From positions 1-43,491 of the forward strand of contig NSIB01000006.1 in the NCBI GenBank assembly GCA_002737625.1: a stretch of DNA of 43,491 nt, read 5' to 3'. The translations under genes and the position numbers were made by a program. Positions within the stretch are counted from its first letter, which is position 1; the number at the start of each line of letters is the position of its first letter. This document shows positions 1 through 43,491 of the stretch, piece after piece. The notes under the pieces are model-generated. The model saw only the letters and a program-made list of their open reading frames with translations. It had not been told where the DNA came from and ran no database searches. The DNA is from Flavobacteriales bacterium (GTDB lineage Bacteria; Bacteroidota; Bacteroidia; NS11-12g; UBA955).

Positions 1-124
1 AGTTTCCAGATGATCCAGGGGCATTCGTTCTGTCGCCATCGGGTCCACTGGCATTGCTTAAATTTACAACCACCAAAATCGTACCGGCAACAATGGCTAA
101 CGTAGTTCTAATGTATTTTTTCAT
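1..124 (-). CDS. N-terminal fragment of a secreted protein
   Basis: The first 41 codons of a gene run off the left edge on the minus strand. The ATG is at 124-122. The protein starts MKKYIRTTLAIVAG and continues with a hydrophobic stretch to about residue 26 (ending NLSNASG), which looks like a signal peptide. After it comes GPDGDRTNAPGSSGN. I recall a similar (S)GPxGxRTGAPG segment directly after the signal peptide of Bacteroidota exported proteins, often ahead of a CxxC(H) motif, but the window ends before any such motif. Seen: signal peptide and motif. Inferred: exported protein, possibly a type IX secretion substrate. It is divergent from nuoA and has its own promoter match upstream. Function unknown. 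Confidence 0.6.
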   Translation of the reverse strand, partial: MKKYIRTTLAIVAGTILVVVNLSNASGPDGDRTNAPGSSGN

Positions 125-139
125 TGTATTCTGAATCAT

Positions 140-170
140 CAAAAATACGAGTGAGCCGCCAAATTCCCAA
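140..170 (-). promoter_or_regulatory. Bacteroidota-type promoter for the left-edge gene
   Basis: On the minus strand TTG (170-168) is followed by 20 nt and then TATTTTTG (147-140), a perfect fit to the TTG-N(17-23)-TAnnTTTG consensus. The predicted transcript would start about 10 nt before the ATG at 124. Confidence 0.6.
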
Positions 171-239
171 ATGGCAAAAAAGTTGTCAAAAAATCGCATT
201 TTTAATTCAATAATATACTCAAGGCTCAAAGTGATTTAT

Positions 240-247
240 TAGATTTG
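240..247 (+). promoter_or_regulatory. -7 element of the nuo operon promoter
   Basis: TAGATTTG matches TAnnTTTG exactly. Its last base lies 8 nt before the nuoA ATG at 255, so the leader would be only 2-4 nt. I do not find a TTG at the expected distance upstream, so the -33 element is weak or absent. Confidence 0.45.
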
Positions 248-254
248 CAGATAG

Positions 255-620
255 ATGAATACACCAAACGATTACTTACCCATCCTGATACAAATCGGTG
301 TCGCTGTAGGATTTGTAGTACTCACTTTGAGCGTGTCCCATTTGTTGGGGCCCAATAGGAAAACTGCTAAGCGGGAAGACAATTTTGAGTGTGGTATTGA
401 AAACCAAGGAAACGCTAGATTCCCTGTTTCAGTAAAGTACTTTCTATCTGCTATTTTGTTTGTGCTGTTTGATGTAGAGGTGATTTTCTTTTATCCCTAT
501 GCTGTCAACTTTAAAGAAATGGGTTGGTCGGGATTTGGCGCAGTAGTGGCTTTTGTTGGCTTCTTTTTGATGGGGTTTATTTATGTTTGGAAACGAGGTG
601 CCCTTGAATGGGAAAAATAA
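255..620 (+). CDS. nuoA: NADH-quinone oxidoreductase subunit A
   Basis: A small membrane subunit of respiratory complex I (ND3 homologue), next to the quinone site. The 121-residue protein has three hydrophobic helices, at about 11-31, 62-83 and 91-113. Between the first two is the conserved loop with ECGIE (Cys46), equivalent to the active/deactive-switch cysteine loop of ND3. The second helix carries FDVEVIF with the acidic residues typical of NuoA. It is the first gene of an eight-gene nuo operon and is followed after 6 nt by nuoB. Length and motifs are ordinary for the family. Confidence 0.95.
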   Translation: MNTPNDYLPILIQIGVAVGFVVLTLSVSHLLGPNRKTAKREDNFECGIENQGNARFPVSVKYFLSAILFVLFDVEVIFFYPYAVNFKEMGWSGFGAVVAFVGFFLMGFIYVWKRGALEWEK

Positions 621-626
621 AAAAGT

Positions 627-1172
627 ATGGTAAAAATTGTTGAATCACCCGAAGGAGTAGAAGGGCAAGGTTTCTTCGCTACCTCATTGGATAAAGTCAT
701 TGGATTGGCTCGTGCCAATTCTATTTGGCCATTGCCTTTTGCTACATCCTGCTGCGGTATTGAGTTTATGGCCACCATGGGCGCCAATTATGATTTGGCT
801 AGATTTGGTTCTGAGCGTTTGTCTTTTACACCTAGGCAAACAGATTTATTGATGGTTATGGGCACCATAGCAAAAAAGATGTCCCCCGTGTTAAAACAAG
901 TCTATGATCAGATGGCGGAACCCAAATGGGTATTAGCGGTTGGAGCTTGTGCATCCTCTGGTGGAATATTTGATACATATAGCGTTCTTCAAGGCATTGA
1001 TAAAATAATTCCAGTTGATGTATATGTACCGGGTTGTCCTCCACGCCCAGAACAAATCATCGAAGGGCTTATGAAAATTCAAGAATTGGCAAAAAATGAA
1101 AGCCTTCGCAGAAGAGATACTGATGAATATGCCAAAATGCTGGAGAGTTATAACATTGAACAAGCCAAATAA
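627..1172 (+). CDS. nuoB: NADH-quinone oxidoreductase subunit B
   Basis: The peripheral-arm subunit that binds the terminal [4Fe-4S] cluster N2, which hands electrons to quinone. All four expected cysteines are visible in the 181-residue protein: the tandem pair Cys42-Cys43 (ATSCCGIEF), Cys108 (GACASSGG) and Cys137 (VPGCPPRPE). It sits 6 nt after nuoA and 8 nt before nuoC. There is no strong Shine-Dalgarno sequence, only A-rich DNA before the ATG. Confidence 0.96.
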
Positions 1173-1180
1173 GGAAAATC

Positions 1181-1672
1181 ATGAATAACGAGATCTTAAC
1201 GGCTTTTATCAATGAGCACACGAGTAACTCAGCGGTTTGTTCTGTGGATCACTATGGCATGTTGAATGTCAATATCAATGCGGATCAATTGATTGATTTG
1301 GTTGATGGATTGAAGAACAAGCAGGGGTTTATTTACCTCACTGATATCTGTGCTTCGCATTACCCAGAAAAGGTTGGAGCAGAATTCGAAGTGATTTATC
1401 ACTTGCATAATCTCATCGAAAATCAACGCGTTCGATTGAAAGTGGCCTTAGCCGAGTCTAATATAAATATTCCAACGCTAACAGTTCATTTTGTTGGGGC
1501 CAATTGGATGGAAAGAGAAACGTTTGATTTTTATGGCGTAAACTTCGTAGGTCACCCTGACTTGCGCAGAATTTTAAATATGGACGATATGGATTATCAT
1601 CCCTTGCGTAAGCAATATGCTTTGGAAGATGAAACTAGAACCGATAAAAACGATACATTCTTCGGACGATGA
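1181..1672 (+). CDS. nuoC: NADH-quinone oxidoreductase subunit C
   Basis: The 30-kDa-type subunit of the complex I connecting module. The 163-residue protein carries the family signature around residues 111-120 (ERETFDFYGV), followed by GHPDLRRIL and a YHPLRK segment. It is a separate gene here, not fused to nuoD as in some proteobacteria. Its stop codon overlaps the nuoD start in an ATGA arrangement, which points to translational coupling of C and D. Confidence 0.94.
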   Translation: MNNEILTAFINEHTSNSAVCSVDHYGMLNVNINADQLIDLVDGLKNKQGFIYLTDICASHYPEKVGAEFEVIYHLHNLIENQRVRLKVALAESNINIPTLTVHFVGANWMERETFDFYGVNFVGHPDLRRILNMDDMDYHPLRKQYALEDETRTDKNDTFFGR

Positions 1673-2889
1673 GCGAGTTAATTATTAAAAGTACAGGTCA
1701 AATGATCTCCACGGAGACCATTGATGGCGATATAGCGACCCTAAACCTGGGACCAACGCACCCTGCAACCCATGGTGTATTCCAAAACATATTGAAAGTA
1801 GATGGTGAGCGGATTTTGAGTGCTGAACCTACCATAGGCTATATTCACAGGGCCTTTGAAAAATTGGCTGAGCGCAGACCCTACAATCAAATCGCAACCA
1901 TTACCGATCGCTTGAACTACTGTTCATCCCCTATCAATAACATTGGTTGGTACATGACGGTGGAAAAATTGGCCGGCATTGAAGTTCCAAAGAGAGTGGA
2001 TTATATGCGCGTAATTCTGATGGAACTGGCTCGTATTGCGGACCATTTGGTTTGTAATTCAGTAATTGCGGTAGATACTGGCGCATTAACAGGTTTCACC
2101 TACATGTTCCAAGAGCGTGAGAAAATTTATGAATTGTATGAAGAAATTTGCGGTGCCCGTTTAACGACCAATTTGGGTAGAATAGGGGGCTTTGAACGCG
2201 ATTTCAACGATATATTTCATGCCAAATTGAATGCCTTTTTGAAAGAATTTCCTGCCAATTTTGAAGAATTTGACCGTCTGCTTACCCGTAATCGTATTTT
2301 TATGGATCGTGTAATTGGCGCCGGACCTATCACTGCAGAAAGAGCCGTTGAATACAGTTTCTCAGGTCCCAATTTGAGGGCTGCAGGTTTGGATTACGAC
2401 GTGCGCGTGATGAATCCATATTCTAGTTACCAAGATTTTGATTTTGATATACCCGTTGGAAAAGATGGAGATACGTATGATCGGTTCGTGGTTCGTCAGG
2501 AAGAAATCCGTCAGAGCCTAAGTATCATTCGTCAGGCCTTGGATAAAATGCCTGCGGGTGATTTCCATGCCAACGTGCCAGAATTCTATTTGCCTCCAAA
2601 AGAAGAAGTATATCGCAGTATGGAATCGCTCATTTATCACTTTAAAATTGTGATGGGTGAAACTACGATCCCTGCCGGTGAAGTGTATTATTCAGTAGAA
2701 GGTGCCAATGGTGAACTGGGTTACTATTTGGTGAGCGACGGTGGCCGTACCCCATATCGTCTGCATTTTCGTAGACCTTGTTTTATCTATTATCAAGCCT
2801 ATCCAGAAATGATTGTGGATTCAGTGCTCAGCGATGCCATTTTAACGATGAGTAGCATGAACGTAATCGCTGGGGAGTTAGACGCTTAA
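1669..2889 (+). CDS. nuoD: NADH-quinone oxidoreductase subunit D
   Basis: The 49-kDa-type subunit, related to the large subunit of [NiFe] hydrogenases, which forms the quinone-binding pocket with NuoB. In the 406-residue protein the N-terminal GPTHPATHG motif is at residues 28-36. The family segment IGYIHRGFEK appears here as IGYIHRAFEK. The C-terminus ends in a DAILTMSSMNVIAGELD-like tail close to the usual 'GEVD R' end. The start overlaps nuoC by 4 nt; nuoE follows after 10 nt. No anomalies seen. Confidence 0.96.
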   Translation: MSELIIKSTGQMISTETIDGDIATLNLGPTHPATHGVFQNILKVDGERILSAEPTIGYIHRAFEKLAERRPYNQIATITDRLNYCSSPINNIGWYMTVEKLAGIEVPKRVDYMRVILMELARIADHLVCNSVIAVDTGALTGFTYMFQEREKIYELYEEICGARLTTNLGRIGGFERDFNDIFHAKLNAFLKEFPANFEEFDRLLTRNRIFMDRVIGAGPITAERAVEYSFSGPNLRAAGLDYDVRVMNPYSSYQDFDFDIPVGKDGDTYDRFVVRQEEIRQSLSIIRQALDKMPAGDFHANVPEFYLPPKEEVYRSMESLIYHFKIVMGETTIPAGEVYYSVEGANGELGYYLVSDGGRTPYRLHFRRPCFIYYQAYPEMIVDSVLSDAILTMSSMNVIAGELDA

Positions 2890-2899
2890 TTGTATCGTT

Positions 2900-3418
2900 G
2901 TGAGTCAAGAGAATATTCAATTACCAGAAGATTTGTTGCAAGAAGTGGGGCGACAAATTGCCAAATTCCCTGAAGGGATGCAGAAAAGTGCTTTACTGAA
3001 TGTGTTGCACATCGCTCAGGCCCATTTTGGTCATTTATCTGAACCCGTGATGGATTATGTGGCTAGGTTGCTGCATATTTTACCCATCGAGGTGTATGAA
3101 GTGGCTACCTTTTATTCCATGTACGATACCGTTCCGGTTGGAAAGGTGAAATTGGAAGTTTGTCGGACAGGTCCTTGTATGATTGAAGGCGCAGAAAAAA
3201 TCGTATCGTATATAGAGCATAAACTGGGCATCAAAGACGGTGAGACCACCGCAGATGGAATGTTTACCCTGAAAACAGTAGAATGTCTTGGTGCATGCGG
3301 CTATGCCCCGATGTTACAGGCTGGAGAGAAGTTTCACGAACACCTTACCGAAGCCAAGGTTGACGAATTAATCGAAAAGTATCGCAATAACCCTAAAGCC
3401 AATTATTTGGGCCTATAA
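2900..3418 (+). CDS. nuoE: NADH-quinone oxidoreductase subunit E
   Basis: The 24-kDa-type thioredoxin-like [2Fe-2S] subunit (cluster N1a) of the NADH dehydrogenase module. The four cluster cysteines are seen as Cys88 and Cys93 (CRTGPC) and Cys129 and Cys133 (CLGAC) in a 172-residue protein. The start is a GTG at 2900; no in-frame ATG gives a full N-terminus, and the GTG places the gene 10 nt after nuoD. nuoF follows after 2 nt. Confidence 0.95.
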   Translation: MSQENIQLPEDLLQEVGRQIAKFPEGMQKSALLNVLHIAQAHFGHLSEPVMDYVARLLHILPIEVYEVATFYSMYDTVPVGKVKLEVCRTGPCMIEGAEKIVSYIEHKLGIKDGETTADGMFTLKTVECLGACGYAPMLQAGEKFHEHLTEAKVDELIEKYRNNPKANYLGL

Positions 3419-3420
3419 TT

Positions 3421-4773
3421 ATGGATCGCAAACTATTATTAGAACATATCGGGGTAGAGGGGATTCATACCCATGATGTATATCGCAAACAAGGTGGATA
3501 TAAGGCTGTTGAAAAAGCCCTAAAATCTATGTCGCCCGATGATATTGTTGAAGAGGTTAAAAAATCTGGACTCAGAGGTCGCGGCGGTGCAGGATTCCCA
3601 ACGGGGATGAAGTGGAGTTTTATCGCAAAGCCAGAAGGCGTTCCCCGACATTTTTTGTGTAATGCCGATGAGAGTGAGCCAGGTACTTTCAAGGATCGTT
3701 ATTTGATGGAGAAAATTCCTCACCTTTTGATTGAAGGAATGATCTTGTCGTCTTACGCTTTGGGTTGCAACCAATCCTACATTTATATCCGTGGTGAATA
3801 CATGTATATACTACAGATATTGGAAAAAGCCATCGCCGAAGCCTATGCTAACGGATGGTTGGGCAAAAATATCAAAGGAAGCGGATTTGATTTGGAACTA
3901 GCTGTTTCTGCAGGTGCAGGTGCTTATATCTGTGGTGAAGAAACTGCATTAATTGAAAGCTTAGAAGGCAAAAGAGGCAATCCTCGTATAAAGCCACCGT
4001 TCCCAGCCGTAAAAGGTTTATGGGGCAGGCCTACAGTAGTTAATAACGTGGAAACCATTGCCGCGGTTGTTCCCATCGTGAATGAAGGGGGCGATGCTTA
4101 TGCTCAGTTTGGCATTGGAAGAAGTACAGGTACTAAATTGATCAGTGCTGCCGGCAATATCAACAAACCGGGTGTCTACGAAATCAATATGGGTATTACA
4201 GTGGAAGAGTTCATTTACTCAGATACCTATTGCGGTGGAATGAAAAACGGAAAAAAGCTTAAAGCTTGCGTACCTGGAGGATCTTCAGTGCCAATTTTAC
4301 CGCACTATTTGGTGTGTAAGACGGCTGCAGGTGAAGACCGATTAATGTCTTATGAAAGCTTGGCTGATGGTGGATTTGTAACAGGCAGTATGTTAGGGTC
4401 TGGTGGATTTGTTGTGTACGATGAAGACCAATGTATCGTTCGAAATACGTGGAATTTTACGCGCTTTTATCACCATGAAAGTTGCGGACAGTGTAGCCCT
4501 TGTAGAGAAGGTACGGGTTGGATGGAAAAAGTATTGCATCGTTTAGATTATGGCCATGGAAAAATGGAAGACATCGATTTGCTGTGGGATATTCAGCGAA
4601 AAATTGAAGGCAACACCATTTGCCCTTTGGGTGATGCGGCTGCTTGGCCCGTTGCTGCCGCAATTCGTCATTTTAGAGAGGAATTTGAATGGCACGTGAA
4701 TGAACCCAAACTTTGTATAACAAAAAATTACGGTTTAGTAAACGAGAAAAAATTTGAGCCAGTTAACGCATAA
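3421..4773 (+). CDS. nuoF: NADH-quinone oxidoreductase subunit F
   Basis: The 51-kDa-type subunit, where NADH binds and passes a hydride to FMN. The 450-residue protein shows the NADH/FMN-site motif GRGGAGFPTG (53-62), AGAYICGEE (167-175) and the [4Fe-4S] N3 ligands Cys355, Cys358 and Cys361 (ESCGQCSPC) plus Cys401 (TICPLGD). With NuoE and NuoG it forms the NADH-oxidising module. Tight spacing on both sides (2 nt) supports a single transcript. Confidence 0.97.
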   Translation: MDRKLLLEHIGVEGIHTHDVYRKQGGYKAVEKALKSMSPDDIVEEVKKSGLRGRGGAGFPTGMKWSFIAKPEGVPRHFLCNADESEPGTFKDRYLMEKIPHLLIEGMILSSYALGCNQSYIYIRGEYMYILQILEKAIAEAYANGWLGKNIKGSGFDLELAVSAGAGAYICGEETALIESLEGKRGNPRIKPPFPAVKGLWGRPTVVNNVETIAAVVPIVNEGGDAYAQFGIGRSTGTKLISAAGNINKPGVYEINMGITVEEFIYSDTYCGGMKNGKKLKACVPGGSSVPILPHYLVCKTAAGEDRLMSYESLADGGFVTGSMLGSGGFVVYDEDQCIVRNTWNFTRFYHHESCGQCSPCREGTGWMEKVLHRLDYGHGKMEDIDLLWDIQRKIEGNTICPLGDAAAWPVAAAIRHFREEFEWHVNEPKLCITKNYGLVNEKKFEPVNA

Positions 4774-4775
4774 TT

Positions 4776-5744
4776 ATGTCAGAAACTAACCCAAAATTCA
4801 AAGTAACCATAGACGGTATAGAGGTGGAGGTGGATCCAGGAACTACCATCTTGAATGCAGCACGTATGATTGGCGGTGATGTAGTACCCCCAGCCATGTG
4901 CTACTATAGCAGCTTGGAAGGTAGTGGTGGTAAATGTAGGACTTGCCTAGTTGAGGTTAGTAAAAGCTCCGAAAAAGATCCTCGACCGATGCCTAAATTG
5001 GTTGCAAGTTGTTTCACCCCGATCATGGATGGTATGGAAGTGAAGAACAAGAGCAGCGAAAAGGTGATAGATGCCCGTGCCGGTGTAGTGGAAATGCTTT
5101 TGATCAATCACCCATTGGATTGCCCAGTTTGCGACCAAGCAGGCGAATGCGACTTGCAGAATTTGGCTTACGAACATGGCAAGAGCACTACCCGCTATGA
5201 GTTTGAAAGAAGGACCTTTGATAAGGTTGATATTGGTGAATATATCAAATTGCACATGACGCGTTGCATTTTGTGTTATCGTTGTGTTTATACTGCCAAC
5301 CAATTGACAGACAAGCGGGAACACGGAGTGCTCAAACGCGGTGATGCGGCTGAAATCGGCACCTTTATCGAAAAGAATTTAAAAAATGATTTCATTGGAA
5401 ACGTAATTGATGTTTGCCCTGTTGGTGCTTTAACGGATAAAACCTTCCGATTCCGTTCTCGTGTTTGGTATACAAAACCGATGGATGCTCACAGAGCCTG
5501 CAAATGCTGTTCAAGTAAAGCGGTGGTTTGGATGATTGGCGATGAAATTGCTCGTGTTACCGCCCGCAAAGACCAATACGGTGAAGTAAAAGAATTTATT
5601 TGCAACGAATGTCGTTTTGAGAAAAAAGAAAAATCCGATTGGATAATCGAAGGTCCTAGACATATTGAGCGTTCCTCAGTAATTTCTGCCAACCATTATG
5701 AGGTAGATGCTCCGGTACATACTCCTTTATTAAACAAAGCCTAA
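4776..5744 (+). CDS. nuoG: NADH-quinone oxidoreductase subunit G, short form
   Basis: The 75-kDa-type iron-sulfur subunit, here only 322 residues instead of the 700-900 of the classical form. Seen in order: [2Fe-2S] N1b cysteines 42, 54, 57 and 79; the His-Cys3 cluster N5 with His112, Cys116, Cys119 and Cys125; the N4 cluster with Cys164, Cys167, Cys170 and Cys214. A further cysteine-rich segment (Cys242, 244, 245, 276, 279) resembles the start of the molybdopterin-oxidoreductase [4Fe-4S] domain, and the protein then ends. The molybdopterin-like C-terminal domain is missing. From memory, short NuoG proteins are usual in Bacteroidota, so this is probably functional. The ORF is intact and sits 2 nt after nuoF and 7 nt before nuoH. 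Confidence 0.92.
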   Translation: MSETNPKFKVTIDGIEVEVDPGTTILNAARMIGGDVVPPAMCYYSSLEGSGGKCRTCLVEVSKSSEKDPRPMPKLVASCFTPIMDGMEVKNKSSEKVIDARAGVVEMLLINHPLDCPVCDQAGECDLQNLAYEHGKSTTRYEFERRTFDKVDIGEYIKLHMTRCILCYRCVYTANQLTDKREHGVLKRGDAAEIGTFIEKNLKNDFIGNVIDVCPVGALTDKTFRFRSRVWYTKPMDAHRACKCCSSKAVVWMIGDEIARVTARKDQYGEVKEFICNECRFEKKEKSDWIIEGPRHIERSSVISANHYEVDAPVHTPLLNKA

Positions 5745-5751
5745 GACAGAT

Positions 5752-6783
5752 ATGGACAGTGCATTATTTTTAGAGAAACTCATACTTATCGTGGTGATTT
5801 TAATGATCACGCTCGTGATGGCCTTGTATTTCACATTTGGCGAAAGAAAAATCGCCGCCTTCTTTCAAGATCGTTTGGGTCCAAACAGGGTAGGCCCTTT
5901 TGGAATCTTTCAGCCCTTTGCCGATGGTGGTAAATTGTTGTTCAAAGAAGAAATTATTCCCAAAAATGCTGAAAAATGGCTCTTCATTATGGGTCCTGGC
6001 ATTGCAATGATTGTTGCTACCATTACCAGTGCGGTAATTCCATGGGGTACGTCATTGCCGATTTTTGGAAGAACCGTTCAACTGCAGGTTGCCGATGTCA
6101 ACATTGGTATTTTGTATATCATGGGTATCGTTAGTATTGGTGTTTATGGCATCATGATCGGTGGATGGGCATCAAATAACAAATATTCATTGTACGGCGC
6201 CATTCGTGCGAGCGCGCAAATGATTAGCTATGAACTCAGTATGGGCTTGGCTTTGATTGCTGTTGTGATGATGAGTGGAACATTGAGTTTGAAGGAAATA
6301 GTAGAGCAGCAGCAAGGACTTAACTGGAATGTTTGGTATCAGCCATTGGGATTTCTACTCTTCCTTACGTGTGCATTGGCGGAATGTAACCGTGCACCGT
6401 TTGATTTGGCGGAATGTGAAACGGAATTGATTGGTGGTTACCACTTGGAATATTCTTCTATGAAATTGGGATTCTACTTATTTGCGGAATACATCAACAT
6501 GTTTATCTCTAGCGCTGTTATGGCCTGTGTGTATTTTGGTGGTTATAACTTCCCTGGTATGCATTTGATCTCTGATCCTTTGTGGTTGGGATTGGCGCAA
6601 GTAGGAGTGATGTTTGGAAAAATCTTCTTCTTCGTATTCTTATTTATGTGGATTCGTTGGACATTGCCACGTTTCCGATACGATCAGCTGATGCGATTGG
6701 GCTGGAAATCTATGATTCCGTTGGCTCTATTGAATATGTTGGCAACGGGCGCAGTGTCGCTATACAACACCTATGGATTTTAA
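5752..6783 (+). CDS. nuoH: NADH-quinone oxidoreductase subunit H
   Basis: The ND1-type membrane subunit that joins the membrane arm to the quinone site. The 343-residue protein is strongly hydrophobic, with about eight helices. It contains the conserved loop segments RLGPNRVGPFG (about 41-51) and CNRAPFDLAECETELIGG, whose acidic residues line the quinone channel entry. It is the last gene of this operon: a strong terminator lies 25 nt beyond the stop codon and the next gene is on the other strand, so nuoI-N must be encoded elsewhere. Confidence 0.96.
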   Translation: MDSALFLEKLILIVVILMITLVMALYFTFGERKIAAFFQDRLGPNRVGPFGIFQPFADGGKLLFKEEIIPKNAEKWLFIMGPGIAMIVATITSAVIPWGTSLPIFGRTVQLQVADVNIGILYIMGIVSIGVYGIMIGGWASNNKYSLYGAIRASAQMISYELSMGLALIAVVMMSGTLSLKEIVEQQQGLNWNVWYQPLGFLLFLTCALAECNRAPFDLAECETELIGGYHLEYSSMKLGFYLFAEYINMFISSAVMACVYFGGYNFPGMHLISDPLWLGLAQVGVMFGKIFFFVFLFMWIRWTLPRFRYDQLMRLGWKSMIPLALLNMLATGAVSLYNTYGF

Positions 6784-6807
6784 ATTAATCTGAAAGATTT
6801 CATATTG

Positions 6808-6834
6808 AGGAGGAAAGAAATTTCCTCCTTTTTT
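6808..6834 (+). terminator. Rho-independent terminator after nuoH
   Basis: A 9-bp perfect stem (AGGAGGAAA 6808-6816 with TTTCCTCCT 6821-6829), a GAAA tetraloop and a run of Ts (6830-6834). In the opposite direction the stem is not followed by a T-run, so it acts mainly for the nuo operon. The T-run overlaps the murF stop codon (6835-6833). Confidence 0.85.
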
Positions 6835-8152
6835 ATGTGGACTGAAAATGCTCTAGTAAGCGTTCCATCTTTATTCCACGACTACCCTTGATAAAAGCGT
6901 ACTCGCATTCAATAGGGTGCGTATCAAGCCAAGCAAGCAAATTGTCTATCGTTTTAAAGCGATAAGGGTGTTTGGGGCATGATTCGCAGAATTCTTCGCC
7001 AACCAAGAAGGTATTTTCTTGTATTCCCAACGAGGTACAAAGTTCAAGCAAAGCGCTGTGCTCAGTTTCGCTGTGGTCGCCGAGTTCAAGCATATCGCCC
7101 AAGAAAAGCTGCTTATTGCCTTTTAATGTCGCAAATGACTGGATGGCAAATGTCATTGAACTTGGATTTGCATTGTACGCATCAAGGAAGATCTGAATTC
7201 CGTTTACGGTGCGCCATTCGCTGCGGTTGTTACTTGGGACGTACTGACAGGCCAACGACATAGATTCTTGTGCATTCAATCCATAGAATACACCCAGTGC
7301 AGTACCAAACAGAAGGTTATAGGCGTTGTATCGTCCACTCAAAGGGGAAGAAAATGAACCCACTTGAACCCCCTGGTGATACAAATCAAATGTCAGCAAA
7401 GGCATTTCGTTATGAATATCGGCAAAGAAATCAGCCTCTTTGTTTAAAGTGCTAATGGTTAATTGCTTATCCAAGCGCTTTTTCATGGAGTTTAACCAAG
7501 AATCATCGATGTTTACAATCGCCAAGCCGTGGCTTGACATCAAACTGAGATATACTTCACTTTCTTCTTTGGCTACTGTTTCAATATCGCCAAATCCTTC
7601 TAAATGCTCTTTCCCAATGTTTGTGATGATCCCCGCGTCTGGAGCAATCAAATCACAAAGCACTTTCATCTCTCCAGGGTGATTTGTGCCGAGCTCTATG
7701 ATGGCATATTCGTGAGAAGGCGTGATGCTGAGCAATGTCAGCGGAACGCCGATGTGGTTATTCCAATTCCCTGGCGTTGCCAAGGTGATACCGGCGGCGT
7801 TTAACACGGTTTTGCTGACTTCTTTCGTGGTCGTTTTGCCATTGCTTCCACCTACAATGATCTTTTTGCAAGGCATTTGGGCAAAATGGTATTTGGCCAA
7901 TTGTTGCAATGCGATGAGACTATTTTCAACATACACAAAACGGGAATCGCTTTTAAACGCTTCACTGTCAACGATTACTAGGCTCGCACCTTGCTCGATG
8001 GCTTGCACTGCAAAATTATTTCCATCAAATCTATCCCCCGTAAGACAAAAAAATACGTCGCCCGGTTTTAGAGCCCTAGAATCCGTGCACAACTGGTAAT
8101 TTGATTCAATAAAAGCGGGGTATACTCTATCGATGAAGTCCGACCATTCCAT
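6833..8152 (-). CDS. murF: UDP-N-acetylmuramoyl-tripeptide--D-alanyl-D-alanine ligase
   Basis: A cytoplasmic Mur ligase that adds D-Ala-D-Ala to the UDP-MurNAc tripeptide in peptidoglycan precursor synthesis. The 439-residue protein shows the N-terminal substrate-binding segment (DSRALKPGDVFFCLTG, near 24-39), the ATP-binding P-loop GGSNGKTTTK (101-110) and the following NNHIGVPLTLL. The FLDAYNANPSSM segment is typical of MurF rather than MurE. It stands alone, convergent with nuoH and away from any mur/fts cluster. A perfect promoter box ends 5 nt before the ATG, so the mRNA is probably leaderless. Confidence 0.94.
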   Translation of the reverse strand: MEWSDFIDRVYPAFIESNYQLCTDSRALKPGDVFFCLTGDRFDGNNFAVQAIEQGASLVIVDSEAFKSDSRFVYVENSLIALQQLAKYHFAQMPCKKIIVGGSNGKTTTKEVSKTVLNAAGITLATPGNWNNHIGVPLTLLSITPSHEYAIIELGTNHPGEMKVLCDLIAPDAGIITNIGKEHLEGFGDIETVAKEESEVYLSLMSSHGLAIVNIDDSWLNSMKKRLDKQLTISTLNKEADFFADIHNEMPLLTFDLYHQGVQVGSFSSPLSGRYNAYNLLFGTALGVFYGLNAQESMSLACQYVPSNNRSEWRTVNGIQIFLDAYNANPSSMTFAIQSFATLKGNKQLFLGDMLELGDHSETEHSALLELCTSLGIQENTFLVGEEFCESCPKHPYRFKTIDNLLAWLDTHPIECEYAFIKGSRGIKMERLLEHFQST

Positions 8153-8156
8153 AATT

Positions 8157-8188
8157 CAAACCTAATTCAATTCGCCTGCGCGATGCAA
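8157..8188 (-). promoter_or_regulatory. murF promoter, predicted leaderless start
   Basis: On the minus strand TTG (8188-8186), 21 nt, then TAGGTTTG (8164-8157) fits the Bacteroidota consensus exactly. The final G is 5 nt from the A of the murF ATG (8152), so transcription should start on or next to the start codon. Confidence 0.7.
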
Positions 8189-8320
8189 ACAATAAATCCC
8201 CAAAAAATATGATGGCCAATTTTTCGGAGCAACTGATTGGATTTTTGCATTTATTAATAGAAACCGATGCCACAAATTGAATGTGCAGTTTGTCTGTGTT
8301 ATATTCACGAAACAAATCGC

Positions 8321-10600
8321 ATGCGTAAAACATTACTTTTCGTTATTCTCTTATTTTCATTGACTGCCGCTCATGCGCAATTGAATTACCGTAGCAATCT
8401 GAATGGTTTCAAGTTGATGGATGGAACAACTCAAATAGAAAATCCGTTTTGGGGAGGATTTAATTCGCCTCAATTCCAGCACATGGATTTGAATGGAGAT
8501 AAGTTGTTGGATATCATTGTTTTTGATCGGTATGATTCAAAGGTGATGCCATTTTTAAGACTTCAAAATGATGTGTTTCAGTATGCGCCTGAATACGAGG
8601 CATCGCTTCCGAAGGGCCTGTACTATTATAAAACTGCGGATATCAATAGTGATGGAAAATTGGATATTTTTACCCTCTCTGAAAGTAGCAATCTCCTTAT
8701 TTATATCAACCAAACAACTGCAGGTTCCAATAAATTAAAGTTCAATGGCCTTGGTCCTTGGTATTATCGAAATCAGTTTGATTCTAGCTTTTTCAATTTA
8801 TACAACCCGTTGAGTTTTTCAAAGTTCGACATGCCAGAGATTTCCGACATAGATGGGGATGGGGATTTGGATATTTTATCATACGATCAAGGAAATTACA
8901 CCTACAGATTATTTAAAGACGTTCGAGCTGAGAAAAAATGGTCCAAAGACACATTTGAATTTCAAATTATGGATGTTTGCTTTGGTTATTTCAACGAGGG
9001 ATTTGACAATTCGATCTTATTGGGTGAATGCCCATACAAAGACAAGCTAAAGCCAAGACATACAGGGGGTGCAACTTGTTTGATGTACGATGCGGATGCG
9101 GATGGTGATAAGGAATTGATGATTTCAAATATCGGCTTCCCAAGATTCACCTACTTGAAGAATGGAAAAGCGCAGGCCAAATCCTATTATGATACGATGG
9201 TTGCCTATGATACCATTTTTCCCAGAAATACTGTCGCAGCCAACCAAATTATGTTCCCAGCAGGTTATTTGGTAGATATCAGCGGCGATGGTGTTCAAGA
9301 TCTTGTGATTGCACCCAACAATTTTACCGATGTCAAAGAAACCAATCAAGTTTGGTATTATAAGAATTTAGGTCAGAGCAATAAGCCAAATTTCCAGTTT
9401 GAAAAATCAACTTTGTTTACAGATAAAACGTTGGATTTAGGCGCTCGAACCGCCCCTGTTTTTGTTGACATTGATGCGGATGGGGATCAAGATTTGTTGG
9501 TTGCAAACAATGGCGATTTTGAAATCACCAAAGGATTGAGAGATCGAATTGCTTTGTTTGAGAACACAGGCAATGCCCAAAATCCAGTTTTCACAATCAA
9601 GGATAGAGATTTTATGAAATTCTCAGATTCTTCTAACTTGGCGTATCAACACATCTTGCCAAGTGTGGGTGACATTGATAGCGACGGAGACTTGGATTTG
9701 ATTATTGGATTAATCAATGGTAGGATTGCTTTGTATGAAAATACAGCGGGAGCCAACAAACCGGTGAAATGGGTATATAAAACCCGAGATTTATTAAAGG
9801 TATCCTTGGAAATGGGAGAGACAAATGCTGCGCCATTTCTTTACGATTACAACGCCGATGGGAATATGGATTTATTGGTTGGGTATTACAACGGTCGGGT
9901 TTCATTGTTTGAGGCCGCAAATAAGACCTATAATAACTTCATTCTAAAATCTAGAAATGCTTGGGGTGCAAGAGGCAATGAATGGAGAGAAGATGTAACC
10001 CCTGGTGATTGGAAGGCATTTGGTTATGCAGTTCCCCGCGTTGCTGACTTAAATGGCGATGGGAAAAAGGAATTTATTGTGGGTACTGCTTACGGCTACA
10101 CTCGATTGTATAAAATTGAAGGACATCCATATACAGATTCATTACTAGCAGATAGCAGTTGGTTCTTCCAATATACCGTTGCGGATTCTACGATGCCTAA
10201 AATGGGTTCACGCGTTGTTCCTGCCTTTGCTGAATTGACGGGTGATTCGCTGCAAGAGATGGTTTTTGGCTTGGGTAGAGGTGGTTTGATGTGGGCAAAT
10301 TCGTTGAATACTAAAAAGCTACCTTCTAATGTTAAGCCTTTGGAATCAATTTCTGCCAATTTGTATCCCAATCCTGGATCCAATTTTGTTGTCTTATCTC
10401 GCACAAAAGGAGCGCCAGCATCAGAATGGAAAATCGAATTGTATAATTTACAGTCGCAACTGCAATATGAAACCCATCTGGGTTCAGGTGAACAGGGTGT
10501 AGGGATACCCATTCAAGATTTAAGTAATGGGGTGTATTTTGTGAAAATCACCAATTTAGAAGGACAGAATTCGTCAATCAAACTGATTGTACAGCACTAA
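8321..10600 (+). CDS. Secreted FG-GAP/VCBS repeat protein with type IX secretion signal (type A)
   Basis: A surface or secreted protein of about 759 residues. The start is placed at ATG 8321 because it gives a clean signal peptide (MRKTLLFVILLFSLTAAHAQ); a longer in-frame ATG at 8267 would bury it. About nine repeats carry Ca-binding-like D-x-[DN]-x-D-G motifs, such as DLNGDKLLDI, DIDGDGDLDIL, DIDADGDQDLL and DLNGDGKKEFI, as in FG-GAP/VCBS beta-propellers. The last 75 or so residues begin LYPNPGSNFVVL and contain LSNGVYFVKI, the type A sorting domain of type IX substrates. Predicted: export by Sec, then secretion and surface attachment by the type IX system. Ligand unknown. Its 3' end overlaps the convergent ABC ATPase gene by 23 bp. 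Confidence 0.88.
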   Translation: MRKTLLFVILLFSLTAAHAQLNYRSNLNGFKLMDGTTQIENPFWGGFNSPQFQHMDLNGDKLLDIIVFDRYDSKVMPFLRLQNDVFQYAPEYEASLPKGLYYYKTADINSDGKLDIFTLSESSNLLIYINQTTAGSNKLKFNGLGPWYYRNQFDSSFFNLYNPLSFSKFDMPEISDIDGDGDLDILSYDQGNYTYRLFKDVRAEKKWSKDTFEFQIMDVCFGYFNEGFDNSILLGECPYKDKLKPRHTGGATCLMYDADADGDKELMISNIGFPRFTYLKNGKAQAKSYYDTMVAYDTIFPRNTVAANQIMFPAGYLVDISGDGVQDLVIAPNNFTDVKETNQVWYYKNLGQSNKPNFQFEKSTLFTDKTLDLGARTAPVFVDIDADGDQDLLVANNGDFEITKGLRDRIALFENTGNAQNPVFTIKDRDFMKFSDSSNLAYQHILPSVGDIDSDGDLDLIIGLINGRIALYENTAGANKPVKWVYKTRDLLKVSLEMGETNAAPFLYDYNADGNMDLLVGYYNGRVSLFEAANKTYNNFILKSRNAWGARGNEWREDVTPGDWKAFGYAVPRVADLNGDGKKEFIVGTAYGYTRLYKIEGHPYTDSLLADSSWFFQYTVADSTMPKMGSRVVPAFAELTGDSLQEMVFGLGRGGLMWANSLNTKKLPSNVKPLESISANLYPNPGSNFVVLSRTKGAPASEWKIELYNLQSQLQYETHLGSGEQGVGIPIQDLSNGVYFVKITNLEGQNSSIKLIVQH

Positions 10601-11234
10601 TTTGGCTAACATCTAAAAACTGATTGCAATACGCCTTATACTCATCTTCGCGATTTGAAGCCACGATGAGTGCGCGGTTTCCTAAGTAGGTTTGTAATAG
10701 GTCCTCATACAATTTTTTGCCAGAAATATCTAAGTTGGTTAGCGGTTCATCCAGAATTACCAAAGATTCAGTTCCCATCAATGCCATACACAACTTTACG
10801 CGTTGTTTCATTCCGCTGGAAAAGGTGAGGAGCGCTTTGGATTTTGTATTACTTGAGAATCCACAAACCGAAATCAAATGGTCTAACGTAACACCCGCCG
10901 CAAAACCTTTTACACTTTGATGAAAATCAAACCATTCCTTTAGCGTGAATTCTTCAGGCAATTCAAGGGCTGGAGATGCGAGGGCGATGTGCTTGTACCA
11001 TTCTGCAGATGAAATTGATTTACTTTGGATATCCAACCATTCGATACTCCCTTCTGTGGGTTTTATCTGTCCTGAAATCAATAATGTTAAGGTGGATTTC
11101 CCACTGCCATTCCCTCCCAATACGGCCAATCGAAGAGGATTTTTAGTATCACCCAACTCTAACTCAAGATTCAAATGCCTAAACAACCATGTTCGATGAT
11201 AGTTTTTGCCACAATCTTGAAAAATAATTTTCAT
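10578..11234 (-). CDS. ABC transporter ATP-binding protein, lone ATPase
   Basis: A 218-residue ABC ATPase with Walker A GGNGSGKST (near residue 40), a signature motif of the variant form FSSGMKQRVKL and Walker B LVILDEPLTNLD. The SSGMKQR signature is typical of export-type or gliding/antibiotic-export ATPases. No permease gene lies nearby. It begins 2 nt after the lpxA stop codon, so it is co-transcribed with the lipid A genes. Possible roles are energising a separately encoded permease or an envelope export step; neither is shown by the sequence. Confidence 0.85.
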   Translation of the reverse strand: MKIIFQDCGKNYHRTWLFRHLNLELELGDTKNPLRLAVLGGNGSGKSTLTLLISGQIKPTEGSIEWLDIQSKSISSAEWYKHIALASPALELPEEFTLKEWFDFHQSVKGFAAGVTLDHLISVCGFSSNTKSKALLTFSSGMKQRVKLCMALMGTESLVILDEPLTNLDISGKKLYEDLLQTYLGNRALIVASNREDEYKAYCNQFLDVSQISAVQSV

Positions 11235-11236
11235 TG

Positions 11237-12019
11237 TTATTTGGTGATGTACCCTTTCATAATTCCACGGTCAGATTCTTTGATGAATTGCAAAATTTCA
11301 TCTCTTTCCGTGGTAGGAGAAAATTCTGTTTCGATAATTTTCATCGCTTTAGCGGTATTGTAACCTTTAACAAAAAGCGTTCTATAGATATCTTGAATTT
11401 CAGCAATCTTCTCGGTAGAGAATTCTCGTCTTCTAAGTCCTACACTATTTACTCCTTCGTAACTCAATGGTTCACGTGCTGCTTTCGTATATGGAGGAAC
11501 ATCTTTTCTTACCAAGGAGCCCCCACTAATCATAGCGTGACGTCCGATTTTTACAAATTGATGCACCAATGCTGCACCACCAAGAATTGCCCATTCGCCC
11601 ACTGTTACGTGCCCCGCAACTTGTACACTATTGGCTAAAATACAGCAATCCTCAATTACTACATCATGGGCTAAGTGAACATAAGCCATCAATAAAACAT
11701 TATTGCCCACTTTGGTAACTCCGGAAGCCTTGGTTCCTTTGTTGATTGTTACATATTCTCTAATCGTAGTGTTATTTCCAATGACAGTGAGAGTTTCTTC
11801 GCCATCAAATTTTAAATCTTGCGGAATTGCGCCGATAGATACACCTGGGAAAATACGGCAACTTTTTCCGATTCGCGTTCCTTTGAAAATGGTTGCACCC
11901 GACATAACATGGGTACCTTCGCCAATTTCCACATCGGCATGAATGGTGACAAACGGATCAATAATTACGTGATCTGATATTTTTGCCGAAGGGTGAACGT
12001 AGGCCAGAGGCTGAATCAT
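11237..12019 (-). CDS. lpxA: UDP-N-acetylglucosamine acyltransferase
   Basis: The first enzyme of lipid A synthesis, moving a 3-hydroxyacyl chain from ACP to UDP-GlcNAc. The 260-residue protein is built of left-handed beta-helix hexapeptide repeats (for example HPSAKISDHVIIDPFVTIHA at the N-terminus). It contains the LpxA-type segment LLMAYVHLAHDVVI, whose histidine (HDV) matches the catalytic region, and ends with a helical C-terminal domain. It lies between lpxC-fabZ (25 nt upstream) and the ABC ATPase (2 nt downstream). Confidence 0.93.
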   Translation of the reverse strand: MIQPLAYVHPSAKISDHVIIDPFVTIHADVEIGEGTHVMSGATIFKGTRIGKSCRIFPGVSIGAIPQDLKFDGEETLTVIGNNTTIREYVTINKGTKASGVTKVGNNVLLMAYVHLAHDVVIEDCCILANSVQVAGHVTVGEWAILGGAALVHQFVKIGRHAMISGGSLVRKDVPPYTKAAREPLSYEGVNSVGLRRREFSTEKIAEIQDIYRTLFVKGYNTAKAMKIIETEFSPTTERDEILQFIKESDRGIMKGYITK

Positions 12020-12044
12020 TTTTTTAAAGTCTTAGTTTTACGAA

Positions 12045-13454
12045 TTAAGCAATTTTTACAATTTGTGCCATCATTTCTGACTCACAAACCAATTTATCTC
12101 CTACCCAAACGCGACCGCGCATCACACACAATCCGCGGCGAACGGGTTCAATTAATTCCAATTTCATAATCAGTGTATCGCCTGGAACTACTTTATCCTT
12201 GAATTTCGTATTGTCGATTTTTAAGAAATATGTCGCGTAGTTTTCTGGATCTTCAACGGTACTTAAAATCAATATTCCACCACATTGAGCCATGGCTTCA
12301 ATCTGCAAAACCCCAGGCAAGATTGGGTCTCCCGGAAAATGTCCAGCAAAGAAAGGTTGGTCAAAAGTGATGTTCTTAATACCTACAATTGTATTTTCTG
12401 TTTTGGAAATGATCTTATCGACCAATAAAAAAGGGTGGGCATGGGGTAACATTTTTATGATGTCCTTGGTTGAATACAAAGGTTTTTCATTGGGGTTGTA
12501 ATACGGCGCCCCATCTTGTTTTCTGCGCAATTCCTTTTTCATAACTTGTTTTATTTTCTTAGCAAAAGCCACATTACTCGCGTGTCCGGGTCTGGCCGCC
12601 ATTATTTGTCCTTTGATGGGCATACCAACCAATGCCAAATCACCAATCATATCAAGTAGTTTGTGTCGTGCCGGCTCATTTTGAAAACGCAAATCCAAAT
12701 TATTCAATATCCCATTCTGAGCTACCTCAACCGTATTTTTATTAAAGACCGCTGCCAATCGATCTAACTCATCCTGTTTAATTTCTCTATCAACTACTAC
12801 GATAGCGTTGTTTAGGTCCCCACCCTTAATCAGATTGTTTTGGAGTAAATATTCTAATTCGTGCAGGAAGCAAAAAGTTCGGCAAGGTGAAATTTCTTTC
12901 TTGAATTCGCTCATACTGGTAATTGCCGCATGTTGACTGCCCAAAACGGGTGAATTGTAATCCACCATTACCGTTAATCGATAATCATTAACAGGCATTG
13001 CGATGATTTCTACCTTATTCTCTTCGTCCGTAAAATTAATATTGTAAGGAATCTCAAAATATTCCCTTTCTGCATCCAATTCTACAATTTCATTCGCTTC
13101 GATTGCCTCTACGAACGGACGGCTACTTCCGTCCATAATTGGCATTTCAGGGCCATTAATATCAATCAGAACGTTGTCTACTTCCATTCCCACTAAAGCG
13201 GCCAATACGTGCTCTACGGTAGAAACTGAAGCATTTCCTTTGGTGAGTGTTGTACCCCGACTCGTATCAGTAACCAAATCGCAATCGGCTTCAATGATTG
13301 GAGAACCTTCAAGGTCGATTCTTCTGAATTTATAGCCATGATTTTCAACCGCAGGGTTTAAGATTAATATAACGTTGGCTCCAGTATGTAAACCGACACC
13401 GGAAATTGTGATGGCAGATTTTAATGTTGTTTGTTTTGGATTTAAAGGATTCAT
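12045..13454 (-). CDS. lpxC-fabZ: LpxC-FabZ fusion: UDP-3-O-acyl-GlcNAc deacetylase and 3-hydroxyacyl-ACP dehydratase
   Basis: A bifunctional 469-residue protein. Residues 1 to about 300 are LpxC, the zinc deacetylase committing lipid A synthesis: zinc ligands His82 (STVEHVLAAL), His264 and Asp268 (ARHKLLDMIGD) and catalytic His291. Residues from about 325 are FabZ, a hot-dog fold dehydratase: HPFLLVD, His372 (AGHFPGDPILPG) and Glu386 (QIEAMAQ). The fusion is known from Bacteroidota and Chlorobi. It joins the branch point at which 3-hydroxyacyl-ACP goes either to lipid A or to phospholipid. It sits between lpxD and lpxA. Confidence 0.96.
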   Translation of the reverse strand: MNPLNPKQTTLKSAITISGVGLHTGANVILILNPAVENHGYKFRRIDLEGSPIIEADCDLVTDTSRGTTLTKGNASVSTVEHVLAALVGMEVDNVLIDINGPEMPIMDGSSRPFVEAIEANEIVELDAEREYFEIPYNINFTDEENKVEIIAMPVNDYRLTVMVDYNSPVLGSQHAAITSMSEFKKEISPCRTFCFLHELEYLLQNNLIKGGDLNNAIVVVDREIKQDELDRLAAVFNKNTVEVAQNGILNNLDLRFQNEPARHKLLDMIGDLALVGMPIKGQIMAARPGHASNVAFAKKIKQVMKKELRRKQDGAPYYNPNEKPLYSTKDIIKMLPHAHPFLLVDKIISKTENTIVGIKNITFDQPFFAGHFPGDPILPGVLQIEAMAQCGGILILSTVEDPENYATYFLKIDNTKFKDKVVPGDTLIMKLELIEPVRRGLCVMRGRVWVGDKLVCESEMMAQIVKIA

Positions 13455-13464
13455 CGTTTAATAA

Positions 13465-14496
13465 CTATGTTTTTTTAAAGGATTCAAATTCGCGTTTTAG
13501 TAATTCTAAATCTTGCATCAAGGTATTGAGCTTTCTATTGTTGGCCACACTCTTCAAGAAGGTTCTTACATCGGTAGCAGGGGTCCCCGTTAATTTTTGA
13601 TTTTCCTCGGTAACATTTCCCGTAATTCCTGCTTGTCCACCCACAGAGGTATGAGGTGCGATGGTTAAATGTCCTGCAACGCCCACTTGTCCGCCAAACT
13701 GTGAGTGACTACCTACTTTGGTACTGCCTGAAATCCCTGTTTGCGCGGCAATTACCGTATGTTCCCCAATTTCTACATTGTGTGCGATTTGTACGAGGTT
13801 GTCGAGTTTTGTGCCAGATTTAATCACAGTGCTTCCCATCGTTGCTCGATCAATGCTGCAATTGCTACCGATTTCTACCCAGTCTTCTAGTAAAACATTG
13901 CCAATTTGTGGAATTTTTACATACTTGCCATTCACTGGTGCAAATCCAAAACCGTCTCCGCCAATCACACTACCGGCCTGAATGATACAATGATTTCCAA
14001 TGATACAATCCGCATAAATAACAACATTGGGGTAGAGGATGCAATTGTTGCCAATTTTAACATTTCTACCAATATACGCTCCAGGATAAATGATGGTGTT
14101 ATTTCCGATGGATGTATATTCTTCAATGTATGCAGTGGAACCAATATGTACTCCACTTCCTATAACAGCCGTTTTATGGATGTGGTTTGATTCAATCCCC
14201 AAGCGGTGTTTTTTTGGATCGAAATATTTACCCAAAATGGTACAAAAAGCAAAATAGGGATTGTCGTGGTGGATTAAAACAGGGTTAATCGGCTGCTGAG
14301 GTTTAAAATCCTTATGGACAATTACAGCGCCACAATGAGTTTCATAAAGGGCTTGTTCATATTTGGGATTTGATAAAAAACTCAATGAATTTGCATTGCC
14401 CTCTTCCAATTTGGCGGCATTGGTAATCACTACCGCAGTTTCAGGAAGATCAAGGATTCCACCAATCTGACTCGCTATTTCTTTGGCCGTTAGCAT
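13465..14496 (-). CDS. lpxD: UDP-3-O-(3-hydroxyacyl)glucosamine N-acyltransferase
   Basis: The third lipid A enzyme, adding the second acyl chain to UDP-3-O-acyl-glucosamine. The start is placed at ATG 14496 ([13 protein letters not shown]), which matches the usual LpxD N-terminus; the reading frame extends 18 codons further to an ATG at 14550, which is less likely. Residues up to about 100 form the uridine-binding domain. They are followed by many hexapeptide repeats, with the LpxD segment [20 protein letters not shown] holding the catalytic His. The C-terminal helix ends [10 protein letters not shown]. First gene of the lpxD, lpxC-fabZ, lpxA, ABC operon; 10 nt from lpxC-fabZ. Confidence 0.93.
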
Positions 14497-14642
14497 TGTT
14501 TCAACTTGCAAATTAATACCAAACTCATAAATCACCGCCGATTTGCCCACATAAACTCACTTTTCATGGATGAAAAACCCACAATCGTATGGAGAATCAA
14601 TTTTTCTTTCTATTTTGGCCGATAGATTAACAGAAATCCATC

Positions 14643-16595
14643 ATGATTGTAACAGAAGACCAAATGTATTCCGACAAATCGCATCCCAAGGGATTGTACG
14701 TTTTGTTCGTGACCGAAATGTGGGAGCGTTTTAGCTATTATGGCATGCGTGCCTTGTTTGTTTTGTTTATGGCGAAAGCAATGCTATTCGACAAAGCCTA
14801 TGCATCCCAAATTTACGGTAGTTATACCGGGTTGGTTTATTTAACCCCTCTTTTGGGTGGGTATATGGCCGATCGCTATTGGGGAAATCGAAAATCAATT
14901 ATCATTGGTGGTGTGTTAATGGCCATTGGACAGTTGTTTATGTTCTTTGCAGGTACTTTTTATCAAGAAATTGAAATTGCAGCTCCATTAATGTTTACTG
15001 GATTGGGCTTTTTGATTATTGGAAATGGATTTTTTAAACCCAATATTTCTACGATGGTTGGACAGTTGTATCAAGCAGGAGATAAGCGGGTAGATTCAGC
15101 CTTTACGATATTCTACATGGGTATCAACTTGGGCGCTTTCATCGCGCCTTTGTTGTGTGGTTATTTGGGCGATACAGGCAATGCTGCTGATTTCCGTTGG
15201 GGATTCATGGCTGCATGTGTAGGTATGATTGTCAGCTTGATCCTTTTCATCACTTTGAAAAACAAATACCTCGTAACACCAACCGGTGAGCAAATTGGTG
15301 AAAAACCAAACTCTGCCCGTGAGGTGAAGTCAGAAACTGAAGCTGCTGCGCCTGTAAATTATACCGCAATGGGTATTTGGGCTGCTGTTTTTGGTGGGTT
15401 ACTCTATTTGTTCCATTTTCAAGCCGAGATGGATTGGATTGGATCATTTATTTTCTCATTAACCATTGCAGCACCGGGATATATTATTACAGACCCAACC
15501 CTAAGCACTGTTGAACGTCAGCGTATTTGGGTAATTTATATTGCCGCTTTCTTTGTGATATTTTTCTGGGCTGCATTTGAACAAGCGGGCGCATCACTGA
15601 CTTACTTTGCTGAGGAGCAAACCAATCGTGAAGTATTTGGAACCACAGTTCCCACGTCTTATTTTCAGAGTATCAATGCAGTAGCAATCGTAATCTTTGC
15701 CCCATTGTTCGTTTGGTTGTGGGGTTGGATGGGCAAGAGAAACATGGAGCCAGCATCACCCTTTAAACAGGCCATGGGATTGTTCCTTTTGGCCATGGGT
15801 TACCTAGTAATTGCATTTGGTGTTAAAGGCATCGATCCTAGCACAAAATTGAGTATGGTTTGGTTGGTGTCGTTGTATACAATTCACACCTTTGGTGAGT
15901 TGTGTTTGTCGCCCATCGGACTGTCAATGGTCAACAAATTGGCTCCCGTGAAATTGGCTTCTTTGTTGATGGGTGTGTGGTTCCTTTCAACAGCTGCTGC
16001 CAACAAATTTGCAGGAACTTTAAGTGCATTGTATCCTGAGGAAGTGAAAATAGAGAAGCGATATTCTGCAAAAGCAGATGCTTCTGTTATGTCGGTGTTT
16101 AATACCCAAACTTTAGATACCAACGTGTGGAAAGCTGATCCTAAAGGAACTTATTCTTTGGCTACAGCAACGGTAAAAACGGTGAAGGCTGCAGATGCTG
16201 AAACGGATTCTATGGTAGCAGTTCAAATGAATATGATTCCAGCTGTTGATTCAACAGCAAAGCCAACACCAGTAACGAGCAAAATTTCTGTATTTCATAT
16301 GAAAGTGATCAAATCGAACAACAAGTATTTTGATCGCGGTGTTCTTTTGAACGATACTACGCTCATTACACATGATTCGGTTGATGTAGTTACCAATGTA
16401 AATGGGATAAAAACAGCAAAAAAAGAGGAGCGTTTGCAGACATGGAATTTGAAGCCTCAAAAGCCGACTTTCTTTGTGAAAATTGAAACGCTATACGATT
16501 TCTTCATGCTCTTTGTATTTATGGCGGGAGCCGCATCAATCGTATTGTTCTTTTTGAGTGGCAAGCTCTTAAAGATGATGAATGGTGTGCGGTAA
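14643..16595 (+). CDS. POT/PTR2-family proton-coupled oligopeptide transporter
   Basis: An inner-membrane symporter of di- and tripeptides driven by the proton gradient. The 650-residue protein starts with the POT signature EMWERFSYYGMRA on helix 1 and continues with about 13-14 hydrophobic helices. The conserved GNGFFKPNIS and FELCLSPIGL-type (here GELCLSPIGL) segments are present. Unusual: a hydrophilic insertion of about 150 residues (about 462-612) lies between the last two helices, rich in Lys, Thr and Val. An internal ATG at 14664 is an alternative start. It is divergent from lpxD and ends at a bidirectional terminator shared with folC. Confidence 0.92.
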   Translation: MIVTEDQMYSDKSHPKGLYVLFVTEMWERFSYYGMRALFVLFMAKAMLFDKAYASQIYGSYTGLVYLTPLLGGYMADRYWGNRKSIIIGGVLMAIGQLFMFFAGTFYQEIEIAAPLMFTGLGFLIIGNGFFKPNISTMVGQLYQAGDKRVDSAFTIFYMGINLGAFIAPLLCGYLGDTGNAADFRWGFMAACVGMIVSLILFITLKNKYLVTPTGEQIGEKPNSAREVKSETEAAAPVNYTAMGIWAAVFGGLLYLFHFQAEMDWIGSFIFSLTIAAPGYIITDPTLSTVERQRIWVIYIAAFFVIFFWAAFEQAGASLTYFAEEQTNREVFGTTVPTSYFQSINAVAIVIFAPLFVWLWGWMGKRNMEPASPFKQAMGLFLLAMGYLVIAFGVKGIDPSTKLSMVWLVSLYTIHTFGELCLSPIGLSMVNKLAPVKLASLLMGVWFLSTAAANKFAGTLSALYPEEVKIEKRYSAKADASVMSVFNTQTLDTNVWKADPKGTYSLATATVKTVKAADAETDSMVAVQMNMIPAVDSTAKPTPVTSKISVFHMKVIKSNNKYFDRGVLLNDTTLITHDSVDVVTNVNGIKTAKKEERLQTWNLKPQKPTFFVKIETLYDFFMLFVFMAGAASIVLFFLSGKLLKMMNGVR

Positions 16596-16638
16596 GTCAC
16601 ATGAATAATTTTCTGTAACAAACATTTCTTTTCTTACA

Positions 16639-16675
16639 AACAAAAAGAGGGAGCCAACGGCTCCCTCTTTTTGTT
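16639..16675. terminator. Bidirectional rho-independent terminator
   Basis: A perfect 17-bp inverted repeat (16639-16655 and 16659-16675) with a 3-nt loop. A GC-rich core (GAGGGAGCC/GGCTCCCTC) is flanked by A5/T5 tracts on both sides, so it can stop transcription from both the peptide transporter (+) and folC (-). Confidence 0.9.
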
Positions 16676-16774
16676 AAAAATTCGCGTATTCAATATCTGC
16701 GTTAGGTTTCGATCAAATACTCGTCCGTTTCGGTAATTTCAAACCAATACAATTCCAATCAATTCATAATCAAT

Positions 16775-18091
16775 TTACTGTAAATTCAAAAGTAAGTCAG
16801 CAACCACAAAAGTGCTACCCCCTACATAAATCAAATCTTGGGGTCTAGCGTCTTTGAGAGCCATGAAATAAGCCGTTTGGACATCATCAAAAGCCATGCC
16901 CGCTAATCCTATTTCATGGCCTTCCGTGGCCAGTTCGTCTGCATCCAAACCCCTAATAACACTTGGTTTACAAAAGTAATAGATAGCATCCTTTGGAAGC
17001 AATGAGAGAATTTCCTTTCGGTCTTTGTCGGAAACCATGCCCCAAACCATTCGAATGATTGGCGGTTGTGCGTTAATTTCAATGGCAGAATTGTGATTTT
17101 CAATAAGATTGAGTTTCCACACTTCAACGGCCTTTGCATATTGATCCCGCAATTGACCCATCGTATAATTAATCCCATCTGAATTGTGCGCGATATCAGT
17201 AACCGTCCAAGGATTGTTGGAAATAACTTCCCACCTACCTCTTAAACCAGTCAAGGAAACCACATTTTCCAAGGCTTCCATAATTAAACTGCGCTTCAAT
17301 GGTATCCATAAATCTTTTAATGCTTCAATGGCATAAGCAAATGTTTGAATATTCTCGAGCTGGTAATTGCCTTTCAACGCCAAACGACGAATAAAACCTA
17401 CATCCACTGCCAAATCATGATAGATTTTAGCATTGTTTTCTATGGATACAGCCTTCATTACGTCCATCGCTTCATTGCGCATGGGTCCTAAAGCCACAGG
17501 AACTCCACGTTTAATAATTCCAGCCTTCTCCGCTGCGATTTTATCGATGCTATTGCCCAGAAGGTCCATATGATCCCATCCTATATTTGTAATTACAGAT
17601 AGGATAGGAGTGATCACGTTTGTACTGTCCAACCTTCCTCCGAGTCCCACTTCAATCACCCCGATATCGATTTTCTCCGCTCTAAAATGATAAAAAGCCA
17701 AAGCAACCGTGATTTCAAAAAACGAGGGTTTGATTCTATCCAACGTCTCGTGAATCTCATTCATGAAATCAATCACCGTTTTTTCATCGATGCACTTGCC
17801 ATCGATTCGAATGCGTTCGGTGAAGTTCAAAAGGTGAGGAGATGTATATAAGCCGGTTTTGTATCCGTGTTGCGTTAAGGTAGCTGCCAACATGCTAGAA
17901 ACCGAACCTTTTCCGTTGGTTCCGGCCACATGAATCCATTTTTGATCTATGTGAGGGTTTCCTATGGCCTCAAGCAAAGCAATCGTGTTGTTTAAATCTG
18001 CCTTGTAAGCTGCTTTCCCAATGTTATGAAACATGGGCAATTGACTAAACATGTAGTCTAGGGTTTCACTATACGAGGTAAACCTCGGCAT
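16775..18091 (-). CDS. folC: Folylpolyglutamate synthase / dihydrofolate synthase
   Basis: A Mur-ligase-fold enzyme that adds glutamate to dihydropteroate and folates. The 438-residue protein carries the P-loop VAGTNGKGS (55-63) and the FolC signature GLGGRLDSTN (GxGGRxDxTN), followed by SVITNIGWDHMDLLG. The C-terminal domain starts at IAHNSDG, with the conserved His-Asn. The start codon overlaps by one base (TAATG) the stop of the TonB-like gene, indicating coupled translation. From memory, a TonB-like gene beside folC is a recurring arrangement in Bacteroidota. Confidence 0.93.
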   Translation of the reverse strand: MPRFTSYSETLDYMFSQLPMFHNIGKAAYKADLNNTIALLEAIGNPHIDQKWIHVAGTNGKGSVSSMLAATLTQHGYKTGLYTSPHLLNFTERIRIDGKCIDEKTVIDFMNEIHETLDRIKPSFFEITVALAFYHFRAEKIDIGVIEVGLGGRLDSTNVITPILSVITNIGWDHMDLLGNSIDKIAAEKAGIIKRGVPVALGPMRNEAMDVMKAVSIENNAKIYHDLAVDVGFIRRLALKGNYQLENIQTFAYAIEALKDLWIPLKRSLIMEALENVVSLTGLRGRWEVISNNPWTVTDIAHNSDGINYTMGQLRDQYAKAVEVWKLNLIENHNSAIEINAQPPIIRMVWGMVSDKDRKEILSLLPKDAIYYFCKPSVIRGLDADELATEGHEIGLAGMAFDDVQTAYFMALKDARPQDLIYVGGSTFVVADLLLNLQ

Positions 18092-18927
18092 TAAAAAGAT
18101 TTCGTTACGTTTAGTGTGACCAATGCACTTTCACCACAGCCTTCGCCATTTTTTGCAAATGTTGATTCATTTAAGAAATCGCGGAATATTCGCATCATAT
18201 CGCCGTCATCACCGTTCCATGAAGTTCCTTTCACGTTCCATTCAACTACGCTCCATTTTCCGTTACAATCAATCCTAACCCTGGCGATAATTACGCCAAA
18301 TGCATCTGTTCGGGGGTTATTGTAATTGGAACTCATCGCATATTTCGTGAACTTATTGCTAAAATTCGCCCCTCCCTTATTCCCAGTCACTCGATCGCCA
18401 AAATTACCAGTAACGCCGCCACTTGTGCCTCCTTTACCCGAGCCAGTGCTTCCGGTTCCGTTTTTCCAACCGTTTGGATCGCCTTCGCCACCCTTACCAA
18501 CCCGTTTGCCAATTTTGGTCATATCTACCTTGATTTTCGGATTGTCTGATGCAGGTCGATTTGAACTCGGTGGGTCAATCGGAGGTAGACTCGCACTTTC
18601 TGGTTGCGCTTCACTCGTTACTACTGGACCAGCACCACCACTTTGCGGTTGATTTCTTTGAGGTCCTTGAGAAGGGTCGCCGCCCAATTTTGGTGGAGTT
18701 GGAGATGGGCCGCCATCGGTAGGACGACCAAAACTAGGATCTTCCACCATGCCAAAGTCTAAAATCAAATCCCCTTTCTTATTTTCAAACGGGGGATTTG
18801 GAATCGAAATATGCACAAAATACAGCATCAACAAGATGATTGCAGACGCAATCAGAGCTATCACCCATGAAACAGCGCGCTGGCCGTTTGTAGTTCTAAG
18901 GTTTTCCTCAATTTGATAATGTGCCAT
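18091..18927 (-). CDS. TonB-like energy transducer
   Basis: A 278-residue inner-membrane protein with a short cytoplasmic N-terminus, one transmembrane helix (about 18-40) and a long Pro- and Gly-rich periplasmic linker (about 44-195). A compact C-terminal domain (about 205-278) contains GVIIARVRIDCNGKWSVVEW, like the TonB/TolA C-terminal fold. Predicted role: carrying proton-motive energy to an outer-membrane receptor, possibly the barrel protein encoded two genes upstream. No exbB or exbD gene is in the window. Neighbouring genes overlap by one base at each end (TGATG upstream, TAATG downstream), so the three-gene block is translationally coupled. Confidence 0.8.
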   Translation of the reverse strand: MAHYQIEENLRTTNGQRAVSWVIALIASAIILLMLYFVHISIPNPPFENKKGDLILDFGMVEDPSFGRPTDGGPSPTPPKLGGDPSQGPQRNQPQSGGAGPVVTSEAQPESASLPPIDPPSSNRPASDNPKIKVDMTKIGKRVGKGGEGDPNGWKNGTGSTGSGKGGTSGGVTGNFGDRVTGNKGGANFSNKFTKYAMSSNYNNPRTDAFGVIIARVRIDCNGKWSVVEWNVKGTSWNGDDGDMMRIFRDFLNESTFAKNGEGCGESALVTLNVTKSF

Positions 18928-20045
18928 CAGTTATTCCAATCTAACGCGATATCGGATACCGATAATGTACCCGTTGGCAAAATTTTAATCGTCTCAGCAT
19001 AATCACTTGCCAATCTATCAGATTCAAATCTGCCCAATACTACCTTATATAAACTCGATTTTTTTCCCTTGATTAAACACGCATCAATTCCTAAACGCTG
19101 CCACAATAGACATTCCCTTTCACCCAAAGAAGGAGTGAGGTACGCGCCGCCAACGATTACAAATTTTCCTTTTATCTCGATATTGGCTTGTTTAAATTCA
19201 GCAATACCATCAATTCCTTGAGCATATTTCAACTGGTGCGAAATGACTGTGGATTTGGCTGATTTATCGTCCCCTTCACTTTCGTCGACAATGATAAACT
19301 TGTCAATATTGGATTTGATCGGAGTATTTATCTTGATTTTTTGACTGTCTTGTGGAAATAATGTTGCCATGTGATTCCCAGTGCTCACAGACCAAATCTG
19401 AGCGATGCTTAACAATACGCCGGCTCCAATACTGATAATTGCAAATGATGCCGCCATTCGCCAAAGTACTGGCGTTTTTCTTTTAGATTCTGTAAATTCA
19501 CTGTGCTGCTGTTCTAAAGAAAATTCAGAATCAATCGGAGTACTGTCTATAACTCCATCTATCAACTCAGTATTTTTATCGCCAATCAGTGGCAATGTGG
19601 TTTCAGAACGATAAACGGGTATATCCTTCCAGTGCCAATCGATGATTGGTAAGCCATAAGTTTGCTTACTTAAATTCAAGGTTGGGCTTGCAAGGAAGAA
19701 CAAATCACCCATCGCATTTCTATGAAACTTTCCTAAATCACCCATGGAAATGGCGTGCGTAGTTGTACAATTGGTGTTGAGTGCATTGAACTCTGTAATC
19801 AAAAGATTTGATGATTGTCTGAATTGCAATCCACAGATTTCCTTGAGTTCGTTGGCTACAAATCCATCATCTTCTTGAATATTTGAATTAAAGAAAAGCG
19901 TGTGAATACTGGGCTTGAGTTGACCAGAAAATGGGTTGGCCATGCCATAATTTTTGCGAAGAATAAAAGCACCAAAACCCGGAATTACAGCACATTCGTA
20001 TTTGTATAAAACACGGGTGATTGCCATTACTAATGCGGGATTCAT
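18927..20045 (-). CDS. HU/CCDC81-like domain protein with transmembrane helix and SPOR domain
   Basis: A 372-residue protein. The N-terminal part (about 1-125) resembles the HU-fold of the CCDC81-like prokaryotic family: a start like IPGFGAFIL, then GDLGKFHRN. One transmembrane helix lies at about 197-219, with positive residues before it (ESKRKTPVLWR). The C-terminal part (about 292-357) looks like a SPOR domain (KFVIVGGAYLT, then YKVVLGRFES), which in other proteins binds glycan strands lacking stem peptides. Predicted topology: HU-like domain inside, SPOR in the periplasm. It is the second gene of the barrel operon and overlaps the TonB-like gene by one base. The function of the family is not known to me; a septal or nucleoid-envelope link is inference. 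Confidence 0.78.
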   Translation of the reverse strand: MNPALVMAITRVLYKYECAVIPGFGAFILRKNYGMANPFSGQLKPSIHTLFFNSNIQEDDGFVANELKEICGLQFRQSSNLLITEFNALNTNCTTTHAISMGDLGKFHRNAMGDLFFLASPTLNLSKQTYGLPIIDWHWKDIPVYRSETTLPLIGDKNTELIDGVIDSTPIDSEFSLEQQHSEFTESKRKTPVLWRMAASFAIISIGAGVLLSIAQIWSVSTGNHMATLFPQDSQKIKINTPIKSNIDKFIIVDESEGDDKSAKSTVISHQLKYAQGIDGIAEFKQANIEIKGKFVIVGGAYLTPSLGERECLLWQRLGIDACLIKGKKSSLYKVVLGRFESDRLASDYAETIKILPTGTLSVSDIALDWNN

Positions 20046-20078
20046 AATACAATATTACGGCTATTTTTTAACTCTTCC

Positions 20079-21800
20079 TCAAAACAACGACAGTGATAGT
20101 CCGCCCATTATAGTGGTACCATAGTTTTTATAACCATACCACTGCTGATATTGATTGTTTAGGAGATTGCTACCTTGAATCCAAATCCTACCTTTACCAG
20201 AAAGTCTGTAATCGAGTCGTGCATGAATATCCATATACCCTGGCATTTCCTTGGTTTGAGGCTTCCCATTTACGATGACCTGATTTCGACGCTTGCTTAC
20301 ACCGTCTAAGCCACACTGTATTTCGATTGATTTACCCAAGTAATATTGACCTGATACACCATAGGTAAGAGAGGGTAGATGCCAAGCGTAATCATTTCTA
20401 TCCACGTTGTAACTTATCACTTTGGCATTGGCGGACAATTTCAACTGCTCGCCAATTTTATACTTGACCAAACTCCTAAAATACACACTGTTTACATCGG
20501 CATAGATGAATTGTAAAGAACCTAAACTATCGGACATTGCTTTTTTCTTGCCTGAAACCATCAAAGAATCGGCTCGCGAAACCACCAAAGCGAAGTTTGA
20601 AGAAGAGTTGCCTCCAAAATCCAAAGCAAATTCAGCATTTTCAGTGATTTTCCCTTTGATTCCTAGGTATCCGTTGAATTGTTCGTAGGTGTTTTTAATA
20701 GATACTGAATCGCCAGTAAATGGCACAAATGAATTCATTCTACGGAAACTATTCTTCTTTAATCCACCATCAATTCCGCCATAGATTTTCAAGTTGAGTC
20801 CTGTAAGCGTCTTTTCCACTTCTAGATACGGGTTGACATATAATTTGCTTGTCGTGTTTAGTGTGTCGATGGTCTGTGTCCAATTTGTTAATAGCACACC
20901 AAATTTCACATCCAACTTAGTGGGTTGATGGTTGAATTTTACATAAGGTAGGGCATCAATAAATAACTGTTTGTTTTGACTCAAACCATTGAATTTATTG
21001 GTGTCTGGCTTTTGCTGCATATCTAAATATGTGGCACTCAAATCAGCACCCCAAATTACATTTTTCACCCGATGGGAAACATTGAGATAACCGCTAAAAT
21101 CCATTTCTTTTTGATAAAATGATCCAGTATTAAATGCCTGTGCGGCAATGCCAGTATGGATTGAAGGCCTTTTCCCGCTGGCGATGAGATCGTAATCTAC
21201 ACCCAAACCAAAATGGTTGCTTATTTTTCCGGTGTTAGTGATGCTTGGTTTATCATAGGCCGAATCCTTTGCGAAGAAATTGATTTTATCGATGTTGTAA
21301 AAAACCTTTGTTTCTAAGCCGGAATTCTGGAAATATTTGGCTCCTTTTAATTGGAATTTATTGGTTGAAAATTCGCGAATAGAATTGGCTGGGTTGGCAT
21401 TTAAATGTAAGCCACTGAAATTGTAGCTGTAATTCGGATTGGCTTTGCTACTTAAATAGAGTTCTCCGAGGATATGCCCATAATTACCGCCGCCAATTCT
21501 GGCGTAATTGGATAGGTAAACAGAATCTGAACTCTTATCCTTTAGTTTTTCGGGCTGCACTGGACGAATGATCTTTCTCGTATTCCAAGCAAATTCAGGT
21601 GTTTCGAACTTAACATTAATTTTGGGGTTTTCCGAGCGGGGTACAGTTGGATCTAATACCAACTTTGAGGATGGGATGAGTTTGGGCTCGAATTTGGTGG
21701 TTACCTGACGCGACGAATTGTCGATTCCTCGATTTCCTGGTTGGGCAACAATAGACGCACCAACAAGCGTTGTAAGTCCAATTAGAATAACACTTTTCAT
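20079..21800 (-). CDS. Outer-membrane beta-barrel protein, TonB-dependent-receptor-like
   Basis: A 573-residue protein with a signal peptide (MKSVILIGLTTLVGASIVAQ). From about residue 90 there is a long series of alternating hydrophobic/polar strands typical of outer-membrane barrels, ending in NYGTTIMGGLSLSLF with a terminal Phe. The last segment (LNNQYQQWYGYKNYG) resembles the C-terminal strands of TonB-dependent receptors. No plug domain is visible, since the region before the barrel is short and Pro/Lys-rich. It is the first gene of the operon with the HU/SPOR, TonB-like and folC genes. Substrate unknown. Confidence 0.75.
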   Translation of the reverse strand: MKSVILIGLTTLVGASIVAQPGNRGIDNSSRQVTTKFEPKLIPSSKLVLDPTVPRSENPKINVKFETPEFAWNTRKIIRPVQPEKLKDKSSDSVYLSNYARIGGGNYGHILGELYLSSKANPNYSYNFSGLHLNANPANSIREFSTNKFQLKGAKYFQNSGLETKVFYNIDKINFFAKDSAYDKPSITNTGKISNHFGLGVDYDLIASGKRPSIHTGIAAQAFNTGSFYQKEMDFSGYLNVSHRVKNVIWGADLSATYLDMQQKPDTNKFNGLSQNKQLFIDALPYVKFNHQPTKLDVKFGVLLTNWTQTIDTLNTTSKLYVNPYLEVEKTLTGLNLKIYGGIDGGLKKNSFRRMNSFVPFTGDSVSIKNTYEQFNGYLGIKGKITENAEFALDFGGNSSSNFALVVSRADSLMVSGKKKAMSDSLGSLQFIYADVNSVYFRSLVKYKIGEQLKLSANAKVISYNVDRNDYAWHLPSLTYGVSGQYYLGKSIEIQCGLDGVSKRRNQVIVNGKPQTKEMPGYMDIHARLDYRLSGKGRIWIQGSNLLNNQYQQWYGYKNYGTTIMGGLSLSLF

Positions 21801-21926
21801 GTAATTACAAAATTCAATGAATCATTCCTTAGGATACACACCGTTTTTGAGGGTGTCTAAAAAATATAACGGAATTGTGCATGACAGGGTTTTAATGAAA
21901 GTAATTCAGAAAATTTATTGAAATAG

Positions 21927-21957
21927 TTGAAGTATTTGTTGGTTATCCTTATCTTTG
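21927..21957 (+). promoter_or_regulatory. rplU-rpmA promoter
   Basis: TTG (21927-21929), 20 nt, TATCTTTG (21950-21957): a perfect match to the Bacteroidota consensus. The predicted start site is about 5 nt downstream, giving a leader of about 15 nt before the rplU ATG at 21977. Confidence 0.75.
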
Positions 21958-21976
21958 CAGCCCAATTCACGGATTT

Positions 21977-22285
21977 ATGTACGCCATTGTTGAAATAGCC
22001 GGAAGGCAATACAGGGTAGAAGAGAACAAGCATCTTGTTGTCAATCGTCTACAAGCAGAAGCAGGCTCAACCATTGAGTTTGATAGAGTATTAATGGTTG
22101 GTGGTGATAAAATCAAGGTGGGTGCCCCCACAGTTGATGGAGCCACAGTAACAGCCACAGTTAAAGAGCACGGAAAAGGTGACAAAGTATTGGTATTCAA
22201 GAAGAAAAGAAGAAAAGGATACCAAAAAATGAATGGATTCCGACACTATTTAACATTATTAAAAATCGAAAGTATTAAAGCCTAA
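21977..22285 (+). CDS. rplU: 50S ribosomal protein L21 (bL21)
   Basis: A large-subunit ribosomal protein of 102 residues that contacts 23S rRNA. It begins MYAIVEIAGRQYRVEE, the standard L21 N-terminus, and contains the C-terminal basic segment KKKRRKGYQKMNGFRHY, typical of the family (KRRRRKxYRRxxGHRQ). Paired with rpmA after 15 nt, as in most bacteria, and driven by a clear promoter. Confidence 0.97.
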   Translation: MYAIVEIAGRQYRVEENKHLVVNRLQAEAGSTIEFDRVLMVGGDKIKVGAPTVDGATVTATVKEHGKGDKVLVFKKKRRKGYQKMNGFRHYLTLLKIESIKA

Positions 22286-22300
22286 TTATAGAAGAACGTC

Positions 22301-22558
22301 ATGGCACACAAAAAAGGTGCGGGTAGCACAAAAAACGGTAGAGAATCACACAGTAAGCGCCTAGGAGTTAAAATCTATGGTGGCCAAGTTGTGAGGGCTG
22401 GTAATATTATTGTTCGTCAACGTGGAACAAAACATCATCCAGATGTGAACGTTGGTATTGGTAAAGATCATACTTTGTTCGCTTTGTCTGATGGAATTGT
22501 AGTATTCCGTAAGAGCAGAGAAGGAAGAAGTTTTATCTCTGTTCAAGGTCAATCCTAA
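22301..22558 (+). CDS. rpmA: 50S ribosomal protein L27 (bL27)
   Basis: A large-subunit ribosomal protein whose N-terminus reaches the peptidyl transferase centre. The 85-residue protein begins [20 protein letters not shown], the canonical L27 start without the cleavable extension found in Firmicutes. It continues with [22 protein letters not shown]. Second gene of the rplU-rpmA pair, followed by a strong terminator. Confidence 0.97.
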
Positions 22559-22580
22559 TTATTTAAAAAATAAATATCAC

Positions 22581-22611
22581 AAAAAGGGGAAGGCAACTTC
22601 CCCTTTTTTTT
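22581..22611. terminator. Terminator after rpmA
   Basis: A hairpin with stem GGGGAAG (22586-22592) and CTTCCCC (22597-22603) around a GCAA loop, extended by A5/T5 pairs (22581-22585 with 22604-22608) and followed by an uninterrupted T-run to 22611. The A-run on the other side would also allow termination on the minus strand. The next gene's -7 box begins at the end of the T-run. Confidence 0.88.
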
Positions 22612-22618
22612 ATTTTTG
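22611..22618 (+). promoter_or_regulatory. -7 element for the thioesterase gene
   Basis: TATTTTTG is an exact TAnnTTTG match directly after the rpmA terminator. Its last base is 8 nt from the ATG at 22626, so the leader would be 2-4 nt. No TTG is at the expected -33 position, which lies inside the terminator hairpin, so the call is tentative. Confidence 0.45.
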
Positions 22619-22625
22619 CATCACC

Positions 22626-23144
22626 ATGACAAACCTCACTCCAAAATATCCCTCGGATTCATTTACGCTTATGAATGAAATTGTATTGCCTAACGATACC
22701 AATACATTGGGAAATTTGATGGGAGGTAGACTGTTGCATTGGATGGATATTTGTGCGGCTATAGCCGCCCAAAAACACAGCCATCATATTGTGGTTACAG
22801 CAGCAGTCGACAGTGTTTCGTTCAAAGAAAGCATTCGATTGGGAGATGTAGTTACGCTCAAAGCCTATGTATCTAGGGCATATAATTCTAGTATGGAAGT
22901 ATTTATTGAAGTATTTGCAGAAAATTTGCCTTCGGGCGGTAGGGTGAAATCCAATGAAGCCTATTATACATTTGTGGCATTAGATGGTAGAAATAAACCT
23001 GTAACAGTTCCAGAGTTGACTCCACAAACGGAAGAGGAAGTGCTCAAGTATGAGGGTGCTTTACGCAGACGTCAGGTAAGATTGATTCTCGCTGGCAAAA
23101 TGAAGCCAGAAGATGCGCAAGAGTTAAAAAATCTCTTTGTATAA
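22626..23144 (+). CDS. Acyl-CoA thioesterase, hot-dog fold
   Basis: A 172-residue cytoplasmic hydrolase of acyl-CoA esters. The N-terminal hot-dog region shows NDTNTLGNLMGGRLLHWMD, matching the N-x-x-G-x-x-x-GG motif of YciA/BFIT/BACH-type thioesterases, where the Asn/Asp around the helix is catalytic. It continues with AAVDSVSFKESIRLGDVV. The C-terminal 40 residues (RRRQVRLILAGKMK) are basic and helical. Alone between the rpmA terminator and a convergent dioxygenase. Substrate chain length cannot be told. Confidence 0.88.
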   Translation: MTNLTPKYPSDSFTLMNEIVLPNDTNTLGNLMGGRLLHWMDICAAIAAQKHSHHIVVTAAVDSVSFKESIRLGDVVTLKAYVSRAYNSSMEVFIEVFAENLPSGGRVKSNEAYYTFVALDGRNKPVTVPELTPQTEEEVLKYEGALRRRQVRLILAGKMKPEDAQELKNLFV

Positions 23145-23178
23145 TAACCTAAGTCGCTTTTGTCGCTAGTTGCGTAGT

Positions 23179-24117
23179 TTATTTGATTAATCCAATCTCC
23201 CTTAATCGTTCCAATAGAAACTCCATAGCGGTGCAATCTCTATACTTTTTTGGATTTTCTTCGGAAATACACTGAGGCAAACAATTTAACGGTACCGACG
23301 GTCTTGGATGAAGAAAGAATGGAATACTGTAGCGCGGCTTTCCCCATTGATTCTTGGGTGGATTTACTACCCGATGCGTTGTGCTTTTTAACTGGTCATT
23401 GGTCAATCGTTGTAACATATCCCCCACATTTACAACAATATGGTCCTCAACTTCAGTTACCCCAATCCACTGATCGTGTTTGTTGAGTACTTCTAATCCA
23501 TCAGCACTGGCACCTACCAATAAGGTGATTAGATTTATATCCTCGTGTTCTCCGGCTCTGATAGCCTCTTTTGGATCACCCGTAATCGGTGGGTAATGTA
23601 TGGCTCTTAAAATGCTATTTCCTTTGGTAACGCGATCATCAAAATAGAATTCATCCAATTTCAAATGCAATGCGATCGCCCTTAATATTTGAACACCCGT
23701 ATTTTCAAGTGCACGAAAAACATCTTCACCAGCTACATTGAAATTCAACAGTTCAGTAACTTGTTTGTTGGCTGGATAGGGGTGGTCTTCCAGTATTTGG
23801 TATTGTCCAAAATGCCAAAATTCCTTTAAATCGCCAGCGTTTTGGTTCTTTGCGTGTTCTTTTCCAAACCCCGTGTATCCTCTTTGACCCCCACCTTCAG
23901 TATCGCCGTATTTTAATTTATTCGATTCTGGTAATGAGAAGAAATTGGCAACCTCTTGATAGAGAACCTTTAATGTGTCTGTTGGAATTCTGTGATTTCG
24001 TATGGCAACAAATCCGATTTGTTCGTAGGCATTGCCTAACTCCGCAACAAACTCACTTTTTTGTTCGGCGGAACCTTCGATGAAATGAGATAAATCTAAT
24101 TTGGGAATGGATTGCAT
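23179..24117 (-). CDS. 2-oxoglutarate/Fe(II) dioxygenase, isopenicillin-N-synthase-like family
   Basis: A 312-residue non-haem iron oxygenase. Metal ligands are visible as His191 and Asp193 (EHEDIN) and His248 (TTHRVV). Arg262 and Ser264 (RYS) form the 2-oxoglutarate-binding RxS motif. The N-terminal DIOX_N region (IPKLDLSHF, then IGFVAIRNHRIP) is typical of the plant-like and isopenicillin N synthase superfamily. Substrate unknown; no biosynthetic cluster surrounds it, so an ordinary metabolic role is as likely as a specialised one. A near-consensus -7 box ends 5 nt from the start. Confidence 0.9.
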   Translation of the reverse strand: MQSIPKLDLSHFIEGSAEQKSEFVAELGNAYEQIGFVAIRNHRIPTDTLKVLYQEVANFFSLPESNKLKYGDTEGGGQRGYTGFGKEHAKNQNAGDLKEFWHFGQYQILEDHPYPANKQVTELLNFNVAGEDVFRALENTGVQILRAIALHLKLDEFYFDDRVTKGNSILRAIHYPPITGDPKEAIRAGEHEDINLITLLVGASADGLEVLNKHDQWIGVTEVEDHIVVNVGDMLQRLTNDQLKSTTHRVVNPPKNQWGKPRYSIPFFLHPRPSVPLNCLPQCISEENPKKYRDCTAMEFLLERLREIGLIK

Positions 24118-24121
24118 GGTG

Positions 24122-24129
24122 CGAATTTA
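24122..24129 (-). promoter_or_regulatory. Possible -7 element of the dioxygenase gene
   Basis: TAAATTCG on the minus strand matches TAnnTTTG except at one position. Its last base is 5 nt from the dioxygenase ATG (24117). No TTG at the proper distance was found. Confidence 0.3.
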
Positions 24130-24151
24130 CCATACTATAACAAGAATTGTA

Positions 24152-24388
24152 TTATCCGATGGAGTGAAATAATTTAGAATCACTCTCCTCCAATATTATG
24201 GATAGGGTAGTTGAATTTGGCGAAATCATTAGGGTATCCATATCATACATGGCCTGATAAATTTCTTGAAAATACATAGTCCATTCAGGGTGCTCATAAA
24301 TATTGTCCTTTATGTAAGCCGCTATTTCAGCATTGGCTTCACCATAATAATAAAGAAGTAGGTCTGAGTGTGATAATGGTCTTGTCAT
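24152..24388 (-). CDS. Small protein partner of the sigma factor, unknown function
   Basis: A 78-residue protein beginning MTRPLSHSDLLLYYYGEAN; an in-frame ATG at 24412 would add 8 residues. It is helical and rather acidic: a DLLLYYYGE start, a middle part EHPEWTMYFQEIYQAM and a C-terminal SPNSTTLSIILEES. It lies directly downstream of the sigma factor gene on the same strand. From memory, small proteins of this pattern (a Y-GE start and a SPS-x3-I-x-x-IL tail) accompany sigma factors in Bacteroidota. Its arrangement resembles the cytoplasmic part of anti-sigma factors, but it has no zinc-binding Cys/His set and no membrane helix. Anti-sigma or regulatory function is inference. Confidence 0.6.
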   Translation of the reverse strand: MTRPLSHSDLLLYYYGEANAEIAAYIKDNIYEHPEWTMYFQEIYQAMYDMDTLMISPNSTTLSIILEESDSKLFHSIG

Positions 24389-24432
24389 ATGCTTGGCTAA
24401 AACGACAAACATATAACGGACCTAAAATCAGA

Positions 24433-25014
24433 TTATTTTACTTTGGCAACACTTTTTTGCATCTTTTTTCGCAGGTTCAAAATTGCGTAGTGCATTCTGC
24501 CGATACATGTGTTGATATTGGTTTCCGTAAGGGCTGCAATTTCTTTGAAACTGAGGTCGGCATATTGACGTAAAATCAATACTTCGCGTTGATCTTCAGG
24601 CAATTCCCAGATCCATTGACGTAAAATATCAATGTCGTCCTTAGCAACCCTGTATTCTTCCTGACTTTCAACAGTAATACCCAGACTATCAAAAACATCG
24701 CGACCTTCAGTATCCACAACTACGGGCATCCTTTTTCTTGCGCGAATCGTATCGATGCTCATATTGCGAGCGATACGAAGTACCCAAGGTAGGAATTTGT
24801 CTTCGTGATTGTATTTGCCTTTCTGGATGCTATGAATCACCTTAATGAAGGTTTCCTGAAAGATATCTTCAGCAACGTAACGATCGCCTACAAGCAAATA
24901 AATACTCGAAAGGATCCGAGATCTATGGCGTTTTAGTAAAGTTTCAAATGCTGCGTTGTTACCGTCAATGTAACGTTTAATCAGCACGCCGTCGGTTATC
25001 AATGGTGTAGTCAT
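24433..25014 (-). CDS. ECF-type RNA polymerase sigma factor
   Basis: A 193-residue sigma-70 family protein of the group 4 (ECF) size. Region 2 is at about residues 20-90: LLKRHRSRILSSIY, then AEDIFQETFIKVIHSI and WVLRIARNMSIDTIR. Region 4 is near the C-terminus: LPEDQREVLILRQYADLSFKEIA, then INTCIGRMHYAILNLRK as the recognition helix. The start is set at ATG 25014 because a strong Shine-Dalgarno sequence precedes it; the frame extends 31 codons further upstream without homology. Between fmt and a small helical protein on the same strand. Its target genes cannot be read from this window. Confidence 0.88.
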   Translation of the reverse strand: MTTPLITDGVLIKRYIDGNNAAFETLLKRHRSRILSSIYLLVGDRYVAEDIFQETFIKVIHSIQKGKYNHEDKFLPWVLRIARNMSIDTIRARKRMPVVVDTEGRDVFDSLGITVESQEEYRVAKDDIDILRQWIWELPEDQREVLILRQYADLSFKEIAALTETNINTCIGRMHYAILNLRKKMQKSVAKVK

Positions 25015-25018
25015 AATA

Positions 25019-25028
25019 CTCCTCCTTT
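25019..25028 (-). promoter_or_regulatory. Strong Shine-Dalgarno sequence of the sigma factor gene
   Basis: AAAGGAGGAG on the minus strand, with AGGAGG ending 6 nt before the ATG at 25014. It decides the start over the longer reading frame and is striking because nearly all other genes in the window lack such a site. Confidence 0.7.
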
Positions 25029-25169
25029 GCAGGTTAAAATTGGCTTTAATAAGGCAAGATTTGGTTGAGTATTTTTCTACGTATAGGCGTTTCTGATTTT
25101 GTATCAATGGTAAATCAATGCAATAAAATTGGTAATTGCAAATTTTAATTGTGAAAAACTTAAAAAAAG

Positions 25170-26087
25170 TTATTTCAATCCATGAATAAATTCTGTGGCC
25201 ATCATTTTGGGCTTGCCTGGCAATTGCATTTGGGTTACTTTATAATAGCCATCATGAAGACAAATAATTAGTTGGCGAGATTCAATGGAAATAGATGTTT
25301 GTAAAAAAGGTCCAAGGAGTCCCAATTTTTCGCCACTGAGTATTTTCATATCGCCCCATTGACTTTGAATCCAAGCGCCTGGAAAGGGACTCAAGCCTCT
25401 TACTTTGTTGTGAAAGTCATGAAGTGATAGATTTAAATCCAACTCGGCAAATTCTCGATGTAATTTCGGTGCCGTTTTAAGTTCCGCGCTAAAATCTTGG
25501 GGAGTCGTATGGCAATCGCCATCAGAAACCATCTTCAACGAATGTGCGATCAATCCCGCGCCTTCAACCATCATCCGATCATGTAATTCACCTACCGATT
25601 CGTTTTCGCCAATTGACAGCTCTGTTTTTGCGATAATGTCCCCGGTGTCTATTTCATGTTTTAAGAAAAATGTGGTCAAGCCCGTTGTTATTTCCCCATT
25701 AATAATTGCATGATGAATGGGTGCAGCTCCCCTGTATTGTGGAAGTAAAGAACCGTGCAAGTTGATGGTTCCAAGGGTAGGGAACGACCATACTTTTTCT
25801 GGAAGTATCCTAAACGCGATAACTACACCTAAGTTTGGATTCAATGATTCCAATTCGTTCATGAAATCTTCAGATTTCAAATTGGCAGGTTGTAATATTT
25901 TTAAACCTAGTTCATTCGCTTTGCGTTTAACGGCACTTTCCGCAACTTTTTGACCTCGACCTGCCGGTTTATCCATTGCTGTAATTACCCCTACCACATT
26001 GTAACCGCTGTTTACGATTTTTTCCAAAGAAAATGCGGCAAAATCTGGAGTTCCAAAAAAAATGATTCGTAGGTTAGACTGTCCCAT
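25170..26087 (-). CDS. fmt: Methionyl-tRNA formyltransferase
   Basis: Formylates initiator Met-tRNA using 10-formyl-tetrahydrofolate. About 305 residues from ATG 26087 (MGQSNLRIIFFGTPDFAAFSLE); the frame opens 10 codons earlier but the promoter box lies there. Seen: the N-terminal FGTPDFA, the catalytic region GTINLHGSLLPQYRGAAPI with Asn and His, then DTGDI with the catalytic Asp. A C-terminal domain (about 205-305) with LSPFPGAW follows. Ordinary length. Divergent from the large secreted protein gene; 155 nt upstream of the sigma factor. Confidence 0.94.
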   Translation of the reverse strand: MGQSNLRIIFFGTPDFAAFSLEKIVNSGYNVVGVITAMDKPAGRGQKVAESAVKRKANELGLKILQPANLKSEDFMNELESLNPNLGVVIAFRILPEKVWSFPTLGTINLHGSLLPQYRGAAPIHHAIINGEITTGLTTFFLKHEIDTGDIIAKTELSIGENESVGELHDRMMVEGAGLIAHSLKMVSDGDCHTTPQDFSAELKTAPKLHREFAELDLNLSLHDFHNKVRGLSPFPGAWIQSQWGDMKILSGEKLGLLGPFLQTSISIESRQLIICLHDGYYKVTQMQLPGKPKMMATEFIHGLK

Positions 26088-26093
26088 TGAATA

Positions 26094-26121
26094 CAAATGT
26101 ACAACAGCCAAAAGCAACCAA
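26094..26121 (-). promoter_or_regulatory. fmt promoter, near-leaderless
   Basis: TTG (26121-26119), 17 nt, TACATTTG (26101-26094) on the minus strand is an exact consensus match. The last base is 7 nt from the fmt ATG, predicting a leader of 1-3 nt. It lies within the longer reading frame, which supports the ATG at 26087 as the true start. Confidence 0.6.
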
Positions 26122-26216
26122 TCCTAACAACTTACTGTCAATTCCTTATCGAAAAGTCACAATCATACATAAAATCACCGATTTTTGTATAAGAAGTAGG
26201 TGTTTTGCTGTTAGGA

Positions 26217-29200
26217 ATGATGATAAGAAACTGTGTACGCATGATTTTTTTTAATTTACAGCAGGCAATTTTTGCTCTGCGCGTGCAAGTATTTTCATTT
26301 TTTTTGCTTATTTCCGCAACTGCTTTCGGCAATGTGGTATATCCAACCCAAGAGTCAGCAGGAGAACCTGTTTTCATATTAAACAAAGGTCAGTGGCCAA
26401 AAGGTGTATTATCCAAGGTACATCTTAATATTGGCGATTTGTGGATTACCCAATCAGGATTTGTATGGAATTTGTTTGATTCCTCTGCTTTTGAAAAACT
26501 GCATGATCGTACAACGCAAACATTAAAGATTCCAACGCAAGCCGTGTTTATGGATTTTATTAAACCCACCGGCGTTGCTCACGTGACAGGCTCTGGTAAT
26601 GCATCAAGCGAATATTATAATTATCATAACGCAAGAGGCAGTTTTACAGAATTACATAAATACAGTAGCGTAATCATTTCTCATGTTTGGCCCGGTGTAG
26701 ACTTAGAGGTGAAATCATTTCAAAACACAATTAAATACAATTGGATTGTTCATTCAACTACGAATCCAAACATTATTCGATGGAATTATAGAGGTGAAAA
26801 CACCCTCGAATTAAGTGCCTCAAAACAGTATTGTAGAATTAAAACCAATATCGTTGATTGGACGGAAGAAATTCCTGCTGTATACTACAATGGATTAAAG
26901 GGTGGGATAGATGAGGGTCAATCCGAGAATTCGATACTAAGTACGAATTATGTCCAATTTGATGATGGTAGCTTTCAATTCAACATCAAGAATTTGGATC
27001 TAAAAAATAATCGTGATTTGGTAATTGATCCCAAATTGGTTTTTAGTACCTATACCGGATCTAGAGCAGACAACTTTGGATGCACGGGAACCTATGATAT
27101 TTACGGAAATGGGTATGCTGGAGGTACTGTTTTTGATGTTGGATTGCCTGTAACCCCTGGTGCTGCACAAACAACATTTGGTGATGGGGTATCTGAAGAT
27201 TTGGGATATGGGGGTTCAAGGGATGCGGCCATTTTAAAGTTCAACGCTACTGGTAATCAATTGCTGTTTTGTACTTATTTGGGAGGGTCGAATAATGAGC
27301 AACCCCATTCCATGGTCACAGATTCATTGGTTAATTTGTATGTGATGGGGTCTACCCGAAGCACGGATTTTCCGATGGGTGCCAATGGACAATATGATAA
27401 TTCGCACAATGGGGGATACGATTTTTTTATTACCAAATTTAATTCTACTGGCACAACAATTTTAGCCTCTACGTTCTTTGGCGGCACTGGAATGGATGCT
27501 GTGGGCGCTGATAGATCGGCAACAGGTGTAAGTGTGGATGATTTTCCACTGATTTATAATTATGCCGATGAGTTTCGTGGTGAAATCATCACAGATCAAA
27601 AAAATATTTATGTTTCTGGCATTACATATAGTTTGAATTTTCCAAGAACGGGCAATGGGGCCTATGGTGGTAAATCCGATGCCGTAGTATTTTGTTTGAA
27701 TAACTCCCTCACAATGCTAAAATGGTCGCAGCAGTTTGGTGGGGGTGGGTTTGATGCGCTCTACGGTGTTGCTTTGGGTAAATCAAATGATGTTTATGTA
27801 AGTGGTGGCAGTTCCAGTAATAATTTGAAAACAGTGATTGGTTCCAAGTGGATAAACGATTATCAAGGAGGCATTGCTGATGCGATTTTAATGCGATTGG
27901 ATAAGTATACGGGTGACGTTTTACAGGGTCGATATCATGGCACATCGCTTTATGAACAAGCCCATTTCGTACAAACAGGGCTTACCGGAAAACCCTATAT
28001 TTATGGTCAGACTGAGGCCAATATGCCCAATCTGAACGCAAGGTTTTATCAACCTGGAGGCGGTCAATATATTTCTTGTTATTCCATCGATCTATCATCG
28101 GTAGATATGCAAACTACGTTCGGTTACAATGCCAGCAACATTATTTACCCCAACATCAGCCCAAGTGCTTTTTTGGTTGATAGATGCGAACGAATTTTCG
28201 TTTCTGGATGGGGTGGAAGTACCAATTCTGCATTGTATGATGTCAATACCGGTACCCCAAAACAACATCGAAACAAAGGCAGAACAACTGGATTGCTTAC
28301 AACAGCTGATGCCGCACAGAAAAATACCGACGGCAGTGATTTTTATATTGCTGTATTCTCAAAAAACTTTTATTCTTTGGCTTATGCTACTTTCTTTGGT
28401 GGGGTAAGTACTCCGGGGAAAACGGCTGAGGAACACGTGGATGGTGGTACCTCGAGGTTCGATGCAAAAGGCATTATCTATCAGTCCGTTTGTGCGGGAT
28501 GTAGAAGGAATGGATTGTTTCCAACCACGCCTACGGCGTACAGCAGAACAATGAATAGTAACAATTGTAACAATGCGCTATTTAAAATCGACTTTGAGAA
28601 CCTCAATTTAAAACCTCGGTTGAAAGACACATTTGTTCAGGTAATAGCCACCCAGCCCATTAATTTCCAAATAAAAGGGGTAGATCCAGATCCTTTTGAT
28701 ACAATGTATTTGCGCGCCACATGGATTAAAAAGGGTGGAATGAAGGGGGCTGACACGGCAAAATTTACATTAATTCCAGGGATTGGCTCCGCGACTCTGA
28801 AGTTGGATTGGAAAACCCTCTGTAGCAGTTTTTCTAAAGACACCATTGAATTACTTGTTACGGTAATGGATCGAGGATGCCCAAAGGCCGATACAACCTA
28901 CGCTAGAATTAAAATACTCGTTACAGAACCCCCAAAAGTGATTCCGCCTGATGCCATTTGTGTGAGTTTTGATCGGCAAACATCAAAAATGTCGATCTCG
29001 TGGAATAACATCGCAACACCCGGATCATTTTTTAAATATTTCCTTCTGCGTAGAACCAATCCAGATGGTTCAATGAAAATTCTCGATACCATTAGAAGCG
29101 GTTCTGCAGATGTTTATGTGGATGGGAATGTGGTAAATCCACGACAGAATAATTACTGTTACGAACTAATTGGTGTGAATATTTGTGACGTACAAGTGTT

Positions 29201-30074
29201 TGCGAAAAATATATTTTGTACCGTTGTTGAATTGAATACCCCCATCGCGGGCGTCCCTTTGTATACAACAACTATCGTAAATGACCGATACGCGGAAATT
29301 CGTTGGGGCAGGAGTCAGGAACCAGATTTTAAGGAATATGAACTGTATCGAATTCCACGGGGTGGGAAATTTGGGAATGTTCCATTGGCAATAACCACGG
29401 ATACGTTTTATCGGGATTCGTCTTTTAATGTCGATGATCGGTCCTACTGTTACCAGATAATGGTCACAGATCAATGTGGTCATGTGAGCTCTGGAAGCAA
29501 TGAAGGATGCAATGTGGTTTTGGGTGGCACGTCTAAAGAAGCACCAGATTACTATTTCGACTTAAATTGGATGGATTATCAAGGATGGGCTGATGGTGTG
29601 AGAGATTGGACATTGGAGCGGAAAGATGATGACCATGCCTTTGTTGTTATGGCTCCATCTTTAATGGTTCAGAGCTATCATGATGATAAGTTGGACTACG
29701 ATTATGGTGGATACTTATATCGAGTTACTGCGCATCGAAATCAGTTGATGGCAGCAGAACAATCATACAGCGAGAGCAATTGGATCTATTTAATTCAACC
29801 ACCAGAAGTTTGGGTGCCAAGTGGGATTACGCGTAATAAGGATGGGTTAAACGATGTCTGGGGCACTTTTCCGTTGTTCGTTAAGGAATATGAGATGAAA
29901 GTCTATAATCGTTACGGACAAAAGATTTGGGAAAGTACCTATAAAAAGAACCAATGGGATTGTCAGTATCAATCCAACGAAATTCCCGATGGCGTTTATG
30001 CGTGGTACCTAGTTTTTAAGGGTTGGGATAAAAAAACGTACGATAAGGCTGGCACCGTAACGGTAATACACTAA
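26217..30074 (+). CDS. Large secreted beta-propeller protein with type IX secretion signal (type B, CHU_C)
   Basis: A 1285-residue protein. ATG 26217 is chosen; a TTG at 26205 and ATGs at 26220 and 26241 are alternatives. All give a signal-peptide-like segment (RVQVFSFFLLISATAFG). Next comes a region of about 200 residues of the DUF7948 type (FILNKGQWPKGVLSKVHL, YKWIVH-like YNWIVH, IDPKLVFSTYTG). A set of SBBP-like propeller repeats follows to about residue 760 (TYLGGSNNEQPHSMVTD, FFGGTGMDAVG, FFGGVSTPG), then Fn3-like segments. The last 85 residues (WVPSGITRNKDGLNDVWG, YNRYGQKIWES, DGVYAWYLVFKG) are the type B C-terminal domain of type IX substrates. Predicted to be secreted or surface-exposed; possibly adhesive. 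It ends 3 nt from the convergent polyprenyl synthase. Confidence 0.88.
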   Translation: MMIRNCVRMIFFNLQQAIFALRVQVFSFFLLISATAFGNVVYPTQESAGEPVFILNKGQWPKGVLSKVHLNIGDLWITQSGFVWNLFDSSAFEKLHDRTTQTLKIPTQAVFMDFIKPTGVAHVTGSGNASSEYYNYHNARGSFTELHKYSSVIISHVWPGVDLEVKSFQNTIKYNWIVHSTTNPNIIRWNYRGENTLELSASKQYCRIKTNIVDWTEEIPAVYYNGLKGGIDEGQSENSILSTNYVQFDDGSFQFNIKNLDLKNNRDLVIDPKLVFSTYTGSRADNFGCTGTYDIYGNGYAGGTVFDVGLPVTPGAAQTTFGDGVSEDLGYGGSRDAAILKFNATGNQLLFCTYLGGSNNEQPHSMVTDSLVNLYVMGSTRSTDFPMGANGQYDNSHNGGYDFFITKFNSTGTTILASTFFGGTGMDAVGADRSATGVSVDDFPLIYNYADEFRGEIITDQKNIYVSGITYSLNFPRTGNGAYGGKSDAVVFCLNNSLTMLKWSQQFGGGGFDALYGVALGKSNDVYVSGGSSSNNLKTVIGSKWINDYQGGIADAILMRLDKYTGDVLQGRYHGTSLYEQAHFVQTGLTGKPYIYGQTEANMPNLNARFYQPGGGQYISCYSIDLSSVDMQTTFGYNASNIIYPNISPSAFLVDRCERIFVSGWGGSTNSALYDVNTGTPKQHRNKGRTTGLLTTADAAQKNTDGSDFYIAVFSKNFYSLAYATFFGGVSTPGKTAEEHVDGGTSRFDAKGIIYQSVCAGCRRNGLFPTTPTAYSRTMNSNNCNNALFKIDFENLNLKPRLKDTFVQVIATQPINFQIKGVDPDPFDTMYLRATWIKKGGMKGADTAKFTLIPGIGSATLKLDWKTLCSSFSKDTIELLVTVMDRGCPKADTTYARIKILVTEPPKVIPPDAICVSFDRQTSKMSISWNNIATPGSFFKYFLLRRTNPDGSMKILDTIRSGSADVYVDGNVVNPRQNNYCYELIGVNICDVQVFAKNIFCTVVELNTPIAGVPLYTTTIVNDRYAEIRWGRSQEPDFKEYELYRIPRGGKFGNVPLAITTDTFYRDSSFNVDDRSYCYQIMVTDQCGHVSSGSNEGCNVVLGGTSKEAPDYYFDLNWMDYQGWADGVRDWTLERKDDDHAFVVMAPSLMVQSYHDDKLDYDYGGYLYRVTAHRNQLMAAEQSYSESNWIYLIQPPEVWVPSGITRNKDGLNDVWGTFPLFVKEYEMKVYNRYGQKIWESTYKKNQWDCQYQSNEIPDGVYAWYLVFKGWDKKTYDKAGTVTVIH

Positions 30075-30077
30075 CTC

Positions 30078-31031
30078 TTAGTGTGTTCGGTCTTGCAAAT
30101 AGTCAAGAAGTTCTTGTAGTCCCTGCGTTTCAAAGCCGGCGTACGCTAATTCTTGGATAATAGCCTTGGCCGCTGTGCCATATTCAGTACTTTTATCCAA
30201 AATATTTACGTCAAGGCCCCACGTTTTCCATCCTTCTATCACAGCATCTGCTCGATTTTGCCCCTCCAATTCACCAAACCACTGATTGGTAGTATTGGCA
30301 TCATGTTCCATTGATTTGATGTAAAGCCAAGTCTTTTTGCCTTCCATGATATCACCGCCAATCACTTTACCCACTTTGTTTGATGTTCCGAAGGCATCCA
30401 AATAATCATCCATCAACTGAAAACTCATGCCAACTGCAATTGCGAATTGGTATAATTTTTCAACGACATCCTCACTGGCATTGGCTGTAAGTGCGCCCGC
30501 GGCCAAACTACAACCCAATAATACAGCTGTTTTGTTTTGGATCATGTGTAGATAATCTGCCTCGCTCACTTCGTTTCGCTCGGCAAAATCCATATCGTCT
30601 TGCTGTCCTTCACACACCTCAGTAGCCGTTTTAGAAAATAATGCCAAGATTGCATCTTTATTGGGTCCGCCATAAGCCAATATGGATTCATAGGCTTTTA
30701 CCAATAAATTATCGCCCGCCAAAATCGCAGTAGGCTCATTCCACTTTTTATGCACCGTAGACAATCCCCGTCGTTGATCCGCCCGATCCATAATGTCATC
30801 ATGTACCAAACTGAAATTGTGAAAAATCTCAATCGCATGAGCCACCGAAATCGCATCGTTCACTTTACCGCCACAACTCTCCGCACCAATCAAACAAAGC
30901 ACGGGCCGAATACGCTTGCCACCCAAATTCATGATGTAATTCATGGGGTCGTACAAATTACTAGGACTGCCCTGAAAGGGATTCTTTCGCAAATAATCTA
31001 AATAGTTTTCTAGGTGCGTTGCAATACTCAT
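30078..31031 (-). CDS. Polyprenyl diphosphate synthase (farnesyl/geranylgeranyl/octaprenyl type)
   Basis: A trans-isoprenyl diphosphate synthase that condenses isopentenyl diphosphate with allylic diphosphates. The 317-residue protein has GGKRIRP near residue 38, the first Asp-rich motif DDIMD with the following RRG, and the second motif DDYLD (LMDDYLDAFGT). The chain length is set by residues before the first motif (FHNFSLVHDD), which I cannot interpret firmly. It starts 1 nt after the RNase R stop codon, so the two genes are one unit. Confidence 0.92.
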   Translation of the reverse strand: MSIATHLENYLDYLRKNPFQGSPSNLYDPMNYIMNLGGKRIRPVLCLIGAESCGGKVNDAISVAHAIEIFHNFSLVHDDIMDRADQRRGLSTVHKKWNEPTAILAGDNLLVKAYESILAYGGPNKDAILALFSKTATEVCEGQQDDMDFAERNEVSEADYLHMIQNKTAVLLGCSLAAGALTANASEDVVEKLYQFAIAVGMSFQLMDDYLDAFGTSNKVGKVIGGDIMEGKKTWLYIKSMEHDANTTNQWFGELEGQNRADAVIEGWKTWGLDVNILDKSTEYGTAAKAIIQELAYAGFETQGLQELLDYLQDRTH

Positions 31032-31032
31032 A

Positions 31033-33141
31033 TTAATCCAACAAATAAAAGTCGATAATTCTTTTTTGTGCGTCAGTTTTTTTCACAGAAACCGTAATCG
31101 GGTCGCCCATATGGTAACTTCTGCGCGTTCGCTGACCTACCAATTTCTTTTCTGCTTCGTAATAGGTGAACCGATCGGTTTTGATATCCGACATACGAAT
31201 TAATCCCTCGCAATGATATTCAGTAGCCATCGCATAGATACCCCATTCCGTTATCCCGGTAATTGTAGCGTCCATCGTTTTGCCAATGTGCTGCTCCATC
31301 ATCAAGGCCAATGTGTACTTTGTACTTGCCCTTTCTGCCTCAGCCGCTTTCTGCTCCATATTGCTGCTGTGCTTGGCAATCAATTCGATTTGAGATTCAC
31401 TCATAACGGGTGCAGGATTGCTCAAATACTGCTGTAATAATCTATGAACCAATAAATCTGGATATCTGCGAATGGGAGAGGTAAAGTGGGTGTAATGCTC
31501 AAAAGCCAAACCGAAGTGATCTGAGCGATAGGCTGTGTAAACGGCCTTCGACATAGTTCTGATGGCCATTTGTTGTAGTATTTCACCGTTTGGATCCCCT
31601 TTGGTTCTCTCCATTAACTCGTTAAAAGATTTCCGCATTTGGAGCTCATTATCGATGTTTATTGGATATCCCATCAACTTGCAGAATTTAGCAAACTCCA
31701 ATAATTTGTCCTGAGGAGGTAAATCGTGAGAACGGTAAATGAATGGCAATTCGGGTTTCTTAAGCGTTTTTACATGTTTAGCAACGGCTTGGTTGGCCAT
31801 CAACATAAAGGTCTCAATCAACAAATGCGCATCAAATCTTGTCTTTACATACGCTTCGATGGGTTTTTTGTTGGCATCAAAACGGAAACGGATTTCCTTG
31901 GACTCAAATTTTAATGCTCCTTGATTGAATCGTACATCCTCAAAATGCTTTGCAATGCGATTGAAAGTGGTCAATTCAGACACGTAGTCGCCCGCCTGAT
32001 TTACTATTACATCTTGGGCTTCTTCATACGCAAATCTTCGTTTGCTGTTAATTACTGTTTTACCAAACCACTGACCCAAAATGTTCAATTCTTTATCGAT
32101 GGTAAATATTACGCTAAAAGCCAAACGATCCACATGGGGTTTTAAAGAACACAAATCGGTACTCAATTTTTCCGGAAGCATCGGTATTGTGCGATCAACC
32201 AAATAAACAGAAGTACCTCGCTGTAACGCTTCACGATCTATGGCGCTGCCGGGTGTCACAAAATGAGAAACATCTGCAATGTGCACTCCTAATAAGTAAT
32301 TGCCTCGTGTGTCGTATTCTAAAGAAATCGCATCGTCGAAATCTTTGGCATCAGCCGGATCAATTGTAATACAAAAAATATCGCGTAAATCTTCTCGCTC
32401 GCCCCAATCCTTTGATGTAATCTCATTGGGAATGGCATCGCATTCTTCAAGGGTATCGTCGGGAAAACGAGTGTTGAAACCAAACTCGGCGACAATGGCA
32501 TGCATTTCTGTATCTGCCTCACCCACAGGTCCTAAGATTTCAACGATTCTACCGATAGGGTTTCTGGCGTTGGGCGGGAAGTCGTATACCTCAATAATGG
32601 CTTTGTGACCATCATTTTTGGGATCTACTTGACCAATAATTTTGATGTCCTTTAATCCGTTTTTCTGCAATAGGGCAAATGCATTTTTCTCGAATATGTC
32701 CAACACGGCAGAGTATCGTTGCGGGACACGTTCTAATAACGAAAGCGATTTAACATAAGAGCGTTTTCCCTTGGTCTTCACGTCGCAACGAACAAGATCT
32801 CCGGGTAACAACTTGCCTACCATGTCGTTGTCCATGTAAATCTGCTGAAGTTCTCCATCCAATTCCAATCGAACATAATAATCCCCTCGATTGGATAAAA
32901 CGAGTTGTCCTTCTGATTTTACTGAAGGTCTGATAGGGGTGAATACGCCGGCAGATGGCTCTTTGACAAGTCCACGATTGGCCAATTTCTCTAGTGCTTG
33001 ATGCACCATTTCTTTGGTCAAGTTTGCTTCAGCGGGGATTTTACTGAAAACCTGTGAAGCATTGACAGCGCCTTTGCCATCGTTTTCTAATATTGCCAGA
33101 ACGATACGCTCCGGGAATGTGATTTTACTGCGGTTCAACAA
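31033..33141 (-). CDS. rnr: Ribonuclease R
   Basis: A 3'-5' exoribonuclease that degrades structured RNA. The 702-residue protein has an N-terminal winged-helix segment (SKITFPERIVLAIL), cold-shock domains, the RNB catalytic domain with IDPADAKDFDDAIS (the metal-binding Asp cluster), and a C-terminal S1 domain (TMDATITGITEWGIYAM). The start is a TTG at 33141, directly followed by a second TTG codon. A stop codon lies five codons upstream and no ATG lies between, while the first internal ATG would remove the winged helix. The gene is 1 nt from the polyprenyl synthase gene. Confidence 0.93.
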   Translation of the reverse strand: MLNRSKITFPERIVLAILENDGKGAVNASQVFSKIPAEANLTKEMVHQALEKLANRGLVKEPSAGVFTPIRPSVKSEGQLVLSNRGDYYVRLELDGELQQIYMDNDMVGKLLPGDLVRCDVKTKGKRSYVKSLSLLERVPQRYSAVLDIFEKNAFALLQKNGLKDIKIIGQVDPKNDGHKAIIEVYDFPPNARNPIGRIVEILGPVGEADTEMHAIVAEFGFNTRFPDDTLEECDAIPNEITSKDWGEREDLRDIFCITIDPADAKDFDDAISLEYDTRGNYLLGVHIADVSHFVTPGSAIDREALQRGTSVYLVDRTIPMLPEKLSTDLCSLKPHVDRLAFSVIFTIDKELNILGQWFGKTVINSKRRFAYEEAQDVIVNQAGDYVSELTTFNRIAKHFEDVRFNQGALKFESKEIRFRFDANKKPIEAYVKTRFDAHLLIETFMLMANQAVAKHVKTLKKPELPFIYRSHDLPPQDKLLEFAKFCKLMGYPINIDNELQMRKSFNELMERTKGDPNGEILQQMAIRTMSKAVYTAYRSDHFGLAFEHYTHFTSPIRRYPDLLVHRLLQQYLSNPAPVMSESQIELIAKHSSNMEQKAAEAERASTKYTLALMMEQHIGKTMDATITGITEWGIYAMATEYHCEGLIRMSDIKTDRFTYYEAEKKLVGQRTRRSYHMGDPITVSVKKTDAQKRIIDFYLLD

Positions 33142-33205
33142 TTTGAATGGGATCTAGTAACTATGAAAATATGCGTAAAGTTACGAATTAATCCTCTAAG
33201 GGAGT

Positions 33206-34552
33206 TCAATTGTTACTGGATTCAGTGGAAACCCCGTCGTCGTGCTCAAAATAATCCAAGTCTTTATCAAAGGCTTCTTCGACATTGTAAGTGCCCCATA
33301 ATGCAAGTATTAAGCAAATAGCTCCTATAATTAGGGATGCAACAGTGAAGGTTCTACCATCAAATTGATTATTTAAATGGAAGGTTGAGGAGAAGTACTC
33401 AAATCCCATGGTAATCAACAAGACACCTCCTCTAACAAAATTGGGTACAGTTGCGGCTACGGTGCTACGAATGTTGGTTCCAAACTGCTCGGAAGCATTG
33501 GTCACAAAAATCGCCCAATATCCAGTGACTGCGCCTAGCAAAAAGGCTATCATTCGATAATAATTTTGACTACCAGCGGGGCCGTATAAATAGACTAAGG
33601 TCATGATGGCTATTCCCATGAGATTTAAATAGATCACCTTCTTTCTGCTATGAAAAAGTTGACTTAATAACCCAGATAGCAAATCTCCAGTGCTCAATCC
33701 AACATAGCTCCACATCACCATTTCCGGAGTAGGGACAGAGAGTGATTTTAGCATGTCAGCATCGGCTGCGGAGGCTGATAAACCCAATATTTCCGGGAAA
33801 AATTTATGCGACAAAGCGATGAGTATACCCACAACAAACCAAACGGGTAAGCCAATAACGATACAAGCTAAATACTTTTTAATGTGGGCTTTTCGAAACA
33901 GCATAAAGAAATTGCCGCGTTTCACCTGTGTTGTGGTTGCATTTTCAAATAAAGCACTTTCAAATGTTCCTGCTCGCATCAAAAGCAACAAAAGTCCTAA
34001 CACACCGCCTACAATATACGCCGTTTGCCAATTTTCAAGTTTGCTTCCAATTATATCGCTGATAATTTCGGTTATGAATGCCCCATTTTTTGCAATAAAA
34101 AATGCGAATACCGCTCCTAAAGCACCAAATGTTACAATAATCATTGTGCCCAAACCTCGTTTATTCCTAGGCATTAACTCACTCACCAATGTAATTGCAG
34201 CCCCCAATTCTCCTGCCAAGCCAATCCCTGCCAAGAACCGCCAGAATTTATAGGCTTCCACAGTCGTGACAAATGCATTGGCAATGTTAGCAACACTGTA
34301 TAATAATATTGAGCCAAAAAGTACACTGACTCGTCCTTTAATATCACCGAGAATTCCCCAAATTAGTCCCCCAATTAACATACCCGCCATCTGCCATCTA
34401 AACAAAACTGTTTCGTACATATTTACATCGATATTTAACGATGAAAGACTGTCTTTCTTGATGATATTAAATAGTATTAAATCGTATATGTCAACAAAAT
34501 AGCCCAATGATGCCACGGTAATAAGTAGGGCGAGGTTTTTTTGTTTTTTCAT
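33206..34552 (-). CDS. Major facilitator superfamily transporter
   Basis: A 448-residue inner-membrane transporter with about 12 hydrophobic helices. The first cytoplasmic loop carries the MFS motif A-like GDIKGRVSVLFGS, and helix 4-5 the FLAGIGLAGELGAAITLVSELMPRNKRG segment typical of the metabolite:H+ symporter (sugar-porter-like) group. The short C-terminal tail is acidic (DYFEHDDGVSTESS). The gene lies 1 nt after the GAF-protein gene, so the two are co-transcribed. Substrate unknown; a link to oxidised methionine from the neighbour is speculation. Confidence 0.85.
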   Translation of the reverse strand: MKKQKNLALLITVASLGYFVDIYDLILFNIIKKDSLSSLNIDVNMYETVLFRWQMAGMLIGGLIWGILGDIKGRVSVLFGSILLYSVANIANAFVTTVEAYKFWRFLAGIGLAGELGAAITLVSELMPRNKRGLGTMIIVTFGALGAVFAFFIAKNGAFITEIISDIIGSKLENWQTAYIVGGVLGLLLLLMRAGTFESALFENATTTQVKRGNFFMLFRKAHIKKYLACIVIGLPVWFVVGILIALSHKFFPEILGLSASAADADMLKSLSVPTPEMVMWSYVGLSTGDLLSGLLSQLFHSRKKVIYLNLMGIAIMTLVYLYGPAGSQNYYRMIAFLLGAVTGYWAIFVTNASEQFGTNIRSTVAATVPNFVRGGVLLITMGFEYFSSTFHLNNQFDGRTFTVASLIIGAICLILALWGTYNVEEAFDKDLDYFEHDDGVSTESSNN

Positions 34553-34553
34553 T

Positions 34554-35045
34554 TTAAAGGATGATTTCCAAAGAACGACAAAATTTCTCTAATTCTATTT
34601 GGTCGATTGTATCGAAATGGTTGAGATACTCACTATCAACATCCAAAACGCCCCAAATTTCACCTGTATTGGTATGGATTGGGATCACTATTTCACTTTT
34701 ACTTTCGGCGCTGCAAGCGATATGGCCGGGAAATAATTCGACATCGGGAACTACAAGGGTAGTGGCTTGTTGCCAGGCGGCACCGCATACTCCTTTGCCC
34801 AATTCAATGATAGTGCAAGCTGGCGGACCTTGAAATGGTGCTAACATCAAAATTTTGCCTTCAACCCTGTAAAATCCTACCCACCACCACTGGAAAATGG
34901 TTTTCATTAATGCGGTGGCATTGGATAAATTGGCAACAAAATCAACTTTTGGATCCAATAGGCCATTCCATTGGGTATGAAGTGCTGCGTATTTTTCTTG
35001 TTTTGATAGACTGGTCCAGTCGATTTTATTGTTTTCGGGTAACAT
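34554..35045 (-). CDS. msrC: GAF-domain protein, free methionine-(R)-sulfoxide reductase type
   Basis: A 163-residue single GAF domain. The three cysteines of the free methionine-R-sulfoxide reductase family are in place: PPACTIIELGKGVCGAAW with two, then GHIACSAESKSEIVIPI with the third. The flanking motifs (WWWVGFYR, PFQGPPAC, WGVLDVDSE) fit the same family. This enzyme reduces free Met-R-sulfoxide, using thioredoxin in other organisms. First gene of a two-gene unit with the MFS transporter. The gene symbol follows E. coli usage. Confidence 0.85.
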   Translation of the reverse strand: MLPENNKIDWTSLSKQEKYAALHTQWNGLLDPKVDFVANLSNATALMKTIFQWWWVGFYRVEGKILMLAPFQGPPACTIIELGKGVCGAAWQQATTLVVPDVELFPGHIACSAESKSEIVIPIHTNTGEIWGVLDVDSEYLNHFDTIDQIELEKFCRSLEIIL

Positions 35046-35094
35046 TCATCGCGAAACTACCATGTTTGAATCGAATTCCTCTACATATGCAAAG

Positions 35095-35102
35095 TATTTT
35101 TG
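35095..35102 (+). promoter_or_regulatory. Possible -7 element of the helicase gene
   Basis: TATTTTTG matches TAnnTTTG exactly, 53 nt before the helicase ATG. The nearest upstream TTG (35066-35068) is 26 nt away, longer than usual. Confidence 0.35.
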
Positions 35103-35154
35103 GTTGGCCCTTAAATCGGTTGTAAATTGCGGGTTTATATAGAAAAATCAATAG

Positions 35155-38145
35155 ATGGAGGTAGTTAACACCAAGCCGTTTGAGGTCGTATTTACCTTCA
35201 CAAAACATCCATTTTTGGGTGTTTTGGTAGAGGCGAATGCAGTGCAGTTGTTGGAGAATGGGAATCCATCATTGACATATCAACGAATTAGAGAAAAAAC
35301 CGCAGATTATTTTGGGTTAAATCCAGAGCAAAAGCATGTGGTTGAAATTATTGAGGGTTTAGAAGATGAGGCCATCAAAAAGCGGTTTTATACGGGTACG
35401 AAAAAAATCAAGGCAGCTGATTTTTATTTGAAGGGCTTTGATGAAGAAACCAAAAAAAGAGTTTTAGAATTCGTAGAAAAGGAATTGTTACGAATTCTTC
35501 GCGAAATCAAAAACTACCTTATGTATTGGGCCGGTAAAACAGGCGAGCCAATGGGAAGTTTGATTCAGTTTTATAATGAACCGGCTACACCCTTATTTCA
35601 TTTCAGGCGGGATGAGGAAGGAATGAACTATTTCGTTACGATTAAACATAGGGGAGAGAAAGTTCATTTCTGTGATCTTGAAAGCGAATTGCTAACATCT
35701 CAACCTGCGTGGTTGTTGACGCCAAATAAGCTGCTGTTTTTTGGAGCCAATGTAGAGGGAAAGAAAATAAAACCCTTCCTAAGAAAGAAGTTTATCCATA
35801 TTGATCCACATCAAGAAGCGGCCTATATGCAAAAGTTTGTGGGGCCTTTGTTGGAAAACCACGATGTGTTTGCCTTGGGATTTGACATTGTCACAGACCA
35901 ATTGGAAATAAAGCCAGTGTTGAAATTGGCATCTAACCTGGAAAATCCACATATCATATTGTATATGCAATACGGTGATTGGGTGTTTCCGTATCACGTA
36001 AATAAAAAGGTTAACGTTCGATTAGAATCGGCAAATAATACTTATACATTTCATCGAATTAAAAGACTCTATTCTATTGAAAAAGAGAAGATTGAGAATT
36101 TGAAAGAATTGGGATTGAAGCAAACAAATGGCAGTATTTTTAGTTTGCAAAATGAATCATCAGATTCAGTAGATATGATTTCTTGGATCAATGAGAATAA
36201 AGCGGTGTTAGAACGATCTGGTTTTGAAATTCAACAAGAAACAGGTTCCACAGAATATTATTTGGGTTCGATTCAATTATTGGTAACCGTAAAAAATGGA
36301 ATTGACTGGTTCGATGTGAGTGCAATCATGAAGTTGGATGGTTTTGAAATTCCATTTATCAAATTAAGAAAACACATCATTGAGCACAGGCGTGAATATT
36401 TGCTACCCAATGGTAAAGTGGTAATATTACCTGTAGAATGGTTTAGCCAATTCGCACAAATTGTAAATCTCGCCGATATTCACGATGAGTTTTATCGTAT
36501 AAGAAGTATACATGCATCGCTTTTACGCGATTTAGATGAATACCTAAACGATGCACCCCCAACACCAGAGTGGAGCGAGGCATTGGCTCATGGTAAAATG
36601 CCTTTGATCGAACTTCCAAGTTCATTTGTTGGTGAATTGCGAAACTATCAATTGGAAGGTTTTAGATGGATAAATTTTATGCATCAAAATCATTTCGGGG
36701 CATTGTTGGCTGACGACATGGGACTGGGGAAAACGATTCAAACACTAGCGCATTTGCAAGTTTTGGCTTCGGCATATGAAATTGAGCGAAACGCGAAATC
36801 ACAATTGGGTTTAACCAGTAATGGTGAAACGCTTGAAGTGTCGGCTCCTGAAACACCCGCCATTGCTTCTGAGGGAAGACCTTTGGCGCCCGTAATCACC
36901 AAGATGGGTCCTATTTTAATCATTACACCTAAATCATTGCTTTACAATTGGATGTCGGAATCAGCTAAGTTCTGCCCGGACTTGAAAACAGCGTTGTATT
37001 CAGGATTGGCAAGGAATAAAGTATTGGGAAGTTTTGATGATCTCGATGTTGTTATTATGTCGTATGGAACAATGCGAAACGACGTGGAATTGTTGAGGGA
37101 TTACAAATTTTACTGCATTGTTTTAGATGAAAGTCAGGCCATTAAAAACCCATCATCTCAAACATCTAGGGCGTTGTTGAAGATTCAATCGCGCAACAAA
37201 ATTGCATTAACAGGTACACCAATTGAGAACACTCTTCTCGACATTTGGAGTCAGATGAATTTCTTGAATCCTGGATTGCTAGGCAGTTATAGTTATTTTG
37301 AAAAGCAATTTATCAGGCCAATCGAAAAAGGGGCCAATCCTCAGAAAACTGAAGAGTTGCGTAAGTTGATCGATCCGTTTGTGCTTCGGCGGACAAAAAA
37401 GCAAGTCATGCAAGAATTGCCGCCAAAAATCGAAAAGGTGCATTTCTGTGAGATGAGCCCTGAGCAAGCCGAATTATACGAATCAGTAAAAAATAAATAC
37501 CGCAATGAGATTTTGAATCACGTTTCTGAATTGGGGATTTCGAAATCAAGGCTTAAAATTTTTAACGGATTGATGCATTTACGCCAGATTGCATTAAATC
37601 CCACGTTAAAAGATGTGAATTATGAAGGCAGCAGTGGCAAGGATGATGAAATCATGCGTATGTTGCTTCGGGCCTTAGCCAATGGACATAAGGTCTTGTT
37701 CTTTTCACAATTTGTAGGCTATTTAAAAGTGTTTGAAGAGATTTTTGAGCAGCAAGGGGTTGAATACTGCTATTTGGATGGATCTATGGATGAGAAGGAG
37801 AGACAGGTACAAATTGATTCATTCCAAAATAACGATGAAAAAAGGGTTTTCCTATTGAGTTTGAGAGCTGGGAACAGTGGACTGAACCTTACGGCAGCGG
37901 ATTACGTATTTTTGGCCGACCCCTGGTGGAATCCATTTACCATGAAACAGGCTGAAGATAGGGCGCATCGCATTGGACAAGACAAACCCGTGTTTAGTTA
38001 TAAATTTATCACTAAGGATACAATCGAGGAGAAGATACTGGCATTACAAGCCAAGAAAGCCGTGCTTGCTGAAAGTGTTATACCTGATGAGGATTCAATA
38101 TTGTCAAGTCTCGATATTGAAGAATTGGAAGATTTGTTGAATTAA
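35155..38145 (+). CDS. SNF2-family DNA-dependent ATPase/helicase
   Basis: A 996-residue RapA/SNF2-like motor protein that moves on double-stranded DNA. The helicase core starts near residue 495 (YQLEGFRWINFMHQNHFGA): Walker A DDMGLGKT (520-527), Walker B box DESQ (658-661, a DEAH variant), motif III LTGTPIENTLLDIWSQMNFL, and motifs V/VI LSLRAGNSGLNLTAADYV and DRAHRIGQ. The N-terminal 480 or so residues are without a motif I recognise, apart from general resemblance to bacterial SNF2 proteins. First gene of a unit with ung (11 nt apart). Likely role in DNA repair or transcription recycling; inferred. Confidence 0.92.
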   Translation: MEVVNTKPFEVVFTFTKHPFLGVLVEANAVQLLENGNPSLTYQRIREKTADYFGLNPEQKHVVEIIEGLEDEAIKKRFYTGTKKIKAADFYLKGFDEETKKRVLEFVEKELLRILREIKNYLMYWAGKTGEPMGSLIQFYNEPATPLFHFRRDEEGMNYFVTIKHRGEKVHFCDLESELLTSQPAWLLTPNKLLFFGANVEGKKIKPFLRKKFIHIDPHQEAAYMQKFVGPLLENHDVFALGFDIVTDQLEIKPVLKLASNLENPHIILYMQYGDWVFPYHVNKKVNVRLESANNTYTFHRIKRLYSIEKEKIENLKELGLKQTNGSIFSLQNESSDSVDMISWINENKAVLERSGFEIQQETGSTEYYLGSIQLLVTVKNGIDWFDVSAIMKLDGFEIPFIKLRKHIIEHRREYLLPNGKVVILPVEWFSQFAQIVNLADIHDEFYRIRSIHASLLRDLDEYLNDAPPTPEWSEALAHGKMPLIELPSSFVGELRNYQLEGFRWINFMHQNHFGALLADDMGLGKTIQTLAHLQVLASAYEIERNAKSQLGLTSNGETLEVSAPETPAIASEGRPLAPVITKMGPILIITPKSLLYNWMSESAKFCPDLKTALYSGLARNKVLGSFDDLDVVIMSYGTMRNDVELLRDYKFYCIVLDESQAIKNPSSQTSRALLKIQSRNKIALTGTPIENTLLDIWSQMNFLNPGLLGSYSYFEKQFIRPIEKGANPQKTEELRKLIDPFVLRRTKKQVMQELPPKIEKVHFCEMSPEQAELYESVKNKYRNEILNHVSELGISKSRLKIFNGLMHLRQIALNPTLKDVNYEGSSGKDDEIMRMLLRALANGHKVLFFSQFVGYLKVFEEIFEQQGVEYCYLDGSMDEKERQVQIDSFQNNDEKRVFLLSLRAGNSGLNLTAADYVFLADPWWNPFTMKQAEDRAHRIGQDKPVFSYKFITKDTIEEKILALQAKKAVLAESVIPDEDSILSSLDIEELEDLLN

Positions 38146-38156
38146 TTCGTTTTTCG

Positions 38157-38861
38157 ATGGAGGAGGGCTTCTTATTTAAGGCGTTTTCTGAACAGGCGTC
38201 GGCCGACTGGAAATTGGCGTTATCAAATCAGTTGATCCCATCGGATTTTTTGAAAATAGAAGAGCATTTAATATATAATTTATATTCGGGGAAGCCTTTT
38301 TATCCTTCGGTTGATCATATATTTAGGTCGTTAGAGTTAACCCCGCTAAACGATGTAAAATGCGTTATTTTAGCTCAAGACCCTTATCACCAGCCCAATC
38401 AAGCAATGGGCTTGGCGTTTTCTGTCCCTACGGATGTTAAAATTCCTCCATCGCTAAGAAATATTTTCAAGGAGTTGGAAGCGGATTTGATGATCGATAC
38501 TCCTAAAAATGGCGATCTAACGTCTTGGGCAAATCAAGGTGTTTTGCTTTTGAATTCGATATTAACCGTTTCGGATAGTTTACCGCTATCACACCAAAAG
38601 CTGGGTTGGGAGCAGTTTGTCAAAATAATATTGACTTCGTTGTCTAACCAAAAATCGTTCGTAGTATTTGTCTTATGGGGTAAGCCATCGCAAGCATTCT
38701 CAGATTGCATCGATGAAAGTAAGCATGTGATTATCAGGGGATTTCATCCGAGTCCTTTGTCGGCACACCGCGGTTTTTTTGGTTCTAAGCCCTTTTCTAA
38801 GATAAATAGAACGTTGTTGGCTCATGGAAAACTACCCATTGATTGGCGGTTGAATCCTTGA
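38157..38861 (+). CDS. ung: Uracil-DNA glycosylase, family 1
   Basis: Removes uracil from DNA to start base-excision repair. The 234-residue protein has the water-activating motif AQDPYH (73-78, Asp75; the family usually has GQDPYH) and the following AMGLAFSV. It also has GVLLLNSILTV, with the uracil-recognising Asn, and HPSPLSAHRGF (His197, Leu201) for DNA intercalation. It follows the helicase gene by 11 nt, in keeping with a DNA-repair unit. Confidence 0.95.
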   Translation: MEEGFLFKAFSEQASADWKLALSNQLIPSDFLKIEEHLIYNLYSGKPFYPSVDHIFRSLELTPLNDVKCVILAQDPYHQPNQAMGLAFSVPTDVKIPPSLRNIFKELEADLMIDTPKNGDLTSWANQGVLLLNSILTVSDSLPLSHQKLGWEQFVKIILTSLSNQKSFVVFVLWGKPSQAFSDCIDESKHVIIRGFHPSPLSAHRGFFGSKPFSKINRTLLAHGKLPIDWRLNP

Positions 38862-38905
38862 GCGATTGATAAATCAAACAGTGAATTTTGCTGTGAATAT
38901 GTTTG

Positions 38906-38937
38906 TTGCGTCACTCAACGTTAAATAAATAAATTTG
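38906..38937 (+). promoter_or_regulatory. Promoter of the ftsE-like gene, predicted leaderless
   Basis: TTG (38906-38908), 21 nt, TAAATTTG (38930-38937): a perfect consensus. The last G is 5 nt from the first base of the GTG start codon (38942), so the transcript should begin at the start codon itself. Confidence 0.7.
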
Positions 38938-38941
38938 ATTC

Positions 38942-39625
38942 GTGGAAAATCCAATTAGTATATCGCAGGCCACCATTCATCAAGGTAGCATCGCAATCTT
39001 ACAAAATGTCAATTTACAAGTATCTGAAGGAGAGTTTGTTTATTTGATTGGTAGAACTGGATCGGGTAAATCATCTCTGCTAAAAACCTTGTATGGTGAA
39101 TTGAAACTACAAGAGGGCAGTATCGATATTGCTGGATACGATTTGCAATCAATCAAACCCAAGGAAGTGCCATTTTTACGTCGAAAATTGGGTATCGTAT
39201 TCCAAGACTTTCAATTGCTTACGGATCGAAATGTTCTTGATAACCTGATGTTTGTGTTGAGTGCCACTGGTTGGAAAAACAAACACGAAATGCTGGATCG
39301 ATGCAAGGCTGTCCTGGAAAAAGTGGGATTGCAAACCAAAGACTATAAGATACCTGCAGAATTGAGTGGGGGTGAGCAACAAAGGTTGGTAATTGCGCGT
39401 GCTTTGCTAAACGACCCTAAAGTTTTGCTGGCCGATGAACCTACGGGTAATTTGGATCCAGAAGTCAGCGATGAAATTATGATGCTTTTAAAAAATATCG
39501 CCCGTGAGGGAACTGCAATTTTAATGGCGACACATGATTACCGATTGATTCAAAAATTCGGAGGTACTGTTTGTAAGCTTGAGGATCGGACCCTGAAACA
39601 AGTTGATTCTTTTCAAATCGTTTAG
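38942..39625 (+). CDS. ftsE: FtsE-like ABC transporter ATP-binding protein
   Basis: A 227-residue ATPase with Walker A GRTGSGKSS (near residue 37), a Q-loop in VFQDFQLLTDRNV, the signature LSGGEQQR and Walker B VLLADEPTGNLD. The Q-loop wording (FQDFQLL) and length fit FtsE, the ATPase that with FtsX signals to septal peptidoglycan hydrolases. No ftsX lies next to it, as I recall is common in Bacteroidota; a LolD-type ATPase is the alternative. The start codon is GTG. Ends 18 nt from a convergent membrane protein gene. Confidence 0.83.
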   Translation: MENPISISQATIHQGSIAILQNVNLQVSEGEFVYLIGRTGSGKSSLLKTLYGELKLQEGSIDIAGYDLQSIKPKEVPFLRRKLGIVFQDFQLLTDRNVLDNLMFVLSATGWKNKHEMLDRCKAVLEKVGLQTKDYKIPAELSGGEQQRLVIARALLNDPKVLLADEPTGNLDPEVSDEIMMLLKNIAREGTAILMATHDYRLIQKFGGTVCKLEDRTLKQVDSFQIV

Positions 39626-39643
39626 GATTTTCAGTATTGATAA

Positions 39644-41236
39644 TCAATGGCTTATGCAAACGCCTCTAACCATTTTAAATAATTCAAGTTTCCGGCGTGG
39701 TGAGGTAAAACTGTCTTCTCTCACGGTTTGCCAGGTTCGATTTGATAATTCATTCTTAAGTTTTGGATTGATTAAAAAGGCCGCCCTTGATCCGCCGCGG
39801 ATTTTATTGAATATGATCGAATTGTCCGTGTAAACATCCGTGTTTAGATTGATTAAAGCCCTATTGATAAGATGCATTTCATCGGAATTCTGCCCTATTA
39901 GAAATTGCCCATCCAACTTGAATTTTGAAACATTTGGGTTTGATGTTTGTCCCATTGAAGTGGCATTGATTTTTTGCATGGCGCCGTCATATTCTATTTG
40001 ATTTTGAATTGCGATGGCTTGGGTTGAAATGAATACAAACGGTTTATTAGAGTGCTCTTGGATTAGCATTTTACTGGTTAATCCGATATCATCAAAGGAA
40101 CCCATACACGTTGGGACAAGAAAAAATACAGCATTGTAAATCCAAATCCCCAATACCATTTTACGAATGTGTTTGAATACGGGAATGATTTTATCGTGAA
40201 ATGACAATATAAATAACATGGGTAGCATTACCATGAATTCCGCATTACCAACTGAATAAAATGCAAAAGCGAGTTGCAGTACAAAAGCCACAAAAAAGGG
40301 ATTTCGAAACCGCTTAATGAGGGTAGAGGAGGATCTGAACTTCTTTATATCCAATGTGGATCGATAAGTTTGATTCTTCAACGATTTAAACACGCCAACA
40401 AAAAATAAAGTGGCTCCAGAGATACCAATTATTGATATGACGATCCAGTTTTCGAATAAAATTAACATATTTCCATGGACTTGAAAAATAGTTCGAATCC
40501 CGTTGATTAGGGTAAATTTTAGGTTGTTTAGGTTCGGAAAAACTTGAACGAGTCCGCTGTTTACATCGTGCAGGACGAAAGTGAGAATTGGCTGTTTTTC
40601 TTTTATCGCAAATAAAACATAGAATGATATAATAATTAAAATTGCTATCAATGGTGCAAAAGGCCTCCGACGATCAATGGCATTCACAACAAACGCCAGG
40701 AGCCAGAAAATATAACTTTGGTGAAAGAGTACAGAAATGGCTAGGAATGAGAATCCAACAAATTCGTTGGATCTCCTGTTGTTTAAATGAATGATGAAAT
40801 GACTACCCAGTAAAGCAAAAAATAGGGGTAGGATGTATGTTTCGTTTTCTAACGCAAATCTCAGTAAGCCAAAGCATCCCGCGATCAATATTGTCCAATA
40901 GAGGGATTGGTTTTTATTGTATCGGAGCGCGAGTAGTAATTGATAGAAAACAAATATTGCAAATCCGTAGAATATCCAATTGATCGCGGTAAATCCGTTG
41001 ATGGGGTTGATTTTGCACGAGATAAGAATGGGCGATAAAGCGTAACACAAGTAATTGTAGAACAAATGGTGCGCTGAAACAAGGTGGGGGGAGTTCCAAG
41101 TTTCGGCACGCAGAACCTCGGTTGCATAACCCCAGCCATCGCCGGTATGAACCATGGGGACAAATAACAATACGGCGCCCACAACGACAAAAATTGCAAC
41201 AAATAAATAACCAATTGCATTTATTGAAAATCGCAT
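39644..41236 (-). CDS. Polytopic membrane protein of unknown function
   Basis: A 530-residue protein, start set at ATG 41236 (MRFSINAIGYLF); the frame opens 13 codons earlier but this start gives a clean first helix. About 10-12 hydrophobic helices reach to about residue 390, followed by a soluble C-terminal domain of about 140 residues. The first loop after helix 1 (HTGDGWGYATEVL) holds an acidic residue, as in GT-C glycosyltransferases that use lipid-linked sugars, and a His-rich SAHHLFYNY segment follows. I do not recognise a family. GT-C-like transferase is a weak inference. It is divergent from the tRNA nucleotidyltransferase gene with only 33 nt between them. Confidence 0.65.
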   Translation of the reverse strand: MRFSINAIGYLFVAIFVVVGAVLLFVPMVHTGDGWGYATEVLRAETWNSPHLVSAHHLFYNYLCYALSPILISCKINPINGFTAINWIFYGFAIFVFYQLLLALRYNKNQSLYWTILIAGCFGLLRFALENETYILPLFFALLGSHFIIHLNNRRSNEFVGFSFLAISVLFHQSYIFWLLAFVVNAIDRRRPFAPLIAILIIISFYVLFAIKEKQPILTFVLHDVNSGLVQVFPNLNNLKFTLINGIRTIFQVHGNMLILFENWIVISIIGISGATLFFVGVFKSLKNQTYRSTLDIKKFRSSSTLIKRFRNPFFVAFVLQLAFAFYSVGNAEFMVMLPMLFILSFHDKIIPVFKHIRKMVLGIWIYNAVFFLVPTCMGSFDDIGLTSKMLIQEHSNKPFVFISTQAIAIQNQIEYDGAMQKINATSMGQTSNPNVSKFKLDGQFLIGQNSDEMHLINRALINLNTDVYTDNSIIFNKIRGGSRAAFLINPKLKNELSNRTWQTVREDSFTSPRRKLELFKMVRGVCISH

Positions 41237-41257
41237 CGCAACAAATATAGGGTGTGC

Positions 41258-41265
41258 TATCTTTG
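41258..41265 (+). promoter_or_regulatory. -7 element of the tRNA nucleotidyltransferase gene, predicted leaderless
   Basis: TATCTTTG matches the consensus exactly and ends 5 nt from the GTG at 41270. It lies inside the longer reading frame (GTG at 41252), which therefore cannot be the translated start. A TTG at the usual distance was not found. Confidence 0.6.
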
Positions 41266-41269
41266 TGCG

Positions 41270-42691
41270 GTGCAATCGGCTTTAGAGAATCCCATATTTA
41301 AATTGATTGGCAATACGGCCGATAGGTTAGAGCTTCGAGCCTATGTAGTTGGCGGGTTTGTTAGAGATTTGTTATTGCAACGTGAAAATAAGGACATCGA
41401 CATCGTTGTAGTCGGTAATGGGGTGGAATTTGCCCAAGTTGTTGCTAAGGACTTTGATAATGATTGTAGTTTAAGTGTTTTTCGGAATTTTGGTACGGCT
41501 CAAATTAAATTTGATGACTGGATTATTGAGTTTATTGGTGCGCGCAAAGAAAGTTATCGTCGTGATTCAAGAAAACCAATTGTGGAGAATGGAACTTTAG
41601 AAGATGACCAAAATAGGCGTGATTTTACCATTAATTCAATGTATTTATCGTTAAATAGCGATAATTATGGAGGATTGTATGACCCCTTCAATGGAATTCA
41701 AGATTTGCAAAATATGGTCATTCGGACATGCGCAGATCCCCAAATTACTTTTGACGATGATCCCCTGAGAATGTTGAGAGGTATACGTTTTGCCACGAGA
41801 CTGAATTTTAGAATTGAAGTAGAGACATTTGATGCAATTCAAGCAAATGCCTCTAGAATCGAAATCGTATCGCAAGAGCGTATTTCTGACGAAATCAATG
41901 GGATGATTATGTGCACCAAACCTAGCAGAGCGTTTGAAATGATGTCGAATACTGGATTGTTGGATATCATCTTTCCCGAAATGAGTCTTTTACACGGCGT
42001 AGAAATCCGAAATGGAAAATCGCACAAAGACAATTTTTACCATACGCTGCAAGTATTAGATAATATTTGTCAGTTTACAGATAATCTTTGGTTACGATGG
42101 GCTGCGATACTGCATGATATAGCCAAACCAGCAACAAAACGGTTTGACAATGAGCACGGTTGGACATTCCACGGGCATGAGGATAAGGGCTCAAGAATGG
42201 TGAAGGTAATATTTAGGAGAATGAGATTACCCCTTGATGACAAAATGCGTTATGTATCCAAATTGGTATTATTGCATTTACGTCCAATTGTCTTGTCCCA
42301 GGAAACTGTTACCGACAGTGCAGTGCGAAGATTGATTGTAGATGCTGGGGAACATGTAACTGATTTGGTAACACTTTGTAGGGCCGATATTACTAGTAAA
42401 AATGAGGCGAAAGTAGAAAAACACCTCAAGAATTTGGTTAAGGTTCAGGAGAAAATCAACGAAGTTATTTCCAAAGATGAACTGAGAAATTGGCAGCCCG
42501 TCCTCACAGGAAATCATATCAAAACCTTTTTTGAAATCAGAGACCCCCAGCATATTGGCTTGATAAAAGAAGCGGTCCGTGAAATGATTTTGGATGGCCA
42601 GATCCCCAATGAATTAGAAATCGCATTAACCAGAGCCATTGTCGTGGCCAAGGAATTTGGTGTTAAACCAAAATCGAAAGTCGAAGAATAA
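41270..42691 (+). CDS. CCA-adding tRNA nucleotidyltransferase / poly(A) polymerase family protein with HD domain
   Basis: A 473-residue nucleotidyltransferase. The start is GTG 41270 (MQSALENPIFKLIG). Seen: the N-terminal VVGGFVRDLLL motif, the metal-binding Asp42 and Asp44 (KDIDIVVVG), DFTINSMYLSL, and the neck segment DDPLRMLRGIRFATRLNF that marks class II CCA/poly(A) enzymes. An HD domain follows (His282-Asp283, ILHDIAKPATKRF). CCA addition to tRNA is the likely main role, but poly(A) activity or one-base-only versions cannot be told apart from sequence by eye. serS follows after 62 nt. Confidence 0.9.
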   Translation: MQSALENPIFKLIGNTADRLELRAYVVGGFVRDLLLQRENKDIDIVVVGNGVEFAQVVAKDFDNDCSLSVFRNFGTAQIKFDDWIIEFIGARKESYRRDSRKPIVENGTLEDDQNRRDFTINSMYLSLNSDNYGGLYDPFNGIQDLQNMVIRTCADPQITFDDDPLRMLRGIRFATRLNFRIEVETFDAIQANASRIEIVSQERISDEINGMIMCTKPSRAFEMMSNTGLLDIIFPEMSLLHGVEIRNGKSHKDNFYHTLQVLDNICQFTDNLWLRWAAILHDIAKPATKRFDNEHGWTFHGHEDKGSRMVKVIFRRMRLPLDDKMRYVSKLVLLHLRPIVLSQETVTDSAVRRLIVDAGEHVTDLVTLCRADITSKNEAKVEKHLKNLVKVQEKINEVISKDELRNWQPVLTGNHIKTFFEIRDPQHIGLIKEAVREMILDGQIPNELEIALTRAIVVAKEFGVKPKSKVEE

Positions 42692-42753
42692 CGCCAAGTC
42701 AAAGGAATCGCTTCGATTTCTTCAAATAAAATCACGAAATTCGCAGTCTAAAT

Positions 42754-43491
42754 ATGTTACAAATTGCCAATATTAGAAAAAATGCCAAAGAATTAGCTGA
42801 GCGGTTGGCTATTCGCGGTTTGGATGGAGATACTCTGATGTCATCTGTTTTGGAAATGGACGAAAGAAATCGTTCAAAGAGAACAGAAATGGAATCGTTA
42901 CAAGCCAAAGGCAATCAAATCACATCGCAAATTGGTGAATTATACAAGACAGGACAAAAAGCCGAAGGCGATGCATTGAAATTGCAGAGTGTAGAAATCA
43001 AAGACGCTCTGAAGCAATTAGAATCGGATGTTGAATCGTTGGATCAGGAATTAACGCAACTGTTATTGACCATTCCAAATGCGCCTTCAATTGAGGTTCC
43101 AAAGGGTAAAACACCGGAAGACAACAAACAGTTGTTTTTATGGGGTGAAATGCCCAAGTTGCATGAAGGAGCCATGCCACACTGGGAATTGGCTGCCAAA
43201 TATGATATCATAGATTTCGAATTGGGAGTAAAAGTTACCGGTGCTGGATTTCCAGTTTATAAGGGCAAAGGCGCAATTTTTCAGCGAGCATTAATTCAGT
43301 TCTTCCTAAACGAAGCAGGGAAAGCCGGTTATATGGAGATTCAACCCCCATTGATGGTAAATGCAGAAAGTGGATATGGTACGGGTCAATTGCCAGATAA
43401 AGAAGGCCAGATGTATCATGTGGGTGTGGATGATTTGTATTTGATTCCAACCGCTGAGGTACCCATTACAAACTTATACAGAGATGTGATT
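42754..43491 (+). CDS. serS: Seryl-tRNA synthetase, N-terminal part, cut by the window edge
   Basis: The first 246 codons of serS; the gene continues past the right edge. It begins MLQIANIRKNAKELAERLA and continues with the long antiparallel coiled coil that holds tRNA-Ser (about 30-105). The class II core follows: NAPSIEVPKGKTPEDN, the ELGVKVTGAGFPVYKGKGA segment with motif 1 after it, and GQMYHV leading to LIPTAEVPITN at the active site. Everything visible is ordinary for SerRS. Confidence 0.94.
   Translation, partial: MLQIANIRKNAKELAERLAIRGLDGDTLMSSVLEMDERNRSKRTEMESLQAKGNQITSQIGELYKTGQKAEGDALKLQSVEIKDALKQLESDVESLDQELTQLLLTIPNAPSIEVPKGKTPEDNKQLFLWGEMPKLHEGAMPHWELAAKYDIIDFELGVKVTGAGFPVYKGKGAIFQRALIQFFLNEAGKAGYMEIQPPLMVNAESGYGTGQLPDKEGQMYHVGVDDLYLIPTAEVPITNLYRDVI

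Follow-up and report, generated by a model that had tools for sequence, protein, structure and literature searches.

The closest described systems are the Tol-Pal system (TolQ-TolR-TolA-TolB-Pal-CpoB) and the TonB-ExbB-ExbD system with its TonB-dependent transporters. According to PMC12204202, tol-pal loci are reported missing in Bacteroidetes and the Pal lipoprotein has been undetected there. The same paper presents PorE as a proposed tether of Bacteroidetes that would supply this missing function, and describes an SHLS motif, with a TM histidine, in TonB/TolA transducers.

The window analysed here comprises 43,491 nucleotides of contig NSIB01000006.1 (assembly GCA_002737625.1, Flavobacteriales bacterium). 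Three neighbouring genes in the window are the remnant of a cluster widely conserved in the class, which is taken to be Bacteroidia. The cluster probably connects the energised inner membrane with a barrel in the outer membrane, and is a candidate for the division-linked tether that is reportedly missing. Full-text literature searches, for which most subscription literature was beyond reach, found no paper on the gene set; its absence from the literature is therefore unproven.

The window genes and their predicted products

20079-21800, minus strand: outer-membrane barrel gene, 573 aa; a signal peptide (about residues 1-20) and a conserved, unstructured stretch at the N-terminus precede some 22 barrel strands
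21507-21740, minus strand: N-terminal periplasmic stretch of the barrel protein, residues 21-98; conserved motif at about residues 33-51
18927-20045, minus strand: gene for a protein with an HU-CCDC81 double domain, TM helix and SPOR-like domain, 372 aa
19656-20030, minus strand: residues 6-130 with HU-CCDC81_bac domain 1 and, below cut-off, domain 2; on the cytoplasmic side by prediction
19401-19457, minus strand: TM helix of the HU/SPOR protein, about residues 197-215, from hydropathy
18966-19178, minus strand: SPOR-like domain seen at family level, about residues 290-360; on the periplasmic side by prediction
18091-18927, minus strand: gene for a TonB/TolA-like transducer, 278 aa; TM 14-37, Gly/Pro-rich linker, folded C-domain
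18094-18348, minus strand: TonB/TolA-type C-terminal domain, residues 194-278; structural match to 2gsk_B (TonB)
16775-18091, minus strand: folC, 438 aa; TIGR01499 at E 1.2e-91 (NCBIfam)

The genes run in the order barrel, HU-CCDC81/TM/SPOR, TonB-like and folC, and exbB and exbD are absent between the second and third. The first-pass annotation had read these four as an operon at 18091-21800 with one-base overlaps among the last three. The four minus-strand genes are real, and the overlaps are there as TAATG at the HU/TonB and TonB/folC junctions, but folC lies outside that stretch except for its first base. The barrel and HU genes are separated by 33 bp. Although conserved as a neighbour, folC is probably a passenger rather than a member of a complex.

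The window barrel has no match in Pfam or NCBIfam, yet the barrel identity proposed for it is borne out by its AlphaFold2 model (pLDDT 73.9, about 22 strands by our own count), which aligns with FhuA (8a60_A) at Z 22.4 and rmsd 3.0 over 453 aligned positions. It is modelled as a TonB-dependent-transporter-type fold without the plug. No Plug domain was matched in 18 members of the barrel family. A plug hidden in the barrel N-terminus was considered and rejected, none being found by hhalign against the plug domains of relatives (probability 0.3), a weak test because the plug alignment came from 16 of 30 fetched loci and included at least one mistranslated sequence. At about residues 33-51 the N-terminus carries the motif [VI]x..x[FY]xPx[LI]xxAxK....P, which is conserved in 96 distinct barrels and differs from the canonical TonB box. 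DUF2490 matched in 1 of the 18 family members, so there is no consistent Pfam family, and three members compared with NCBIfam gave no match.

The TonB-like protein of the window is likewise without a match in Pfam or NCBIfam, and TonB_C was found by sequence in only 2/19 members of its family. The modelled C-domain nevertheless resembles those of TonB and TolA, as had been proposed. It matches TonB (2gsk_B) at Z 5.6, rmsd 2.8 and 75 aligned positions, and a TolA fusion (1tol) at Z 5.9 and rmsd 5.3, so that neither type comes out ahead. TonB/TolA C-domains make up the six best structural matches, with the next at 2.9, although their Z of 5.1-5.9 is in the range where the search tool warns of merely common arrangements. 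Plain Foldseek with the whole model gave no match at E <= 0.001, the disorder of half the model being the likely cause; VIA re-examination then listed TonB/TolA. The transducer layout of TM helix, linker and TonB-type C-domain is present in full. The window protein has no histidine in the middle of its TM helix, at the SHLS-motif position. A central histidine is present in 12 of 63 TM segments of TonB-like proteins, and several versions that share an operon with exbBD also lack it.

In the middle protein the HU fold is present as judged by sequence profiles: Pfam HU-CCDC81_bac_1 matches at E 3.4e-9, above cut-off, and HU-CCDC81_bac_2, at E 7e-4, fails it. Signs of a SPOR domain come from the family, with matches in 6/18 members (Pfam, up to E 0.1), and the family profile reaches no better than E 0.063 against a solved SPOR domain; the window protein alone has no Pfam match to SPOR up to E 1. 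A single hydrophobic stretch at about residue 197 is compatible with HU inside and SPOR outside.

Gene order across the class

The set noticed in the window is larger elsewhere: it extends to a TPR protein of about 1000 aa and an ExbB/ExbD pair, the genes for which lie on other contigs of the window's genome. The fuller order is TPR, barrel, SPOR protein, exbB, exbD, TonB-like and folC, and it was found at eight loci of two families (L193, L196, L274, L275 and L283-L286; five in f40 and three in f16). The three f16 loci have a SPOR anchor without HU. Roseivirga has the same order with one extra gene before folC.

Among 40 loci of relatives around HU matches, the barrel gene is directly upstream in 36, a TonB-like gene is at most three genes downstream of the HU gene in 39, and folC at most four in 37. 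In most of the sampled families the HU/SPOR gene is apart from the barrel gene. Of 38 HU-centred loci (best HU matches, about one per family, after dropping L169, a 501-base stub, and L159, which has no HU), one has the barrel upstream. Of 39 barrel-centred loci (about one per family, omitting L194, which has no barrel), six have HU downstream. The 40 named loci came partly from the same genomes as the relatives' set and cannot count as an independent sample. A further 20 loci were chosen deliberately from families with weak HU matches, and their rates are therefore not class rates. The first-pass annotation had said beforehand that genes which were not neighbours in other genomes would count against it; they are neighbours in relatives and in other families, and this recurrence places the gene set beyond chance.

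The tightest pair in the cluster is the TPR gene and the barrel. The TPR protein is present in 55/60 genomes drawn over the class (E <= 1e-50), all 55 of which have a barrel match (E <= 1e-3; some partial, and G103 partial only), with the two genes within 1.5 kb on one strand in 51. Of the five genomes without the TPR protein, four have no barrel match. Within the taxonomic order to which the window belongs, TPR was beside the barrel in 0 of 10 TPR loci and in none of 40 HU loci.

The barrel profile finds a match, in part of the cases a partial one, in 111 of the 119 class genomes. Some are short and C-terminal (for example in G098, G103, G134 and G163), such as any transporter barrel might produce. 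There is usually one copy per genome; three genomes (G066, G108 and G124) have two full copies. In 148 genomes beyond the class the profile finds partial matches only, the best at 61.9 bits.

A short ExbB is present once each in 56/58 relatives, by our own reading of the profile search. In a tree, 44 rows of short ExbB group together, separate from four main-type ExbB. The two short ExbB compared with NCBIfam score best against TolQ, though far under its cut-off; the copy of the window's genome (G000:C33, on another contig) scores E 2.3e-16 and 60 bits against a cut-off of 221. The one operon ExbD compared, that of L193, scores best against the ExbD model rather than TolR. In 16 of the 40 relatives' loci exbB directly follows the HU gene, and exbD was called in 15 of these by our own open-reading-frame rule, which missed that of L059, where a profile match to ExbD is present. 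A simple move of exbBD out of the window's operon was not upheld: in the tree, the copies that the window's family keeps outside the operon sit on a long branch amid those from operons in other families, which leaves move and replacement indistinguishable.

A possible energised tether and its rivals

What might such a cluster do? Tentatively, and with somewhat less than even confidence, we assign the window genes to a conserved envelope cluster, found across the class, that would act as a proton-driven, Tol-like tether. Its parts would be the TPR protein, the plugless barrel, the HU/TM/SPOR anchor, a TolQ/ExbB-like and ExbD motor, and the TonB/TolA-like transducer. The motor would draw on the proton gradient to move the transducer, whose C-domain would pull the barrel or its TPR partner, while the SPOR protein would keep the complex at septal peptidoglycan. 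The outcome would be an energised, division-linked tether from inner membrane through wall to outer membrane, in place of Tol-Pal. The analyses show the gene set and its conservation, together with predicted folds and a predicted single membrane pass; assembly into one complex, drive by the motor and action at division are what we infer from them. Points in favour are the recurring gene order, the tight TPR-barrel pair, the short ExbB with TolQ as its nearest model, the TonB/TolA-like C-domain and an FtsE-like neighbour at some loci. A search for TolB_N in 60 class genomes, including that of the window at 73.6% completeness, also found none. Points against the tether are the separation of HU/SPOR from the barrel, the missing TM histidine, an ExbD that is not TolR, PorE as a published rival, SPOR undetected in the window protein alone, the short proteins that occupy the SPOR-protein slot in family f36 (L277, L279 and L289) with no SPOR by eye, a barrel with no recognised canonical TonB box, the modest Z values of the TonB C-domain, and one control Bacteroides genome that does match TolB_N.

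The TPR-barrel pair may instead be an outer-membrane channel or assembly machine, for polymer export or for lipid or protein insertion, energised by ExbBD/TonB with SPOR for placement only. We consider this rather unlikely, though the tightness of that pair speaks for it, as does a barrel model of about 22 strands. Is its pore open, or filled by a partner? Without a plug it could be either. Glycosyltransferase-like clusters (c4, c7 and c12, named from our own sequence reading) flank some loci, which also counts in its favour. However, the 39 barrel-centred loci showed no enzyme or substrate gene that regularly adjoins the pair, TPR-plus-barrel exporters already known have smaller barrels, and a cluster with FtsE-like ATPase is the divergent neighbour of the TPR gene in 14/39 loci (FtsE is the best model for the one member compared, under cut-off). 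An ordinary TonB-dependent nutrient uptake locus with its neighbours there by chance would explain the barrel fold and the adjoining TonB-like gene, but is very improbable given that no plug was found, by the family search or the weak alignment test, and that the barrel is class-wide, usually single, and in the same order in several families.

The first-pass annotation had suggested a connection that could run from DNA, or the cytoplasm, to the outer membrane; as a nucleoid link it would have HU on DNA, SPOR on the wall, and TonB and barrel at the outer membrane. The predicted locations do cross the envelope, and the HU-CCDC81 domains are real by Pfam. Burroughs in 2017 reportedly predicted a chromosome-partition role for bacterial CCDC81-HU proteins, and may have described architectures similar to HU-CCDC81/TM/SPOR. 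Roseivirga lacks HU; its protein at this place carries a lysine-rich tail resembling H1, which looks like the exchange of one DNA-binding head for another. The DNA anchor, however, is unsupported. Over the first 140 residues of 80 HU-CCDC81 proteins the net charge averages -1.1 (range -6 to +6), whereas canonical HU domains of relatives average +8.9 (range 7 to 10, n=11; whole-domain charge rather than a surface map, from 11 of 23 fetched loci by our own motif rule), and this control set the link back. HU is also absent at f16 loci L196 and L274-L276, whose heads, where the value is given, have charges between +4 and -14 in their first 100 residues. Because the head is not basic and HU is missing in some lineages, the link to DNA is doubtful, and we regard this explanation as improbable. 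As a whole, the earlier observation is confirmed in part and its interpretation partly supported.

A bolder form of the tether would make the cluster the Bacteroidia counterpart of Tol-Pal, proton-driven and pulling the plugless barrel on a TPR scaffold to draw in the outer membrane at division. It would be positioned by a SPOR protein with an exchangeable cytoplasmic head (HU, lysine-rich tail or none) that can also couple it to the nucleoid. We think it unlikely, somewhat more so than the channel or assembly machine.

Comparison with known systems

A barrel matched, in part partially, in 111 of 119 class genomes and without a consistent Pfam family concerns bacteria that form a major group in the gut and the environment, and the cluster gives that group a further, testable gene set. 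The window protein is a member of the HU-CCDC81 bacterial family (Pfam PF18174/PF18175) by PF18174, but differs in its added TM helix and SPOR-like domain, its place in an envelope cluster and its non-basic head. With HU/IHF DNA-binding proteins it has the HU fold in common, by profiles, and lacks their basic charge.

Like Tol-Pal, the cluster has a pair of the ExbB/TolQ and ExbD/TolR type, a TonB/TolA-type transducer and a TPR protein, and envelope tethering is proposed for it; in place of TolB-Pal it has a barrel of the TonB-dependent-transporter type together with a SPOR protein. The folds of the barrel and of the TonB C-domain are those of TonB-ExbB-ExbD and its transporters. Unlike those transporters, the barrel has no plug that we could find and no recognised canonical TonB box, is usually present in one copy per genome, and is linked to TPR and SPOR proteins. 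PorE, as described in PMC12204202, is a single fused CpoB-TolB-Pal-like lipoprotein, whereas the candidate described here is spread over several clustered genes and includes a motor.

Products of the cluster and their predicted folds

All of the genes described in the first-pass annotation were found in the window, with folC sitting slightly beyond the end it had assigned to the cluster, and the one-base overlaps between genes were confirmed. The coordinates of these three genes, and of further features noted elsewhere in the window, are:

18091-21800, minus strand: outer-membrane barrel (573 aa), HU/SPOR protein (372 aa) and TonB-like protein (278 aa)
8267-10600 and 26205-30074, both plus strand: large proteins whose C-termini carry type IX secretion signals (CHU_C, Por_Secre_tail)
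38942-39625, plus strand: FtsE-type ATPase (FtsE is the top NCBIfam model at 242.9 bits, against a cut-off of 264.85)

The HU domain of the 372-aa protein is firm (Pfam HU-CCDC81_bac_1, E 3.4e-9). The SPOR domain claimed for the same protein holds at the level of the family, in 6 of 18 members, and goes undetected in the window protein alone; the family profile matches the solved SPOR domain 1x60 with an E of 0.063. Predicted topology, with one hydrophobic stretch near residue 197, is compatible with the proposed HU inside and SPOR outside. The mean net charge of the first 140 residues is -1.1 in 80 HU proteins, compared with +8.9 in 11 canonical HU domains of relatives.

In Roseivirga sp. E12 the same slot holds a protein (L130:10726-11661) without HU, which has a lysine-rich, histone-H1-like N-terminal tail, a TM segment and SPOR. 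HU is also missing from the slot protein in family f16 (loci L196, L274-L276), and some slot proteins of family f36 end, by eye, soon past the hydrophobic stretch, without SPOR. What stays constant is apparently the membrane-anchored slot, more than the HU or SPOR end.

By our count, about 22 strands start at residue 99 in the barrel model (pLDDT 73.9), which resembles TonB-dependent transporters (Foldseek best E 1.6e-16) and aligns with FhuA 8a60_A over 453 residues (VIA Z 22.4, rmsd 3.0). Residues 21-98, modelled with low confidence, bear a conserved motif; no plug signal was found there by a weak test. In the TonB-like model (mean pLDDT 60.7) a disordered linker joins a single TM helix to a C-domain. 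The top six matches of this C-domain are TonB or TolA structures (Z 5.1-5.9), and the seventh falls to 2.9.

Gene order among relatives and across the class

Of 58 relatives, a set that counts the window's own genome, 52 gave a match to the HU/SPOR protein. Among 40 fetched loci, 36 have the barrel immediately upstream of HU. On the downstream side, 39 have a TonB-like gene no more than three genes away and 37 have folC no more than four away; two loci without folC end at a contig edge (L038, L042) and one genuinely lacks it there (L056). An ExbB gene follows HU in 16, with ExbD called in 15 of these. A barrel-seeded search gave 40 named loci, overlapping in part with contigs of genomes already sampled; the HU-slot gene adjoins the barrel in 39 and the fortieth ends within the barrel. 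In two families (L135, L147) a thioesterase-like gene, named by likeness to the window's 22626-23144 product, directly follows HU/SPOR.

Across the class, profiles matched the barrel in 111/119 genomes, part of them partially, and HU/SPOR in 255/296, SPOR not being confirmed match by match. A TPR gene of about 1000 aa lies within two genes upstream of the barrel in 37 of 39 barrel-centred loci; downstream are HU/SPOR in 6 and exbB in 4. When 60 genomes were drawn over the class, the TPR protein was present in 55 and a barrel match in 56 (short and C-terminal only in G098 and G103). Of the 55 genomes with both, 51 have the two side by side; of the five that lack the TPR protein, four give no barrel match either. 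The window's genome carries its TPR protein on a separate contig, and none of ten TPR loci from the window's order contained the barrel.

The full order of TPR, barrel, SPOR protein, exbB, exbD, TonB-like and folC occurs in L193, L196, L274, L275 and L283-L286. Five of these loci belong to family f40 and three to f16, where the anchor is without HU; Roseivirga sp. E12 has this order with one gene before folC. Counting against such a linkage, only 4 of 38 HU-centred loci carry exbB and TonB, and 1 carries the barrel: the HU/SPOR gene is located elsewhere in most sampled families. Two other neighbours recur in the 39 barrel-centred loci: a cluster of genes similar to the window's FtsE-type ATPase, divergent beside the TPR gene in 14 (for the one member tested, L171, FtsE is again the top model, with 238 bits), and a gyrB-like gene, named by sequence, directly after the barrel in 8 (L182, L185, L202-L204, L206-L208).

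The ExbB/ExbD motor pair

Exactly one short ExbB (<262 aa) is present in 56 of 58 relatives by our reading of the matches; a 220-aa cut piece in G054 was left out because its ExbD partner is the main type. Its position varies, within the operon in some relatives and at other sites in others. In the window's genome it lies with ExbD on contig C33, beside purD-like and DUF502-like genes (named by sequence). The nearest NCBIfam model is TolQ, far under its cut-off, for the two short ExbB tested and ExbD for the one operon ExbD tested.

A tree built from 48 ExbB rows separates the 44 short forms from the 4 main-type forms (99/97). The non-operon copies of the window's family sit on a long branch, surrounded by operon copies from other families, which makes a move and a replacement indistinguishable. 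The window's genome holds two main exbB loci. ExbB and ExbD matches on its contig C8 (L088) have coordinates identical to those on contig C11 of genome G008, and C8 is possibly mis-binned in the window's assembly.

A proposed Tol-Pal-like role

A TM histidine couples TonB and TolA to their motor. The window's TonB-like protein has none, and a histidine is present in 12 of 63 TM segments. Motor coupling is therefore doubtful for the window's protein, which may be a passive tether. Is the cluster an export or assembly channel? This is the main alternative to a tether role, and we consider it somewhat the less likely of the two.

We put the cluster forward as another, multi-gene candidate for a Tol-Pal-like tether role, beside PorE, the tether proposed in PMC12204202, where tol-pal loci are reported to be missing from this group. 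TolB_N was matched in none of 60 class genomes and in one control Bacteroides genome. PMC12204202 also places a thioesterase gene in the E. coli tol-pal operon. The predicted parts of the cluster, a motor pair, a transducer, an outer-membrane target, a TPR protein and a septal-wall domain, resemble those of Tol-Pal and TonB.
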